Origin: Pseudanabaena sp. BC1403
GTDB taxonomy: Bacteria; Cyanobacteriota; Cyanobacteriia; Pseudanabaenales; Pseudanabaenaceae
Length of the DNA stretch: 64,000 nucleotides
Direction of reading: 5' to 3'
Assembly: GCF_002914585.1 (NCBI RefSeq)
Contig: NZ_PDDM01000014.1
Coordinates: 1 to 64,000 of the forward strand
The notes below the pieces were generated by a model. The model was not told where the DNA came from. It saw nothing but the letters and a program-made list of their open reading frames with translations, and did not search any database. How positions within the stretch are numbered: the stretch's first letter is position 1; the number at the start of each line of letters is the position of its first letter. Shown one piece after another: positions 1 to 64,000 of the stretch. The position numbers and the translations under genes are program-made.

Positions 1-249
1 GCTAAGCGGTTACGATTGCCGAGCAATATCATTTTGATATTTCAGCCTGCTCATTCTCCAGAATTAAACCCAATTGAGCGCGTTTGGTTATATTTGAAGC
101 AAGGGTTGCGCTTTACTTTACCCAAAAATATGGATGAGTTGCGGCTTTTGGTGAAGAATCGTCTCTCCGAAATGACTAAATCTGTCATTGCTTCCCTTGT
201 CGGTAGAGATTCCATACTGGATGCTCTATCTGTTGCCTCTCTTTTGTGA
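1..249 (+). mobile_element. IS630-family transposase, C-terminal part (cut by window edge)
   Basis: The frame is open from the first base of the window and ends at a TGA at 247-249. It carries the hallmark end of the IS630/Tc1-like DDE catalytic domain, PAHSPELNPIERVW, in which the glutamate is the last acid of the DDE triad. These transposases cut and paste DNA at TA targets. About 80 residues are visible and the N-terminus lies outside the window. The stop is followed at once by ATTTGGTATAA, probably the inner edge of the right terminal inverted repeat. That end resembles the ends of the 106-bp repeats at 2128 and 62375. Whether the full copy is intact cannot be seen. Confidence 0.85.
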
Positions 250-264
250 TTTGGTATAAGTTGT

Positions 265-600
265 TTATTGAACTGAAATAAATCCTAAATTCTGCCCGAT
301 TTGTTGCCCCTGCGGGGAAAGTGCAAACTCGATAAATTGTTTGACAACAGGGCTAGTTGTTTTCTTTGCCGCTAAAAATAAACTACGACTGATGGGGTAT
401 TTCCCAGCCTTCACGCTATCAATATCTGTTGGGGCTACACCATTAATTGGCAAAATCCTCACGATTTCTTGCTTTTCTACTTGAGTAGTCGTTGCGTAAC
501 TAATACCGTTATCTCCGAGATCGCGCAAAATTGCTGTCGTCTCATCTTGTTTCCATGTAATGAAGTTAGCGCTATCAGGCGCGAATTGTTGCCCTGCCAA
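265..600 (-). pseudogene. PstS-like phosphate-binding protein, C-terminal fragment
   Basis: The 111 codons resemble the last third of PstS-type periplasmic phosphate-binding proteins: a GDNGISYATTTQ segment, then KYPISRSLFL, then a helix ending SPQGQQIGQNLGFI, which is the usual C-terminus of this family. A full protein has about 320-380 residues with a signal peptide; here everything before about residue 230 is missing and no upstream frame continues it. The fragment lies 16 bp from the IS630 transposase stop, so truncation by the insertion or by an associated deletion is the simplest explanation. The ATG at 598-600 is probably an internal methionine. A substrate other than phosphate is possible within the same family. 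Confidence 0.7.
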
Positions 601-752
601 AACTATACCTATGAATCAAATGTTTCTAATGTTTCCAATTTAAATAGACTTTTCGTTTATTGTGATGAATGGTTATCAATGGCGGGATGCGTCATTCTGA
701 TGTCAAGCCTTAATTTTGATAAGTAGCTAGGAACAATTAAATGTAAGCCTAA

Positions 753-789
753 AAAGCTGTAATGACTGCTGTGTAGGCATTACAGCTTT
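753..789. terminator. Hairpin in the gap before argC
   Basis: AAAGCTGTAATG at 753-764 pairs perfectly with CATTACAGCTTT at 778-789. It may be a terminator or an old element end. The rest of the 601-909 gap shows no gene, apart from a likely ribosome-binding stretch GGAGTAAGGG just before argC. Confidence 0.45.
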
Positions 790-909
790 GAGATTTGTTT
801 TTTAATTATGTCTAAGTATTTAGTTAATTTGGGATAGGGCTTGGCTTATGCTAAGTTGTTACCCCAAATGTGAAAAGCATTTGCAATATTTTTTTGATGG
901 AGTAAGGGT

Positions 910-1968
910 ATGAGCGCACAGGATCGAGTTCCCGTAGGTATTATTGGCGCTTCGGGTTATGGTGGCATCCAATTGGTCAGACTGCTCCTAGAGCATCCAT
1001 TGGTGAACATTACTTACATGGGTGGAAGTGGCTCTGTAGGTCAAAATTTTGCCGATCTATATCCGCACATTGCCCATGCAGTTAACCTGCCCATCGAAAA
1101 CCTTGAACCTGAAGCGATCGCTGATCGTTGCAAGATTGTCTTCTTGTCATTACCAAATGGTTTAGCCAGTAAAATTGCACCACGTCTGCTAGCTAAGGGT
1201 TGCAAAGTCCTCGATCTATCCGCAGATTATCGCTTCACCGATCTACAAGTTTATGAATCTTGGTACAAGGAGGCACGGACTGACGCTGAAGTTAATTCCA
1301 AGGCGGTCTATGGATTGCCAGAAATTTATCGCGATCGCATTGCTACCGCTAACTTGGTTGGCTGTGCTGGTTGCTATCCCACTGCTAGTCTATTAGCTCT
1401 ACAGCCTTTACTAAAGCAAGGTCTAGTTGATCCTAGTACGATCATCATTGATGCTAAGTCTGGTACATCGGGTGGTGGTCGTCAGCCTAAAACTAATTTA
1501 TTACTAGCCGAAGCAGATGGATCTCTTGCTGCCTATGGTATTGCTAGCCACAGACATACTCCTGAGATTGAACAGATCTGTAGTGATATGGCAGGTCAGG
1601 ATGTTCTAGTGCAATTCACACCGCATCTAATTCCGATGATTCGCGGCATTCTTTCGACGGTATATGCTAAGTTACGCGACCCTGGTTTGGTGAAAGACGA
1701 TATTCTTACTATCTATAAATCTTTTTATCGCAACTCAGAATGGGTGCAGGTTTTGCCCAAAAATATTTTCCCACAAACCAAATGGGCTTTAGGTACTAAT
1801 CTTTGCTATCTCGGTGTCGAAGTCGATGAACGCACAGGTCGAGTAATTGTAGTGTCTGCGATCGATAACCTGATGAAAGGACAGGCTGCCCAAGCTGTGC
1901 AATGTATGAATATCATGATGGGCTGGGAAGAGTCATTGGCTCTGCCTAAGCTAACTTTCTATCCTTAA
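910..1968 (+). CDS. argC: N-acetyl-gamma-glutamyl-phosphate reductase
   Basis: The 352-residue product matches ArgC, the NADPH-dependent reductase that makes N-acetylglutamate semialdehyde, the third step of arginine biosynthesis in the cytosol. The N-terminal nucleotide-binding loop GASGYGG is at residues 13-19, and the catalytic cysteine lies in [10 protein letters not shown] (Cys155). The substrate-binding histidine segment ASHRHTPEI follows later. Length is normal for the family. The ATG is preceded by a purine-rich GGAGTAAGGG. The gene stands alone and is followed by a cluster of hairpins, so it is likely monocistronic. Confidence 0.97.
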
Positions 1969-1975
1969 ATACGTA

Positions 1976-2063
1976 TTAGCCCTGCACTCAAGTGCGGGCT
2001 AAAAGCTCAAACCCGTTGAAACGGGTTAATTAATAGGACTACGGAGTCCACTTCAGTGGAATT
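1976..2063. repeat. Multi-hairpin dispersed-type repeat
   Basis: Three or four short palindromes follow each other directly: TAGCCCTGCACTCAAGTGCGGGCTA, AACCCGTTGAAACGGGTT, GGACTACGGAGTCC and CCACTTCAGTGG. This arrangement is typical of REP-like dispersed repeats in cyanobacteria (family knowledge). Only one copy is seen in the window. Confidence 0.6.
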
Positions 2064-2065
2064 AA

Positions 2066-2103
2066 GCAAATAAGCCAAGAACTCAAGTTCTTGGCTTATT
2101 TGC
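2066..2103. terminator. Perfect 18-bp hairpin downstream of argC
   Basis: GCAAATAAGCCAAGAACT at 2066-2083 and its exact complement at 2086-2103 are separated by two bases. It is probably the argC terminator or a palindromic repeat. It follows the multi-hairpin cluster and precedes the MITE copy. Confidence 0.6.
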
Positions 2104-2127
2104 GTCATATACTTGGTTGAAGTGGGT

Positions 2128-2233
2128 TATACCAATTCACAAAAGTGTGGCAACACTTTTGTGAATTAAAAACCAAATCCAGTAAGGGTTTTAAAAACAC
2201 AAAATGGCTACGCCATTTTGTGTTTTGGTATTA
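2128..2233. mobile_element. 106-bp MITE-like element, copy 1
   Basis: The element begins TATACCAATTCAC and ends TGTTTTGGTATTA, so its tips form the inverted repeat ATACCAA/TTGGTAT. Inside are two strong hairpins, one around AATTCACAAAAGTG and its complement, the other around ACACAAAATGG with CCATTTTGTGT. A second 106-bp copy is at 62375 and a left half is at about 6535. It carries no gene. The tips resemble the sequence just after the IS630 transposase at 1-249, so that transposase family could mobilise it (inference). It sits directly upstream of thiL. Confidence 0.8.
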
Positions 2234-2277
2234 GTGATGGGCGACGCTTTGCTTCGCTCATCCTTAACGATATACAA

Positions 2278-3291
2278 ATGACAGCAACAGTTAAAAGTTT
2301 GGGTGAGCAAGGATTGCTGAAGATATTTCGGCAATATTGTAGTGCGGTGGTGGGGGATGACGCAGCGCCCATGGGCGCAACTTTGCCCGATCGCCAAATG
2401 GTGGCGACGACAGATATGTTGATCGATGGTGTGCATTTTAGCGATCGCACCACTAGCCCAGAAGATGTTGGTTGGCGTGCTGCCGCTGTGAACTTATCTG
2501 ATCTTGCTGCGATGGGTGCTAAGCCTTGGGGATTGGTCATGTCGGTGGGACTACCACCTGATACCGAGATTGCTTGGATTGAAGGTGTATATCGTGGCTT
2601 TAGTGAATGTTTACAAACCTATGGCACTGAATTGGTGGGCGGCGATACTGTGCGATCGCCTGTGCGGACTTTATCGGTAACTGCCTTTGGTCAAGTACCG
2701 AAAACTCAAGTCATTCAGAGACATACGGCGCGAGTTGGTGATGTGATTGTGATGACGGGTTTGCATGGACTTTCAAAAGCTGGTTTAGAACTTCTACTTA
2801 AAGAAGAGTTAAAAGAGGAGTTATTAGTGCCGATGCTGATTGGCAATCAGATTCTAGCGGGAGAGGATTTAGTTCAAGCAATCTGTCATTACCATCAGCG
2901 ACCAATTCCCCGTTTTGATGCGATCGCGATTTTGCATAAGATTCTCAACCAGCAAAATCATCCAACTGATTTTCCTGTTTCAGGAATGGATAGTAGTGAT
3001 GGATTAGCCGATGCGATCGCCCAAATATGTCGTGCTAGTAAAGTTGGTGCAAAGATCCATTGGCGATCGCTACCAATTCACCGAGCTGTAAGGGCTTTGG
3101 CAGGCGATCGCGCCTTAGAGTGGGTATTGTATGGCGGTGAAGATTTTGAACTTGTTTTATGTATGCCTTTGTCTTTAGCCGAAAAGTTTGTAAATCAACT
3201 ATCTGGCGCAGTGATTATCGGTGAGATTATCGATGGCGATCGAATTGACGGACTAGAAATGAGATCGGCTTTTCAACATTTCGCACCCTAA
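2278..3291 (+). CDS. thiL: Thiamine-monophosphate kinase
   Basis: The 337-residue product matches ThiL, which phosphorylates thiamine monophosphate to the cofactor thiamine diphosphate with ATP. Landmarks are VVGDDAAPM near residue 25, TTDMLIDGVHF, DLAAMGAKPWG, GGDTVRSP, and the C-terminal SGMDSSDGLADAI and YGGEDFELV segments of the PurM/ThiL fold. A longer frame runs upstream to 2218, but its first 20 codons read through the end of the MITE copy. The ATG at 2278, giving MTATVKSLGE, fits the family N-terminus better. The gene converges on rlmN. Confidence 0.95.
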   Translation: MTATVKSLGEQGLLKIFRQYCSAVVGDDAAPMGATLPDRQMVATTDMLIDGVHFSDRTTSPEDVGWRAAAVNLSDLAAMGAKPWGLVMSVGLPPDTEIAWIEGVYRGFSECLQTYGTELVGGDTVRSPVRTLSVTAFGQVPKTQVIQRHTARVGDVIVMTGLHGLSKAGLELLLKEELKEELLVPMLIGNQILAGEDLVQAICHYHQRPIPRFDAIAILHKILNQQNHPTDFPVSGMDSSDGLADAIAQICRASKVGAKIHWRSLPIHRAVRALAGDRALEWVLYGGEDFELVLCMPLSLAEKFVNQLSGAVIIGEIIDGDRIDGLEMRSAFQHFAP

Positions 3292-3336
3292 GATTGCTTT
3301 GAGAATGTTGCTTCGCAACATTCTCAAAGCAATCTT
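3290..3336. terminator. Perfect 21-bp hairpin shared by thiL and rlmN
   Basis: Arms at 3290-3310 and 3316-3336 pair without mismatch around a CTTCG loop. The hairpin overlaps the stop codons of both convergent genes, so it can act as a bidirectional terminator. Confidence 0.8.
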
Positions 3337-4405
3337 ATTTGGCTAACGCCTTTTCATGTTGTCCTCTTAGCTGACCACAGGCAGCATCTGCTTCCAGTCC
3401 TCTTGTCCGTCGTACACTCACCGCAACTTTATAATGTTCCAGAACCTGCACAAAAGCTTGAATCGCTCTTTCGGTTGGGCGTTTGTAATCAGCATCACTG
3501 ACCGTGTTGTAAGGAATCAAATTAACATGACTCTGGAAACCCCGAATTAGATATGCGAGTTCCTCGGCTTGTTCAGGTGCATCATTGACACCAGCCAGCA
3601 ATGTATATTCAAAACTAATTCTCCTACCCGTGATCTCCACATATTCACGACAGTCATCCATCAAGGCAATCAATGGATAGCGATCGGCGGAAGGAATTAC
3701 TTGGGCGCGAACTTCTTGTGTCGGCGCATGAAGGCTGACAGCGAGAGTGACTTGTAGATGCTCTTCCGCAAAGCGAGGGATCTGATTGGGAATGCCGACG
3801 GTGGAGACGGTGATATTGCGCTGACCAATGCCGATGTCTTTATTAATCACAGCGATCGCACCGACTAGATTCTCATAATTGAGCAATGGCTCGCCCATGC
3901 CCATAAATACGATATGGCTGACGCGCTGCTGCATTACTTCCTGCACAGTCAGCACTTGATCGATAATTTCATGCTTTGCCAAGTTGCGCCGAAATCCGCC
4001 TTTACCCGTGGCGCAAAAGTCACAAGCCATAGGACAGCCGACTTGGGTGGAAACACAGACGGTCAGACGCTTACTGGTGGGAATGCCAACGGTTTCGACA
4101 ATTTCTCCATCGGCTAACTTCAGCAGGAATTTCTCAGTACCATCGCGAGTTGTTTTGTGGAGATGAATCTGCGATCGCCCGATTTCCACAGTCGGATTCT
4201 GTGCAAATTCTTCGCGCCATGCCTTCGGAAACACTGTAATATCTTCTAAACTTCGCGCTCCCTTGTTATATAGCCAGTCATGGAGCTGTTTACCTCGATA
4301 GCTTGGTTGCCCTTGCGCTACGACCCATTCGGTGAGTTCAGATTGCGATCGCCCCAATAGTGGTAGGACTTTAGTAGATGCTGAGGTTAACGTATTGGCT
4401 GTCAT
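3335..4405 (-). CDS. rlmN: 23S rRNA (A2503-C2)/tRNA (A37-C2) methyltransferase
   Basis: The 356-residue radical-SAM enzyme methylates C2 of A2503 in 23S rRNA and, in the family, A37 of some tRNAs. The [4Fe-4S] motif is visible as CPMACDFC followed by ATGKGGF. The [11 protein letters not shown]-contact motif follows. The C-terminal cysteine used for the radical mechanism is Cys343 in [10 protein letters not shown]. Length is normal. The start gives [10 protein letters not shown], and the upstream 358-bp gap faces the phosphoesterase gene. Confidence 0.96.
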
Positions 4406-4451
4406 GACAAATTGGCAAATGGGGCTAATATTGATTTTATCAAATTTCTTA

Positions 4452-4680
4452 CAAACATGCCTGAGAAGGATATAAGGATGGAAAAATTCGATCTATAGCC
4501 TTTAATGGAAATCCAATTCTTACAGCGCTTTTGGGTGTGTCAGAAATCAAAAATCCTTCTTTACACAAAGTATTGAGAAGCAGTTCCATTAAATCAATGA
4601 TTTTGTCTCTATACCTCAATGACATTGCCGATCTTTTTGACGGCTCTAGTCCTCTCTTTGCAAAGGTTACTGCAAATTAA
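4452..4680 (+). other. Possible coding remnant in the rlmN-phosphoesterase gap
   Basis: In one forward frame about 70 codons are open, ending at the TAA at 4678-4680 and reading FNGNPILTALLGVS near the start and LNDIADLFDGSSPLFAK near the end. No start codon precedes the conserved-looking part and I do not recognise the family. The phrase ATTGCCGATCTT occurs three times between about 4620 and 4715. The stretch could be a decayed gene or chance; the latter half probably holds the phosphoesterase promoter. Confidence 0.25.
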
Positions 4681-4763
4681 TTTGAATTTTATTGCCGATC
4701 TTATTGCCGATCTTTCTTAGGTTTATTGATATAGTAAATTCGCATTATATTCGCTGGTAGTCT

Positions 4764-5714
4764 ATGAAACGTCGTCAACTTTTACTGACATTATTGGGTG
4801 TACCTGTAGTTGGCTCATTGATTTATGGGGCGATCTCCAAATCGAAAAACCAATATGAGCCAGTTTTAGCCAAGTCTCCAGCCAGTAATCCTCCCGAAAA
4901 TAATCCTACTTTTACTGATCCCACTGAAGAACCATTAGTGAGATTTGCGGCGATCGCAGATAACGGATTTGGTAGTCCTGACCAGATGGCTGTCGCTAAG
5001 TCCATGTGGGAAACCTATCAGCAAAAGCCCTATCCCTTCGTACTGATGGCTGGCGATAATATTTATTCCTACGGTGAAATTAGTTTAGCAAAAGCATATT
5101 TTGAAGATCCCTATGCCCCATTGCTCAAAGAGAATGTGAAATTTTATGCAGTATTGGGAAATCACGACATTATCAAATCGAACAATGGACTCGATCAGAT
5201 TAATTATCCACTTTTTAATATGAGCGATCGCTATTATTCGTTTACAAAAGGTAATACTGCTGAGGCAACTATTGAATTTTTTGCGATCGATACGAATGAC
5301 AATGCTCCTTGGCTAGAGCAGCTTGCATGGCTCGATCGTCAGTTAGCTAATAGTACAGCTCCTTGGAAAATCGTATTTGGACATCATCCTTTATATTCAT
5401 CAGGACGACATGGTAGTAATCCTAAATTAGCTGCCAAACTTGCGCCGATATTTGCGAAGCATAAAGTTTCACTTTATCTTTGTGGACATGATCATGGCTA
5501 CGAGAGATTTGCCCCGATTAATGGCACAACTTATATTGTCAATGGCGGCGGAGGTGCTCCACTATATAGCTTTGGTAAATCACCTCAAACTGCTTTTGTA
5601 AGTGCGCAGTTTAGCTTTATGACTTTTGATGTCTATCAAGATAAAATCATCACTAAGGCGATCGCCACCGATGGCAAAGTTTTTGATCGCGCCATAATCA
5701 CTAAAACCATTTAA
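4764..5714 (+). CDS. Exported metallophosphoesterase (purple acid phosphatase-like)
   Basis: The 316-residue product has the five metal-binding blocks of calcineurin-like phosphoesterases in order: AAIADNGFG near 65, AGDNIYSYG near 95, LGNHDI near 130, FGHHPLYSSG near 210 and CGHDHGYERF near 240. The N-terminus has MKRRQLLLTLLG and a short hydrophobic stretch, so export or membrane anchoring is likely, possibly through Tat, although the twin arginines are minimal. The layout resembles tartrate-resistant acid phosphatases. It probably hydrolyses phosphomonoesters in the periplasm; the substrate is unknown. It reads toward the gas-vesicle-like gene 55 bp downstream. Confidence 0.85.
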   Translation: MKRRQLLLTLLGVPVVGSLIYGAISKSKNQYEPVLAKSPASNPPENNPTFTDPTEEPLVRFAAIADNGFGSPDQMAVAKSMWETYQQKPYPFVLMAGDNIYSYGEISLAKAYFEDPYAPLLKENVKFYAVLGNHDIIKSNNGLDQINYPLFNMSDRYYSFTKGNTAEATIEFFAIDTNDNAPWLEQLAWLDRQLANSTAPWKIVFGHHPLYSSGRHGSNPKLAAKLAPIFAKHKVSLYLCGHDHGYERFAPINGTTYIVNGGGGAPLYSFGKSPQTAFVSAQFSFMTFDVYQDKIITKAIATDGKVFDRAIITKTI

Positions 5715-5769
5715 TGTAAGGTGACTCTTCACGTCACTTCACATTAAATTAGCTAAACCAATAATTACT

Positions 5770-6522
5770 ATGAGCTTATACCTGTACGCAATTTTGCAAG
5801 CTGATCATATTGAGCTAGTTAAAGATCTCGATCTTAAAGGCATGAATGCTCAGCCCGTGCAGTTTTATCCGCTCCCTCCTTTTGCGATCGTCTATAGTGA
5901 ATCTCAGCAGGAGAGATATCTCGCCAGCCGCGCAAACCTGATTACCCACGAAACAGTTTTAGAAACATTGATGAAGGCGATCGATCCGCATAAAGCAGTG
6001 CCTTTGCCTTTGCAGTTCGGGCTAGTGGTTGAAGAATGGGAAGAAGTGGAAAATGATTTGCTAATTCCTTACGAGGCAAAACTTACAGAACTGATCGATA
6101 ACTTAATCGGTAAGCGAGAAGTCAGTGTCAAACTCTTTTGGAATCAAAATGAAGAATTAAATCTCGCTGTAGCTGAAAATAAAGACTTGCAACAAAGGCG
6201 CGAAGCTTTAGTTGGGAAGGTGCTGAGTATGGATGAAGCGATCGCAATCGGGCAAGAACTAGAATCTGCGATCGAGCAACGTCAACAAATCATCATTGAT
6301 GCTTTTGTGGATACCCTCAAGCCGCTATCCCATGATTATGCTGAGGGAGAATTACTGACGGAAAGTATGATTTATAATGGTTCTTTCTTAATTGATTGGG
6401 ATAAAGAGCCTGAATTTGCCGCAGCTGTTGAAGCACTAGATCTTCAATTTGAGAACCGCCTCAGAATCCGCTACAACGATTTCACCGCTCCCTACAACTT
6501 TGTAAATGTAGATCGAGAATAA
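5770..6522 (+). CDS. gvpF: GvpF/GvpL family gas vesicle protein
   Basis: The 250-residue product matches the GvpF/GvpL family: MSLYLYAILQ at the start, a VLPLQFG-like segment (VPLPLQFGLV) near residue 85 and a C-terminal half ending RIRYNDFTAPYNFVNV. GvpF and GvpL are minor gas-vesicle proteins thought to help nucleate or prevent aggregation of GvpA. No gvpA, gvpC, gvpN or gvpK lies in this window, so it is a stand-alone member here. It may act with a gvp cluster elsewhere or have another role. F versus L cannot be settled from sequence reading. Confidence 0.8.
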   Translation: MSLYLYAILQADHIELVKDLDLKGMNAQPVQFYPLPPFAIVYSESQQERYLASRANLITHETVLETLMKAIDPHKAVPLPLQFGLVVEEWEEVENDLLIPYEAKLTELIDNLIGKREVSVKLFWNQNEELNLAVAENKDLQQRREALVGKVLSMDEAIAIGQELESAIEQRQQIIIDAFVDTLKPLSHDYAEGELLTESMIYNGSFLIDWDKEPEFAAAVEALDLQFENRLRIRYNDFTAPYNFVNVDRE

Positions 6523-6534
6523 ACTACAGCAAAG

Positions 6535-6596
6535 CTTATCCCAAATTCACAAAAGTGTTGTCACACTTTTGTGAATTAAAAAGCAAACTCTGTAGA
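6535..6596. repeat. Left half of the 106-bp MITE-like element
   Basis: The sequence CTTATCCCAAATTCACAAAAGTG and its hairpin partner match the left arm of the elements at 2128 and 62375. After GTGAATTAAAAAGCAAA similarity stops, and no right end follows. The hairpin lies between the convergent gvpF/L and kinase genes and may now serve as their terminator. Confidence 0.65.
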
Positions 6597-6608
6597 GAAA
6601 CATACGTC

Positions 6609-9600
6609 TCAACCCATGATCGGCAGTCGAATGCAAAACTTAGTACCTTGACCTAGCCCTGTCTGAACTTCCAAACTGCCACCGTGTTTTTCTACAACGA
6701 TTTGACGAGCGATCGCCAAACCCAATCCTGTTCCTTTACCCACCTCTTTGGTGGTAAACAAATGGTCAAAGATTTTAGCTTTGACATCTTCTGTCATCCC
6801 CTTACCATTGTCACAGAAATGGATTTCAATAGCATTTTGTGCAGTTAAGGTAGTTTGAATCGTAATTTTTTGAGGATTAGCTTGTAGATCAGCAAAAGAA
6901 GATTGCAGAGCAACTTCATCAAAAATATCGATCGCATTCGCCAGAATATTCATAAACACTTGGTTTAACTGACCAGGGAAACAATAAATGGCGGGCACAT
7001 CACCATAATTTTGAATGACTTCAATAGCAGGTCGATATTCGTTAGCCTTGAGCCGATATTTGAGAATTAGCAATGTACTATCAATTCCTTCGTGCAGGTT
7101 GGCGCTAACTTTATGATCAGTATCGGCACGAGAAAAAGTGCGCAGACTGTTGCTAATACCTCTAATGCGATCGGTCGCACCTTTCATAGAGTTCAGCAGC
7201 TTAGGTAAGTCTTCGCTCAGGAATTCTAAATCAATCTCTTCTGCATTGTCTTGAACAGAGGCGGCAGGATTGGGATGATGTTGCTGATAGAGAGCAAGAT
7301 GTTCGAGAAGATCATGCACATAGTCTTTCGCATTTTTAATGCTGCCATTGAGGAAGCCAATTGGATTATTGATTTCGTGGGCAACCCCAGCAACAAGATT
7401 CCCCAACGATGCCATTTTTTCGCTTTGGACAATCTGCAACTGGGATTGTTCAATCTGTTGAGCGTAGTTCTGAGCTTGTTGATAGAGCCGAGCATTTTCT
7501 AAAGAGATTGCGGCTTGAGCGCAGAGGAAGTTCAACAGTTCGACGCGATCGCTTGTAAATGCGCCAACGGTGACATGATTCTCCAAATACAAAATTGCCA
7601 CAAGTTTGCCCTGCTGTAAAATTGGGGTACAGAGCATACTCTTGGGCTGCTGCTGCAAGACATAAACATCCGTCGCTAAGGTGGGATGAACAGAGGCATC
7701 AACAATCACCACAGGTTCCCGACTACGTTTAACAGTATTAATCAATGATTGGGGAACTTCTGAACTACTAGACAAATCAATGGATTGCACTTGTGCTGGC
7801 TGATCGACGGTGGCAATCGCTTCCACAAACCACTGATTTTTACTGGGCATTAGCAAAGCACTTTTATCGGCTCCCGCATTTTCGAGAACCGTATGCAGCA
7901 AGGTTGCCAAGAGCTTGTCGAGTTGAATTTCGCTGGACAGGGTTTGAGATGCTTTCAGCACCGTTGCGAGGTCGAGTGTGGCAGAAATGCTGGTGCTACT
8001 GTGAGTAGATGATTGTGTACTAGCTGTTTGAGATGTGGTTATAGATATTGTCGAAAACACTGTTTCAGTTGCCGACAAAGCCATTTTTTGTTGTTGCAAA
8101 ATTGGCGCAAGCATCTGGGGATAGCGACGTTCTAGGTCTTGTACTTTGGCTTTTGCGCCCCAGCGAGCATAGCCGTAGTAGGCATTCGTCAGATACTCTT
8201 GGGCAATTTTTTCTTTGCCCCAATCGAGATAGAATTTGGCAGCGAGTTCGTTGGCTAAAGCCTCTTCTTGGATAAATCCATTCGCTTTGGCTCCTGCGAT
8301 CGCTTGGTCATAATATGCGATCGCATTTGAAATATCGCTTGAAATACAGCAACGTAATGCCTCTACCAGAAGATACTTATGTTGATAATTGATCGGTGCA
8401 GCACTAGCATAAATGCCTAGTTTTTCCTGATTTGCATCAACCTGAGAAAGAAGTTTTACTTGCTGCAAAGGATCAACCGTTGGATAAAGTGTGAGACGAG
8501 CTAATGAATCACAGTAATAATAAACTGGTGCAGAAAGCATTCCCATCCCAGCTTTAAGATATTTTTCTCCTGCATCTGCATCCTGAATTGCCGCAGTAAT
8601 ATCTCTAAATACGAAGCTCAACATCAACTTACACAGATAAAATAGATGGAGCGCTAATTCATCATTTACTTTACGAAGGCTTGATAAGTACTCCGCTTCA
8701 TCGCTTGCATCACTACCAAGACAGCTTGGATCTTCCCTATACTCAGTAAGATTTTTGATAGAATAACGCAGGATATGCATCCAGCTTAAAAAATGTTGAC
8801 TTGTGGCAAATTTCACCTGATAAATAGCAAGTTCTTCTTCTAATATTTCTAGCCCCTCCACACCACTTAAATAGGTATACATTAACCTAAACGAAGTGGA
8901 AACAAGTGAGTGAACAGCATCTCCTGTTTCTAATCCAACTTGATAGCACTCCTTCAATAAATTAATCGCTTGTTTAATGCTTTCTCGATTCGATTGATTA
9001 AATGCAGCGACCTTAAACTGAGTCATACTCTGAACTGATTTTTCAGAGAATTTATCCATGATTTTAAGTGCTAGCTGTCCAAATTGATAACCTTCTTCTA
9101 GCTTGTTTAACACAGTGCTGACAATAATTCCAAAATCTGCATATCCTGGTGCAGAAAAAGGTGAATTACCATATTTAAGCGATAAATTGACCTCTTCACA
9201 GGCAATAATTGGGAAAAGGTGGGGAGCTGCCTGATGCACGGATGGAACAAGGCTAGTCATAATTCGTAAAGCCGCTAAAGCATTGACCTCCTGCATTACT
9301 GGGAGGTTTACTAACTCCTCGATCTCGCAACTTGGTAAAGATGCCAACGTGTTTTCGACGTACTGTTGAATTTCTAAAGAGCTGATTGACTCAGGAAAAC
9401 TTATCCCCAATTTCTGAAGGATTTCTCGACCAACCGTAATTGCCTGAAGCTGTTGATTTTGCACTTGATATGCTTGGAGTTTGATCTCGTATACTTTCAC
9501 TTGATCAAGTAAGGTATTAGTACGCCGCAACACAACCTGAATCAAAGATTCCATCTGCTCAAAATCACAATTCAGCAACGCTACTTCTGCTGCTTCCTCG

Positions 9601-12014
9601 TACAAGTCTTGCATCAGATTAGGATTAACATCCCAACCACTTGCCTTTAATAACTGTATCCCCTGAGCGAGATAATGCTGTGCTGCACTATAGGATGTTG
9701 ATTTCTTAGCTTTTCGACCTGCCTTCAGATTTAATTGAGCAGACTGCTCGCGCTGAACGAGTGAAGAAAGAAGTGCAATGCCATAATTTAACTGATTGAC
9801 AATCTCAAAAATCCGTTCATTTTGTTGCGCTTTGTCAGTATTTTGCAAAAGCAGTTGTCCAATGGCAAGATGCGTCAGTTGTTTCTGTTCCTCAGGAATC
9901 AACAAATAGGCAGCTTGTTGGACGCGATCGTGCAGAAAACGATAGGTTGGATTGGCGGACTCGTGAGAAGCCGACTGTTCTGTATCTTGAAAGAACTTAT
10001 AGACTTGACTCGTGGGTAAAATCAAACCTTCTTGTATAGCTTTCCACAACGCCGATGCCGCAGCATTGGGTGACTGCTCAGACACAATTGACAAGGTAGT
10101 CAAATCAAACTGATTACCAACGCAAGCGGCCAACTTCAGCACCTGCTGTGCCTCTGCTGGTAACTTCTGCAATTGCAATGCCATAAATTCTACGACATCA
10201 TCCGTGAGAGCCAGTTCTTTCACTTCAGCAATATCGCATGTCCAATAGCGGCGATTATGATCGAAGGTAATCTGTCCATCTTCATACAATGCTTTGAGAA
10301 ACTGAGTCGTAAAAAATGGATTGCCTTTAGTCTTACGATCAATTAATTCAGTGAGAGGTTGAGCGAGTTCCCTTGAACAATTCAAAGTGTCGGCAACCAA
10401 GTGATTGGTATCATCAAAAGCTAATGGTACTAATGTAATGGTATTCAGAATCACCTTAGCTTTCTTAAGTTCTTCCACCGTCAAGATAAATGGGTGGGCA
10501 GGCGAAACCTCATTGTCCCGATAGGCTCCCAATATCAGCAAATAGCCATTGTCACTCATCAACAATTTGAGCAATTGCAACGAAGCCAAATCAGCCCACT
10601 GCAAATCATCCAAAAAGAGCACCAATGGATGTTCTGCGGTAGTAAAGACTTCAATAAACTTTTGGAACAGTAAGTTAAACCGATTCTGGGCAGCACTGCC
10701 AGAAAGCTCTATGGCAGGAGGTTGTTTGCCGATAATCTGCTCCAGTTCAGGAATCACATCTATCAGTACTTGCCCATTTTCACCTACAGCAGCCAAAATC
10801 TTGGCTAGCCATTGAGCTAGTTGCTCGTCTGGCTCGGAGAGCAATTGCCACATCAAATCACGCAAGGCTTGCACAAATGCCGAGAGAGGAATATTGCGAT
10901 TAAACTGATCGAATTTACCTTTGATGAAGTAGCCTCGTTGTCGCGCAATCGGCTTATGCACTTCATTGACCAACGCAGTTTTGCCAATGCCTGAGAATCC
11001 AGAGACCAGCATTAGCTCTGAACTTCCATCTGAAACCCGCTCAAATGCCTCTAATAACTGCGCTACTTCAGTTTTTCGCCCATAGAGTTTTTCGGGGACG
11101 AGGAAGCGATCGCTCAAATCGCGTTGACCTAATTCAAATTCAGTAATCAAACCCATTGCTTGCCACTGGGTTAAACACAGTTCCAAATCATGTTTAAGTC
11201 CCAAGGCACTTTGATAGCGATCTTCGGCATTTTTTGCCATCAGTCTCATAACTATTTTCGCCACCTGAGTAGGCACATCGGGATTCACCTGATCAACGGG
11301 CTCTGGCACCTTGGCAATGTGACAATGCATTAGCTCTAACGGATCATCCGATGTAAAGGGCAATATTCCTGTCAAGAGTTGATACAGAGTAACACCTAAG
11401 GCATAAAAATCAGCACGATAATCGATACCGCGATTCATCCGTCCTGTTTGTTCTGGTGCTAAATAAGCCAATGTTCCTTCTAGAATGTTAGGGCATTGAA
11501 TTTCCTGCGTTTCCTTGGGCAGTAAAGAAGCAATACTAAAGTCGATCAGTTTGACTTGTTTTGTGTCGGGATGAATCAGAATATTGGCGGGTTTAATGTC
11601 CTTATGCACCACCCGATGCTGGATAAGATCATGGAGGATATCTGTAATTTGGATGGCGATCGCCATCACATCTGTTAATGCCAACGAATGCTGCTGGAGG
11701 TATTTCCCTAATGCGACCCCACCCCAATCTTCCATCACCAGAGCATAGCCACTCCCCACAGTTTCTAGCTTCAAAGGTTGGACAATACCAGGAATGGAGA
11801 GATTTTTGGTAATCGCATATTGATTGCGAAACTGCACCAACTCACCAAAGCTTGGATAGTCTCGCCGCAGTACCTTAATCACCATCGGACGCTGAGTCAA
11901 AGTTTGTAACGCACGATAGACTGCTGTTCGAGAACCCAGATAGAGTTGCTCAACAATGCTATAGCCAGAAATCTCAGGGTATGAATGAGGTGCGGTGCTG
12001 CTTAAAGGCTTCAT
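6609..12014 (-). CDS. Trifunctional Ser/Thr kinase / AAA-type ATPase / histidine kinase
   Basis: The 1801-residue cytoplasmic protein joins several signalling modules. Residues about 16-285 form a Ser/Thr kinase with Lys47 in VIKVLRR, catalytic HKDIKPAN (Asp139), and DFS at 158-160 in place of the usual DFG. Residues about 310-560 form an ATPase with Walker A GFSGIGKT at 339-346 and a FLDDLQWAD Walker B. A long helical, TPR-like region follows, then a GAF domain near 1390-1530 and a histidine kinase with H-box VAHEINNP (His1546) and ATP lid GKGTGLGLA. This layout is a known cyanobacterial class of multi-sensor kinases with unknown signals. No receiver gene is adjacent, so its partner is unlinked. 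Confidence 0.93.
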   Translation of the reverse strand: MKPLSSTAPHSYPEISGYSIVEQLYLGSRTAVYRALQTLTQRPMVIKVLRRDYPSFGELVQFRNQYAITKNLSIPGIVQPLKLETVGSGYALVMEDWGGVALGKYLQQHSLALTDVMAIAIQITDILHDLIQHRVVHKDIKPANILIHPDTKQVKLIDFSIASLLPKETQEIQCPNILEGTLAYLAPEQTGRMNRGIDYRADFYALGVTLYQLLTGILPFTSDDPLELMHCHIAKVPEPVDQVNPDVPTQVAKIVMRLMAKNAEDRYQSALGLKHDLELCLTQWQAMGLITEFELGQRDLSDRFLVPEKLYGRKTEVAQLLEAFERVSDGSSELMLVSGFSGIGKTALVNEVHKPIARQRGYFIKGKFDQFNRNIPLSAFVQALRDLMWQLLSEPDEQLAQWLAKILAAVGENGQVLIDVIPELEQIIGKQPPAIELSGSAAQNRFNLLFQKFIEVFTTAEHPLVLFLDDLQWADLASLQLLKLLMSDNGYLLILGAYRDNEVSPAHPFILTVEELKKAKVILNTITLVPLAFDDTNHLVADTLNCSRELAQPLTELIDRKTKGNPFFTTQFLKALYEDGQITFDHNRRYWTCDIAEVKELALTDDVVEFMALQLQKLPAEAQQVLKLAACVGNQFDLTTLSIVSEQSPNAAASALWKAIQEGLILPTSQVYKFFQDTEQSASHESANPTYRFLHDRVQQAAYLLIPEEQKQLTHLAIGQLLLQNTDKAQQNERIFEIVNQLNYGIALLSSLVQREQSAQLNLKAGRKAKKSTSYSAAQHYLAQGIQLLKASGWDVNPNLMQDLYEEAAEVALLNCDFEQMESLIQVVLRRTNTLLDQVKVYEIKLQAYQVQNQQLQAITVGREILQKLGISFPESISSLEIQQYVENTLASLPSCEIEELVNLPVMQEVNALAALRIMTSLVPSVHQAAPHLFPIIACEEVNLSLKYGNSPFSAPGYADFGIIVSTVLNKLEEGYQFGQLALKIMDKFSEKSVQSMTQFKVAAFNQSNRESIKQAINLLKECYQVGLETGDAVHSLVSTSFRLMYTYLSGVEGLEILEEELAIYQVKFATSQHFLSWMHILRYSIKNLTEYREDPSCLGSDASDEAEYLSSLRKVNDELALHLFYLCKLMLSFVFRDITAAIQDADAGEKYLKAGMGMLSAPVYYYCDSLARLTLYPTVDPLQQVKLLSQVDANQEKLGIYASAAPINYQHKYLLVEALRCCISSDISNAIAYYDQAIAGAKANGFIQEEALANELAAKFYLDWGKEKIAQEYLTNAYYGYARWGAKAKVQDLERRYPQMLAPILQQQKMALSATETVFSTISITTSQTASTQSSTHSSTSISATLDLATVLKASQTLSSEIQLDKLLATLLHTVLENAGADKSALLMPSKNQWFVEAIATVDQPAQVQSIDLSSSSEVPQSLINTVKRSREPVVIVDASVHPTLATDVYVLQQQPKSMLCTPILQQGKLVAILYLENHVTVGAFTSDRVELLNFLCAQAAISLENARLYQQAQNYAQQIEQSQLQIVQSEKMASLGNLVAGVAHEINNPIGFLNGSIKNAKDYVHDLLEHLALYQQHHPNPAASVQDNAEEIDLEFLSEDLPKLLNSMKGATDRIRGISNSLRTFSRADTDHKVSANLHEGIDSTLLILKYRLKANEYRPAIEVIQNYGDVPAIYCFPGQLNQVFMNILANAIDIFDEVALQSSFADLQANPQKITIQTTLTAQNAIEIHFCDNGKGMTEDVKAKIFDHLFTTKEVGKGTGLGLAIARQIVVEKHGGSLEVQTGLGQGTKFCIRLPIMG

Positions 12015-12119
12015 AGGTTGGAATGGAGGAAGCTAAACCTAATTTGGTGCAATTACCCTTATAGCATTCCCAAGTTTTAGAGCGATCGCATCATACAGAG
12101 TTACATCCACAGCGCCTAC

Positions 12120-12185
12120 GAGAATCTTTGAATTTGGGGGTAGGGGGCAATCCCTCCGTGGTTGCCCTGCTTCTCTACCAGCAAG
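12120..12185. repeat. GC-rich dispersed-type repeat
   Basis: The stretch GGGGGTAGGGGGCAATCCC followed by TCCGTGGTTGCCCTGC resembles common GC-rich intergenic repeats of cyanobacteria (family knowledge). It interrupts a weak minus-strand frame (12039-12287) that I do not accept as a gene. The rest of the 12015-12225 gap shows nothing else. Confidence 0.4.
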
Positions 12186-12225
12186 AGATTCATCTTCCGC
12201 GTCCCAAGTAATTTCAGTTAATAAT

Positions 12226-12729
12226 TTAGGGGGCAATGTAACCCTGAATATTTTCTGGACGTAAGGGACGCATAATTTGATTGGCACGAACTATCTGATT
12301 ATCTGTACCTTGGACAACGATTAGATATTTGCCTTCATCAAGACGATTGCGGAGAGGAACCGAATCGCTGCTAGTTGCCACGCCGACACCACCTCCAACA
12401 AATATGCTTCCCATCGCACCGCCAAAAGCACCTAATAAACCACCGATCGCATGATTACCGATCGGTCCAGCCCAAGAGAAAGTATGTAAATCAGTGACGA
12501 GACTAAAACCAATCCCTGCAAAAAAGCCAAACGGGACAAGCCAATATGACATTTGAAAAGCTTGTTTGCGACCTTGTACAAGCGGATCGATAAAGCCAAA
12601 TTCTTCAGCGCTTTTGTAACCTTTGCCTAAAATCGAAATTGCTTGCATCGGAAAATTTGCTGATTCTAGTCTTGTATAAACTTCTTCAGCCTTCATGCGA
12701 TCGCTCCAAACACTAACCAAATAGTTCAT
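12226..12729 (-). CDS. Membrane-associated protein with glycine-rich hydrophobic segments, function unknown
   Basis: The 167-residue product starts MNYLVSVWSDRMKAEEVYTRL, a ferredoxin-like fold seen in bacterial general-stress or heat-induced proteins that sense through an N-terminal helix pair. The middle has a hydrophobic stretch (VPFGFFAGIGFSLV) and a glycine-zipper-like run (AIGGLLGAFGGAMGSIFVGG). The C-terminus returns to a soluble fold (GKYLIVVQGTDNQI). It looks like a small membrane-inserted stress protein, but no function can be assigned. It is flanked by a promoter-sized gap of about 230 bp. Confidence 0.75.
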   Translation of the reverse strand: MNYLVSVWSDRMKAEEVYTRLESANFPMQAISILGKGYKSAEEFGFIDPLVQGRKQAFQMSYWLVPFGFFAGIGFSLVTDLHTFSWAGPIGNHAIGGLLGAFGGAMGSIFVGGGVGVATSSDSVPLRNRLDEGKYLIVVQGTDNQIVRANQIMRPLRPENIQGYIAP

Positions 12730-12916
12730 ATATTAAAAAAACGATTAACTGCTAGCCAATATCGTATAGTGCAAAGCGATCTAAAAAGTTAGGCACACCC
12801 TTTGGATTTGACTAACTTTAGGGTATTTCTCATGAACAGGCTCCCATCACATTGGCAGAAGTCGGAATTGCCCCGTTTAATTTCACCTTGGAAAGGGAAA
12901 AACCAGAAATCTTGTT

Positions 12917-12953
12917 CCCTCCCCTTTGCAAAGGGAGGGTTAGGGTGGGGTAA
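12917..12953. repeat. CCCTCCC/GGGAGGG palindrome, dispersed-repeat type
   Basis: CCCTCCCCTTTGCAAAGGGAGGG is an almost perfect palindrome, followed by TTAGGGTGGGGT. Sequences of this form are widespread intergenic repeats in filamentous cyanobacteria (family knowledge). It sits just beyond the stop of the EVE gene and may end its transcript. Confidence 0.5.
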
Positions 12954-12956
12954 ATT

Positions 12957-13364
12957 TTAGAGATTGGCAAGTTTTAAAATCTTTTGCCAATGGGTTTCAG
13001 ATACAGGAACGACTGACAAGCGACTAATGCGAATTAGGTCAAAGCCTTCAAAATCAGGATCTTGTTTGATTTGAGCAAGGGTGACGGGCTGAGGTAGCGA
13101 TCGCACGGCTTTGACATCGACCACAGCTCGTTTAGGATCATCTAATTTTGGGTCAACATACGGCATTGTAATTACTTCAGCAATACCCATAGCCTGACGC
13201 TCATCTCCTGTGTGATAGATCAGCGCTAGATCTTCGGGCTGCATCGTACGAATATGCTTGAGCGCCAAATTATTATTCACGCCATCCCAAATTGTTTGGC
13301 GATCGCGCTCTAGATCGGCGTAGGAATAAACATGGGGTTCACTTTTGAGTAACCAGTAAGCCAT
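12957..13364 (-). CDS. EVE domain protein
   Basis: The product, 135 residues from the ATG at 13362-13364, begins MAYWLLKSEPHVYSYADLE, the standard EVE/thymocyte-nuclear-protein-1 N-terminus, and contains WDGVNNNLALKHIRTM and ALIYHTGDERQAMGIAEV. EVE domains bind modified bases in DNA or RNA and are related to YTH and PUA folds. Seven extra upstream codons are possible, but this start gives the conserved N-terminus. In other bacteria EVE proteins occur alone or fused to restriction enzymes; here it is a stand-alone gene of housekeeping type. Confidence 0.9.
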   Translation of the reverse strand: MAYWLLKSEPHVYSYADLERDRQTIWDGVNNNLALKHIRTMQPEDLALIYHTGDERQAMGIAEVITMPYVDPKLDDPKRAVVDVKAVRSLPQPVTLAQIKQDPDFEGFDLIRISRLSVVPVSETHWQKILKLANL

Positions 13365-13402
13365 TTTTAAAAACATTTGCAACAATCACAGTATACCGAT
13401 CT

Positions 13403-13448
13403 CAAGCCCCAAAAGTAGGGCGCGAAGCGCCCTACTTTTGGGGGCTTG
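13403..13448. terminator. GC-rich hairpin upstream of the Fd-GOGAT gene
   Basis: CAAGCCCCAAAAGTAGGGCGC pairs with GCGCCCTACTTTTGGGGGCTTG around GAA, with a single-base bulge. It lies between the divergent EVE and glutamate synthase genes, so it is a palindromic repeat rather than a simple terminator. Confidence 0.5.
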
Positions 13449-13479
13449 GGGATCACTATTGAGACTGTACTCAGAAAGT

Positions 13480-13520
13480 GTAGTCATCAGAACACAAGTA
13501 AAATCCTTGTAGCTTATAAT
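13480..13520 (+). promoter_or_regulatory. Putative NtcA-type promoter of Fd-GOGAT
   Basis: GTA-N8-AAC at 13480-13493 differs by one base from the NtcA consensus GTA-N8-TAC. A perfect -10 box TATAAT follows at 13515-13520, 21 bp later; the class II NtcA layout has about 22 bp. Transcription would then begin near 13527. NtcA is the cyanobacterial nitrogen regulator, and glutamate synthase is a sensible target. This is a motif reading only. Confidence 0.4.
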
Positions 13521-13613
13521 CATTAATGCCCCATGCAGCAAGTTAATCAGGCAACTTTTGTCGAAAGCTTTGCTTTGCGTTATATATTTTTTGATAGCAA
13601 CGAAACTAATCCG

Positions 13614-16600
13614 ATGGAAATGAGCCGCGTGAATACAAGTCAGTCTAATCAGTCTGGAACTACTAATTTGATCCCAGGGCCATATTGGCTAGTGGAAGAG
13701 CGTGATGCCTGTGGAGTGGGGTTTATTGCTGACAAGGAAGGTCGCGCTAGTCATAAAATTATTAGCAACGCTCTGAAAGCTTTGACTTGTATGGAACATC
13801 GTGGCGGCTGTAGCGCTGACCAAGATTCGGGTGATGGCGCAGGTTTGATGACGGCAATTCCTTGGGCGCTGTTACAAAAAGAATTTGCAGATTTGACCAT
13901 CGATCCTGAGCATTCGGCGTTGGGGATGTTTTTCTTTCCACAAGATCGCGATCGCGCCGATGAATGTCGCGAAATCACCGAAAAAATTGCTAAAGAAGAA
14001 GGGCTAAACCTGCTGCGATGGCGAATTGTACCTGTGCAACCACAAGTATTAGGCGTACAGGCTAGAGAAAATCAACCGCATATCGAGCAAGCAATTTTTG
14101 CAGCAGATGCAGAACATCAAAAGCTTGAACAAATCGAAAGGGCAATTTACATAACCCGTCGTCGGATTAAACTCGAAGTAAAAAAGCTTGCGCCCAATCT
14201 ACCCAGCGATTTTTATGTTCCCTCTCTTTCTAACGCGACTGTAATTTATAAAGGGATGGTGCGATCAGCGATATTGGATGCTTTTTATGAGGATCTGCAA
14301 AATCCTGATTATGTCTCGCCTTACGCCATCTATCACCGAAGATTTAGTACCAACACATTACCAAAATGGCCTCTTGCTCAGCCAATGCGGTTTCTTGGTC
14401 ACAATGGCGAAATTAATACTTTGCAAGGAAATACCAATTGGTTTCTCGCGCGTCAGGGTGATCTCGCTCACCCTAATTGGGTGGACGCAAAGGGCGATCG
14501 CCTCAAAGATTTATTGCCAATTCTCAAGCCCAATGAAAGCGATTCAGCAACACTCGATCATGTTTTTGAATTGCTAATTGAGACTGGGCATAGTCCGCTA
14601 GAAGCGATGATGATCCTTGTGCCAGAAGCCTATGAGAACCAACCAGATTTAAGCGATCGTCAAGCAATTGTTGATTTCTATGAGTATTACAGTGGATTAC
14701 AAGAGGCATGGGACGGCCCCGCGTTGCTAGCCTTCAGTGATGGCAAAATTGTCGCTGCTGCTCTCGATCGCAATGGCTTGCGTCCAGCCCGTTACATGAT
14801 TACCAAAGACGGGATGGTAATCGTTAGCTCTGAGGCTGGAACCGTCGATATTCCTGAAACGGAAATTATCGAAAAAGGTCGCCTTGGCCCTGGGCAAACC
14901 ATCGCTGTTGATTTGCAGACCCATGAAATTCTGTACAACTGGGAAATTAAGGAACGGGTTGCCAAGGCGCATCCTTATGGCGAATGGATTAAACAATATC
15001 GCAAAAATCTAGAAATCAAGCCTTTTGCAGAAGCGCCAACACTCGATGAACAGAAAGTTCTCACCTATCAAACCGCATTTGGTTACACCCTCGAAGATGT
15101 GGAAATGGTGATCGAAGCGATGGCTCAAGATGCGAAAGAGCCAGTATTTTGTATGGGAGATGATGCGCCACTTGCTTTTCTGTCACAGCGCCCACATCTT
15201 CTTTACGATTACTTCAAGCAACGTTTCGCACAGGTGACAAATCCACCGATTGATCCTCTGCGAGAAGGAACGGTGATGTCTTTATCGATGTTTTTGGGAG
15301 AAAGAGCGAATTTGCTTCTCGCTACTCCTGAAGCTGCCCATCAGATTAAGATCAAAAGTCCTGTAATCAATGAAGCAGAACTTGAGGATCTCCAATCCTT
15401 AGGTTTTGCTTCAACAAAATTAGATATGTTGTTCCCGATCGCATCAGGATCTGACGGGCTAAAAGATGCGATCGCCAAGATCAGTGATGCTGCCGTAGCA
15501 GCAGTTCGCAATGGCGCAAAGCTGTTAATTTTAAGCGATCGCCTACTTAATGCTGATAATGCCTACATTCCCCCTTTGTTAGCCGTGGGCGCAGTCCATC
15601 ACCGCCTCTGTGCTGAAGGGATTCGCATGAAGGCTTCGATTGTTGTGGAAACGGCGCAATGCTGGAGTACCCATCATTTTGCTTGCTTGATCGGCTATGG
15701 AGCCAGTGCTATTTGTCCTTACCTCGCTTTTGAAACTACGCGCCATTGGTGGGGTAAAGCGAAGACTCAAATGCAGATGCAGCAGGGCAAAATCAAGTCT
15801 CTCACAATTGCTCAAGTTCAAGATAGCTATCGTAAAGCAGTTGAAGGCGGCTTATTAAAGATCCTCTCGAAGATGGGAATTTCGCTACTGTCTAGCTATA
15901 GCGGCGCACAAATTTTTGAAGCGATCGGCATTGGTACAGAAGTAATTGCTAATTGCTTTAAGGGAACAGTTTCTCGCGTTGGTGGTGTTAACTTCGCTGA
16001 TATTGCTTCAGAATTACTTAGCTTCCATTCTCAAGCTTTTCCTGAGTTGCAAATCAAAAAGCTGGAAAATTATGGTTTTGTGCAGTATCGCCCCACAGGT
16101 GAATACCATATGAACAGCCCTGAAATGGCGAAAGCATTGCATAAAGCAGTGGCGGGTGATGGCTATGACCATTACGAAGTCTATCGTACTCAATTGCAAA
16201 ATCGCACTCCAACGGCGCTGCGTGACTTACTCGAATTTAAGAGCGATCGCCCTAGTATTCCCTTAGAAGAAGTCGAAGATGTCTCAAAAATTCTTAAACG
16301 CTTTTGTACTGGTGCAATGTCCCTTGGAGCATTGAGTCGTGAAGCCCATGAAGTCCTTGCGATCGCCATGAATCGCGTTGGCGGCAAATCTAATTGTGGT
16401 GAAGGTGGAGAAGATCCAATTCGTTATTTACCCATTAATGATGTGGATGCGAATGGAATTTCGGCAACATTCCCTCACCTCAAGGGTTTAAAAAATGGCG
16501 ACACAGCTAACTCGGCAATTAAGCAAATCGCATCGGGACGTTTTGGTGTTACTCCTTCCTATCTAGTCAGTTCCAATCAACTAGAGATTAAAGTCGCTCA

Positions 16601-18251
16601 AGGAGCGAAGCCTGGTGAAGGCGGACAGTTGCCAGGACCAAAAGTCAGCAGCTACATCGCCATGCTGCGAAATTCTAAAGCTGGAGTTTCTCTGATTTCA
16701 CCACCGCCTCACCATGATATCTATTCTATTGAAGACTTGGCGCAGCTAATCTTTGATTTACACCAAATCAATCCCACCGCCAAGGTATCTGTAAAACTAG
16801 TATCCGAAATCGGTATTGGCACGATCGCAGCGGGTGTTGCCAAAGCCAATGCCGACATCATCCAAATCTCTGGCTATGATGGCGGTACGGGTGCTTCACC
16901 CCTGAGCTCGATTAAGCACGCTGGCTCACCTTGGGAACTTGGTTTAGCAGAAGTGCATACGGTATTGATGGGTAATAAATTGCGCGATCGCGTATTATTA
17001 CGTGTTGATGGCGGCTTTAAAACTGGATGGGACGTTGCGATCGCAGCGCTTCTCGGTGGCGAAGAATATGGCTTCGGTACAGCGGCGATGATTGCTGAAG
17101 GCTGCATCATGGCGCGAGTTTGCCATACGAACAAGTGTCCCGTTGGCGTAACCTCGCAACTAGAGCAGTTCCGCAAGCGCTTCCCTGGGACTCCAGAACA
17201 TGTGGTCAACTTCCTCTACTTTGTTGCTGAAGAAGTTCGTCAAATTCTTGCCAAGCTGGGTTACAAATCTCTCAAAGACATCATCGGACGTTCTGATTTG
17301 TTAGCACAACGTCAAGATCTCAAGCTTGCTAAGCTCGACCTCAATCAGGTTGACATGGGCTGCTTGATTAATCTCCCTGACACCAAAATCGATCGCAGTT
17401 GGTTAGAGCATTCACCAACTTCCCATAGTAATGGTGCTGTTCTAGATGATGAGATTTTGGCAGATATTGAAGTCCAACAGGCGATCGCTAATCAAACTGA
17501 TTTAAGTAAGACCTATGCGATCGTTAACACCGATCGCTCAGTTCCTGCGAGAGTATCAGGTGTGATCGCAAAGCAATATGGTAATTCTGGACTCGCCAGC
17601 AACCTCAATCTGGAATTTGTTGGTGCAGCAGGTCAAAGCTTCGGCGCATTCAATATCAATGGATTGAATCTCTCGCTAGTCGGTGAAGCTAATGACTACA
17701 TCGGTAAAGGTATGAATGGTGGCACAATCAGCATCAAACCTAAGCCTGATTGCATCTTCAATCCAGCTGATAACGCAATTATTGGTAATACCTGTCTCTA
17801 TGGCGCAACAGGCGGATATCTATTCGTACATGGACGCGCTGGCGAACGCTTTGGGGTAAGGAACTCTGGCTCGAAAGCAGTCGTGGAAGGCACAGGCGAT
17901 CATTGTTGCGAGTACATGACTGGTGGCGTAATTGTTGTCCTTGGAACCACAGGTCGCAATGTCGGCGCAGGAATGACGGGCGGTATTGCTTACTTCCTCG
18001 ATATCGATGGCAAGTTTTGCGATCGGCTCAGTCAAGAGGTTCTCAAAGTCCAGAGAGTTTGCACTGCCGCAGGTGAAAGCCAGTTAAAAGAGCTGATTCA
18101 ATCTACCTATGAGAATACTGGTAGTAGCCGAGCAAAGGAAATTCTCGATGAATGGTCGAGCTATTTACCGAAGTTCTGGCAAGTCGTGCCGCCTTCGGAG
18201 CAGAATAGCCCTGAAGCTACGGATGCAGTGCCTGTAGTCGCAACGGTTTAA
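13614..18251 (+). CDS. glsF: Ferredoxin-dependent glutamate synthase
   Basis: The product of about 1545 residues converts glutamine plus 2-oxoglutarate to two glutamates with reduced ferredoxin, the assimilation step after glutamine synthetase. The glutaminase domain begins at the nucleophile Cys in ERDACGVGF. The central and FMN domains follow, with ISGYDGGTGASPLSS. The [3Fe-4S] cysteines lie in CIMARVCHTNKCPVGV, and the C-terminal beta-helix (GMNGGTISI, GGVIVVLGTTGRNVGAGMTGG) is complete. The frame opens at 13533, but that ATG is only 12 bases after a TATAAT box, so I prefer the ATG at 13614, which leaves a short propeptide before the Cys. It is followed by a strong hairpin terminator. Confidence 0.96.
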   Translation: MEMSRVNTSQSNQSGTTNLIPGPYWLVEERDACGVGFIADKEGRASHKIISNALKALTCMEHRGGCSADQDSGDGAGLMTAIPWALLQKEFADLTIDPEHSALGMFFFPQDRDRADECREITEKIAKEEGLNLLRWRIVPVQPQVLGVQARENQPHIEQAIFAADAEHQKLEQIERAIYITRRRIKLEVKKLAPNLPSDFYVPSLSNATVIYKGMVRSAILDAFYEDLQNPDYVSPYAIYHRRFSTNTLPKWPLAQPMRFLGHNGEINTLQGNTNWFLARQGDLAHPNWVDAKGDRLKDLLPILKPNESDSATLDHVFELLIETGHSPLEAMMILVPEAYENQPDLSDRQAIVDFYEYYSGLQEAWDGPALLAFSDGKIVAAALDRNGLRPARYMITKDGMVIVSSEAGTVDIPETEIIEKGRLGPGQTIAVDLQTHEILYNWEIKERVAKAHPYGEWIKQYRKNLEIKPFAEAPTLDEQKVLTYQTAFGYTLEDVEMVIEAMAQDAKEPVFCMGDDAPLAFLSQRPHLLYDYFKQRFAQVTNPPIDPLREGTVMSLSMFLGERANLLLATPEAAHQIKIKSPVINEAELEDLQSLGFASTKLDMLFPIASGSDGLKDAIAKISDAAVAAVRNGAKLLILSDRLLNADNAYIPPLLAVGAVHHRLCAEGIRMKASIVVETAQCWSTHHFACLIGYGASAICPYLAFETTRHWWGKAKTQMQMQQGKIKSLTIAQVQDSYRKAVEGGLLKILSKMGISLLSSYSGAQIFEAIGIGTEVIANCFKGTVSRVGGVNFADIASELLSFHSQAFPELQIKKLENYGFVQYRPTGEYHMNSPEMAKALHKAVAGDGYDHYEVYRTQLQNRTPTALRDLLEFKSDRPSIPLEEVEDVSKILKRFCTGAMSLGALSREAHEVLAIAMNRVGGKSNCGEGGEDPIRYLPINDVDANGISATFPHLKGLKNGDTANSAIKQIASGRFGVTPSYLVSSNQLEIKVAQGAKPGEGGQLPGPKVSSYIAMLRNSKAGVSLISPPPHHDIYSIEDLAQLIFDLHQINPTAKVSVKLVSEIGIGTIAAGVAKANADIIQISGYDGGTGASPLSSIKHAGSPWELGLAEVHTVLMGNKLRDRVLLRVDGGFKTGWDVAIAALLGGEEYGFGTAAMIAEGCIMARVCHTNKCPVGVTSQLEQFRKRFPGTPEHVVNFLYFVAEEVRQILAKLGYKSLKDIIGRSDLLAQRQDLKLAKLDLNQVDMGCLINLPDTKIDRSWLEHSPTSHSNGAVLDDEILADIEVQQAIANQTDLSKTYAIVNTDRSVPARVSGVIAKQYGNSGLASNLNLEFVGAAGQSFGAFNINGLNLSLVGEANDYIGKGMNGGTISIKPKPDCIFNPADNAIIGNTCLYGATGGYLFVHGRAGERFGVRNSGSKAVVEGTGDHCCEYMTGGVIVVLGTTGRNVGAGMTGGIAYFLDIDGKFCDRLSQEVLKVQRVCTAAGESQLKELIQSTYENTGSSRAKEILDEWSSYLPKFWQVVPPSEQNSPEATDAVPVVATV

Positions 18252-18286
18252 AAAAGAGAGGGGTGCTTCGCGCCCCTCTCTTTTTT
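18250..18286 (+). terminator. Terminator of the Fd-GOGAT gene
   Basis: AAAAAAGAGAGGGGTGC pairs with GCGCCCCTCTCTTTTTT around TTC. A run of Ts ends the stem, as in a Rho-independent terminator. Confidence 0.85.
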
Positions 18287-18405
18287 GTCAATGAAACTAT
18301 TGGCGATTCCTTATCTCACACAAGATAAAAATCAGCTATTTCCTTTTCCTTAGTTGTTAACCATAGCGATCGCCCTCAGCAAACCTTTAGCAGATTGATA
18401 ATTAG

Positions 18406-18446
18406 GCGATCGCCTAGAAATCATGACTCACAGTAATAGCGATCGC
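18406..18446. repeat. 41-bp HIP1-bounded repeat, copy 1
   Basis: GCGATCGC at 18406-18413 and at 18439-18446 bracket a 25-bp core, CTAGAAATCATGACTCACAG then TAATA. The preceding 33 bases, from another GCGATCGC at 18365, contain CTTTAGCAGATTGATAATTA, which matches the linker that follows copy 6. Confidence 0.8.
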
Positions 18447-18482
18447 GCCTTACAAACTTGAGAAGATAATTGTTGAGGCGAT

Positions 18483-19979
18483 CTACTTTTTTACTTTTTT
18501 CATATTCTTTTTCAAACGAGCTAATTCAGCTTTTAAAACGAGTATTTGTGGATGTTTAGGATCTAATAAATGCTTAAAGAGAAATAATGTTTCTTTATAG
18601 GCTGCGACTGCTTGAGGAAATTGTTGACATTTCTCATAAAGTTTTCCTAATGTCCAAATACGATCAGCATATGATTTATTTTGAGTCTCTTGCCGTTCGC
18701 GTTTAATGGCTTTCCATCTTTCTAACAATGCAATTGTTTCTGAATTCCGTTTTTGACTTTTATAAAGTTCTGCTAAATTATTCAGGCTATTGGCAGTATC
18801 AGGATGATTTTCTCCTAATTGCTCTTCACAGATTTTCAGTGAGCGAAGAAAGAGGGATTCAGCCTCATCATATCGTCCTTTATCTTGATAAAGTCTCGCT
18901 AAATTATTCAGGCTATTGGCAATATCAGGATGATTTTCTCCTAATTGCTCTTCACGGATTTTCAGTGAGCGAAGATAGTGGGATTCTGCCTCATCATATC
19001 GTCCTTTATTTTTATAAAGTCCCGCTAAATTATTCAGGCTATTGGCAGTATCAGGATGATTTTTTCCTAATTGCTCTTCATAGATTTTCAGTGCGCGAAG
19101 ATTGAGAGATTCTGCCTCATCATATCGTCCTTTACTTCTATAAAGTTCTGCTAAATTATTCAGACTAGTAGCAGTATCAGGATGATTTTTTCCTAATTGC
19201 TCTTCACTTATTGATAGAGCATTTTTATAAAAATAAATCGAACTGTCATAATCACCCTGTTCTTGCTTGCTATTACCAATATCTCGTAACAAGGTAGTAA
19301 TATAGCGCAGGTTTTTCAGGTTTATTTCTTTGTAAAAGGTTTCTGCTCGACGAAAGAATGACTCGGCTTCTGCATAATGGCCAGAACGGAGTTTGACAAG
19401 TCCCTGTAAATGGAGGGGAAAACCTTTTCCAAAAGCATCTAACCTATCAGCAATTTCATGTTCTCGAAAACCTTGAACAGCGGCTTGTAAACGCTCAATT
19501 TGATTATAAGTCCACCAATCAAAGCCTCTATCCAATAGTCTTCCAGTCTGAGCCTCACCTTCATTAAGGATCTCATGATAACAAAATTCCACATCTTCTT
19601 CTGACGACATTTTTTCAGAAAAGAAGTAATCCGCCGCTCGTTGGGATAACCTCAAAAATTCATCTTTATCCTGCTGCCAGAGTTGATTTAATAATACATT
19701 TCGCGTTAATTCATGGATGTTATATCCCTGTTTAGGAAATTCCTCAACAAAGGTTAACGTCTTTAACTTTTCATACAATTTATCCGCTTGTTCTGCTAAC
19801 TCTGGTCTTAACGCCGCCAAAATATTAGCATCAAAAAAATGTGGAATTGCCGCCGCCCAGAGCGTAGAAACCAAATCATCAGGCATCTGACTCATTTGTA
19901 ATTCCAGCAAGATCCACTGCCGTTCTGTCTCTGTCTCGGCTTGCTGAACTCGTTTTAGTATCTCTTCAATACTGACCAC
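18483..19979 (-). CDS. TPR protein, downstream half of a split STAND-like system
   Basis: The 498-residue product begins with a helical region of about 190 residues whose YNIHELTRNVLLNQLW segment resembles the winged-helix part that follows NB-ARC ATPases. Next come about five 42-residue kinesin-light-chain-type TPRs of the form NSLNNLAxLYxxKGRYDEAE (about 230-410), then further helices and a lysine-rich end. TPR arrays in STAND proteins act as ligand sensors. Its start overlaps the end of the ATPase gene by 14 bases in another frame, implying coupled translation. The TPR DNA repeats every 126 bp with high identity. No catalytic effector domain is seen. Confidence 0.85.
   Translation of the reverse strand: MVSIEEILKRVQQAETETERQWILLELQMSQMPDDLVSTLWAAAIPHFFDANILAALRPELAEQADKLYEKLKTLTFVEEFPKQGYNIHELTRNVLLNQLWQQDKDEFLRLSQRAADYFFSEKMSSEEDVEFCYHEILNEGEAQTGRLLDRGFDWWTYNQIERLQAAVQGFREHEIADRLDAFGKGFPLHLQGLVKLRSGHYAEAESFFRRAETFYKEINLKNLRYITTLLRDIGNSKQEQGDYDSSIYFYKNALSISEEQLGKNHPDTATSLNNLAELYRSKGRYDEAESLNLRALKIYEEQLGKNHPDTANSLNNLAGLYKNKGRYDEAESHYLRSLKIREEQLGENHPDIANSLNNLARLYQDKGRYDEAESLFLRSLKICEEQLGENHPDTANSLNNLAELYKSQKRNSETIALLERWKAIKRERQETQNKSYADRIWTLGKLYEKCQQFPQAVAAYKETLFLFKHLLDPKHPQILVLKAELARLKKNMKKVKK
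18776..19230 (-). repeat. 126-bp tandem coding repeats (TPR array)
   Basis: The phrase TTCAGGCTATTGGCA recurs at 18781, 18907 and 19033, with a diverged copy at 19159, a period of exactly 126 bp or 42 codons. Between copies only scattered bases differ. This points to recent tandem duplication or ongoing gene conversion within the TPR array. Confidence 0.85.
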
Positions 19980-20727
19980 TGTTTATCACTGTTAATAACA
20001 CTTCATGAACATTTTTAGGATGACCTTTAAGCCCAATTAAGATTGGTTTAATCGCATAATCGGGTAGATCACAAAACTCACACCACGCCTCTAGCTCATT
20101 AATCGAAGTCAGTTTAAAATATTCACATTCATGCCCCCAAACCGAATTGCTTGGATTTGGAGTTGCCTGCCCAGCAATCACAGTTGTCACCTTTTTTAAA
20201 CGTCGTACAACAGTTCTTAACCATGTGCCTTCAATCCAATCCTGTAATGACTTATTTGCCATTTGGTAAGTATCGAGTGTAATTACCATTTGATGCTCAA
20301 ATCTCTCTAAATCATTAAAAAAAGCATCATGTAACTGCCGTAAACGATGTTCCTGCGCTTGCGGATCGATACTAGTCCCATGAATTGCTATGGAAATTGT
20401 TTGTGCTTCAATATCATTTTCAGAAAAATCAACACTTCCTTGTATAAAAGCTCTAAGTTGTTTTACAAAAGTAGGAAATTGCGCCCGTCCCAAATCATTT
20501 ACAACTTCCGACAAAAACGCTGCAATACTATCTAAGCCTTTGCAATCAAACGGCACATATTTCACTGTGTCTGGACATTGTTGCTGAAATCGGCTGAGAA
20601 GCGATGATTTCCCCATGCCTGACTCTCCTTCTATAAGCATAATGCGGCAATCATGATTGCCCTGTGCCATTTGTAGAAATATTTCGAGTTCCCTTGTACG
20701 GTTCGCTAATTTACGCAGTTTTGCCAT
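19966..20727 (-). CDS. STAND/NB-ARC-like P-loop ATPase
   Basis: The 253-residue product starts with an NRTRELEIFL segment typical of the region before NB-ARC/NACHT P-loops. Walker A is GESGMGKSS (about 34-42), a Walker B-like MVITLDTYQ is near 150, and a sensor segment VTTVIAGQATP follows. Near the C-terminus GLKGHPKNVHEVLL resembles the GLPLAL-type helical motif. It ends where STAND proteins normally continue into winged-helix and sensor repeats; these are encoded by the overlapping TPR gene, so the two likely form one switch. It begins 11 bp after the small membrane-protein gene. Confidence 0.8.
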   Translation of the reverse strand: MAKLRKLANRTRELEIFLQMAQGNHDCRIMLIEGESGMGKSSLLSRFQQQCPDTVKYVPFDCKGLDSIAAFLSEVVNDLGRAQFPTFVKQLRAFIQGSVDFSENDIEAQTISIAIHGTSIDPQAQEHRLRQLHDAFFNDLERFEHQMVITLDTYQMANKSLQDWIEGTWLRTVVRRLKKVTTVIAGQATPNPSNSVWGHECEYFKLTSINELEAWCEFCDLPDYAIKPILIGLKGHPKNVHEVLLTVINSGQY

Positions 20728-20738
20728 TGCTCCAGCAT

Positions 20739-21053
20739 TTACGAGTTATTTTTGTCGCTTGAGTCCTTAAGTGGATCATCATAACCCAATTCCACTTTCT
20801 GCTTACCATCAACATCGTTTTCCGAAAACTCAGTACCACGCATACGGTATTCACCCTCACCCCGTAGCTTATTGCCCTTAAACACGACGTTTACTGGTGG
20901 GTCATCCTGTATTGGCTCATTTGGCTTGGCTTTAACCTGCATTGTCCGTTTTTTCGCATTCACCGAAAGAGACGTTATGCGATCGCGGAGAAGCCAAACA
21001 ATCGCAATCAAAACTAATGCAACAATCCCTGCGATCATGACAGTTGTATTCAT
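20739..21053 (-). CDS. Small single-pass membrane protein at the head of the STAND-like operon
   Basis: The 104-residue product has one N-terminal membrane helix (VMIAGIVALVLIAIVWLL, about 4-21) followed by a charged soluble tail with FKGNKLRGEGEYRMRG and FSENDVDGKQKVELG. The family is not one I recognise. Its position 11 bp before the ATPase gene suggests co-transcription. The tail could recruit the ATPase to the membrane, or it could be the effector that damages or signals through the membrane; both are inference. Confidence 0.7.
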   Translation of the reverse strand: MNTTVMIAGIVALVLIAIVWLLRDRITSLSVNAKKRTMQVKAKPNEPIQDDPPVNVVFKGNKLRGEGEYRMRGTEFSENDVDGKQKVELGYDDPLKDSSDKNNS

Positions 21054-21185
21054 ATTTACACATCACTTTTGCGAAGAAATTATCATTGAGTTTCCTAAGA
21101 TTATCATATTGTAAAGATATAATTAAAGTGATTTCTTTCTAAAATACATCAAATCATTTGAGAATATTTGTTGTTGATTGAGATT

Positions 21186-21229
21186 GCGCTCGCTTAACCA
21201 CAATCATGACTCACAGTAATTGCGATCGC
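21186..21229. repeat. HIP1-bounded repeat, diverged copy 2 (44 bp)
   Basis: A degenerate GCGCTCGC at 21186 and a perfect GCGATCGC at 21222-21229 bracket the conserved core ATCATGACTCACAGTAATT. It is followed by CTTGAGGAGATTGATTTTTG and GATGTGATCGC, the family linker. The rest of the 21054-21369 gap holds no gene. Confidence 0.7.
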
Positions 21230-21369
21230 CTTGAGGAGATTGATTTTTGATGTGATCGCTTGATTCGAGGGGGTGTGAGGAGTGGGGGATTGATGTGCCG
21301 TTATAATTTAGACAATAGAAAATAATATTTTGCTAAATTTATGACTAACACTTAAGGAAATCGACACTT

Positions 21370-21597
21370 ATGCTAACTTTGCAAATTACAAAAGATCAGG
21401 TTTTCACTTTGATCGATCAACTTTCACTTAATGAGAAGCAAGAAGTTTTACAATATTTAGTCGAAAAAACCCGTGAGAATCTTGATGATACCCCTGATGA
21501 GATTGTTATCGAGGGTATTAAACAAGGTCTCCAAGAAGCGATGAGGGGGCAAACTATTCCTCTATCTCAGATGTGGGAGGGGATTGATGTCGAGTAA
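21370..21597 (+). CDS. Antitoxin of a RelE/ParE-type pair
   Basis: The 75-residue acidic product (QITKDQVFTLIDQLSLNEKQEVLQYL, discontinuously conserved) resembles the short helical antitoxins that precede RelE/ParE toxins in cyanobacteria. Its tail ends LSQMWEGIDVE. Its stop overlaps the toxin start by 11 bases, the usual antitoxin-first arrangement with coupled translation. The protein probably binds and inactivates the toxin and represses its own promoter (family knowledge). Confidence 0.8.
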   Translation: MLTLQITKDQVFTLIDQLSLNEKQEVLQYLVEKTRENLDDTPDEIVIEGIKQGLQEAMRGQTIPLSQMWEGIDVE

Positions 21598-21934
21598 TTC
21601 CATCGAAATTTTTCTGACTTCCCGTTTCAAAAAAGATCTTAGTCAATTAGCTAAACGTTATCGTTCAATTCGTAAAGATCTAGAACCTCTAGTTGAGCAG
21701 CTTAAATCAGGAGAAGTTTTAGGCGATCAAATTTCTGGTTTGAATAATCAAGTATTTAAGGTTCGTCTCAAAAACAGCAATATTCAAAAGGGAAAAAGCG
21801 CAGGTTATCGGGTTATTTATTATGTGAAAACTGAAACCAGTGTGGTTTTGGTGACGATTTATTCTAAGTCCGACACGTCAGATATAGAGAATAATGTGAT
21901 CGAAAAAATTATTAAAGAATTTGTGGAGGAATAG
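21587..21934 (+). CDS. RelE/ParE-family toxin
   Basis: The 115-residue product starts MSSNSIEIFLTSRFKKDL and shows the RelE fold pattern: helices with KRYRSIRKDLEPLVEQL, then GVLGDQI-like GEVLGDQISGL, VFKVRLKNSN, GYRVIYYVK and VLVTIYSKSD. RelE toxins cleave mRNA on the ribosome; ParE toxins attack gyrase. The sequence does not settle which. I use the ATG at 21587 rather than the TTG one codon earlier. Its neighbours are HIP1-bounded repeats, typical of a mobile accessory patch. Confidence 0.85.
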   Translation: MSSNSIEIFLTSRFKKDLSQLAKRYRSIRKDLEPLVEQLKSGEVLGDQISGLNNQVFKVRLKNSNIQKGKSAGYRVIYYVKTETSVVLVTIYSKSDTSDIENNVIEKIIKEFVEE

Positions 21935-21945
21935 GTATCGTTGAT

Positions 21946-21986
21946 GTGATCGCCTAGAAATCACGACTCACAATAATAGCGATCGC
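21946..21986. repeat. 41-bp HIP1-bounded repeat, copy 3
   Basis: GTGATCGC at 21946 and GCGATCGC at 21979-21986 enclose CTAGAAATCACGACTCACAA and TAATA. The copy starts 11 bp after the RelE toxin stop. Confidence 0.8.
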
Positions 21987-22142
21987 CGTCTTCCCAACTC
22001 ACAACAACAAACCCAAACTTAAGTACAGGATTTTATTAAACTTAGGGATAATTCAAGAAATAGCGATCGCCACATAACAGAAAACTTAGCTAATTTGTAA
22101 TATAAAATCTAGTTGAGACCCATCATTCCCCAAAGATGTCCC

Positions 22143-23795
22143 ATGCTCAAGCCTGTAATACTTACCGTTGATGATGACCCCGCAGTATTGCAAGCGGTGG
22201 CTAGAGACTTACGACAGCAATATGGCGATCGCTTTCGGATTGTGAGGGCAGACTCAGGAGCATCAGCACTTGACACCACCCAGCAACTCAAACTTCGCAA
22301 CGAAGCGATCGCCCTGTTCCTAGTGGATCAACGGATGCCACAAATGAGCGGCGTAGAATTTTTAGAACAGGCGAGTGACATCTTTCCCGAAGCAAAACGG
22401 GTGCTACTGACAGCCTATGCCGATACAAATGCTGCGATCGCTGCAATTAATACCGCTAGACTAGACTACTACCTATTAAAGCCTTGGGATCCGCCACAGG
22501 AAAAGCTTTATCCAGCCCTTGATGACTTGCTCAACGATTGGCAAGCCAACTTTAAACCAGAATTTCAAGGCGTAAAAGTAATTAGCGATCGCTGGTCTCC
22601 GCAATCCCACAATATTCGCGATTTCCTTGCCCGCAACCAAATCCCCTATCGTTGGCTCGATATCGAAACTAATCCTGAAGCTCAGAAATTTTTACAATAT
22701 GCTGGAGAGAAGGGTAATCCCTGCTTGCCTTTGGTAATTTTGCCTGACGGCACAAAATTAGTTAAGCCAAGCATTACTGATATCGCGGGAAAAGTAGGAC
22801 TCCAAACTCAAGCCGAAAAGCCATTTTACGATCTCGCCATTATTGGTGGTGGCCCCGCAGGACTAGCCGCCGCAGTTTATGGAGCTTCTGAAGGATTACG
22901 CACCGTGATGATTGAGAAGGAAGCCCCTGGAGGACAGGCAGGAACCAGCTCGCGCATTGAGAACTATCTAGGATTTCCTGTGGGATTGAGTGGTAGCGAC
23001 CTCGCTCGACGCGGAGTCACCCAAGCCAAGCGTTTTGGTGTAGAAATCCTAACACCCCTAGAAGCAACAGGCATCCGCATTGAGAATAACTATCGCATCA
23101 TTACATTATCTAATGGTTCGGAGATTAGTTGTCACGCCCTAATTTTAGCGATGGGCGTAGCTTGGCGCAGGCTAGATGTAAAGGGAATTGACCAGTTCAC
23201 TGGTTCAGGAGTCTACTATGGTGCGGCTCAAACTGAAGCAGCGGCTTGTCAAAATGAGGAGGTTTATATCGTTGGTGGAGCTAACTCCGCAGGTCAAGCG
23301 GCGATGTATTTCTCGAAATATGCCAGCAAGGTTCGCATGTTAGTGCGAGGCGAGTCTCTCACTAAGAGTATGTCCCAGTATTTGATCGACCAGATTGCGG
23401 GAACTCCTAATATCGAAGTTTTGCCTTTCCACAGCGTTGTAGAAGTGAAAGGCAGCGACAAACTAGAAGAGATAGTGGTAAAGGATTCGCAAACAGGTGA
23501 GGTAAAAACTCTAGCGGCAAGTTCGCTATTTATTTTCATTGGTGCAACTCCCAGCACGGAATGGCTTGGCGATTTGATTCAACAAGACGATCGCGGTTTT
23601 GTAAAGACTGGTTTAGATATCGAGAAACCTACGCCTTGGCAATTGCAGCGCGATCGCTTTTTGTTAGAAACAAATGTCTCTGGGATCTTTGCAGTAGGAG
23701 ATGTTCGTCACGGCTCAGTTAAGCGTGTTGCCTCAGGCGTAGGTGAAGGATCGATTTGCGTGCAATTTGTGCATCAACATCTTGCCAATGTTTAA
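22143..23795 (+). CDS. Response regulator fused to a thioredoxin-reductase-like flavoprotein
   Basis: The 550-residue product has a receiver domain first (TVDDDPAVL; phosphoacceptor Asp62 in VDQRMPQMSG; Lys in LLKPWD). Residues about 143-222 look like a glutaredoxin-type fold (IPYRWLDIETNPEAQ, cis-Pro CLPLVILPDG) with SPQSH where CxxC would be. From 231 comes a thioredoxin-reductase-like FAD/NADPH module (IIGGGPAG at 235-240, VGGANSAGQAA, GIFAVGDVR). The redox CxxC of true reductases is absent; the site reads GAAQTEAAAC. It is therefore a regulated FAD protein with an unusual electron path. The ATG at 22143 starts the receiver properly. The cognate kinase follows 62 bp downstream. Confidence 0.9.
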   Translation: MLKPVILTVDDDPAVLQAVARDLRQQYGDRFRIVRADSGASALDTTQQLKLRNEAIALFLVDQRMPQMSGVEFLEQASDIFPEAKRVLLTAYADTNAAIAAINTARLDYYLLKPWDPPQEKLYPALDDLLNDWQANFKPEFQGVKVISDRWSPQSHNIRDFLARNQIPYRWLDIETNPEAQKFLQYAGEKGNPCLPLVILPDGTKLVKPSITDIAGKVGLQTQAEKPFYDLAIIGGGPAGLAAAVYGASEGLRTVMIEKEAPGGQAGTSSRIENYLGFPVGLSGSDLARRGVTQAKRFGVEILTPLEATGIRIENNYRIITLSNGSEISCHALILAMGVAWRRLDVKGIDQFTGSGVYYGAAQTEAAACQNEEVYIVGGANSAGQAAMYFSKYASKVRMLVRGESLTKSMSQYLIDQIAGTPNIEVLPFHSVVEVKGSDKLEEIVVKDSQTGEVKTLAASSLFIFIGATPSTEWLGDLIQQDDRGFVKTGLDIEKPTPWQLQRDRFLLETNVSGIFAVGDVRHGSVKRVASGVGEGSICVQFVHQHLANV

Positions 23796-23799
23796 CCCT

Positions 23800-23836
23800 C
23801 AAAGCAAAAGGATTGCTTCGTAATTCTTTTGCTTTG
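23800..23836. terminator. Hairpin between the flavoprotein and kinase genes
   Basis: CAAAGCAAAAGGATT pairs with AATTCTTTTGCTTTG with one G-T pair. It may attenuate transcription between the two genes. Confidence 0.55.
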
Positions 23837-23857
23837 TTTATAGTCTAGGAGATTGCC

Positions 23858-25276
23858 ATGCTCTGCGCTGATACTCTATTACAACTGGAACTCTTTCAGA
23901 CTTTGCCCATCGAGAGAATTAAATGGATCTGCGATCGCGTCCAGCCGATGCACCTGAAGGCAGGAGATATCCTCTTTCGAGAGGGCGATCGCCCCGATGG
24001 ATTTTACATTCAAGTGAATGGAATTACTAACATCAGCCGCATGAGCCAAGGCGTTGACATGCCCATCGGTCGGCATGATGGATTATCCTTCTTTGGTGAA
24101 ATCCAAGTCCTCTCTGACGACAATGTGCCTGTGACCTTAGAGGCTGTCAACGAAGTCCACCTCTATCGACTCTCTGGCGAAGATTTTATCGATGTGCTAC
24201 ATTCCTGCCGTGAGTTTGAGAAGCTAATGTTTCGGATCGTCCAGAAGCGTTTGCGTGGTCTAGAATCTTTCATTCAAACCCGTGAAAAAATGGCAGCTCT
24301 CGGAACTCTCTCCGCAGGACTCGCGCACGAACTCAATAATCCTGCGGCGGCTCTAGTTAGGTCTTTAAAGGATTTACAACCAGCCATGCTAGAACTGCAA
24401 CGCATGAATCTGATCTATGGTCAGCGCCAAGTTGATGACGCGCATACAGCCGAATGGCTAAAAATTCGGGACTTAGGCTTTGAGGCGATCACGCATCCGT
24501 CAATTAATTCTTTAGCATTAAGCGATCGCGAAGATCGATTACTGGAATGGTTAGAAGATTATGGAGTGCAAGAAGCTTGGAAATTAGTAGAACCTTTGGC
24601 TCTAGGTGGTGTGGAGCCAGAGATATTATCCTCAATGATGGAACGTTGGCGGAATGATTCTACCGAATTAAGAGACATGGGATTGCGATGGTTGGCTCTA
24701 TCCTTTGATGTGATGGCAATGATTGGCAATGGTCTGAATGGTGCAGAGAGAATATCAACATTAGTACAGTCGATGAAGTCTTATTCCTATATGGATCGAG
24801 GCGCACAGCAAAAAGTTGATATTCACGAAGGCATTGAAGACACGCTACGATTATTTTCGTTCAAACTCAAGCATGGTATTACGATTAAACGTGACTACGA
24901 TCGGAATTTGCCGCAGATTTTGGCTTTTGGAAGCGAGCTAAATCAGGTATGGACAAATTTAATCGACAATGCGATTTACGAACTAGAAAACACAGGCTCT
25001 TTTGACGGATCGCCTGCAACGATTACGATTCGTACTTGTCACAGAGAAAAATGTTTAGTAGTAGAAATTATCGATAATGGACATGGTATCGATCCAGAAG
25101 TGAAAAATCGTATCCTTGAGCCTTTCTTTACTACTAAGCCTATGGGAAAAGGTTCGGGATTAGGGCTAGATGTGGTCAGACGCATTATCGAAAATAGACA
25201 TCACGGCAGTCTTGCGATCGAGTCTGTCGCTGGTAAAACCTGCTTTATAGTTTTTTTGCCCATACAAGATGTCTAA
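23858..25276 (+). CDS. Histidine kinase with cyclic-nucleotide-binding-type sensor domain
   Basis: The 472-residue product starts with a cNMP-binding/CRP-like beta-barrel (about 8-130: LKAGDILFREGDRPDGFYIQ split by loops, FFGEIQVLSDD). It continues with a DHp helix carrying AGLAHELNNPAA (His157) and ends with a GHKL domain (NLIDNAIYEL, DNGHGI, GKGSGLGLDVV). A GGAG sequence lies 11 bases before the ATG. Such kinases are regularly encoded next to receiver-TrxR fusions in cyanobacteria, so it probably phosphorylates the upstream protein's Asp62. There is no membrane segment, so sensing is cytoplasmic. Whether it binds cAMP, cGMP or nothing is unknown. Confidence 0.9.
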   Translation: MLCADTLLQLELFQTLPIERIKWICDRVQPMHLKAGDILFREGDRPDGFYIQVNGITNISRMSQGVDMPIGRHDGLSFFGEIQVLSDDNVPVTLEAVNEVHLYRLSGEDFIDVLHSCREFEKLMFRIVQKRLRGLESFIQTREKMAALGTLSAGLAHELNNPAAALVRSLKDLQPAMLELQRMNLIYGQRQVDDAHTAEWLKIRDLGFEAITHPSINSLALSDREDRLLEWLEDYGVQEAWKLVEPLALGGVEPEILSSMMERWRNDSTELRDMGLRWLALSFDVMAMIGNGLNGAERISTLVQSMKSYSYMDRGAQQKVDIHEGIEDTLRLFSFKLKHGITIKRDYDRNLPQILAFGSELNQVWTNLIDNAIYELENTGSFDGSPATITIRTCHREKCLVVEIIDNGHGIDPEVKNRILEPFFTTKPMGKGSGLGLDVVRRIIENRHHGSLAIESVAGKTCFIVFLPIQDV

Positions 25277-25288
25277 TCAAAGCTTGTT

Positions 25289-25522
25289 TTACTTAGAGGG
25301 GGATCTAGTCGCAAGAATATATTTAAGGAATGAATAGGTTTCAGATTTAGAAAGTCTAAATTTCTCTCCTGAATGGTCAATAATATACTCACCTACTACC
25401 TCTCCACATACTGTACAGGTATAAGTACCAATCACAAGTATGTCAATGCTCAACTGCCGAATTTGTTCTTCTAACCATTGATCTCTAAGCGCTAAAACAT
25501 CTTCAAAATAAGCTGAATCCAT
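25289..25522 (-). CDS. Small protein of unknown function
   Basis: The 77-residue product starts MDSAYFEDVLALRDQWLEEQI. The ATG at 25520-25522 has AAGGAG eight bases upstream; a longer form starting five codons earlier would place that site inside the gene. A CTVCGEVVGEY segment has a single CxxC, which might bind metal in a dimer. The C-terminus reads LSKSETYSFLKYIL. I do not recognise the family. It converges on the kinase gene with 12 bp between stops. The 25523-25747 gap shows no gene. Confidence 0.6.
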   Translation of the reverse strand: MDSAYFEDVLALRDQWLEEQIRQLSIDILVIGTYTCTVCGEVVGEYIIDHSGEKFRLSKSETYSFLKYILATRSPSK

Positions 25523-25747
25523 TATTATCTCCTTCATTGATGTGCTTGCAAAAAATTGTATGGGGTAGAATCTATGGCTTGATACCCAAGGCTGGTCTTA
25601 ACTGCTCCTCCGAAAATCAGGTTGATTAGAAAGATAGGTTTTAAAAAAAGCGACACTCAATATTTTGGCATAGAGATGAGCAAAACTAGGATCGATGCCA
25701 ATTAAAGGAGATGGTACATTTTAAGGAATAAGAGATTATGATCTGGC

Positions 25748-26374
25748 TCAAGAACTGACAATTCCGCGCTTGATCGCAACTAATGTTGCTTGAGTGCGAT
25801 CGCTTACGCCTAGTTTGCTTAAAACACCATTTATGTGGTACTTAACCGTACTCTCAGAAATATATAATTCAGTGGCAATTTGTTGATTCGTTTTACCTTG
25901 GGCAACCAATTTTAAGACATCCAATTCTCGATTAGATAATTGAGGGCGATTGAGCCTTTCCGAGAGCTTTTCGCCAACTTCAGGAGGAATATATTTTTTG
26001 CCTTCATAAACAGTTTTGATCGCTCTAATAATTTCATCGACTGGAGCGTTTTTAAATATATAGCCCTTGGCTCCTGCCTTTAACCCTTTATAGATATCTT
26101 CGTCGCCATCGTAAGTCGTGAGCACAATAATTTTTGCCTCCGTAAATTCTTGATGAATAGCAGCGATCGCATCGGCTCCACTCATCTCTGGCATTCGCAA
26201 ATCCATCAAGGTGACATCAGGACGATATTGGCGAAATAGGGCAACTGCCTCTAGTCCGTTATTTGCTTCAGCTACGGTTTCCATATTAGGAGTGTAATCG
26301 ATCATTAATACCAATCCGCTCCTTACAATTGGGTGGTCGTCCGCTACCATAATACGGATTGTTTGATCAGTCAT
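25748..26374 (-). CDS. NarL/LuxR-family response regulator
   Basis: The 208-residue product has a receiver domain (VADDHPIVRSG; phosphoacceptor Asp58 in LMDLRMPEMSG; TTYDGD; KNAPVDEI) and a LuxR-type helix-turn-helix (LSNRELDVLKLVAQGKTN, ISESTVKYHING). It regulates transcription after phosphorylation. Its start overlaps the preceding kinase gene by four bases (ATGA), so the pair is translationally coupled. The CDGSH-to-cytochrome b561 run on the other side of the kinase is a plausible target. Confidence 0.93.
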   Translation of the reverse strand: MTDQTIRIMVADDHPIVRSGLVLMIDYTPNMETVAEANNGLEAVALFRQYRPDVTLMDLRMPEMSGADAIAAIHQEFTEAKIIVLTTYDGDEDIYKGLKAGAKGYIFKNAPVDEIIRAIKTVYEGKKYIPPEVGEKLSERLNRPQLSNRELDVLKLVAQGKTNQQIATELYISESTVKYHINGVLSKLGVSDRTQATLVAIKRGIVSS

Positions 26375-28719
26375 GATTTTTGTTCCTCTAATGGAATCTC
26401 TACTAAAATTTCTGTCCCTTTACCCAAAATACTGTTAATCAATAATTGCCCTCCAATGCGATCGCTCCGTTCAGATATACTCAAAAGCCCAAATCCCCCA
26501 TTATCTAAATTGGGCTGAAAGCCGCAGCCATTATCAGTAATCCTAAGTGAAACCAGTGCATTTTGATAGGTGAGAACGATCGCAAGCTTCGTTGCCTTGG
26601 CATGTTTTAAAGCATTAGTAATTGCTTCTTGAGCAAGTTTGAGGAGGTTGTACCCAATCATTGCCGAGACTTGATATTCACTTCCTAAAATCTGTAGGTC
26701 AACTTGAATAGGACAATCGCGAGTTAACTTCTCGACCGATTGAGAGAATTTTTCGGCTAAGTTGGCGTATTCTTGGGCTGTAGGATATATTTCCCAGACA
26801 GAGCGCCGTGCTTCGGCAAGTCCCGTTTGAGCAATGTCATTGATGCGATCGAGGATTGGTTCGATTGCTAATGAACCTTCTTGCAGTAGCCATTTTGCGA
26901 CCCCAAGTTGGAGAGAAATGCCTGTAAAAGCCTGCGCTAAGGTGTCGTGAATTTCGCCAGCAAGTCGATTGCGTTCCTCATAGATGGCAGCCTGCTTTGC
27001 CTCTTCTGCCATGCGTATTAGCTGGATTGCTAGGGTTGCTTGATTTGCTAGAGCTTGTGTCAGTTCTAATTCTTCAGCTTGAAATTGACGTTTTTTGGTA
27101 AAGCGAAGGGTAAAGCTTCCGATAATTTCTGTTCCTAATAAAAGAGGGATACCTAATAGAGTTTTTACCCCCATATTTTCTAAGCTTTTACGCAGAGGAG
27201 TTGGTACTACTGAAGCATCATCTACTTGATAAATAGCTGGACTACGTTCGCGGATATGCTTTTTAAGAAACAAATCCTTATCCATGTTTCTGCCACGAAG
27301 CCATTTCCCTGCGAGGATGTCGATATTTTCGGCAGTTACAGGAATAATCTGATTATCCATATAAACAAGATGCGGATAAAACTTTTCAGTAGAAGAGTTA
27401 TATAGCCAGAGCGCGGAAGAAGGAGAATCTAGTTGTTCAGAGGATACCTTTAGCACATGTCCTAAAGAACTTTCGATTTCGGGTTCCGTTGCTAACACAT
27501 CTAGAGTTTGTTTCAAGACTGCATTAGCTTTGACTAATTGCACTACTCTTGCCGCAGCAGCCTGCTCTTGTTCATGGGCGATCGCTGTTTGTTGGGCTTC
27601 ATTCGATAGCCTTAACATTTCCACCGCCATCGTCATCTGTTCAGCAAGGACTTTTAATAGCCCAAAGTTCTTACCGATAGAAGGATTTTCGTCCGCAAAG
27701 CCAAGCCCTAACCAACCGATCAGGCGATCGCTAATCTGCATTGGCACAAGCCGAATCGCCTTGTTATTGTGTTCGCGATGAAACTCTCGATATTCAGGCA
27801 TTATTCTTGGATCATGAGGAGGGACGACCCATCCCAACGGTGATTTCAGAAGTTGTTCGGCTAGATCTTTCAATTCTGGCGTGAATGGAGAAATTGTCAG
27901 TCCTCTAGACATTTGGATCTGCGGATCTATCCAGCCATCTTGGTCGAATAAGACGGCATGACGAATGAATTCTCCTTCAACTAGAGCCACTGCGCCTGTG
28001 TGCGCTCCTGATATTTCTAGACTTGCTTTTAACATCTCAGCTAAGAAATGCTCTAGATTATCAAGTCTTGCCATCCCTGCGATCGCACTGCGTAGAGCCT
28101 TATTCGCTTTTTCTAATTCGGTAGCACGTTCTTGTTGAGATCGGAGTAGAGCTTGCTGGGTGCGATCGCGCTGAATTGCACAACCAATAGAATTTGCCGC
28201 AATTTTTAAGACTGATAATTCAGATTGACCTCGATGTTTTACTTCACGACAGTCATCAAAACCAACTACTCCCCAACATTTGTTTTCTACAAAAATCGGA
28301 ACAACATGTAACGCTTTCACTCCAAGTTTCTCTTGCCCACTCCGAAATGGTTCTGGCATGTCCTTAGTCAAATAAGTTACGCTTTGACCTTGGTTAATGT
28401 TTTCATACCATGACTCAATACCTTCATAGGTTCCTTGAGAGACTTCTGGATGAGAAATTTGTGAGACAGTGCCAAGAGAATTCCACTCATATAACATTTT
28501 CCAGCAAGGTAATGGCTGTTCTGGACAATCAAAATTCTCAATTACGCTAACGCGATCAGTCTCTAGTGCCTCTCCGATTATCTTTATAGCAGTATTAACA
28601 GCATCATCAAGTGGTGTGATCGTCAGTAATACGCTAGTTGCATTAGCAGATGCTTTTAGTAGGCGATCGCTCAGCGTCTCCTTATGATCTTCATTCAGAT
28701 GTAAGAAGTTCTGTGGCAT
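26371..28719 (-). CDS. GAF-domain histidine kinase of the NarX/HisKA_3 type
   Basis: The 782-residue soluble kinase has three GAF-like regions (about 30-195, 215-390, 420-570); the first has phytochrome-like GAF features (VPIFVENKCWGVVGFDDC). A HisKA_3 dimerisation domain follows with LAGEIHDTLAQ (His591), and a GHKL ATPase with AQEAITNALKHAKA, ITDNGCGF and GGFGLLSISERS. It phosphorylates the NarL-type regulator whose gene overlaps its stop. No membrane helices are seen, so it senses a cytoplasmic signal, possibly a bound chromophore, redox cofactor or small ligand; no clear chromophore cysteine can be assigned. Confidence 0.92.
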   Translation of the reverse strand: MPQNFLHLNEDHKETLSDRLLKASANATSVLLTITPLDDAVNTAIKIIGEALETDRVSVIENFDCPEQPLPCWKMLYEWNSLGTVSQISHPEVSQGTYEGIESWYENINQGQSVTYLTKDMPEPFRSGQEKLGVKALHVVPIFVENKCWGVVGFDDCREVKHRGQSELSVLKIAANSIGCAIQRDRTQQALLRSQQERATELEKANKALRSAIAGMARLDNLEHFLAEMLKASLEISGAHTGAVALVEGEFIRHAVLFDQDGWIDPQIQMSRGLTISPFTPELKDLAEQLLKSPLGWVVPPHDPRIMPEYREFHREHNNKAIRLVPMQISDRLIGWLGLGFADENPSIGKNFGLLKVLAEQMTMAVEMLRLSNEAQQTAIAHEQEQAAAARVVQLVKANAVLKQTLDVLATEPEIESSLGHVLKVSSEQLDSPSSALWLYNSSTEKFYPHLVYMDNQIIPVTAENIDILAGKWLRGRNMDKDLFLKKHIRERSPAIYQVDDASVVPTPLRKSLENMGVKTLLGIPLLLGTEIIGSFTLRFTKKRQFQAEELELTQALANQATLAIQLIRMAEEAKQAAIYEERNRLAGEIHDTLAQAFTGISLQLGVAKWLLQEGSLAIEPILDRINDIAQTGLAEARRSVWEIYPTAQEYANLAEKFSQSVEKLTRDCPIQVDLQILGSEYQVSAMIGYNLLKLAQEAITNALKHAKATKLAIVLTYQNALVSLRITDNGCGFQPNLDNGGFGLLSISERSDRIGGQLLINSILGKGTEILVEIPLEEQKS

Positions 28720-28791
28720 CTGCTTTGCTTAGGAAATATTACTTAAAATTACTTAAAAATATTAATTAGATAGATAGATTTATAAAGTTAA

Positions 28792-28950
28792 CTAATTCTT
28801 AGAAACCATTTAAGAATTGTCTAGATCCCCCCCAGCCCCCCTTAAAAAGGGGGGAGAATTTAAATTCTTCCCCCTTTTTAAGGGGGGCTGGGGGGGATCT
28901 CTTAGGGATTTTGAACGTAAGAAGTAATTCTTAAATAGTTTCTTAATTAC
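28792..28950. mobile_element. MITE-like element with nested long hairpin
   Basis: Imperfect terminal inverted repeats of about 27 bp (TTAGAAACCATTTAAGAATT on the left; the complement of AATTCTTAAATAGTTTCTTA on the right) bracket a long hairpin at 28824-28899. That hairpin has arms GATCCCCCCCAGCCCCCCTT and its complement, then AAAAAGGGGGGAGAATT. It contains no gene. It lies between the divergent histidine kinase and CDGSH genes. Beyond it, to 29233, there is AT-rich DNA that probably holds the CDGSH promoter. Confidence 0.65.
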
Positions 28951-29233
28951 TTCTCATTATAAATTTAAAGTTGTATAAGCTGGGCTAGCATATCTTTAAC
29001 TTTAAATTTCCATAGTTAATTTTATTACATTTCCCATCTTTTCTTAATACAAATAAAAAACTCTGTACTTAAGTACAGTTCCAAATCAGTTATTTGGTTA
29101 AAAAATTCAAACCCTTAAGACAGGGACTAATAATTCTTCCCCCTGATAGGGTATTTATAACAGTGAAGAAACAAAAGCATATAAATATTTCTTTTACTGC
29201 TGTTGACATTTACCCAAGGCATCGAGAGCAACT

Positions 29234-29503
29234 ATGTCAGAAAATAATTCAATTGAACCCAAAATTGTTGACAAGAAACCAGTGGTAATGACCCTAGAAG
29301 CAGGGAAATATTTCTGGTGTAGCTGTGGATTGTCAGCAAATCAGCCTTTCTGCAATGGCGCACATAAAGGAACAAGTTTCACTCCTGTAAGTTTTGAACT
29401 TTCGGAATCTACAAAAATGCCGCTATGCCTCTGCAAATATACTGCTAACGCTCCAAAGTGTGACGGTGCTCATTTAAAGCTGACAGATGCTGTTGCCAAT
29501 TAG
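29234..29503 (+). CDS. CDGSH iron-sulfur domain protein (two motifs)
   Basis: The 89-residue product has two CDGSH-type [2Fe-2S] motifs of the form CxC-x6-PxC(D/N)GxH: CSCGLSANQPFCNGAH (about 29-44) and CLCKYTANAPKCDGAH (about 64-79). Each holds a cluster through three Cys and one His. These mitoNEET-like proteins take part in redox sensing or cluster transfer. It heads a run of redox and transport genes and follows a MITE-like element in its upstream region. Confidence 0.93.
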   Translation: MSENNSIEPKIVDKKPVVMTLEAGKYFWCSCGLSANQPFCNGAHKGTSFTPVSFELSESTKMPLCLCKYTANAPKCDGAHLKLTDAVAN

Positions 29504-29515
29504 CCATAATCATAA

Positions 29516-29751
29516 ATGTCTATTGCTATCGCCGATCGCTTAGCACCCCATAACAAAACCATACGCGAAGCAATCGATCAAAGCACCGATCTGAAGGACG
29601 CTAGAACCGCAGATCTCTACACTGAGATTTCTCGCATTGTAGATAAGTATCTATGGCTTTTATTGCTGAACTTGCTCAGGATTGGAGTACTGAGGCGGGT
29701 TCTCAATTAATCCAATTACTCTTCCAAGAAGTTTTTCCCAAAATTGGTTAA
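29516..29751 (+). pseudogene. dps: Dps-family remnant
   Basis: Codons from the ATG at 29516 read ADRLAPHNKTIREAIDQSTD and then DARTADLYTEISRIVDKYLW, which matches the C-terminal helix region of Dps/ferritin-like DNA-protection proteins. About 100 N-terminal residues, including the ferroxidase ligands, are missing. After KYLW, where Dps has FLEAHLQ, the frame becomes LLLLNLLRIG and stops. In the next frame MAFIAELAQDWSTEAG continues to 29751, so either a frameshift or a junction with another sequence follows. It is most likely a deletion remnant inside the redox operon. Confidence 0.65.
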
Positions 29752-29830
29752 GTAAGGAATTACGTATTCATTAAGACTCGTAGGAACAATTCACGAACTG
29801 TTTCTACAGTAAAAAGTGACTAAAGATTTT

Positions 29831-30286
29831 ATGGATAATCGAACTATCTATTTTTTAGCAGCACTAATTGGCGGCGCAATTCTCCCCGTTCAAGTTGCTA
29901 TTAATACTTTACTCCGACGTTATGTGGGCGAACCGATGCAAGTCACATTTATCTCCTACCTCGTTGGTACTTTAGCTTCTCTCGGAGTTTGCGTATTTGC
30001 ACAATATCCACTCCCTACTTTGCCTTCTCTTTCCCAAACTTCTTGGTGGATGTGGATCGGTGGAGGTTTAGGGACTCTGTATGTTTGGTCAACTATTTTT
30101 GCAACGCCAAAGATTGGAGCAGCTCTTGCTCTAGGTTTGACGATCGCAGGACAGATGCTTGCCGCACTTTTTCTTGACCATTATGGAGCACTAGGACTTA
30201 CTAAATACTCATTAAGTCCGATTAGGATAGCAGGAGTTCTATTAGTGATTTTCGGAGTTTCCCTTGTTGCTTACGATAAAAGATAA
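29831..30286 (+). CDS. DMT-superfamily transporter, YdcZ-like half-size protein
   Basis: The product of about 151 residues from the ATG at 29831 (MDNRTIYFLAALIGG) has four to five membrane helices and the DUF606/YdcZ pattern (GAILPVQVAINTLLRRYVG, FATPKIGAALALGLTIAGQM, RIAGVLLVIFGVSLVAYDKR, each in separate helices). Half-size DMT proteins of this type work as dimers; substrates are unknown. A GTG five codons upstream is possible. It is in line with the MFS gene 34 bp downstream. Confidence 0.8.
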   Translation: MDNRTIYFLAALIGGAILPVQVAINTLLRRYVGEPMQVTFISYLVGTLASLGVCVFAQYPLPTLPSLSQTSWWMWIGGGLGTLYVWSTIFATPKIGAALALGLTIAGQMLAALFLDHYGALGLTKYSLSPIRIAGVLLVIFGVSLVAYDKR

Positions 30287-30320
30287 TGGGCAGCCTCAAA
30301 GAATTGATTAATTAAAACTC

Positions 30321-31514
30321 ATGAAAATTGCGATCGCCACCAAATTTAATTCTCTACCTACTCGTATAACTTTGCTGGTTGCTAGTATGTTGACGATTAT
30401 GGCAAGTGCCACGATCGCGCCTTCTTTACCAGCAATGTTGAAACATTTTGAGTCAGTCCCGAACTCAGCTTATTGGGTCAGATTAGTACTGACTTTACCT
30501 GCACTCTTTATAGCTATTAGCGCTCCAATACTGGGAGTTTTAGTAGATCGGATAGGACGAAAACCTTTATTATTTCTATCCCTAATTATCTATGGCTTAG
30601 CGGGCAGCTCTGGATTATGGCTAAACTCCTTAGATACAATTATTATTGGTCGAGCATTGTTAGGCGTTAGTGTAGCAGGGATTTCTATTTCTACTACGGC
30701 TTTAATTGCTGACTACTATAGCGGAGCAGCTAGAGGAAAGTTTCTGGGCTTACAGGCAGCCTTTAGTTCTTTAGGCGGTGTAGTATTTGTCTCTTTGGGA
30801 GGATGGTTAGCTGATATCGGATGGCGTAATCCTTTTCTAATCTACTTCGCGGCACTGTTGGTATTGCCTGCGGTCTGGTCTTTTTTGTCAGAGCCACCAC
30901 GCCAAGATTCAACCCAATCTTCTGATCATTCTAGTAATTCCGAAAAGTCTAGTCGCTTGCCATATCTCATTGTTGGGCTAACATTTTCAGCCGCAATGCT
31001 AGGTCAGATGGCTTTTTATACGATTCCAGTACAGATCCCTTTCTATCTCAAGAATTTATTCCAATCCTCTGCTTCCCAAAGTGGAATTGCGATCGCAATT
31101 TGCACTCTCGGTTCTGCTATATCATCTTTTCAATATCAACGAATTAAAGCTAAAACAACCTTTTTTAGTATCTACGGCATTGCTTTTAGCACTATGGCTC
31201 TGGGCTTCGGTTTGATTAGCCTAGGTAGTAGTTTTACAATCGTTGTTGTAGGTTTAGGAACCGTAGGCATTGGACTGGGTTTGGTGATGCCAAATATGAC
31301 CTTCTGTCTTACTTCCGCTACTCCTGTGAATATGCGCGGCAAGATTTTAGGCGGTTTAACAACTTCTATGTTTTTAGGTCAGTTCGTATCACCTCTCGTG
31401 AGTCAGCCTTTGAGTCTCGCGATCGGCTTGAATGCAACCTATGGTGCTGCGGGAATTGCAATGGTGATATTAGCGATCGCCTTTATGTTTTTGCTGTGGA
31501 ATTGGAAAGACTAA
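30321..31514 (+). CDS. MFS transporter
   Basis: The 397-residue product has about 12 membrane helices and the MFS loop motif between helices 2 and 3 (GVLVDRIGRKPLLF). ATIAPSLPAML and GRALLGVSVAGIS fit the DHA1 drug/efflux group. The middle loop is charged (QDSTQSSDHSSNSEKSS). It likely exports a small molecule with proton exchange. Its placement between redox genes suggests export of a quinone-like, metal or toxic compound, but the substrate is not shown. Confidence 0.88.
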   Translation: MKIAIATKFNSLPTRITLLVASMLTIMASATIAPSLPAMLKHFESVPNSAYWVRLVLTLPALFIAISAPILGVLVDRIGRKPLLFLSLIIYGLAGSSGLWLNSLDTIIIGRALLGVSVAGISISTTALIADYYSGAARGKFLGLQAAFSSLGGVVFVSLGGWLADIGWRNPFLIYFAALLVLPAVWSFLSEPPRQDSTQSSDHSSNSEKSSRLPYLIVGLTFSAAMLGQMAFYTIPVQIPFYLKNLFQSSASQSGIAIAICTLGSAISSFQYQRIKAKTTFFSIYGIAFSTMALGFGLISLGSSFTIVVVGLGTVGIGLGLVMPNMTFCLTSATPVNMRGKILGGLTTSMFLGQFVSPLVSQPLSLAIGLNATYGAAGIAMVILAIAFMFLLWNWKD

Positions 31515-31553
31515 AAATTGCCCTGATTACAAATTTATTGAGGAAATAAAGTT

Positions 31554-32129
31554 ATGTCATCTATCGCTATTGTTTATTTTTCTGGTGCAGGACACACTCA
31601 TTTGATGGCTGAGGCTTTTGCTGAAGGAGCGAATAAGGTCGCAGATACTAAAGTTCAACTTTTTAGAATTACTGGTGAGGAAATTCATAACGGACGCTGG
31701 TGTAATGAAAAAGTTTTGGAATCCCTCAATCAATATGATGCGATCGTTTTCGGTTCGCCGACTTATATGGGAGGTGTAGCTGCACAGTTTAAGGCGTTTG
31801 TCGATGCTGCTAGTGGAATTTGGTTCCAACAGCTATGGAAGGATAAATTAGCAGGTGGTTTTACCCATTCAGGTTCTCCTAGTGGAGATAAGCAGGGAAC
31901 TCTACTTTATTTGGCGATCAATGCAGCCCAGCATTCGATGATTTGGGTTGGCGCTGGTGAGATGAATCAGAATGGAGTGAATCGTCTAGGTTCTTATATG
32001 GGAGTGATGGGACAGGCTGTCCCCGACTTATCTGGTACTAAAGCCGTAGAGCTTGATGCTGGCGATCGCTTGTCGGTAGAATTATATGGTCAGCGCATTG
32101 CTGAGGCAACAAAAAGATGGAAAAACTAA
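31554..32129 (+). CDS. Flavodoxin/WrbA-like NAD(P)H:quinone oxidoreductase
   Basis: The 191-residue product has the flavodoxin FMN loop at the start (VYFSGAGHTHLMAEAF), the second loop GSPTYMGGVAAQFKAF and a third loop FTHSGSPSGDKQGTL. This layout matches WrbA-type FMN enzymes, which reduce quinones by two electrons and limit oxidative stress. Its 3' end overlaps the cytochrome b561 gene by 13 bases, so the two are translationally coupled and may share a quinone pool. Confidence 0.88.
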   Translation: MSSIAIVYFSGAGHTHLMAEAFAEGANKVADTKVQLFRITGEEIHNGRWCNEKVLESLNQYDAIVFGSPTYMGGVAAQFKAFVDAASGIWFQQLWKDKLAGGFTHSGSPSGDKQGTLLYLAINAAQHSMIWVGAGEMNQNGVNRLGSYMGVMGQAVPDLSGTKAVELDAGDRLSVELYGQRIAEATKRWKN

Positions 32130-32689
32130 CTACTAAAAAGCCTAGATTTAATTCAGCGTTTCAACGCTTAATGTCGGTACATTGGTGGATGGCAGGACTC
32201 TATTTGATTCTATTCATGGGCGGTAGCTTCATGTCTCGACTGCCAAGAAGTGATTTTCGAGGAATGCTTTATGATTTCCATAAATCGATCGCTATATTAA
32301 CCATTATCCTTTTAGTATGGCGGGTTGCGATTTTAATTCAGGTGCTGTTGAAAAAATATGCGAGTCGGCTACCAAAGCTATCAAGCCAATGGATTAAAAA
32401 CTTTGTGCTGCATACTTTTATTTATGGTTTTATGGTAGGAGTACCGATAAGTGGCTTTTTCTTTTCTAATTCTTTTCGGGCCAATAATGTCAGTCTGTTT
32501 GGTTTAGGTTTACCAGATATTTTTCCTCCAAATAAAGATCTAGTTGAAATTGGGCGATCGCTACATTTTTGGCTGTCTTATACTTTTTTGGCAGTTATTG
32601 GACTGCATTTAATTAGTCAATGGAAAGTAGCTAAAGCTAATTGGCGGAGATTTGTAGGCTTTATACAAGCAAAGCGTATTGGGTCATAA
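32117..32689 (+). CDS. Cytochrome b561-family membrane protein
   Basis: The 190-residue product has four membrane helices and histidines placed as haem b ligands in bacterial cytochrome b561 (MSVHWWMAGLYLI, YDFHKSIAILT, LHTFIYGFMVGVPISG, SLHFWLSYTFLAVIGLHLI in separate helices). These proteins move electrons between quinones and acceptors such as superoxide in the inner membrane. It is the last gene of the run that begins at the CDGSH protein and is followed by a long hairpin. Confidence 0.9.
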   Translation: MEKLTTKKPRFNSAFQRLMSVHWWMAGLYLILFMGGSFMSRLPRSDFRGMLYDFHKSIAILTIILLVWRVAILIQVLLKKYASRLPKLSSQWIKNFVLHTFIYGFMVGVPISGFFFSNSFRANNVSLFGLGLPDIFPPNKDLVEIGRSLHFWLSYTFLAVIGLHLISQWKVAKANWRRFVGFIQAKRIGS

Positions 32690-32697
32690 CACCAAAT

Positions 32698-32748
32698 CAA
32701 TATAAATTTTGAAAGCCCTGATTTGCAATGCTTTCAAAATTTATATTG
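32698..32748. terminator. 18-bp hairpin after the cytochrome b561 gene
   Basis: CAATATAAATTTTGAAAG at 32698-32715 pairs exactly with CTTTCAAAATTTATATTG at 32731-32748, leaving a 15-base loop. It is likely the terminator of the redox run, although AT-rich palindromes of this kind can also be small mobile elements. Confidence 0.6.
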
Positions 32749-32817
32749 TGGCTCGTTTGAGTGCAAAGCGCTGTATGAGAAAGCTTAATCGCAATTCTAC
32801 TGAGTTAATTAATATCC

Positions 32818-34344
32818 ATGACAAGATTAAACCATCTACTAATTTCCCTACTTTCATTTACAAGTTTATTTGTAGGTAGCTTGGGAGGATTTGCTGAGGT
32901 TCCAAGCGTAAGTCAACTCTCAGATGTGAATTCTACAGATTGGGCTTTTCAAGCGTTGCAATCTCTAATAGAACGTTATCAATGCATCTCTTCAAATTCA
33001 TCTTATCGTGGAGATAGTTTCCTCACCCGCTATGAATTTGCTGCTGGTATCCAATCATGCATCAACAAGCTGGATCAAATGCTGAGTAGCGGACTTCAAG
33101 ATAAAGTTAGTCAAGAAGATTTGAACGTACTACAACGACTACAGAGCGAATTTGCGAACGAACTGAAAGTACTCACCACCAGAATAGATACCCTAGACCT
33201 GCGTACAAGTCAATTAGAAGCGCAGAAATTCTCACCCACAACAAAACTAACAGGGCAGGCAATATTTGCAATTTCTAGTGGCAGCTTTGGCGGCGATCGC
33301 ATTCTCTCGCCAACTGGTGCGGTAATCACCCGCAATCAACCCAACGTTACTTTTTTAAATCGCTTCTCTATCGACCTCAATACTAGTTTTGTTGGTAAGG
33401 ATTTGCTCAAGATCCGCCTGCTGGCTGGTAGTGCAGGCGCAAGTGATAGTACATCAGGTTTTTTAGAACCCAACTTTGCTAGCGCTCTTGATTATTCTAT
33501 TCAAGGTCGTGACAATCAGGTTAGCCTAGCACGTCTTTATTATTCGTTTACTATCGCTGAGGAAGTCCGTTTAACGATCGCCCCTTTCATGGTGGCTGGT
33601 GATTTTATTGATAAAAATCGCTATGCAAATGTCAGTTTTAATGACTTCTCAACTCAGGCTTTTATTAATAATTTTATTCTCTTACCCAGACCTGCGGGGG
33701 CTGGCGTTGTTGCTGAGTGGACTCCAAAGCAACTTCCTATTCAAATACGTGCCTTATATGTAGCCACAAATGCTAATCGACCAACTGGCTCAGCGATCGT
33801 TAACACTTTGCGATCCAGTGAGTCGGCGGAGTTACCCGTGTTAATTTTCCCTAATCGTGGTGGTGAACAGGGCTTATTTGGTGATCCCTATCAAGGTGTT
33901 GTGGAGTTAGAATATTTCCCCGACAAAAACTTTGCTCTGCGCTTGCAATATGCTGGAGGCAGGGTAATTGGCAGTAATTTTAATGCTTTTGGAGTGAATT
34001 TTGATTGGGGAATTAGCGATCGCATAGGTGTATTTGGACGCTATGGACTCAGCAACTACAACAATACAGAGTTTGGGAATATTAGCCCTAATTACTGGAT
34101 GGCTGGCTTTTCATTTAAGGATCTCTTTGCTCAAGGTTCGATTACTGGGCTAGCGGTTGGTCAACCGCTCATCGTGAGAGAGATTGGGAATGCCTCGCAG
34201 ACTAACTTTGAGGCTTTTTATAATATTCCAATCAACAAATTTATCAGAATTACGCCTCTGTTTCAAGTGATTACTAATGCTGGCAACCGCAACGAGAACG
34301 GCACAATTTGGGTTGGAGCTTTACGCACGGTGTTCTCTTTTTGA
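32818..34344 (+). CDS. Outer-membrane porin with SLH domain (OprB/iron-uptake porin type)
   Basis: The 508-residue product has a signal peptide (MTRLNHLLISLLSFTSLFVG...), an SLH domain (VNSTDWAFQALQSLIERYQC, TRYEFAAGIQSCI), a coiled-coil (about 95-135) and an OprB-like beta-barrel ending in an aromatic F. The SLH domain binds peptidoglycan-linked polymer and the barrel forms an outer-membrane channel. This is the standard cyanobacterial porin family; some members import iron. It follows the redox run but has its own upstream hairpin and gap. Confidence 0.92.
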   Translation: MTRLNHLLISLLSFTSLFVGSLGGFAEVPSVSQLSDVNSTDWAFQALQSLIERYQCISSNSSYRGDSFLTRYEFAAGIQSCINKLDQMLSSGLQDKVSQEDLNVLQRLQSEFANELKVLTTRIDTLDLRTSQLEAQKFSPTTKLTGQAIFAISSGSFGGDRILSPTGAVITRNQPNVTFLNRFSIDLNTSFVGKDLLKIRLLAGSAGASDSTSGFLEPNFASALDYSIQGRDNQVSLARLYYSFTIAEEVRLTIAPFMVAGDFIDKNRYANVSFNDFSTQAFINNFILLPRPAGAGVVAEWTPKQLPIQIRALYVATNANRPTGSAIVNTLRSSESAELPVLIFPNRGGEQGLFGDPYQGVVELEYFPDKNFALRLQYAGGRVIGSNFNAFGVNFDWGISDRIGVFGRYGLSNYNNTEFGNISPNYWMAGFSFKDLFAQGSITGLAVGQPLIVREIGNASQTNFEAFYNIPINKFIRITPLFQVITNAGNRNENGTIWVGALRTVFSF

Positions 34345-34351
34345 GACTTAC

Positions 34352-34460
34352 CTAAATCTTCCTCGCTAACGCCTTGATGGTACTGCGGAGCCATTGATTT
34401 GCTTCATCTATATAATTGGGACGATCGCGATATCTATCAACGCTATAATGTGATTCAGTA
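34352..34460 (-). pseudogene. Short C-terminal coding remnant
   Basis: On the minus strand about 36 codons read SHYSVDRYRDRPNYIDEA then QWLRSTIKALARKI and stop at 34352. There is no start codon and no upstream continuation. The sequence looks protein-like but the family is not recognised; it may be debris at the edge of the accessory patch. Confidence 0.25.
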
Positions 34461-34481
34461 AGAGATCTTCAGGTTAAAGAG

Positions 34482-34694
34482 ATGACTACAGTATCAATCT
34501 TGCCAATATCAAGTGCTAGCGGCGAAAAATCCTATCGGGCGATCGCTGGAGATAAGCAGTGGGTTGGTAAAACTGCGGGACAAGCTCTAGATGGTTTAAC
34601 TGCTCAGTTGGGTGAAGCTGAATTTACGGCGCTCCTCGTCATCCAAAGTTTTCATCCTGACCTAATGGCAAGGGATTTAGTCGTAGTAACCTGA
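34482..34694 (+). CDS. Small hypothetical protein
   Basis: The 70-residue product begins MTTVSILPISSASGEKSYRA and has GKTAGQALDGLTAQLGEAEF followed by LVIQSFHPDLMA. It resembles small conserved cyanobacterial proteins that are often near mobile genes, but no function is known to me. It stands at the left edge of the second toxin-antitoxin patch. The 34695-34971 gap holds a HIP1-bounded repeat and no convincing gene. Confidence 0.5.
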   Translation: MTTVSILPISSASGEKSYRAIAGDKQWVGKTAGQALDGLTAQLGEAEFTALLVIQSFHPDLMARDLVVVT

Positions 34695-34821
34695 TCCGTT
34701 GTCGTCAGTTTTACCTAACCTATCCAAAAAGTGCGACAGTGTCGCACCAATTAAGCTGGTCTCATGTGGTGGAATTACTAAAAATTGGAGTTATGAGCCT
34801 ACTTTCATGTATGGGCAATTA

Positions 34822-34862
34822 CCGATCGCCAAAAAATTACGGCTCACAGTAATAGCGATCGG
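34822..34862. repeat. 41-bp HIP1-bounded repeat, copy 4
   Basis: CCGATCGC at 34822 and GCGATCGG at 34855-34862 enclose CAAAAAATTACGGCTCACAG and TAATA. The linker CTTTAGGGGATGGATATTGG then GCGATC follows. Confidence 0.75.
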
Positions 34863-34971
34863 CTTTAGGGGATGGATATTGGTGCGATCTCTTTTTGCTG
34901 TTGAAATAGAGAATTAGGCGATCGGTTTATGGTGAAGATGATATTATTTTTCTAAAGAGCAAGAGTAAATC

Positions 34972-35184
34972 ATGACTAAAAGTAACAGCTTTACAGCCAT
35001 TATCTACAAAGAAGATGATATGTACATTGCCGAATGTCCAGAGATTGGCACAGTCGATCAAGGAGAAACAATTGAGCAGGCGATCGCGGGATTAAAAGAA
35101 GCGACTCGGCTGTACTTAGAGGAATTTCCTCTTCCCAAAACGTCACCTAGATTTGTGACCAGTATTGAGGTTAGCTATGCCTAA
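34972..35184 (+). CDS. hicB: HicB-family antitoxin
   Basis: The 70-residue product has the degenerate RNase-H-like HicB fold: FTAIIYKEDDMYIAECPEIG followed by GTVDQGETIEQAIAGLKEA and TRLYLEEFPLP. HicB binds and neutralises HicA. Here hicB precedes hicA and its stop overlaps the expected hicA ATG at 35177. The DNA-binding part found in longer HicB proteins is absent, as usual for the short class. Confidence 0.88.
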   Translation: MTKSNSFTAIIYKEDDMYIAECPEIGTVDQGETIEQAIAGLKEATRLYLEEFPLPKTSPRFVTSIEVSYA

Positions 35185-35403
35185 AAGCCACGAATCTCAG
35201 CCAAAGAAGCAATTCGTGCGTTGGAGCGATTAGGATTTGAGCAAGTTCGTCAAACTGGTAGTCATGTTGTCATGAAAAAAGAAACCCAAGAAGGCGAGAT
35301 CGGTTGTGTCGTGCCTTTGCATCGAGAATTGAAGATAGGCACATTGAGTGGGGTACTCAAACAAGCACGAATTACAGTAGAAGATTTTATCGATAATTTG
35401 TAG
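35177..35403 (+). pseudogene. hicA: HicA-family toxin, frameshifted at codon 3-4
   Basis: The ATG at 35177, overlapping the hicB stop, reads MPKSHESQPKKQF and hits a stop after 18 codons. One frame over, without a start, the sequence reads KPRISAKEAIRALERLGFEQ, then VRQTGSHVVMKK, the classical HicA double-stranded-RNA-binding-like fold with its catalytic histidine. Adding one A to the AAAA at 35183-35186 would join both parts. The toxin is therefore probably inactive; a TTG at 35221 could start only a truncated form. A sequencing error or programmed slippage in the A run are the alternatives. Confidence 0.75.
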
Positions 35404-35404
35404 T

Positions 35405-35445
35405 GCGATCGCTTAGAAATCACGACTCACAGTAATAGCGATCGC
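35405..35445. repeat. 41-bp HIP1-bounded repeat, copy 5
   Basis: Perfect GCGATCGC at both ends (35405-35412 and 35438-35445) enclose TTAGAAATCACGACTCACAG and TAATA. It begins one base after the hicA stop. Confidence 0.85.
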
Positions 35446-35500
35446 TACTTCAAGAAAAATCAAACAGCGATCGCATTCCCAATACTCCAAATTTATCTAT

Positions 35501-35812
35501 CTAAACTTGAACTAACTGCTGATTGTTTGATGAACGAGGTTGAATCGTTTTTTGAATTTCTTCTCCCGCCAACTCCTCGGCTAGTCGTAACTCATAAGCT
35601 TTTTGTAAATTAAGCCAAAGTTCTGCACCAGTACCAAACCATCGTCCTAGACGTAATGCAGTGTCAGCCGTGATACCTCTTTGCCCTTTGAGAATTTGCG
35701 TAATCCGATTTGTGGGTATATGGAGCGATCGCGCAAGTTCTGATGCACTAATTCCAAGTTCTTCTAGTTCGTCAGCTAAGATTTCGCCAGCGTGAATTGC
35801 AGGTCTTGCCAT
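35501..35812 (-). CDS. higA: HigA-family antitoxin
   Basis: The 103-residue product from MARPAIHAGEILADELEELG has the XRE helix-turn-helix of the HigA/VapI group (ISASELARSLHIPTNRITQI, GITADTALRLGRWFG, ELWLNLQKAYEL). It binds the toxin and the operon promoter. It lies downstream of the toxin gene with a 14-bp gap, the toxin-first order typical of higBA. Longer frames start upstream inside the toxin gene; the ATG at 35812 gives the family N-terminus. Confidence 0.92.
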   Translation of the reverse strand: MARPAIHAGEILADELEELGISASELARSLHIPTNRITQILKGQRGITADTALRLGRWFGTGAELWLNLQKAYELRLAEELAGEEIQKTIQPRSSNNQQLVQV

Positions 35813-35826
35813 AGTTGTTTTTTCCT

Positions 35827-36117
35827 TTAGTGATAATCGACAATTTCGATATTGAATGGGCGATTTTCTGTTTCTGTCCACTCAAAACAAATACGCCATT
35901 TGTCATTTATGCGAATGCTGTACTGCCCTTTTCGATCTCCGCTTAGTGCCTCAAAACGATTACTTGGCAAAGCCATCAAGGATTCTTTGTTAGGTGCGGC
36001 TTCTAGGATTTCTAGACGTTTGTATGCTTGCCTTTCAAAGCCTTGAAATTCTTTGATACGATCGCCAGCAGCAAATTTGGCTGTGCGTTTGTCTTTGTAT
36101 TTTTGAGGCATAGGCAA
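35827..36117 (-). CDS. higB: HigB-family toxin
   Basis: The 96-residue product resembles HigB/RelE ribosome-dependent ribonucleases: RTAKFAAGDRIKEFQGFERQ at the N-terminus, ALPSNRFEALSGDRKGQYSI in the centre, and INDKWRICFEW near the C-terminal catalytic strand, ending EIVDYH. The gene leads the operon and is followed by higA. MPMPQ offers two starts, six bases apart. The pair looks intact, unlike the neighbouring hicA. Confidence 0.92.
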   Translation of the reverse strand: MPMPQKYKDKRTAKFAAGDRIKEFQGFERQAYKRLEILEAAPNKESLMALPSNRFEALSGDRKGQYSIRINDKWRICFEWTETENRPFNIEIVDYH

Positions 36118-36180
36118 GCGTTATGTGTTACGTCAAGCATAACATTTGCATCACAATTTCGCAAAACATACAGTTGATCG

Positions 36181-36284
36181 GCGATCGCCCAGAAATCACG
36201 ACTCACGGTAATAGCGATCGCCTTTAGCAGATAGATTGTTAATGCGATCACTTAGAACTCACAACTGGCAATATTAACGATCAT
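36181..36284. repeat. Tandem pair of 41-bp HIP1-bounded repeats, copies 6 and 7
   Basis: Copy 6 spans 36181-36221 with perfect GCGATCGC ends. A 22-bp linker CTTTAGCAGATAGATTGTTA and AT follows. A diverged copy 7 spans 36244-36284 (GCGATCAC, CTTAGAACTCACAACTGGCA, then ACGATCAT). The repeat period is 63 bp, suggesting that the full unit is the 41-mer plus the linker. Confidence 0.8.
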
Positions 36285-36414
36285 CATCATATCGATATAG
36301 TGTCGATCTTACTTGAATAAAGGTAAAATCTGCGATAATTACTTGTTTGATTCGATAATCCGACCACAATTATGTTAAATCTGTTTGTTTTTTGAACTTT
36401 CTCCATACATCTAT

Positions 36415-36473
36415 CTAACAGGCAAGTTACTCCAAGTACAGAGAATTTGTACTTGGAGTAACTTGCCTGTTAG
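36415..36473. promoter_or_regulatory. Perfect 25-bp inverted repeat upstream of the GHKL-REC-MBL operon
   Basis: Bases 36415-36439 (CTAACAGGCAAGTTACTCCA then AGTAC) and their exact complement at 36449-36473 flank a nine-base AGAGAATTT loop. It ends 92 bp before the ATG of the first operon gene. No T-run follows, so a simple terminator is less likely than an operator, an RNA element or a mobile end. Around it, from 36285 to 36565, no gene is seen. Confidence 0.65.
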
Positions 36474-36565
36474 ACTCGAAAGTACTAAATCGTAATTGAT
36501 TAGAGTAATATGTAACTAACCCTATCGTGAGTATTTCTCATCAATCCAACCAGTGCGAGTAGTTT

Positions 36566-38629
36566 ATGGCGAATTTCAAATTCTCTCCAGACATTCTAAG
36601 CAGATTGGGGGAAGAGCTACTTCCAAATCCTGACCAAGGCATTATGGAATTAGTAAAAAATTCATATGATGCTGATGCGACAGAGTGCACAGTCCAATTA
36701 ATTAATACAGATACAGTTGGTGGAACGATTATTGTTTCAGACAATGGAGTTGGAATGGATTTGAATTCCATTACTGATGGATGGTTGGTCATTGGTCGTT
36801 CAAAAAAAGCTGCTCGTAACCCTACAAATCTAGGGAGGCTCCCTGTAGGGGATAAAGGATTGGGGCGGTTAGCTGCGTTACGGCAAGGTTCTCATGTTAT
36901 CCTTAAAACAAGACCTGCTGCTGAAATTGGATATGAGTATTCTTTACATATAGATTGGGATAGCTTTTCTAACGCAAAGGTAGTAGAGGATGTTAGTCTA
37001 AGTTGCGAAAAAAGTGAAACGCATTATTCACAGGGTACTGATACTATTATTGAAAACTTAAGTTTTAGGATTGGCAAGCGTGAAGTACAAAGATTAGCGA
37101 GAGAGTTGCTACTATTAGCTGATCCATTCAACAGTGAAACTGGATTTCGACCCAAACTAATTAGCTCAGATTTTACCGAGTTAGAAAGGTTAGTTCAGAA
37201 TGCTTATTTTGATGATGCTGAGTATAAACTTGAAGCCTATTTGAATGATGAAGGCGAAGCTAACGCAAGGTTAATAGATTGGAAAGGTGAAACTATTGCT
37301 GAAGCCGATCATAAAACTCTATCAAGAGCAGAAAATCGTTACCAAACTGTACCCGCAAAGCTTGAAATTTGGTTCTTTATATTACAACAACAATCATTTA
37401 CTCGTAGAGAACGAATAGGAACTACTACAGAGATTAAAAATTGGCTCGAAGTTTTCGGTGGTGTGCATCTATATCACCGAGGGATACGAGTCAAGCCATA
37501 TGGTGATTTTGGGAACGACTGGTTAGAGATTAATTTACTAAGAACTAGAGATCATGAATCTCGCCCATCAACGGGCACAACTATTGGAAGAGTAACGACT
37601 ACCGATCCCTTTGACTCCCTTGTTCAAAAAACTGATCGTCTTGGCTTGGTTGAGAATGAAGCTTTTTCAGAGCTAAGAAAATTTGCAGTTGATGCTCTAG
37701 ATTGGGTAAGAAATTTTCGATTGAAAGAATCTGAGAAAAAAAGAGAGCACGTAAAAAGAGATATCGGTCAAAATGTAGAAGAAGCGAAAGTTGAAGTAGA
37801 AAAGACGATTGCTGCACTAGAAATCCCCTCTGTGTCACGTACACAGATACTTAGGGTGATCCAAAACTACGAAAAAATAAAGGAAAGCGAAACTAAATCT
37901 CTACAAGAAGATATTCTACTTTATCGTAGTTTAGCAACAGCAGGTACAACAGCAGCATTATTTGCTCATGAATCAGACAAGCCAGTAACTTTAATTGAGA
38001 GGTCTACCAATAGAATTGCCAAACAAGGACAAAAACTATTGGCAGAAAAGTATGCTAAGTCTATAGGCGAAGCTGTAGAAATTCTTCAAAGATCCGCTAA
38101 ATCGCTAAGAAGTTTTGCGAAATTCCCTTTACATTTGCTGAAACGTGCCAAGCGTAAATCTACCACTGTCGATGTTCATGAAGTAATTGACGGTGTAATC
38201 ACTTTGTTTAATCCTTTCTTAGAAGAATCCAAAGTTGCTGTCAACAAATCTTTCTCTGATGATGTACCCTTAGTACGCGGCAATATTGCTCTTTTAGAAG
38301 CAATCTTAGTAAATCTTGTAACTAACTCACTTAATTCATTTAATTTCAACACTTCTCGTAGCCTGCAACGTCAAATTATGATCAGCACAAAATTACAGTC
38401 ATCTCATCTCGAACTGCGTTTTTTAGATAATGGTTCTGGTATTATAGGGCTTGAGTTAGACGAAATTTGGCTGCCAGGACGATCTACTACCCCTGGAGGT
38501 ACGGGTTTAGGCTTAACTATCACGAAAGACTCTGTAACTGACTTAGGAGGTCAAATTACGGCTATTCCTAATGGTGAGTTTGGAGGAGCCGAGTTTTTAA
38601 TTATATTGCCATTAGTGGAGCGTATATGA
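36566..38629 (+). CDS. Double-GHKL protein: HSP90/MORC-like ATPase plus histidine kinase
   Basis: The 687-residue product has two ATP-binding modules. The N-terminal one (about 15-120) is HSP90/MORC/MutL-like: ELVKNSYDADA (Glu28, Asn32, Asp35), VSDNGVGMD and GDKGLGRLAAL. A transducer-like middle region follows (about 230-380, with VHLYHRGIRVKPYGDFGNDW), then a coiled coil. The C-terminal half is a histidine kinase: LFAHESDKPVT with His468 as the likely phosphorylation site, then NLVTNSLNSF, LDNGSGI and GGTGLGLTITK. No membrane or known sensor domain is present. It overlaps the REC gene by four bases (ATGA). The layout suggests an ATP-gated clamp that controls a phosphorelay; this is inference. 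Confidence 0.85.
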   Translation: MANFKFSPDILSRLGEELLPNPDQGIMELVKNSYDADATECTVQLINTDTVGGTIIVSDNGVGMDLNSITDGWLVIGRSKKAARNPTNLGRLPVGDKGLGRLAALRQGSHVILKTRPAAEIGYEYSLHIDWDSFSNAKVVEDVSLSCEKSETHYSQGTDTIIENLSFRIGKREVQRLARELLLLADPFNSETGFRPKLISSDFTELERLVQNAYFDDAEYKLEAYLNDEGEANARLIDWKGETIAEADHKTLSRAENRYQTVPAKLEIWFFILQQQSFTRRERIGTTTEIKNWLEVFGGVHLYHRGIRVKPYGDFGNDWLEINLLRTRDHESRPSTGTTIGRVTTTDPFDSLVQKTDRLGLVENEAFSELRKFAVDALDWVRNFRLKESEKKREHVKRDIGQNVEEAKVEVEKTIAALEIPSVSRTQILRVIQNYEKIKESETKSLQEDILLYRSLATAGTTAALFAHESDKPVTLIERSTNRIAKQGQKLLAEKYAKSIGEAVEILQRSAKSLRSFAKFPLHLLKRAKRKSTTVDVHEVIDGVITLFNPFLEESKVAVNKSFSDDVPLVRGNIALLEAILVNLVTNSLNSFNFNTSRSLQRQIMISTKLQSSHLELRFLDNGSGIIGLELDEIWLPGRSTTPGGTGLGLTITKDSVTDLGGQITAIPNGEFGGAEFLIILPLVERI

Positions 38630-39333
38630 CAACTGAAAATTATGCAGACATAAAGGAGAAAGGCAACAATAAAATTGTTGTAATTGATGATGAGAAAGAT
38701 TTTGCCAGAACAGTTGAATGGGAAATTGAAGAGGCAGGATACGAACCTTTTTCGATTGTTGATGTTTCCTTCCAAAAGATCGATGAGTTAATCTCTCGAA
38801 TTCCTGAAGATACTTATGCAGTTCTATGTGATCATCGCCTAAGTAAATCTGGTATTTCTGATTTTTATGGCTCAGATCTAGTTGCTACTTTATATGATCG
38901 AAAAATACCAGCCTTACTAGATACACAATTCTATGATATGGATAATGATGTATCTATTAGAAAGTGTAGACATAAAATACCTGTACTTCTTAACAAAGAT
39001 AATGTATCTGCATCAACAATAAAAGAAGGGATTAAATTTTGCTTGTTAGAGCTAAATGGGACTTTCTCAACCAATAGAAAATCATATAGAAATATCGTAA
39101 GAATTGTTGATATTAGCAAAGAATCTCGCGAAGATGTCGTAGATGTTATTATTCCTAGTTGGAATCCTAATAAAGCTGTACGCTTACCATCATCTTTAAT
39201 TCGCGAGTGGATTTTAGAGTTTGAACCTGTGATAGGAAATCGCCTCATTGCTAATGTCAATAGCGGGGCTAAAAATCCTGAAGATTTGTATTTTACTAAC
39301 TTTGAAATAGCACCTAGCCCAGAGGCAAACTAA
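38626..39333 (+). CDS. Receiver-domain protein with unknown C-terminal domain
   Basis: The 235-residue product has a receiver fold (VVIDDEKDFA with Asp21/Asp22; phosphoacceptor Asp69 in LCDHRLS; Thr in LLDTQF; Lys in LLNKD). The receiver core is slightly degenerate. The last 100 residues (FSTNRKSYRNIVRIVDISKE, VIIPSWNPNKAVRLPSSLI, EFEPVIGNRLIANV) match no output domain I know and lack a helix-turn-helix signature. It overlaps the kinase gene by four bases and abuts the MBL gene by a one-base TAATG overlap, so all three are coupled. It probably accepts phosphate from His468 and acts on the MBL protein or ATPase. Confidence 0.82.
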   Translation: MTTENYADIKEKGNNKIVVIDDEKDFARTVEWEIEEAGYEPFSIVDVSFQKIDELISRIPEDTYAVLCDHRLSKSGISDFYGSDLVATLYDRKIPALLDTQFYDMDNDVSIRKCRHKIPVLLNKDNVSASTIKEGIKFCLLELNGTFSTNRKSYRNIVRIVDISKESREDVVDVIIPSWNPNKAVRLPSSLIREWILEFEPVIGNRLIANVNSGAKNPEDLYFTNFEIAPSPEAN

Positions 39334-40337
39334 TGAGTCTTCCTGAACTAATTATTTTTGATGTCGGACATGGTAATTGTGCGTTACTGAGAGATACGAA
39401 TGGTGTCATTCTGATTGATTGTCCCCCAGGAAATATATTGATGGAAGCATTAGAAAAATTCGCTATCACTGAGATTTCTCATGTTTTGATTTCTCATGCA
39501 GATCAGGATCATATTGCTGGTCTTCCGCAATTACTATTAAATGTAAAAGTTAATAATATACACCTCAATTCTGACTGGCTAAGAGACACTGATATCTGGA
39601 AAGATGTATGTTCAGCATTAGAAGATGCACTGAAACATCATGGTGTGAACCTAGAAGTGCAGCTCACGCCAGCAACGACTGGTAGGCTAAATGTTGGCGA
39701 AGTAAAGATCGAAATACTTGCGCCTTCTCCTATACTGGCACTATCAGGTATAGGTGGGCAAGATCTTGAGGGTAAACGATTGAGTGCCAATACTTTGTCA
39801 GCAGTCGTATCTTTTGTCTACAACGAGCGAAGAGTAGCCATTTTAGCTGGCGATCTAGATCAAACTGGTTTAAACAATCTAATTGGTGAAAGCACTGATC
39901 TACAAGCTGAAGTTTTGGTTTTTCCACATCACGGTGGTAGACCTGGGACAGGTGCTAATAGTCAGGCGTTTGCTCAAAGTTTATCTGATCTTGTAAAGCC
40001 TCAGTTAGTCATTTTTTCTATTGATAGAAGTCTTCATAAAAACCCAAAAGATGAAATCATGCAAGGCGTTTTGCACTCTGTTCCAAACGCTCATATTATG
40101 TGTACCCAATTATCTGAGAAATGCGCTACGAGTCTTCCTAGCATGGCTCCAAGTCATCTCGGTAGTTTTCCATCCAAAGGGTTCATAGATAATAAGTGTT
40201 GTGGGGGAACGATTTTGATTGAGCTTAGCAAAGATCCAAAAGCCTATACACCTCTGCGTGATGCACATAAAGATTTTGTGGCTCAGCATCCAAACGCTCT
40301 TTGTCAGAGATTTATATCTTTAACAAAATCTAGTTAA
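39333..40337 (+). CDS. ComEC-type metallo-beta-lactamase-fold hydrolase
   Basis: The 334-residue product has the zinc site SHADQDHIAGL (His55, Asp57, Asp59, His60), a preceding FDVGHGNCALLRD and IDCPPG, a later LAGDLDQTG and FPHHGGRPG. This is the soluble version of the MBL domain at the C-terminus of ComEC, a group that includes nucleases and phosphodiesterases. No membrane segment is present. The start codon overlaps the REC gene stop, so it is the third coupled gene and probably the effector. The C-terminal 80 residues include CTQLSEKCATS and NKCCGGTILIEL. Confidence 0.88.
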   Translation: MSLPELIIFDVGHGNCALLRDTNGVILIDCPPGNILMEALEKFAITEISHVLISHADQDHIAGLPQLLLNVKVNNIHLNSDWLRDTDIWKDVCSALEDALKHHGVNLEVQLTPATTGRLNVGEVKIEILAPSPILALSGIGGQDLEGKRLSANTLSAVVSFVYNERRVAILAGDLDQTGLNNLIGESTDLQAEVLVFPHHGGRPGTGANSQAFAQSLSDLVKPQLVIFSIDRSLHKNPKDEIMQGVLHSVPNAHIMCTQLSEKCATSLPSMAPSHLGSFPSKGFIDNKCCGGTILIELSKDPKAYTPLRDAHKDFVAQHPNALCQRFISLTKSS

Positions 40338-40350
40338 AGCCCACTTTAGA

Positions 40351-40400
40351 TAGTCGGCTAACATTGATTTTTATATAGTCGGCTAACATTGATTTTTATT
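40351..40400. repeat. 25-bp tandem duplication
   Basis: TAGTCGGCTAACATTGATTT and the following five bases occur at 40351-40375 and again at 40376-40400 with one difference at the last base. It lies 13 bp after the MBL gene stop. Confidence 0.85.
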
Positions 40401-40448
40401 TCACTCAACAACAAAGCAAAACTGGCAAAGTAAAAACAGTTGTTAAAA

Positions 40449-40489
40449 GCGATCGCCTAAAAATTACGACTCACGGTAATAGCGATCGC
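40449..40489. repeat. 41-bp HIP1-bounded repeat, copy 8
   Basis: Perfect GCGATCGC at 40449-40456 and 40482-40489 enclose CTAAAAATTACGACTCACGG and TAATA. It marks the right edge of the accessory patch, nine bases before the end of the glucosidase gene. Confidence 0.85.
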
Positions 40490-40497
40490 TGCTATCA

Positions 40498-43146
40498 CTA
40501 CTGATACTCTCCACATTGCAAGATTAACTTAGCAACTAATCCTGTCCAACCCGTTTGATGGCTAGCACCAATCCCAGCACCATTATCTCCATGAAAATAC
40601 TCATGAAAAAGAATCAAATCATGCCAATGAGGATCGTTTTGGAACCTTTTGATGTTGCCATACACAGGACGATCGCCTGAAGCCTTTTCTAAGAAAATTC
40701 CTGTTAAACGCTTGGATAGCTCACTTGCCACCTGCCAGAGATTAATTTCCTGACCCGAACCAGTGGGAAACTCGACTTTAAAATCATCACCTAAGTAATA
40801 GTGAAACTTTTGTAAGGATTCGATAATTAGATAATTAATTGGGAACCAAATGGGCCCGCGCCAGTTAGAGTTACCACCAAATAGACTGATATTAGACTCC
40901 GCAGGTTGATAATCCACAGAGTACTCATGCCCATTTACTTTCAAGATATAGGGATGGTCTTTGTGATATCTGGAAATAGAGCGAATACCATAGGGGCTTA
41001 AAAATTCACTCTCATCGAGCATTTTCGCTAGGATTTTTCTGAGCTTGTCTTTATAGGCGATCGCTAATAATCTCCTTGCACCCATACCCTTAGTTTCCAT
41101 ACAGGCAACATTTTCCTTGAGGTTAGGACGATTGTGAATAAACCAATCCATTCGCCGCTTAAAGTTGGGTAATTTTTCTAGGATATCTGGCTCTAAAGTA
41201 GCGATCGCAAAAAGAGGAATTAATCCCACTACAGAACGTACTTTGAGCGAGAAATGACGACCATCGGGCAGATTGAGCGCATCGTAGTAAAAGCCATCTT
41301 CCTCATTCCATAGTTCCACATTAGTGTTACCAATCCCATTCATGGCATCGGCAATGTATAGGAAATGCTCGAAGAATTTACTCGCAATATCTTCATAGGT
41401 AGAGTTGGTTTTGGCGAGTTCTAGGGCGATCGCTAACATATTCAAGCAATACATGCCCATCCAGCTAGTGCCATCCGCTTGATTGATAAAGCCGCCTGTA
41501 GGTAACTCTTTGCTGCGATCGAATACGCCAATATTGTCCAGTCCTAAAAATCCACCTTGAAAGACATTATTCCCTTCAGCATCCTTGCGATTTACCCACC
41601 AAGTAAAATTGAGGAGCAACTTCTGGAATACGCGCTCTAGAAATTGCTCGTCGCCATAGCCGTACATCTTCCGTTCAATTTGATAAACTCGCAAGGTTGC
41701 CCAAGCATGAACGGGTGGATTGACATCACTGAATGCCCATTCATAGGCAGGAAGTTGACCGTTAGGATGCATAAACCATTCGCGCGTCAGCCGATCTAGC
41801 TGGAGCTTAGCAAAGGCAGGATCGATGACTGCAAGGGGAATTGCATGAAAAGCTAAATCCCAAGCCGCAAACCAAGGATATTCCCACTTGTCGGGCATGG
41901 AGATAATCTCATCACTAAACAGATGCTTCCATTCATGATTGCGAATATTTGGGCGTGGCGATGGATATTTAGGATCGCCATCTACCCATTCTTCGACGAT
42001 GTAATAATAAAACTGCTTACTCCACAACATTCCTGCAAAGGCTTGTCTCTGGACGTTTCGCTCGTCTTCAGAAATCTCAAAAGGAGTGATGCGATGGTAA
42101 AACTCATCTGCTTCCTGCTGCCGCTTTTGGAAGATTTGCTCGAAATCATTGCCAAATGGCTGGGATTGCTGAGAGTCAGTTAAACGTAGATAAATGACTT
42201 TAGTTTCGTGAGCGCCAATTTCTAGATCGTAATGCACCGCCGCTTTTGTGCCCACTTGTTCGGGATTAATCGCACCATGGCGATCGCTAACTAAGTAATT
42301 ATTAATCCCATCTTTAACATAGGGAGAAGTATTTTTGACTTTAAATAATCGCTCGTAATTGGTTTCATTTTCTGTAAACAGAATTGATGGACTATTCTGG
42401 TCAGAAGCATCACAGTAAAGCCGATAATTACCTAAGGTTGAATGTTGAGCATCAACGATCCGCATATTTCCATCAGCATTGATTTCCTTAAGCTGAGGTT
42501 TATCGCTACCATCGCCCCAAGCCCAAGTATTCCGAAACCACAGGCTGGGCAATAGGTGCAAACGTTGAGATTGACTTCCTCGGTTAGTCACTTTAATTTG
42601 AATTAAAATATCCGTCGGTGATGCCTTGGCATACTCGACCGATACATCAAAATAGCGATCGCCATCGAATATCCCCGTATCCATCAGTTCGTATTCGGGT
42701 TGATAGCGATCGCGATTGCGATTTTCTTGGATTAGCTTGGCATAGGGAAAGGCTTGGTGGGGATATTTATAAAGCGCCTTCATGTAGGAATGGGTAGGCG
42801 TGTTATCGAGATAGAAATAATATTCCTTAACATCCTCGCCATGATTACCCTCTTGACCAGTCAACCCAAACAGCCGTTCTTTGATAATGGAATCTTCACC
42901 ATTCCAGAGCGCGATCGCAAAGCATAACCTCTGATGATTATCCGATATGCCTAAAATGCCATCTTCACCCCATCGATAGGCTCGCGATCGCGCATGGTCA
43001 TGGGGAAAATAATTCCAAGCTTCACCATCTTTGCTGTAGTCTTCGCGCACCGTTCCCCATTGGCGATCGCTCAAATACGATCCCCACTTGCGCCAATGGG
43101 CTTGGCGATCGCGATTGGCTGCTAGTCTTAACTCTTCTTCGGTCAT
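40498..43146 (-). CDS. GH63-like (MGH1-type) glycoside hydrolase
   Basis: The 882-residue product matches the bacterial/cyanobacterial group related to mannosyl-oligosaccharide glucosidase (GH63). The N-terminal half is a beta-sandwich ([40 protein letters not shown]). The C-terminal half is an (alpha/alpha)6 barrel ([48 protein letters not shown]). Acidic residues in the AWDLAF and EWAFSD regions are likely catalytic. There is no signal peptide, so it acts in the cytoplasm, probably on glucosylglycerate- or alpha-glucoside-type substrates; the exact substrate is unknown. It is first in a minus-strand carbohydrate block. Confidence 0.9.
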
Positions 43147-43171
43147 GATTTTTGCTTCTTAATAATTTAAA

Positions 43172-43194
43172 TAGGCGGCGCTTCGCGCCGCCTA
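43172..43194. terminator. Hairpin between SDR and glucosidase genes
   Basis: TAGGCGGCGC-TTC-GCGCCGCCTA is a perfect 10-bp stem. It follows the SDR gene stop and precedes the glucosidase start on the same strand. Confidence 0.7.
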
Positions 43195-43197
43195 TAC

Positions 43198-43980
43198 TTA
43201 CTGTTCGTGATAATTCCAGAGAAGTCCGCCATCTACAACAAAGGTGGAACCTGTCACATAATCAGCATCAGCCGAAGCTAAAAAGGCAACCATACCCGCC
43301 ACATCTTCCGACTTGCCCAGCCTGCCCATCGGGATATTTTGCAATAAGGCTCCCAATTTCTCAGGATCGTTCAAGAGCTTGGTATTGATCGGTGTTTCAA
43401 TCGCCCCTGGGGCAACGTTATTAATCGTGATGCCGTAGGGGGCAAGCTCTACACCAAGGTTGCGAGTCATCATTCTCAAACCGCCTTTACTAGCGCAATA
43501 AGATGTAAAGTGCGGAAATGGTAGCTCCTCATGGACAGAACTAATATTAATCACTTTGCCGCCACGCCTAGTTGCCATCAGATGCTTGACAAAGGCTTGA
43601 GTTGCAAAAAAAACACCCTTGAGATTGACATTCAAGACTGCATCATAATCCGCTTCCGTTGCCTCCCAAAAATCCGCATGTCTCTCAATGCCAGCATTAT
43701 TAACCAATATATCCAATTGCCCAAAATAGTCGATGCTCTCAGCAATCATGCGCTGCACTTCAGGGACAGTGCCAGTATCAGCCTTAATCGTAATACCATC
43801 GATAGGATGACATGTGCCGCCTGCTTCTTTTACCTTGGCGAGGGTTTCTTCCGCACCTTCAGGATGGGAACGATAATTAATCACGACATTTGCGCCTTCT
43901 TTGGCTAAACGTATCGCGATCGCCTGTCCAATTCCCTGACTACTACCTGTAACTAATGCAACTTTATCTTTTAATCTCAT
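43198..43980 (-). CDS. SDR-family dehydrogenase, glucose 1-dehydrogenase-like
   Basis: The 260-residue product is a classical short-chain dehydrogenase: TGSSQGIGQAIA cofactor loop (about 11-22), NNAGIERH near 98, catalytic Ser in NISSVHEE, YCASKGG (Tyr/Lys) and PGAIETPINT. It is close to glucose 1-dehydrogenases, which oxidise glucose to gluconolactone with NAD(P). Other sugars or polyols are possible. It lies between the glucosidase and the GMC oxidoreductase, which suits use of a sugar released by the former. Confidence 0.9.
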   Translation of the reverse strand: MRLKDKVALVTGSSQGIGQAIAIRLAKEGANVVINYRSHPEGAEETLAKVKEAGGTCHPIDGITIKADTGTVPEVQRMIAESIDYFGQLDILVNNAGIERHADFWEATEADYDAVLNVNLKGVFFATQAFVKHLMATRRGGKVINISSVHEELPFPHFTSYCASKGGLRMMTRNLGVELAPYGITINNVAPGAIETPINTKLLNDPEKLGALLQNIPMGRLGKSEDVAGMVAFLASADADYVTGSTFVVDGGLLWNYHEQ

Positions 43981-44005
43981 TGTTTTTCTCCAAAATAATT
44001 AAAAA

Positions 44006-44038
44006 TAGCCAAAGGCGAGCGTTGCTCGCCTTTGGCTA
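44006..44038. terminator. Hairpin after the GMC oxidoreductase gene
   Basis: TAGCCAAAGGCGAGC pairs perfectly with GCTCGCCTTTGGCTA around GTT and overlaps the GMC stop codon. Confidence 0.75.
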
Positions 44039-45595
44039 TAAAATACTTTTCAAATGTTCCGCCACACGAATGGCATTAGCGATAATCGTGAGCGTGGGAT
44101 TAACCGCCGTACTAGAGGGGAAAAAACTAGCATCCACAACATAGAGATTCTCCACATCATGGGTGCGACAGTTACGATCTAATACTGAGGTTTTAGGATC
44201 GTCGCCAAAACGACAGGTTCCGCATTGATGTCCGACTGCTTGTAAAGGGATATTATTGCGAGGATAAATGCCAAAGGGAATAATCTGCTCGTCGCGATCG
44301 ATGTTTTTGAGAACTTCAGTCCATCGCTTAGTTAGGCGATCGCTTGCCTCTTGATTATTGGGTACATAGTCGAGATATAGCTTTTCATCAACGACTCGCA
44401 CTCGATTATTGGGATCGGGTAAATCCTCCGTTTGCAACCACCAACCCGTAGTATGCTCGGCAATTAGCTCCAATTCAAAATTAGGAACTAGCTTCACTAA
44501 AGGAGCTAATAGCGGCGGCGCTTCCGCAGGGATCATGTCCTTAAGCACATTGCCCGTATTCTGAACTAACCCCATCGGATAGGGAAACTCAGCATCACCC
44601 CAATAAAAGTCACTGACAGCGATCGTCTTTTGATACTTAGCTGGATTCGGCTTCAGCCCGATCGCCACCATCGCTACGCAGAGATGCTTCATAAAATTGC
44701 GCCCAACTTGGTCAGAGCTATTTGCCAAGCCATGAGGATGATGGTCGTTAGCTGATCGCAACAGCAAAGCCGCCGAATTCACCGCACCACAGGCAACTAT
44801 CACAATATTTCCTGAGAAAGTCTGCACTTCACCAGCAATCTCTAATTCGACAGCATTAACCTGTTTGCCAGACTCGTTAGTCAGTAGTTTAAGAACGTTC
44901 GCATTAGTCAACAAAGTTACATTGTTCAATGGGCGAATTGGGGCAATTCCATATATCTCAGAATCTGCCTTCGCCTGCACCAAACAGGGAAAGCCATCGC
45001 AGGTATTACAGCGAATACAAGTACTTAAAGAGCGATCAACTTCATTCAGCTTTAGTCCCAAAGGCAAATTAAAGGGATGTAATCCCTGCTTCTGAATCCC
45101 GTTACTAATTTCCTGCATTCGTGGCTCATGACTAACCGCAGGATAGGGAAACTCAGCACTTCTATTAGGCTCAGTAGGATCTTGCCCAGACTGACCATGA
45201 ACGGTATAAAGTTCCTCGGCTTTGGTGTAGTAAGGTTCAAATTCATCGTATTTGACTGCCCATGCTGGTGAGATGCCATCTTTGTGGTTAACTTCTTCAA
45301 AATCACGATCGCGCATCCGCAGTAGCGCCGCACCATAAACCTTCGTATTGCCGCCGACCCAATAACCAGTGGAAGGACGAAAAGCTTTATCATCTTTGTC
45401 AAACCACATTTCATCGGTGTGATAGCGCTCCTTTAGATAGACATCCGCAGCACTCCAGTTTTCTTTTTCTCTAGGTAGAAATCCACCACGTTCTAAAATT
45501 AAAATCTTTTTGCCCGTAGAAGCTAGCTCATACGCCAGAGTTCCACCGCCTGCTCCAGTGCCAATAATAATAATGTCGTAATTTTCGACAGACAT
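44036..45595 (-). CDS. GMC-family oxidoreductase
   Basis: The 519-residue product has the FAD dinucleotide fold (IIIGTGAGGGTLAYELA, about 8-24; ILERGGF) and the GMC C-terminal block (GHQCGTCRFGDDP, LYVVDASFFPSSTAVNPTLT). A cysteine-rich CIRCNTCDGFPC segment near 190 could bind a metal or cluster, as in some GMC-like sugar and polyol dehydrogenases. There is no secretion signal. GMC enzymes oxidise alcohols or sugars. Together with the SDR it may process gluconate-type or glycoside products; the substrate is not shown. Confidence 0.9.
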   Translation of the reverse strand: MSVENYDIIIIGTGAGGGTLAYELASTGKKILILERGGFLPREKENWSAADVYLKERYHTDEMWFDKDDKAFRPSTGYWVGGNTKVYGAALLRMRDRDFEEVNHKDGISPAWAVKYDEFEPYYTKAEELYTVHGQSGQDPTEPNRSAEFPYPAVSHEPRMQEISNGIQKQGLHPFNLPLGLKLNEVDRSLSTCIRCNTCDGFPCLVQAKADSEIYGIAPIRPLNNVTLLTNANVLKLLTNESGKQVNAVELEIAGEVQTFSGNIVIVACGAVNSAALLLRSANDHHPHGLANSSDQVGRNFMKHLCVAMVAIGLKPNPAKYQKTIAVSDFYWGDAEFPYPMGLVQNTGNVLKDMIPAEAPPLLAPLVKLVPNFELELIAEHTTGWWLQTEDLPDPNNRVRVVDEKLYLDYVPNNQEASDRLTKRWTEVLKNIDRDEQIIPFGIYPRNNIPLQAVGHQCGTCRFGDDPKTSVLDRNCRTHDVENLYVVDASFFPSSTAVNPTLTIIANAIRVAEHLKSIL

Positions 45596-45766
45596 AGGAT
45601 TCTCCTCGTGCTATTCAGGTTTAGATCGACATCAATCATCTCGAAAATCAATGTTTCTCAATCCTACTAATAATTAATGCATATCCAAAAAGACAGATTA
45701 TTAGCATTAGATTAAAAAACGATGAGGGTAATCCTCAGTTTCATCCGTTTAGTTTTTAATTCCTAT

Positions 45767-46579
45767 TTAATTCCTCATCTTAGAATTTTGTTGGAGAAAT
45801 TGGTCTTGGTATTGGCAATGAATACAACGGTGGTGATTGCGGTGCTGTAATTTGGCACAGAATACTTTGTGGATAGTAAATGTTTGCACATAAAATTCTG
45901 ATGCTAAAAGCATTCCTAAAGTTGGGGCAAAAATATAAATCCAAATATCTGTCCAAATTCCTGATGGTATTGCCGAGGCAAGAGTTCGTGCTGGATTCAT
46001 GCCAAACCCTGAAATTGGCGACTCAAAGATCACATAAAGCATGACTAGAAAGCCTGCGAATATGCCTGTGTAAGGAGCTAACCTTTGATTATTACTAGTT
46101 ACTAAAACCATCGTCATCATTACAAAGGCGATCGCCATTTCCGCAAAAAAAGCGATCGCTGTTCCTGTATTGGGAACTGTGACGATATAGGCGATCGGTG
46201 GATAGGTAAACATTCGTCCCAGCACTAATGCGGCGATTAAGACACCAATCAGCGCTCCCACAGTTTGGAAGATAATATAGAACAGAGCATCAAGGGGATT
46301 AACTTTACCTAGTCGCGTAAAGGTAAATGTTACAGCAGGATTGATATGCGCGCCCGATTGTTTGCCCCAAGGTGAGTAAATAATCGCGATCGCTGTTAAT
46401 CCCATCGCAATCCCAATGAGAACTCTCTGCAAAAAAGGATCGGGAATAGACTTATTGATAAAAGAATCAGGATGAGCGACGATCGTGCTGAAAAATCCAG
46501 CAGAAATCATAAAACTTCCTAATCCCCATGCTTCGATTAAATATTCAGGCAAATGGCTACGAAATAGTTTGTAGTTCAT
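45767..46579 (-). CDS. Aquaporin/glycerol-facilitator (MIP) family channel
   Basis: The 270-residue product has six membrane helices and both NPA boxes: SGAHINPAVTF (about 75-85) and GFGMNPARTL (about 190-200). MIP channels pass water, glycerol or small neutral solutes. After the last helix is an unusual tail of about 45 residues rich in Cys and His (FCAKLQHRNHHRCIHCQYQ), which could bind metal. It is the first gene of the block upstream of the GMC gene, with 171 bp between. The block suggests osmolyte or sugar handling. Confidence 0.92.
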   Translation of the reverse strand: MNYKLFRSHLPEYLIEAWGLGSFMISAGFFSTIVAHPDSFINKSIPDPFLQRVLIGIAMGLTAIAIIYSPWGKQSGAHINPAVTFTFTRLGKVNPLDALFYIIFQTVGALIGVLIAALVLGRMFTYPPIAYIVTVPNTGTAIAFFAEMAIAFVMMTMVLVTSNNQRLAPYTGIFAGFLVMLYVIFESPISGFGMNPARTLASAIPSGIWTDIWIYIFAPTLGMLLASEFYVQTFTIHKVFCAKLQHRNHHRCIHCQYQDQFLQQNSKMRN

Positions 46580-46984
46580 TTTTCCAATCTCTTAGCTAGT
46601 AAAACGTGAAGGTTCTTCCAAGACAAAGCAGCAGCAAATCTTTTTCCCTATTTTAATTTTTTTAGGGATTGTACTTTTTTCTGGACATCACGGATATGAG
46701 ATATACGAGAAGCGCTAAAGTTGATTCTTTTTACCCATTTACTTAAGTTCCAATTCTTCAATTAGAATATTTTCCACGCACTTACAACGCGATATAGAAT
46801 TTATTTAAAGAATGTACACAATGTTATGGCAAACACGCTTCAATTCTTTTACCCAAATCACTAATATAAACCTGAACTTAAGTATGGGGTTTTCCTGTTT
46901 CTTTGGATAGGTAAAGATTAATACACGATCATTACACGATTAGAAGTGAAGCCTTAACATTCCCTGAGAGAATCCTTAATCTTT

Positions 46985-47235
46985 ATTCAGTTTCACAGCT
47001 ATGGTGATCCTGAAGTCTTAATGCATGAGGAATCTCCACAGCCGAAGCCAAAGGCTGATGAATTATTAATGTGGCAGCTAACCCCACTGATTGGAAAATA
47101 CGATAGGGCTATCTGCAATCTAAATTTACTTTTCCTCTGCCCCTGATTTTGGAATATGCCCCATCTGGAGTGGTAGAAGCAATAGGGGTAATGCTCGAGA
47201 GGGAATGGGATAAGAAAGAAATCAATATCAGCTAA
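46985..47235 (+). pseudogene. Zinc-type alcohol dehydrogenase / quinone oxidoreductase remnant
   Basis: One frame reads IQFHSYGDPEVLMHEESPQP and KPKADELLM, the usual start of MDR-family quinone oxidoreductases. About 30 codons later the homology continues in another frame: AANPTDWKIR, stop, GYLQSKFTFPLPLILEYAPS, GVVEAIGVMLE, ending at a stop at 47235. It covers only the first quarter of a gene of about 330 codons and carries a frameshift and an internal stop. It is the main recognisable item in the 1.2-kb gap 46580-47825. The rest of the gap is AT-rich with no gene seen. Confidence 0.7.
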
Positions 47236-47825
47236 TACCTAAATCAACTGTCCCATAAGGTGGGGAGCCTTAATAAACGTTTTGGAAAAGAGCAACCCTG
47301 CCATTACCAAAACGACAAGCCCTAATTACTCATTTCGTTAATTGAGTAAGTGTCTCAATAAATCACCTATATGGGGGAAGAAATATAGCTTTAATTAGTA
47401 TGAAGTTTTTTTTATGGCGATTAAAACTATTTTTGCATTGCCAATTTTCAAAGATGGCACTGTCTAAAATTAGACAAAATAATGTTTAGTCAGATTTGAG
47501 TGTAATTAATCTAAAAGCAGCCATCTAATTCTTGTTGAAATATTCTATCTGGTAGACAAGGTGAATTCTATATGCATTTATTTCGTGTTTCCATGCATTT
47601 GCCAAAATACCAATGACATTACTCAGTATATTTTTTCAATTGCTATAGGAAATTCAAAAAATAATTGAAAATCTTATTGAATATCTTGTTCAATATGCTT
47701 AAAAATGTACGACAATAAGAATGCAATTCTATATGGGTTAAAATCCAAAGGTTTGCAAATTTTTCTTCTATTTTTATTTAGAGAGAAATTTTCAATTTTG
47801 AAATCTTGAAATTTCTGATAATCCT

Positions 47826-48218
47826 ATGACAGACACTGTAACTTCTCCTTTAACAGGAAAGGCACTTCTTCAAAAAGCAAAAGAGCTAAATAACTTGCCC
47901 AAGCGTGAGCAAGCTAAAAAATGTGGGTACTTCACTCGTGGAAAAGATGGAGTAGATCGCGTTAATTTGACAGAGTTTTATGAAGCGGTGCTTGCTGCAA
48001 GAGGATTTGCAATTAATCCTGAACAGAATAAAGATGGACGCGGTCGCGAACCTACGTTTCGAGTTAGCGTTCATAAAAATGGGCAAATCGTGATCGGTTC
48101 TACCTATACAAGATCAATGGGTTTAAATGAAGGCGACGAGTTTGAAATTAAGCTTGGATACAAGCACATTCATCTAATCCAGTTGAGTAATGAGCAATCA
48201 GAAGATAAGACAGAGTAG
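47826..48218 (+). CDS. cyAbrB-type transcription regulator
   Basis: The 130-residue product matches the cyanobacterial AbrB family: an N-terminal region with LTGKALLQKAKELNNLPKRE and GYFTRGKDGVDRVNL, then a C-terminal SpoVT/AbrB-like swapped hairpin (TFRVSVHKNGQIVIGSTYTR, GDEFEIKLGYKHIHLI). cyAbrB proteins are global regulators of carbon and nitrogen metabolism and are often essential (family knowledge). The long AT-rich region upstream suggests complex control or a long leader. The 48219-48450 gap after it shows no gene. Confidence 0.92.
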   Translation: MTDTVTSPLTGKALLQKAKELNNLPKREQAKKCGYFTRGKDGVDRVNLTEFYEAVLAARGFAINPEQNKDGRGREPTFRVSVHKNGQIVIGSTYTRSMGLNEGDEFEIKLGYKHIHLIQLSNEQSEDKTE

Positions 48219-48450
48219 GTATATATACATCTTAAATCTCTGTTAAATATAAAGATCAAGATTAAAAGTTAATAGTCTAAAATGAAATTTTAGGCGATAA
48301 GTTTTAGGTCTAGACCATACAGAACAGATGATTTGATCAGCAAATTTGAGCGAGAAGATTAATACTGCTTTGTGGGGGAGTGTTTGGTTTTCTCGCTGTT
48401 TTTATGCTTTATGAGTTTCGATATGATTCTGATTTCTAGGTTTTCTTTCT

Positions 48451-49245
48451 ATGCAACTAGTAGACACACATGTACATATCAACTTCAAGGATTTTCAATC
48501 CGATCTTGAGGCAGTTCGCGATCGCTGGTTAAGTAATGGGGTGACGCGATTAGTTCATTCTTGTGTCAGTCCCGATGAATTTATACAAATTCAAGCGATC
48601 GCTGATCAATTTCCTGAAGTAAGTTTTGCAGTGGGTTTACATCCCTTAGACAAAAGTTTAAATACGACAGGTTGGAATCCTGAAATTGGGGATCGCATCA
48701 AGTCTTTAGCAACTAGCGATCAACGTGTGGTGGCAATTGGGGAAACGGGGTTAGATTTTTTTAAATCTGACAGTAAAACTGCTCAAATTGAAGCTTTTAA
48801 ATCTCAACTGCGAACAGCGCGATCGCTAAATTTGCCAGTGATTATTCATTCACGCGAAGCCTCGGTTGCTACCCGTCAAGTCTTGCAAGAAATCAATGCA
48901 GAATCACCTCAAGAACCAGTTCGAGGCGTGATGCATTGCTGGGCTGGGAGTCCTGAGGAGACACAGTGGTTTGTAGATTTGGGGATGTATATCAGCTTTA
49001 GTGGTGTGGTCACCTTTAAGAATGCTCACGATTTGCATGAGTCCGCAAAAATTGTACCTAGCGATCGCATCTTAGTGGAGACCGATTGTCCATTTCTCGC
49101 GCCAGTTCCGAAACGCGGCAAGCGCAACGAACCAGCCTATGTGCTGCATGTAGCTGAGAGTGTTGCTAAGTTAAGGGAAGTGGAGTTAGCGACGCTAGCT
49201 TTAGAAACTACTAACAATGCTTTTAAGCTGTTTTCGCTATCCTAA
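48451..49245 (+). CDS. TatD-family metal-dependent hydrolase
   Basis: The 264-residue TIM-barrel protein has DTHVHINF at the start, [11 protein letters not shown] near 95, VIIHSREAS near 130, MHCWAGS near 155 and [11 protein letters not shown] near 205. These residues bind two metals. TatD family enzymes act as DNA exonucleases or deoxyribonucleases in quality control; precise substrates vary. It is followed by a terminator hairpin. Length is normal for the family (about 260). Confidence 0.93.
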
Positions 49246-49257
49246 AAAAATGTACTT

Positions 49258-49294
49258 AAAAAAAGAGGAGGTGCTTTGAGCCTCCTCTTTTTTT
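49258..49294 (+). terminator. Terminator after the TatD gene
   Basis: AAAAAAAGAGGAGG pairs with CCTCCTCTTTTTTT around TGCTTTGAG and ends in T residues. It separates tatD from the desulfurase. Confidence 0.85.
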
Positions 49295-49318
49295 GAGTGA
49301 TTAAGATAAAATTATTTT

Positions 49319-50464
49319 ATGCAAATATACCTAGATCATGCTGCAACAACTCCTACCAGACCAGAAGTCATCGACTTGATGGCGGAAGTGATGCGATCGC
49401 AATGGGGCAATCCTTCTAGTTTGCATTGGTGGGGCGAACGTTCAACCATGATGATCGAGCGATCGCGCCTGCAAGTAGCAAGTTTGATTAATGCAGATCC
49501 TGAAGGAATTATTTTCACGTCTGGCGGCACAGAGTCAGACAATATGGTGATCATGGGAATTGCAAGGCAATACCGCACACCGCAGCATATGATTATTTCC
49601 TCGGTTGAGCATTCGGCGGTGCGCTTACCAGCCTATTATCTAGAACAACATGGCTGGGAAATCACGCGATTACCTGTTAATCGTCAAGGGCTTGTTGAAC
49701 CAGATGATCTCGCGCGATCGCTACGCCCTAATACCGTACTTGTATCAATCATCACTGCCCAAAATGAAGTGGGGACGATTCAACCGATTGAGAAACTAGG
49801 ACAAATTTGTCGTAATGCTGATGTGCTATTTCACACCGATGCGGTGCAAGCGATCGGCAAGATGCCTATTGATGTGCAAGCTTTACCAATTGATTTGCTG
49901 TCACTTTCGGCGCATAAGTTTTATGGGTCTCAAGGGATCGGGGCGTTGTATATTAACCCTTTGACGACTAAGAGGCGATCGCTAATCCCGTTAATTCAAG
50001 GCGGTGGACAAGAACGAGGCTATCGTTCAGGCACTCAGGCAGTCGCCGCGATCGCAGGTTTAGGTTTAGCCGCCGAGCTTGCCGAAAAGGAACTGCCATT
50101 AGAATCTCTACGTTTAGCCAAGTTGCGCGATCGTCTATACGCATTGCTCGCTGATATCCCCGAACTGATTCCTATAGGCATGATGGGATGCGATAGGTTA
50201 CCGCACCATCTTAGTTTTTATCATCAATGTGTTGATGGTCGTCATCTTGTGCGCGAAATGAATTTTGCTGGGATCGCTATTAGCTCTGGCTCGGCATGTA
50301 GTAGCGGTGCGATCGAGCCAAGTTCGATCCTGTTAGAAATGGGATATTCGCAAACAGAAGCCAAAAATAGTATCCGCCTTACACTGGGCAAATCCAACAA
50401 TGTTGCTGATATTGAATGGACAGCTTTAGTCATCCACCAAATTCTTAGTCGCGAAAAATCATAG
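49319..50464 (+). CDS. Cysteine desulfurase (NifS/IscS type)
   Basis: The 381-residue PLP enzyme removes sulfur from cysteine for iron-sulfur clusters and tRNA thiolation. It begins YLDHAATTPTRPEV; SGGTESDNMVI and the PLP lysine SLSAHKFYGSQGIGALY (about Lys202) are clear, and the active-site cysteine lies in SSGSACSSGAIEPS (about 325). The flexible Cys loop is of the longer IscS/NifS kind rather than SufS. No iscU lies beside it, so it is a stand-alone copy. It converges on the usp gene with two hairpins between. Confidence 0.94.
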   Translation: MQIYLDHAATTPTRPEVIDLMAEVMRSQWGNPSSLHWWGERSTMMIERSRLQVASLINADPEGIIFTSGGTESDNMVIMGIARQYRTPQHMIISSVEHSAVRLPAYYLEQHGWEITRLPVNRQGLVEPDDLARSLRPNTVLVSIITAQNEVGTIQPIEKLGQICRNADVLFHTDAVQAIGKMPIDVQALPIDLLSLSAHKFYGSQGIGALYINPLTTKRRSLIPLIQGGGQERGYRSGTQAVAAIAGLGLAAELAEKELPLESLRLAKLRDRLYALLADIPELIPIGMMGCDRLPHHLSFYHQCVDGRHLVREMNFAGIAISSGSACSSGAIEPSSILLEMGYSQTEAKNSIRLTLGKSNNVADIEWTALVIHQILSREKS

Positions 50465-50487
50465 AGGCAATTCATGAATTGCCTCTA
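50462..50487. terminator. 13-bp palindrome at the desulfurase stop
   Basis: TAGAGGCAATTCA-TGAATTGCCTCTA is perfect and overlaps the stop codon at 50462-50464. A larger hairpin follows. Confidence 0.6.
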
Positions 50488-50496
50488 CGATTTTTC

Positions 50497-50553
50497 GCGA
50501 CATCCAAAAATCAAGGGTGATGCTTTGCATCACCCTTGATTTTTGGATGTCGC
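50497..50553. terminator. Long hairpin between convergent desulfurase and usp genes
   Basis: GCGACATCCAAAAATCAAGG and GTGATGC pair with GCATCACCCTTGATTTTTGG and ATGTCGC around TTT: 27 bp of stem without mismatch. It probably ends both transcripts. Confidence 0.75.
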
Positions 50554-50565
50554 AAAGCGACTTTC

Positions 50566-50955
50566 TTAAGGCACGACTAATACAGGACAAGGCGAAAGGT
50601 TAATCACTTTTTGGCTGACACTGCTACCGTCAGGATGCTCTTCGGTCAGGCTCATTCCCCTTGAACCCATCACAATTAAGTCAGCATTAATTTCATCGGC
50701 AAAATCACAAATCACAAAGGCAGTTTTACCCTCAGCTATTTTGCTCTTAACCACAATGCCCGCTTCCGCAAAGTAAGCCTCAATTTCTTTAATCAATTCT
50801 CGGGAAGATTCGCGATCGCTATCAGTGGTATCAGGATCAGCTACTGACAGGACATATAGCTGCGATTGATATTTTTGAACGAGATCGATCGCTACGGCCA
50901 CAGCTTGGCGGGTTTCTTGACTTCTGTTTAAAGGAAATAAAACAGTTTTAAACAT
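50566..50955 (-). CDS. Universal stress protein (UspA family)
   Basis: The 129-residue single-domain protein begins MFKTVLFPLNRSQETRQAVA and ends LIVMGSRGMSLTEEHPDGSS, then VSQKVINLSPCPVLVVP. The GxRG-N-GSxS pattern is the ATP-binding motif of one UspA subclass, with a slightly long loop. These proteins help survival under starvation or oxidative stress, often as dimers. It reads away from the pnp gene. Confidence 0.92.
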   Translation of the reverse strand: MFKTVLFPLNRSQETRQAVAVAIDLVQKYQSQLYVLSVADPDTTDSDRESSRELIKEIEAYFAEAGIVVKSKIAEGKTAFVICDFADEINADLIVMGSRGMSLTEEHPDGSSVSQKVINLSPCPVLVVP

Positions 50956-51092
50956 AATTCCTACCTAGCACTGCAATTCGGATATTAGATTACGAATTCA
51001 AGAGTTTTTTGTTATCTTGAACTCTATTTTAATAATCAAAAGTACCTAACAATCTTTAAATTTCTTAATTTTTAACATGTGATCAGCCCTAA

Positions 51093-51145
51093 AAGAACCA
51101 ATTTTTTGTGACATAGCGAAGCCATGCCACAAAAAATTGGTTCTT
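51093..51145. terminator. 18-bp hairpin in the usp-pnp gap
   Basis: AAGAACCAATTTTTTGTG at 51093 pairs exactly with CACAAAAAATTGGTTCTT ending at 51145. It lies between divergent genes, so it is a palindromic repeat rather than a normal terminator. The rest of 50956-51308 holds the promoters and a HIP1 site. Confidence 0.5.
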
Positions 51146-51308
51146 GATTTTACTGAGATCGCGCATAAGGTTAACCAGTGGCATGTGCAAAGCGTATATC
51201 TTCATTTTTTGCAGCGATCGCACTTAACAAACGGCAGACCATACTACATCAGTGCTAACATTGCCTGATATATAACGAGAAAAAAGTCAAAACGGAAGTA
51301 GATTATAG

Positions 51309-53456
51309 ATGGAAGCCGTAACAAAAATTATCCCTTTTTATGGCAGGGAAATTAAATTAAGAATTGGCACGTTTGCACCCCAAGCTGGCGGCTCAGTATT
51401 AGTCCAGTGTGGAGAGACAGCAATATTAGTGACAGCGACCAGAGGTCCTGCTCGTGACGGTGTTGATTTTGTGCCACTGCTTGTTGATTATGAAGAGCGC
51501 CTATATGCAGCAGGGCGTATTCCTGGTGGTTTCTTACGTCGTGAAGGTCGTCCCCCCGAAAAAGCAACTCTCACTTGTCGTCTGATCGATCGCCCCATGC
51601 GTCCTTTGTTCCCCAACTGGTTGCGTGATGATGTGCAAATCGTCGCCACAACCATGGCGATCGACGACAAAGTACCACCTGACGTTTTAGCCGTGACAGG
51701 CGCATCGATCGCCGCGCTAATCGCAGGACTACCATTCATGGGGCCAATGGCTGGCGTTCGTGTTGGTTTAGTTGGTGATGAATTTATTATTAATCCTACC
51801 TATGCCGAAGTAGAAGCAGGTGACCTCGACCTAGTGGTTGCAGGTACAGCCGAAGGCATCATCATGGTCGAAGCTGGCGCAAATCAATTGCCAGAAGCCG
51901 ACATGATCGAAGCGATCGACTTTGGTTATGAAGCCGTGCTAGAACTAATCAAAGCTCAAATTGATTTGCTACAAGAGTTAGGGATTGCGCTGCCAGAAAT
52001 CATCAACCCCGAAACCGATTCCACTTTGGAAAACTTTATTGCCAATACGGTCAAAGATAAAGTTGCTCAAGTAGTTGCTAGTTGCGAGAAAGATCGCAAT
52101 GTCCGCGATGCTCACCTTGATGCGATTAAGGCTGAACTTTTAGCAGCGATCGCAGCTTTGCCCGATGAAGATCCTGTGAAGTTGGTTGCTGATAAAAAAG
52201 TGATTAGCGCCACTTACAAGGAACTCACCAAAAAGCTAATGCGCTTGCAGGTAATCGATCAGAGCGTTCGCATCGATGGACGCAAACTCGACGAGGTGCG
52301 CCCCATCTGGACAGAAGTGGGCGTAATTCCTCGCGTGCATGGTAGCGGTTTATTTAATCGTGGCTTGACCCAAGTCTTGACGATCGCAACCCTTGGTACT
52401 CCAGGGGATGCTCAGGAAATGGACGATTTGCATCCTGATGCGAAAAAGCGTTATATGCACCACTACAACTTCCCGCCTTACTCGGTTGGTGAAGCTAGAC
52501 CAATGCGATCGGCTGGTCGTCGTGAAATTGGTCACGGAGCCTTAGCCGAACGCGCACTTCTTCCTGTACTACCATCTAAAGCCGAATTCCCCTATGTTCT
52601 GCGTCTAGTATCGGAAGTCTTGTCCTCCAATGGCTCAACCTCGATGGGTTCAGTCTGCGGCTCGACTCTTGCGCTCATGGATGCAGGTGTACCAATCACT
52701 AAGCCTGTAAGCGGTGTAGCGATGGGCTTGATCAAAGAAGGCGATGAAGTTCGCATTCTTACTGACATTCAAGGCATTGAAGATTTTCTTGGCGACATGG
52801 ACTTCAAGGTGGCTGGCACAGACACAGGCATCACCGCCCTACAAATGGACATGAAGATCACTAGCATCTCGATGGATACAGTCCGCTCTGCCGTGATGCA
52901 AGCTAAGACTGGTCGCGCTCACATCATGGGCAAGATGTTGGAATTGCTCTCTGAACCTAGACCTCAGCTTTCACCCTATGCACCACGCTTGCTGACAATT
53001 CGCATCGATCCTGAACAAATCGGTATGATCATTGGGCCTGGTGGTAAGAACATCAAGGGCATCACGGAGGAAACTGGAGCCAAGATCGACATCGAAGATG
53101 ATGGTACAGTCATGATTTCATCGATGAGTGGTGAAGGTGCGCTCAAAGCCAAGCGGATCATCGAAAACATGACTCGTCGCGTTGGTTCGGGTGATGTCTA
53201 TCTCGGTAAGGTCACTCGCATTATTCCGATTGGTGCATTTGTGGAGTTTCTACCTGGTAAGGAAGGAATGGTTCATATTTCCCAATTGGCGGAAGGTCGT
53301 GTAGGTAAGGTCGAAGATGAAGTTGCCGTTGGCGATGAAGTTTTGATTAAGATCCGCGAAGTTGATAATCGTGGACGCTTTAACCTAACTCGTTTGGGTA
53401 TTCACCCCGACGAAGCTGCCGCCGCACGTACTGCTGCTGCTGCATCTGCCGAATAA
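51309..53456 (+). CDS. pnp: Polynucleotide phosphorylase
   Basis: The 715-residue product has two RNase PH-like halves (first with [20 protein letters not shown] and [20 protein letters not shown]; second with [20 protein letters not shown] and the catalytic-site [13 protein letters not shown]), then a KH domain ([19 protein letters not shown]) and an S1 domain ([20 protein letters not shown]). It degrades RNA 3' to 5' with phosphate and can add tails in cyanobacteria. Length and domain order are standard. A strong terminator follows. Confidence 0.97.
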
Positions 53457-53460
53457 ATAT

Positions 53461-53501
53461 CAAAAAAGGGTGGATGCGCTTCGCGCATCCACCCTTTTTT
53501 G
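53461..53501 (+). terminator. Terminator after pnp
   Basis: A perfect 19-bp stem, CAAAAAAGGGTGGATGCGC with its complement, surrounds a TTC loop and ends in a T run. It starts four bases after the pnp stop. Confidence 0.9.
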
Positions 53502-53541
53502 TGTTAAAAGCTAAAAAGTATTTTGGGGGCTTAAGAAAGTA

Positions 53542-54615
53542 ATGATTATTAAAGAACTTGATCGTATTGAAACAACTGATAAATTTGAACAAGCAGGATA
53601 CCGTGCAGAATCTCAGCTAGCTTTTTATCTGAACCGAGAATTTAAAGATGATCCATTGTTTCTAGTTTTCAATAATCTGCGTTTTGAAAAAGCAGGGGAT
53701 GCTTGTCAGATCGATCATTTAGTACTTCATCGCTATGGAATGATAATCATTGAGAGCAAAAGCGTCACAACTCGCGTTGAGGTAAATGAATTCGGCGAGT
53801 GGAAACGTTGGTTTAATAATGCTTGGCAAGGAATGCCTTCACCAATTTTGCAAGCTCAACGCCAAGGGAAATTTCTCAAGGACTATTTAGAAGATCATGT
53901 TGAGACTTTGCGTAACAAACCAATTTTGGGAAGACGCGCACAGTTCACGAAAATGCCTATCGATGTATTAGTTGCAATTTCTGATTCTGGTATTATCAAT
54001 CGCCCAATAAATGACAAGCTCAAAACAGTATGCAAAGCCGATCAAATTGCTGATAAGGTTAGAGAAATTGTGTCTGAATATCGCAAAATCGATAGTTTGT
54101 TAACCTTTAGCCTAAAATCTGCTTATCTATTTGATATGGATGAAGTGCCAAGAATTAGTAGCTTTTTGTTGACTCAACACAAGCCTGCAAAAATCAAGGA
54201 ATCTTTTACTAATACAAACAGCAAGCCCACAAGTCTTTCTGCTCAAATCGTTCCAGACATTAAGTCTCCTTCAGCCTCAAATCCGATCGCCACAGCCAAA
54301 CCAGCATCACTTCCGAAAAAGATTATTCCCGTCACTCCAAGCGATTATCAGAAATCAGACGTTAGCCATAATCCAGTCGTCAAAACTGTAAAGCCAACTT
54401 CAACAAACACTTGTTCCCATTGCCAAAGTCCAAATATTTCGATTTTGTATGTTCACAGTTATTTCTTCAAATGTAACGATTGTGGAAAAAATACGGCGAT
54501 CAAAAATATTTGTCCGTCCTGTGGCGATCGCGAAAAAATTAGAAAAAGCGGGTTACAGTTTTTTAGTGGATGCGAAAAATGTGGTACTTCGCAGTTGTTT
54601 TATACTAATCCCTAG
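53542..54615 (+). CDS. NERD-domain protein with C-terminal zinc fingers
   Basis: The 357-residue product has a nuclease-related (NERD) domain at about 20-165: AESQLAFYLNREF, DACQIDHLVLHRYGMIIIES with the K of ESKSV, a restriction-endonuclease-like D...ExK core. A low-complexity Ser/Pro/Lys linker follows (about 220-290). The last 70 residues carry paired cysteines (CSHCQSPNI, CNDCGKN, CPSCGDREK, CEKCGT) that form zinc ribbons like those of topoisomerase I tails. It may bind and cut nucleic acid. It follows pnp but has its own promoter space after the terminator. Confidence 0.88.
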   Translation: MIIKELDRIETTDKFEQAGYRAESQLAFYLNREFKDDPLFLVFNNLRFEKAGDACQIDHLVLHRYGMIIIESKSVTTRVEVNEFGEWKRWFNNAWQGMPSPILQAQRQGKFLKDYLEDHVETLRNKPILGRRAQFTKMPIDVLVAISDSGIINRPINDKLKTVCKADQIADKVREIVSEYRKIDSLLTFSLKSAYLFDMDEVPRISSFLLTQHKPAKIKESFTNTNSKPTSLSAQIVPDIKSPSASNPIATAKPASLPKKIIPVTPSDYQKSDVSHNPVVKTVKPTSTNTCSHCQSPNISILYVHSYFFKCNDCGKNTAIKNICPSCGDREKIRKSGLQFFSGCEKCGTSQLFYTNP

Positions 54616-54778
54616 ATAAATGGTTGATCAAACTTAGTATTTCCAGACTTACCCATCACTGAGTTGATTCTTTCCTTAGTACAGCAAGCTATCAAACTCG
54701 GCACTAGTCGAATGCTTCGCGCCCTGAAAACCTAGTTAAGATCTCTATAATTAATTGATTAACAAATTATTGTAAGAA

Positions 54779-56215
54779 TTATGCAAGTTTTTGTATATGT
54801 AAATTAGCTTTTTCTAGTAATTCTTGAACTTGGAATGAATACTTATTTTGAGGAGTTTGACATAATTCAACGAATCGAACTAAATCCTCTTTTGCCGCAG
54901 AATTTAACTCTTTTGCCAAGTAAACCAATCCGCGATTGTAGTACGCATAGTAATTACTCGAATCTATGCTTAATGACCTATTGATATCAATCAGAGCCGA
55001 TTCAAAGTCACCCTGAAGGTAAAATGCATATCCACGATTGTTATAAGAAAATGCAAGGATGATAGGACTGTCTGTTGCCAGTTGGATGCTTGTACTGAGA
55101 TCTGAGATCGCTTGTTGATAATTACCCTGTTCTGCGAGAGCAAGACCACGATCATTGTATACAACATATTTGTTCGGGGACAATTTAAGTGCTGTAGAGA
55201 AATCATTAGCAGACTTTGCAAATTTTCCTAACTTTGCATAACTGTTTCCGTTAAAGAGATATAGCGACCAGTCGCTTCTGTCAAGTTTGATTGATTTCTG
55301 GATAGCAGCTATGCTTTGTTCATATTGACCAAGTAAGTACAAAACAAGTCCCATTTGCTTCCATCCTTCAAAGAAATTTGGGTTTTGTTCAACAGAATCT
55401 TTGTAGGCTTTCAGAGCTTTATGGAATTCACCTGCTGCGAAAAATTTATAACCATTCTGAAAATGTCGTAAGTGGGAAGTAAATATGTAGTGATGAAAGT
55501 AAAAACCTACTGTCATTACTAATATCAATATGCCAAAAATTGCTTTGCTATTACTTCCTGAAAATATCTCCGCCCCATTTCCAACTGCACGCAATGTTAC
55601 TCCCAATGCCACAGTTCCTTTCAGAGATGCATCAACGATACTTTTGCTAAAATTGGGAACAAGTATTAAGAGACTCAGTAAGAATATAAAACCAAAGTTA
55701 AAACCGAGACTTCTTATGTATGTTCTCTGAGATGGGGCAAGCCAAGGTTCGATGATGCCAAATCCATCTAGAGATGGTATTGGTAGCAGATTGAGGATGG
55801 CAGCATAAAACTGCAAAAAAATTGAAAAGCCAAGTGCATTTAAAACTATTGGGGTTAAGGGCGCATAACGATAAATTATGGCAAACAAAAGAGCTGTAAT
55901 AATATTGGCACTCGGTCCAGCTAGGGAAACTGCCGATCGCATCAATCGACTAGGAATGCTTGCTTGCTCGATATATACAGCTCCCCCAGTTAAAGGTATT
56001 CCACCGATCACTAGCACGATAAGCGGTAACAAGATGCTAGTGACAGGATGAATGTAGACAAGGGGATTGAAAGATAAGTATCCTTTTTGTTTTACAGAGA
56101 TATCTCCCCCCAGATAAGCAACGACTGAATGCGCCCATTCGTGTAAACAGACTGAAAAAATCCAACCGCAAAAAATTATTAAGTTAGGAGTAAAAAAGCT
56201 GAAGCTAAAGTTCAT
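54779..56215 (-). CDS. M50-family membrane protease with TPR tail
   Basis: The 478-residue product has an N-terminal membrane metalloprotease domain (about 1-240) with zinc site CLHEWAHSVVAYLGG and the second ligand block LPIPSLDGFGIIEPW, as in site-2 proteases of the rhomboid-size SpoIVFB/YwhC kind. From about 255 to 470 come six TPRs (FHKALKAYKDSVEQNPNFFE, ALIDINRSLSIDSSNYYAYY). The protease probably cuts membrane-bound substrates, and the TPRs may select them. The DG metal motif is intact, so activity is likely. The 54616-54778 gap holds no gene. Confidence 0.9.
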   Translation of the reverse strand: MNFSFSFFTPNLIIFCGWIFSVCLHEWAHSVVAYLGGDISVKQKGYLSFNPLVYIHPVTSILLPLIVLVIGGIPLTGGAVYIEQASIPSRLMRSAVSLAGPSANIITALLFAIIYRYAPLTPIVLNALGFSIFLQFYAAILNLLPIPSLDGFGIIEPWLAPSQRTYIRSLGFNFGFIFLLSLLILVPNFSKSIVDASLKGTVALGVTLRAVGNGAEIFSGSNSKAIFGILILVMTVGFYFHHYIFTSHLRHFQNGYKFFAAGEFHKALKAYKDSVEQNPNFFEGWKQMGLVLYLLGQYEQSIAAIQKSIKLDRSDWSLYLFNGNSYAKLGKFAKSANDFSTALKLSPNKYVVYNDRGLALAEQGNYQQAISDLSTSIQLATDSPIILAFSYNNRGYAFYLQGDFESALIDINRSLSIDSSNYYAYYNRGLVYLAKELNSAAKEDLVRFVELCQTPQNKYSFQVQELLEKANLHIQKLA

Positions 56216-56272
56216 TATTTATTGCGTATTCAGTTAGAGTGCTTTGCGCCATAAATTTTCTATAGATCGATA

Positions 56273-57052
56273 CTATGAACCAGTTAGGCTAGAGCCAATA
56301 CCTTGGAAGAAGACCCATGACAGGAAGAAATTACTGATAAAAATAGCTAGTAAGGCAGTAACAACGGCTGTGGTAGTAGATTCGCCCACACCCTTTGCTC
56401 CACCTGTAGTGGTCAACCCCCAAGTTGTACCGATCACTGCAATTAAAACCCCAAAAATGCTGGATTTGATTAGTGCTGCGATTAAATCCCAAGGCTTGAG
56501 TAAATTCTGCACAGAATTTAGAAACATGTTGTAGGGAATGGCGTACATGGCTTGAGATAGAAATAAGCCGCCAGCCATACCAGTTAAAAAGCCTAAAATT
56601 GTGAGGATAGGCAACATTAATAAACAGGCGATCGCACGAGGGGTTGCTAGATAATCCACAGGATTAGTTCGCAGCATATAGAGCGCATCGATTTGCTCAG
56701 TTACTTGCATTGTGCCAATTTCCGCAGCAAATGCTGAACCAATGCGCCCTGCAATGATTACCGCTGTCAGTACAGGAATTAGCTCACGAGCTAAGGCGAT
56801 CGCCAAAATCCCGCCAATCGCCTGTTGTGCACCAAAGTTAATAAATTCTCGCGCCACTTGGATTGTAAATACTGCGCCAACAAAGGAAGCCGTGATTAAC
56901 GTAATCAGCAATGACTCTGTACCAACTATCGACATTTGCTCGATCGTGTTACGCCAATGGAAGCGGCGATAGATCAAAACATGGGTGATGATTTGTCCGA
57001 TCAGTAAACAACTTTGCCCCAGCTTAATTAGCCAACTGCCAAAATTTCCCAT
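56273..57052 (-). CDS. MlaE-family ABC transporter permease
   Basis: The 259-residue product has five to six membrane helices and the MlaE signature (FVGAVFTIQVAREFINFGAQ, ALARELIPVLTAVIIAGRIG, AAEIGTMQVTEQIDAL). It is the permease of lipid-trafficking ABC systems that move phospholipids between the inner and outer membrane. The ATPase (MlaF-like) and MCE-domain genes are not in this window. The ATG at 57050-57052 starts MGNFGSWLIKLGQ. It stands alone on the minus strand. Confidence 0.93.
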   Translation of the reverse strand: MGNFGSWLIKLGQSCLLIGQIITHVLIYRRFHWRNTIEQMSIVGTESLLITLITASFVGAVFTIQVAREFINFGAQQAIGGILAIALARELIPVLTAVIIAGRIGSAFAAEIGTMQVTEQIDALYMLRTNPVDYLATPRAIACLLMLPILTILGFLTGMAGGLFLSQAMYAIPYNMFLNSVQNLLKPWDLIAALIKSSIFGVLIAVIGTTWGLTTTGGAKGVGESTTTAVVTALLAIFISNFFLSWVFFQGIGSSLTGS

Positions 57053-57174
57053 GTTTTCAATTTCCTATATCACCACTCACAAGCGGCAAACATTTTTTGT
57101 TGTTTTTATCGTAGCCTTCATCGCAAATATCGGCAAAGAAAAAAGAGGCGTTACTTTGCGCCATTTGCGTTTAT

Positions 57175-57660
57175 TTATCTGAGAAAAAGATGGAGAGTCC
57201 AATTGCAGGGCTGTCTCAGTTCGCCAAACCGACCACTTACCCAATACCACAGAGTCAGACGAGTAGGAAAAAATCCAATTACTAAAAAGGAGTCTTCAGG
57301 TGCTACCTCGCCATATTTAATCCCATCGGTGGGCGTAACCTCCCAAGGGGTGTCGGTGTCTTTGACCAATAGCTGAGAACGATGGTAGATGTCTTTATAC
57401 TGCAAAGGTAAAGCAAAGATGGAGTAAACATGATGCTCACCAAGCCAAGGCTTGGCGACAACTTTGATGGGATGAAACTTCAAACTCTTGGATTTACTTA
57501 AGTTGTCTGACATGGTTGGACATAGAGCAAGGTTGGCATCAGAAGAAGTTGTTTGCGATGGGTCTTGTATAGACCACACAATCATTGTGGCAATACTTCC
57601 TATTGTTAAAGCTATAAAAGTAATGAATAGGAATTTCTTTTGACCAGCAGATTTCTTCAT
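57175..57660 (-). CDS. Membrane-anchored hypothetical protein downstream of PBP4
   Basis: The 161-residue product has one N-terminal membrane helix (FLFITFIALTIGSIATMIVW) and an outside domain of about 120 residues (LKFHPIKVVAKPWLGEHHVY, VLGFFPTRL-like FLVIGFFPTRLTLWYWVSGR). I do not recognise a family. It overlaps the PBP4 stop by one base (TAATG), so the two are translationally coupled, and it may assist wall or envelope work. Confidence 0.75.
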   Translation of the reverse strand: MKKSAGQKKFLFITFIALTIGSIATMIVWSIQDPSQTTSSDANLALCPTMSDNLSKSKSLKFHPIKVVAKPWLGEHHVYSIFALPLQYKDIYHRSQLLVKDTDTPWEVTPTDGIKYGEVAPEDSFLVIGFFPTRLTLWYWVSGRFGELRQPCNWTLHLFLR

Positions 57661-59120
57661 TAACAGGGTTCAAGGCGAGTTAATAATAAAGCGATCGCAT
57701 CAATATATTTCTGCAACTCCCTTGACGGAAGATTACTATTATTAATGATGATACTGAAAATGACTTCACGATGATTTTGAGGATTAGCATATCCTGACAA
57801 TGCAATCGCACCTGTTAACGTTCCTGTCTTAGCTTGAATTAATCCTTGGGCAGAAGTATTTTTAAATCGATTAGTCAATGTGCCATCGACATTAGAGATT
57901 GCTAAAGATTTACGAAAGTTCTGATCGCTCGCCACACTTTGCAAAAGTTGAACAATCGCTCTGGGAGTTGTTAAATTGCGACGTGATAGACCAGAACCGT
58001 CGGCGAGCAAAGTATAGGCTGGAGGGGTATTGATAGATTGCAAATACTTGTTAATCGCTATCATGCCACCAAGCAAATTGTCATCGGGCATATTTTCATT
58101 AAGACGATCTCCTAAAGCTCTTAATAGCAATTCTGCGTAGAGATTATTGCTGTCTTTGTTGGTTGTAATGATTAATTGAGAGAGAGGTAGTGAGTAAGCG
58201 ATCGCTAAATCTTGAGTAGGTGGAAGCCTTTTGGAAGTGTTAGTAGAAATATTTTGAGAAACCGTAATGCCCTGTGCAGCTAGTTCCTGACGCAATAAAT
58301 CTAAAAAATTAGCTTCTGGATTGGGAATAGCCACGCCACCTATTTCTGGCTCTGACTTTTCAGGTATTACACCAGAGATGATCAGAACTTTTTGACCATA
58401 GGGGCGAACAACTTTTAAGCTGTAATTTGAATCGGCTGTACCTGTAATTGCTTGATTCTCTACAAGCCAATCCTTAGCCAATTCAGGAGTGTCCCATGTA
58501 AAAATTGCAGGTTTGCCAGTTGTGTCTGGGCTAACAGTCCAGTTGATAGCATTTTCATTAATCGTAAAAGGAGATGCGATCGCTGCATAATATTCCTGTA
58601 AATCAGACCATTCCCAGCTGCTCGCAACTTCTGCGCCTTTGTGAGATGTTAAAGTCCAAATTCCACCATTAATCTGCTTTACACCTTTATTTTTAAGTTG
58701 AGTTACTAGCGATTTTAAACCAGTCGCCGAGCGAAAGCTAGGATCACCTGAGCCAACAAGCCATAATCCATTTTCTAACTCTCCTTTAGTATTTGGCAAA
58801 TTGTGCGACATCAAACGGGTAGCAAAACGATAGTCTGCTCCCAATGTTTTTAGAGCGATCGCAGTTATGAACAATTTGGCATTTGATGATGGGATAAAGT
58901 AGCGATCGCCATCAAGATTAGCTAATGTTTGCGGCTTAGTCTCATTGGTTTGCACAAATACACCAACTCGCGATGGTTGCAATTTAGGTGACTGAGCGAC
59001 TTTTTCTACCTCTTTTTGTAATTGTGCGGGGCAGAGACGATCACTATTTGCATAAGCAGGAATAGCCGTAATTAAAGAAATCACAACTAGAGCGATCTTA
59101 GTGAATATTGTGTTTCTCAA
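57660..59120 (-). CDS. dacB: D-Ala-D-Ala carboxypeptidase/endopeptidase, PBP4 type
   Basis: The 486-residue product has a signal peptide (MRNTIFTKIALVVISLITAI) and all three serine-peptidase motifs: SxxK in PSSNAKLFI near residue 80, SxN in KDSNNLYAELL and KTG in QAKTGTLTGAI. The large insert between motifs 1 and 2 marks the class C PBP4 family. It trims peptidoglycan peptides in the periplasm. Its 3' neighbour overlaps it by one base. Confidence 0.95.
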   Translation of the reverse strand: MRNTIFTKIALVVISLITAIPAYANSDRLCPAQLQKEVEKVAQSPKLQPSRVGVFVQTNETKPQTLANLDGDRYFIPSSNAKLFITAIALKTLGADYRFATRLMSHNLPNTKGELENGLWLVGSGDPSFRSATGLKSLVTQLKNKGVKQINGGIWTLTSHKGAEVASSWEWSDLQEYYAAIASPFTINENAINWTVSPDTTGKPAIFTWDTPELAKDWLVENQAITGTADSNYSLKVVRPYGQKVLIISGVIPEKSEPEIGGVAIPNPEANFLDLLRQELAAQGITVSQNISTNTSKRLPPTQDLAIAYSLPLSQLIITTNKDSNNLYAELLLRALGDRLNENMPDDNLLGGMIAINKYLQSINTPPAYTLLADGSGLSRRNLTTPRAIVQLLQSVASDQNFRKSLAISNVDGTLTNRFKNTSAQGLIQAKTGTLTGAIALSGYANPQNHREVIFSIIINNSNLPSRELQKYIDAIALLLTRLEPC

Positions 59121-59217
59121 TGGACAAACTGACTAGAACAAGATAGGCAACAGATTAGCATAAAAAACAAGAAAAAACTTTGTAAAGTAATGCTCATCAA
59201 ATGTTCAGGATAATCTA

Positions 59218-59874
59218 TTAATCTAAAATCCAAAGATAAATTCTATATTCACGATTGCCAACTTTAATTGTTTCAGTTTGATTAGGAGGTAAATCTCCTA
59301 AATCATATTCATTGGAAATAATTCTTGTTCCCTTCTTTAATTTAGGTAAAATTTCGGAACGTACACGAAGGTTTGCTTGTGGTAGAAGGTATAGCGTAAT
59401 TACGGTTGCATCACGCAAATCTGTTTTAAAAAAATCTTGTTTAATAAATTGAATGCGATCGCGAATTTTTGGTGTTTTGGCGATCGCCAATTTTGATTCT
59501 CGATCAGATTCTCTAATTAATTCAGGATCAATCTCGATACCGATGGCTCTTGCGCCAAACTTTTGGGCAGCAGCAATCACGATTCTGCCATCGCCACTAC
59601 CTAGATCATAAACAACGTCATTCTTATTTACCTTTGCCATCTCCAGCATTTTCAGTACTACTTCTGGGGGCGTTTGTAAATATGGAGCGTCGGGAATCCT
59701 CTCTGGCTCTATGTCTTTCGGCGCTATGGGGGGAAGTGACGGGAGTGGGTTACTCTCTAATTGATTACTTGGCGATGGCGATTTATCAATAAAAAGAGAA
59801 TTGCAAGCTAACAAGGTTGATGATGTGATGAAAGCAATCAAAATAAACCTAAATAACCCAAATAAAATTCTCAT
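59218..59874 (-). CDS. Lipoprotein-like SAM-dependent methyltransferase
   Basis: The 218-residue product begins with a hydrophobic signal ending in a lipobox-like STLLACNSL (Cys near 24), then a Pro/Ser-rich linker, then a Rossmann methyltransferase with motif I VVYDLGSGDGRIVIAA and GIEIDPELI. The body resembles DOT1-like/class I methyltransferases found as small proteins in cyanobacteria. SAM is cytoplasmic, so a lipidated secreted methyltransferase would be odd; the N-terminus may instead be an inner-membrane anchor. It overlaps nothing but lies three bases after the GH3 gene. Confidence 0.82.
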   Translation of the reverse strand: MRILFGLFRFILIAFITSSTLLACNSLFIDKSPSPSNQLESNPLPSLPPIAPKDIEPERIPDAPYLQTPPEVVLKMLEMAKVNKNDVVYDLGSGDGRIVIAAAQKFGARAIGIEIDPELIRESDRESKLAIAKTPKIRDRIQFIKQDFFKTDLRDATVITLYLLPQANLRVRSEILPKLKKGTRIISNEYDLGDLPPNQTETIKVGNREYRIYLWILD

Positions 59875-59876
59875 AT

Positions 59877-61448
59877 TTAGATTTGGCCAAATCCTAGCTT
59901 TTGTAAAACTGCCTCCTGAGCCTCTGGTTGTTGGCTATAGGCAAAGCCCCAAGGCATTTGAATTGGTAATAAAGGTAATAACTGATCTAAAGTATAAGGA
60001 CTTCCATAGAGAACTATTGCTTGCAGTTTATGCTCCAATGTCAAGTCGGTAACTAAATTTTTAATCTTTTCATACAGGTTGGTATTGCCACGAAATGGAT
60101 TACCGCGACTAAAGATTTGGATAAATATTTTCGGAAATTGGTCGTATTTTAGATTGTCTAATGTTAATCCATCTGCCACAATGCGCTGATAGCCATTATT
60201 TTTTGGTAATAACACCGCAGGCGATCGCGCATTGAGAAACTCTTCGCAGGTCAGTGGATCGTCAACAATAATCAAATTCAAATAATTTGCTTCTAAATGC
60301 TCTTTAACATTGTCAGGATGAAGATTTGAGAGCGTGGAATAAACATTAATGGATTTGGTAGCGATTGACTTAGCAATTCCTAGATTCAGCGGATTACCAA
60401 GTTTTTTTAGATTTGGAGGAATACCGCAAACTTTTTGTTTCGCCTTCCAAATTCTTTGGACAGATGCTCGAATTTGATCTCGATGTATTTCCTTGGATTC
60501 CACCGCTTCACATACAGCATGAATTGTAGCGATCGGATCGACAGGCATCAATAAAATATCCACACCTGCTTTTATGGCTTGCACAGCGATCGCTTCAGGG
60601 CTACCCAAATTAGCAATGCCTGACATGATCAGTGCATCCGTGGTGATAATCCCCTCAAAACCTAATTCAGTTCGCAAAATCCCCGTAATAATATGATGCG
60701 ATAAAGTAGCGATATTTTTGCGATCAAAGGCAGGTACTAAAATATGCGCAGTCATAACCGCATCCACACCCGCCGAGATCGCATTAATAAAAGGTGGAAA
60801 CTCAACATTCTCAAATCTTAGGCGATCGTGAAGTAGCGTTGGTGTTTGTAAATGTGAATCTACCGATGTATCACCATGTCCAGGAAAATGCTTAGCTGTA
60901 GTCAGGACAGGATATTGCTTTGCACCCGCAATAAATCCCCTCGTCGCTCCCATCACCTCACCAGCGGTAATCCCAAAAGCTCGCACATTAATTACTGGAT
61001 TTTCAGGATTATTGTTAACATCAACAATCGGCGCAAGTAACCAATTGATGCCGATCGCTAAAGCTTCCTCCGCAGTGATTTTACCCATCGCCTCGGCATA
61101 TTTCATGGAAACCGCTTGCAATGACATTGGTGGCGGAAACCATGTCGCACCACTAAAGCGTTGCCCGACACCTTCTTCAATATCAGCGGCAATCAACAAA
61201 GGTACTTTTGCCCATGATTGCATTTGCTGCGTTTTTAGAGCAACCTCAGGTGCACTACCACCCAGCAAAATTACACCGCCAACACCATAGTCACTAATCA
61301 GAGCTTGTAATTTCGCATTGGGCAATTCCCACTGCGGATACTGAATTTGATGATCATAAAGCATCCCACAAGCTCGAACTACCAGCATTTGAGAAACTTG
61401 CTCAATGAGGCTAAGACTATCAATATCAGGTAAGTTGATTGGCGACAT
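59877..61448 (-). CDS. Glycoside hydrolase family 3 (NagZ-like)
   Basis: The 523-residue product has the GH3 barrel with the NagZ fingerprint TAKHFPGHGDTSVDSH near residue 185 and ITTDALIMSGI near 265, holding the nucleophile Asp. The second half (about 345-520) is the GH3 C-terminal domain. NagZ-type enzymes release N-acetylglucosamine from peptidoglycan fragments during recycling; others act on beta-glucosides. It has no signal peptide, so action is cytoplasmic. The methyltransferase gene starts three bases beyond its end on the same strand. Confidence 0.92.
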   Translation of the reverse strand: MSPINLPDIDSLSLIEQVSQMLVVRACGMLYDHQIQYPQWELPNAKLQALISDYGVGGVILLGGSAPEVALKTQQMQSWAKVPLLIAADIEEGVGQRFSGATWFPPPMSLQAVSMKYAEAMGKITAEEALAIGINWLLAPIVDVNNNPENPVINVRAFGITAGEVMGATRGFIAGAKQYPVLTTAKHFPGHGDTSVDSHLQTPTLLHDRLRFENVEFPPFINAISAGVDAVMTAHILVPAFDRKNIATLSHHIITGILRTELGFEGIITTDALIMSGIANLGSPEAIAVQAIKAGVDILLMPVDPIATIHAVCEAVESKEIHRDQIRASVQRIWKAKQKVCGIPPNLKKLGNPLNLGIAKSIATKSINVYSTLSNLHPDNVKEHLEANYLNLIIVDDPLTCEEFLNARSPAVLLPKNNGYQRIVADGLTLDNLKYDQFPKIFIQIFSRGNPFRGNTNLYEKIKNLVTDLTLEHKLQAIVLYGSPYTLDQLLPLLPIQMPWGFAYSQQPEAQEAVLQKLGFGQI

Positions 61449-61472
61449 AAATTAACTAAAAACTATCATGGG

Positions 61473-61507
61473 TAGCAATATGTGGCGCTTCGCGCCACAT
61501 ATTGCTA
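61473..61507. terminator. Hairpin between GerMN and GH3 genes
   Basis: TAGCAATATGTGGCGC-TTC-GCGCCACATATTGCTA is a perfect 16-bp stem. It overlaps the GerMN stop codon. Confidence 0.8.
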
Positions 61508-62104
61508 AAACTCTAATGCAAAATCTTTGCGGGTCATTGGTTGAGGGACTTCTAAGCCCTCACCGCCAATATATTTTAACGGCTTACCTTCCACGGACAA
61601 AAAGACTTTTGCATCGGGTTCTAAAGTCGTAGCTGTGTATAAAACCTGAATAATCCTTCCCTGCATTGAAGCAGAGCCACCACCTTGGGTGAAATCCTTA
61701 GATAAATCAATCCGAATTTCCTTGTTTTTTGTTGTCGCGCTCAAGACTTTGGTGTTTTCAGGAATGGCGCTATAAAGCTCCGATTCAGGAGGCTTTTCGG
61801 AAATCAACATTTTGATCACTGAGCCGATCGCCTCATCATTACTTTTGGCTTTAACTGCGATCGGCACAGCGATCAGTTTATTTTTACTAGACTCGATCCA
61901 ATAAACAGCCAACTGACCATCCACGGCTCTGGTTGCAGGTGGTGGAGATTGGGTTACTTGGTTGATACTTGCTGGTGCTGATGATTGGGGATTAGGCTGA
62001 TTATTAAAAGTGCCATGCACAAGCACTGCCGCACCAGAGCCGCCGACAACCGCCGCCGCTACTAGCCCAAACCAAGTACTTTTGCTTAAAACTGGAATTT
62101 TCAT
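61505..62104 (-). CDS. GerMN-domain protein, membrane anchored
   Basis: The product of about 199 residues has an N-terminal membrane helix (WFGLVAAAVVGGSGAAVLVH), a Pro/Ser-rich linker and a GerMN domain (LAVYWIESSKNKLIAVPI, PENTKVLSATTKNKEIRIDL, QVLYTATTLEPDAKVFLSVE). GerMN domains are found in spore germination proteins and in many non-sporing bacteria, with unclear roles in cell-surface assembly. GAAGAG lies upstream of the ATG at 62104; an ATG five codons earlier at 62119 is also possible. It sits near cell-wall genes (GH3, dacB). Confidence 0.85.
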   Translation of the reverse strand: MKIPVLSKSTWFGLVAAAVVGGSGAAVLVHGTFNNQPNPQSSAPASINQVTQSPPPATRAVDGQLAVYWIESSKNKLIAVPIAVKAKSNDEAIGSVIKMLISEKPPESELYSAIPENTKVLSATTKNKEIRIDLSKDFTQGGGSASMQGRIIQVLYTATTLEPDAKVFLSVEGKPLKYIGGEGLEVPQPMTRKDFALEF

Positions 62105-62374
62105 AATTTCGCTCTTCATCGTTGATTAAGTTTGCATAATACTATTGACGCAAACAAACGCGAGTTAGCTCCTTAATCTATTTTATAGCAGCTTAAAGTC
62201 CAAAAAGATGTCAGTCAGAAGTCCTGTTAATTCCTTTTTCTTAAGCAAAAAACTCTTAATAAGTAGAAATGCTTAATTAAATGTAGGATTCTTTAGTGCA
62301 ACGTAACGCATCAATTAGACATCAACTATGGGTTACGCGATCGCCAACCCATCCTAAATTTAATTCCAACAACT

Positions 62375-62480
62375 TATACCAATTCACAGAAGTGTGACAA
62401 CACTTCTGTGAATTAAAATGCAACCCCTGTAAGGGTTTTAAAAACATAAAGTGGCTACGCCACTTTGTGTTTTGGTATTA
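62375..62480. mobile_element. 106-bp MITE-like element, copy 2
   Basis: Tips TATACCAATTCAC and TTTTGGTATTA, the two internal hairpins and the total of 106 bp match copy 1 at 2128, with scattered differences (CACAGAAGTGTG versus CACAAAAGTGTG; AAGTGG versus AAATGG) that keep the stems paired. It lies between the divergent-side gap of GerMN and the coaD stop at 62491. The remaining gap from 62105 to 62374 holds AT-rich DNA and no gene. Confidence 0.8.
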
Positions 62481-62490
62481 CTGAGAGCAA

Positions 62491-62979
62491 TTAGTGGTGT
62501 TGGAATTTTTGTCTTAGGGCGGTCACTACTTCGGGAGTTACTAAATGCCCAATTTCACCACCAAAACGAGCAATTTCACGAACCACGCTACTGCTCAAGA
62601 AGCTATATTCATTGGAAGTAGATAGAAAAACCGTCTCGATATCATTAGCCAAGGTTTTATTGGTATGTGCCATCTGTAATTCCAATTCAAAATCTGAAAC
62701 TGCTCTTAATCCTCGAATTAAAACCTTTGCTTGCTTGAGATGGGCATAGGTGACAGTTAGCCCTGTAAAGGTGTCAACATCGACATTATCTAAGTGTTGC
62801 GTTGCTTGACTAATTTGGAGCATTCTTTCCTCCATCGTAAATAGAGGATTTTTATTTGGGTTTCTTAAAACAGCGACGATAACGCGATCGAATAGATGAC
62901 TACCGCGCTTAATAATATCGATATGTCCAAGGGTAATAGGATCAAAACTACCTGGATAAATGGCAATCAATGCAGTCAC
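62491..62979 (-). CDS. coaD: Phosphopantetheine adenylyltransferase
   Basis: The 162-residue product makes dephospho-CoA from 4'-phosphopantetheine and ATP, the penultimate step of coenzyme A synthesis. It has the nucleotidyltransferase motif [16 protein letters not shown] (T/HxGH type, about 8-23), [13 protein letters not shown], and [17 protein letters not shown]. Length is normal. It stands between the MITE copy and a terminator hairpin. Confidence 0.96.
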
Positions 62980-63020
62980 CGACTAGCTATAGAAAGCGAT
63001 TATAACAGCGCAAAGCTCCT

Positions 63021-63053
63021 AAAAATAAGCCACGCTTTGCGTGGCTTATTTTT
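63021..63053. terminator. Hairpin after the chorismate-lyase-like gene
   Basis: AAAAATAAGCCACGC-TTT-GCGTGGCTTATTTTT is a perfect 15-bp stem. It overlaps the stop of the minus-strand gene beginning at 63052. Confidence 0.85.
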
Positions 63054-63708
63054 AAAGGCTGCTGGAACCAAGATATTTGCCGATCGCGGGTGAATAGATC
63101 TCATAAATCATCGTGATTGGCTCGCCCCCATGCCACAACAAGTAATGCCTACCCCAATAAGTATCAATCTCAGGATAGCCAAAAGCTTCAGCTAAGTTGG
63201 GACAATGTCCTTTATAAATACCTTTGAGATCACGGTAAAGCTCTGTGTACTTTTGGTTAAGGCTGACCCAAATTGGCAGAGATGGATCTTTGAGGTATTT
63301 TTGCATCGTTGCCTCAGACCACCAAGAGGTTGCATGGGAAAATATCTCTCCAGTTTGCTGCGATCGCAAAAAGATCTGACGGCGAATTCGAGGTGCTGCG
63401 ATCGCGGTAATATCCGATGGAGCATTGTCATCACTCTCCCCTATTGAAGTCATGGCAACCACATCTACGGAGATTTCCGATTGAGTCAATAGCTGTAAAT
63501 GTCGAGTTGGTGCGCCATCGCCCATCAAGAACATTTGCCAAGTTGGAGATAGCAGGTTAAATGGCAAACCTTTCCGAATGTCGGCTTCGCTGCCTTGCCA
63601 CATCGGCTCTTCGATGCAATTCCATGCTGAGATGATTCCCCTATTGAGAGGTGGATTTGCAGTACTGGCTGCACTTGGAGGAGAAGAAAGAGGAGAAGAA
63701 AGTTTCAT
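63052..63708 (-). CDS. Chorismate lyase-like protein (UbiC/DUF98 family)
   Basis: The 218-residue product has the chorismate lyase fold of cyanobacterial DUF98 proteins: ISAWNCIEEPMWQGSEADIR near residue 25, WQMFLMGDGAPTRHLQLL near 57, RIRRQIFLRSQQTGEIFSHA near 107 and LYRDLKGIYKGHC near 165. Such enzymes turn chorismate into 4-hydroxybenzoate, the ring precursor of plastoquinone in cyanobacteria. The first 22 residues are Ser/Pro-rich and probably disordered. It likely acts in the cytoplasm. Confidence 0.85.
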   Translation of the reverse strand: MKLSSPLSSPPSAASTANPPLNRGIISAWNCIEEPMWQGSEADIRKGLPFNLLSPTWQMFLMGDGAPTRHLQLLTQSEISVDVVAMTSIGESDDNAPSDITAIAAPRIRRQIFLRSQQTGEIFSHATSWWSEATMQKYLKDPSLPIWVSLNQKYTELYRDLKGIYKGHCPNLAEAFGYPEIDTYWGRHYLLWHGGEPITMIYEIYSPAIGKYLGSSSL

Positions 63709-63754
63709 ACAGGATTTATCTTAACAATCCGTAACATATTCTTTATTGTAGTCC

Positions 63755-63793
63755 AAACCAAAAGAAACTCACTACGTGAGTTTCTTTTGGTTT
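63755..63793. terminator. 18-bp hairpin upstream of the lyase gene
   Basis: AAACCAAAAGAAACTCAC-TAC-GTGAGTTTCTTTTGGTTT is perfect. It lies between two minus-strand genes. Confidence 0.75.
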
Positions 63794-63800
63794 ACAAGTA

Positions 63801-63843
63801 TTAAAAGAGAATTGCGGCGCTTTGTGCCGCAACTCTCTTTTGA
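63801..63843. terminator. Hairpin at the end of the truncated window-edge gene
   Basis: TTAAAAGAGAATTGCGGCGC pairs with GTGCCGCAACTCTCTTTTGA around TT with a few mismatches. It starts a few bases beyond the stop of the minus-strand gene at 63847. Confidence 0.65.
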
Positions 63844-63846
63844 TAC

Positions 63847-64000
63847 TCAAGACATTCTCAGTAATCTTATTTGAGCAACAATGAAAATAGCAGGAATGAT
63901 TCGCCCGTAATTAGTGGCGATCGCTCTCCAACCTAGATCAGCAAAAAACAAGCCCCAGAGCGCAGGTGTAATCACCGAAAACACAGTCCGCGCTGCCGTA
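63847..64000 (-). CDS. Membrane protein, C-terminal part (cut by window edge)
   Basis: On the minus strand the frame is open from the window edge to a stop at 63847-63849. It reads VFSVITPALWGLFFADLGWR, then AIATNYGRIIPAIFIVAQIR and a short tail LLRMS. The hydrophobic stretches suggest one or two membrane helices. The family is not recognised from this piece. Confidence 0.55.
   Translation of the reverse strand, partial: TAARTVFSVITPALWGLFFADLGWRAIATNYGRIIPAIFIVAQIRLLRMS

Follow-up and report, generated by a model that had tools for sequence, protein, structure and literature searches.

Among the MITEs known from bacteria, RUP has been linked to IS630, and the known hosts of Nezha are Anabaena/Nostoc and not Pseudanabaena. 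The MITE family described here, from Pseudanabaena sp. BC1403, resembles Nezha and other cyanobacterial MITEs in being small and non-autonomous and in having TIRs, direct repeats and a strong secondary structure, and resembles Correia, RUP and similar bacterial MITEs in being IS-related, about 100–200 bp long, high in copy number and mostly intergenic (review PMC10969869). It differs from the latter in its tips and hosts, and the literature searched yielded no description of Correia, RUP or similar MITEs as double hairpins that invert in place. For the IS630-type IS that is proposed as its partner, the comparison is with ISY100 (ISTcSa; IS630/Tc1/mariner) of Synechocystis, for which 34 of the 39 insertions made in vitro had normal TA duplications (PMC2170065). 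The likeness lies in a cyanobacterial IS630-family transposase with helix-turn-helix and DDE domains and in cut-and-paste movement into TA-containing targets; however, ISY100 makes a TA duplication, and single transposase genes are described there for the IS630 family (PMC2170065), whereas the partner IS has a 3-bp TWA duplication, two ORFs and 31 residues from the last D to E. Duplication of 3 bp (TAA) instead of TA is known for the Fot elements (pogo group, IS630-Tc1-mariner), but these are eukaryotic, have another catalytic signature and are not close relatives (PMC7386202). No bacterial IS630 with a TNA or TWA duplication was found in a search confined to the literature.

The window, meaning the whole 64-kb stretch of DNA that was analysed, contains two full copies of the MITE, and the coordinates of its features are given in Table 1. 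In the initial annotation both copies had been recognised at 106 bp each. They are genuine, with 89% homology across 111 nt, but the core of the element, with limits set from the target duplications, is 101 bp (TACCAA...TTGGTA; TACCAATTCAC...GTGTTTTGGTA), the 106-bp limits having taken in two bases of the left duplication and all three of the right. The element is below 500 bp, is without a transposase gene and shows the terminal inverted repeats TACCAA...TTGGTA in aligned copies; the remaining features of a MITE, namely target-site duplication, high copy number, polymorphism between relatives and ends common to an autonomous IS, were also found.

Table 1. Positions of the MITE copies, their flanks and the partner IS end within the window.
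Feature	Position	Strand
IS630-type IS right end: transposase ORFB C-terminus (1–249), TIR ...GTGATTTGGTA ending at 256	1–256	+
TAA next to the right end of the IS, a putative target duplication	257–259	.
MITE copy 1, left target-site duplication TTA	2127–2129	.
MITE copy 1, 101-bp core TACCAATTCAC...GTGTTTTGGTA, between argC-like and thiL-like genes	2130–2230	+
MITE copy 1, left hairpin	2134–2167	+
MITE copy 1, right hairpin	2194–2226	+
MITE copy 1, right target-site duplication TTA	2231–2233	.
Degenerate truncated MITE copy (third in the window): left hairpin, tips not intact	~6544–6594	+
MITE copy 2, left target-site duplication TTA	62374–62376	.
MITE copy 2, 101-bp core, between minus-strand ORFs 61505–62119 and 62491–62979	62377–62477	+
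MITE copy 2, right target-site duplication TTA	62478–62480	.

Other repeats were also observed in the window. The stretch from the argC-like gene to MITE copy 1 holds a second interspersed repeat (~1970–2105), which is matched at 87–88% in two other genomes (G031 and G022). An inverted repeat at 28823–28900 (AGATCCCCCCCAGCCCCCC...) has 39-nt arms that are 97% complementary, without a spacer, and a sequence similar to it sits upstream of thiL in genome G027 (L071). A 55-nt repeat family around AATCACGACTCACAGTAATAGCGATCGC is represented by seven copies between 18407 and 40504, and direct repeats with a 126-nt period occur at 18748–19212 as three overlapping 213-nt copies that are 87–90% alike.

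The BC1403 genome (5.5 Mb, 88 contigs) was searched with a pattern of the MITE left end allowing up to two mismatches, giving 138 matches, three of which are ends of the IS, while the reversed control gave none. Whole-element patterns matched at 64 and 48 places, a few being one element read both ways. Together with the 30 best BLAST hits, these places yielded 103 near-full copies, which were extracted and brought into a common orientation. The genome-wide count, which the initial annotation had put forward as a check, comes to more than 100 near-intact copies. Most of those extracted (91/103) are exactly 101 bp, with a median identity to the consensus of 93%, and six MITE sequences occur as exact duplicates, each at two to four separate loci with differing flanks and partly differing TSDs. 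When 291 genomes of the class were searched with the consensus, the MITE was present in all 25 Pseudanabaena genomes and in none of the 266 others.

A TA target duplication had been expected for these elements. The copies are instead flanked by T-N-A on both sides, nearly always TTA/TTA or TAA/TAA, and the left and right flanks are alike in 99 of the 103, giving a 3-bp T(A/T)A; duplication of TA only was rejected, since the middle base of TNA recurs in both flanks. Agreement at this base would be expected in 48% of copies (P ~1e-26). The search patterns fixed the T and A of the flank and left the right middle base free, and the BLAST-found copies (L001–L030), which are free of pattern bias, give the same result. 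The target duplication would measure 3 bp, with the 3-bp stagger drawn from symmetry, since a 1-bp duplication within a TNA target gives identical sequences.

Joined flanks of 11 MITE copies were searched in five relatives. Precise empty sites, in which a single TTA or TAA is found and the element is absent, were identified at L003 (97–99% identity), L009, L104 and L158, and at L003, L104 and L158 the difference to the empty site is exactly 104 bp (101 + 3). The MITE at L003, where the site is empty in two close relatives, belongs to one of the groups of exact duplicates. At L104, one relative (G022) is filled, with the same TTA duplication, and another (G027) is empty, so this insertion most likely arose after the G027 lineage had split off. 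Three further loci (L004, L119 and L156) were not taken as precise empty sites, as the junction-spanning matches carry indels or substitutions there. The search for empty sites suggested in the initial annotation was successful at four loci and only partly so at the argC–thiL copy in the window, whose site is rearranged in relatives, with a clean single TTA at the right flank only (G020).

At the beginning of the window, the 82-residue fragment belongs to DDE_3 (Pfam), confirming the IS630-type transposase previously reported there. The true right end of the IS is ATTTGGTA, followed by TAA. The contig start falls inside the IS, and near-identical fragments are found at the ends of contigs C9 and C44. 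In the BC1403 genome the IS is represented by three right and four left ends, which occur at contig ends and are always broken at the same base, as is expected of a collapsed repeat; the assembly holds these ends and no intact copy. Directly beside the IS end in the window is a truncated minus-strand ORF (265–600), which, named by eye, resembles a phosphate-binding (PstS-type) C-terminus.

Intact relatives of the IS are 1134–1150 bp in length, plus one copy of 949 bp from which part of ORFA appears to have been lost. The IS is comprised of ORFA, with helix-turn-helix domains, and ORFB, with the DDE domain. The two lie in different frames and adjoin at an A-run, which suggests that they are joined through a frameshift at this position. 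A related full ORFB scored 111.9 bits with the IS630 model NF033545 of NCBIfam (cut-off 100). Members of the DD34E/DD35E groups of IS630 typically have ~34–35 residues between the second D and E, a spacing from which the partner IS departs, with 31 in nine relatives. All seven IS ends in the BC1403 genome adjoin TWA, and four intact independent Pseudanabaena copies (L043, L046, L047 and L051) all have matching TWA flanks. Outside the genus, in G006, the flanks are mostly TWA, but the sides match in only 7 of 13 copies, close to the ~50% expected by chance from an A/T middle base, which makes this a weak result. Other IS630-type elements, in G029, G021 and G012, are flanked by TA only, the bases beyond being variable. 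The 2-bp TA duplication of IS630 is not found with the partner IS, and because of its TWA duplication it was filed as IS630-type by its transposase and not as a typical member of IS630.

The TIRs of the intact IS relatives (949–1150 bp) start with TACCAA... and finish with ...TTGGTA. The right and left ends of the IS are TACCAAATCACAAAAGAGAGGCAACAG and TACCAAAACACAAAGAAGAGGCAACAG, respectively, with likeness to the MITE at the very tip of each. Counted from the sequences, the right end TACCAAATCACAAAAGAGAGGCAACAG is identical to the MITE left end at 23 of 27 bases, and the left end TACCAAAACACAAAGAAGAGGCAACAGAT, found as four perfect copies in BC1403, is identical to the MITE right tip at 14–15 of 15. 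What distinguishes one IS end from the other also distinguishes the two MITE ends, so that the match is end-specific. A disagreement between the terminal repeats of the IS and the MITE tips had been named beforehand as the result that would count against a relationship, and the comparison gave the opposite. Outside the ends, the similarity between MITE and IS consists of short chance-level matches, none of them convincing, and the MITE as a simple internal deletion of the IS was rejected because only the ends are common to both.

Given the end-specific shared tips, the TWA flanks on both elements, the precise empty sites and the identical copies at separate loci, it is very likely that the IS630-type IS supplies in trans the transposase that mobilises the MITE, a non-autonomous DNA transposon. 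The tie to the local IS630 proposed in the initial annotation is thus upheld by ends, flanks and empty sites, with the ends as the only sequence in common and the movement itself being what we infer. The transposase (ORFA helix-turn-helix and ORFB DDE, apparently frameshift-joined) would bind the TACCAAWWCACAAA ends of the MITE, excise it and join it to a T(A/T)A target with a 3-bp stagger, and fill-in of the staggered target would yield the 3-bp duplication. The hairpins would be unnecessary for explaining the tips.

It is improbable that the MITE is moved by a different transposase, one that also acts on TACC...GGTA tips and has a 3-bp TNA target, such as that of an IS5-type IS (the IS1031 group duplicates TNA). 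A 3-bp duplication is unusual for IS630, as ISY100 duplicates TA (PMC2170065) and so do the other IS630s of the genus, but the IS630-type IS is itself flanked by TWA and corresponds specifically to both MITE ends, and a non-exhaustive look turned up no other element with these tips. Some genomes that bear the MITE (G022, G011, G015 and G016) gave no match to this transposase fragment, and there the partner may have been lost or missed, or may be another IS.

A still smaller probability attaches to the copies being palindromic repeats that are retained because their RNA or DNA hairpin has a function (terminator or REP-like) and that spread by recombination instead of transposition. Strong covariation in the stems would fit such a role, as would the gene context, with 102 of the 103 copies outside ORFs of at least 90 aa and convergent contexts (19) exceeding divergent ones (5). 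Against it are the exact 3-bp duplications and the identical copies at unrelated loci, as well as the lack of a fitting Rfam family, a search of window positions 1–7000 having given no match; recombination as the spreading route is refuted by the empty sites. Mobilisation by the IS630-type transposase leaves room for a host role of the hairpins besides mobility. Chance or local duplication as the source of the similarity between 2128–2233 and 62375–62480, for which no supporting evidence was found, is refuted by the more than 100 genome-wide copies with unrelated flanks.

Each MITE contains two near-perfect hairpins, which are strong in both full copies of the window (RNA fold −43.7 and −48.3 kcal/mol; z −8.4 and −9.8). 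In the 84 distinct sequences compared, Watson–Crick pairs make up 93% of stem cells, and 66 of the Watson–Crick cells are doubly changed, a count that partly reflects shared descent, compared with a mean of 20.7 in 500 shuffles (maximum 30) and 5–12 for slid pairings. The compensatory stem changes noted earlier between the two copies in the window are a family-wide feature. Some copies have a hairpin inverted as a unit, and hence compensatory changes can stem from palindrome events at the DNA level and not from selection alone. In the left hairpin, an A.C versus G.T mismatch tracks the orientation of the loop (45:0 and 1:4; Fisher P 2e-5). Between L104 of BC1403 and its ortholog in G022 (L281), with flanks 98–100% alike, the differences in the right hairpin fall from five to two once it is inverted, and this hairpin appears to have been inverted in place. 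Pairing could be kept by template switching within the palindrome or by selection on the DNA or RNA hairpin; template switching would account for the in-place inversion as well.

Single hairpin units are also present in the BC1403 genome. The pattern TACCAA-N-TTGGTA, of 41–42 bp and followed by TNA, gave 25 forward and 24 reverse matches, representing ~22 palindromic places, some of which correspond to one half of a full MITE that has kept its inner tip, while others stand alone. Stand-alone examples with TACC/GGTA tips and TNA flanks were seen at L312, L316 and L337 (position ~1500) and at C1:125223, C2:63090 and C10:141302. At least five single units have matching 3-bp flanks (two strands read), but most others have inverted flanks (TAA...TTA), which leaves transposition of single units unproven, and no presence/absence pair was found for them among the loci examined. 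It is conceivable, if rather doubtful, that two 41–42-bp single-hairpin units, each with TACC/GGTA tips, make up the 101-bp MITE as a dimer, that the transposase moves single units too and that the hairpins flip in place by template switching during replication. If true, the single units would be among the smallest transposable elements.

A MITE with an IS partner is of a known kind; what is unusual here is that a TWA duplication goes with a transposase of IS630 type and that the hairpins flip. With its high copy number, its empty sites and the close relatives in which it can be compared, the family represents a clean natural MITE/IS pair. An IS630-type enzyme that apparently makes a 3-bp and not a 2-bp duplication provides a testable case for how the target stagger is set across this large group of transposases, and the MITE family also offers a case for in-place change of palindromic ends.
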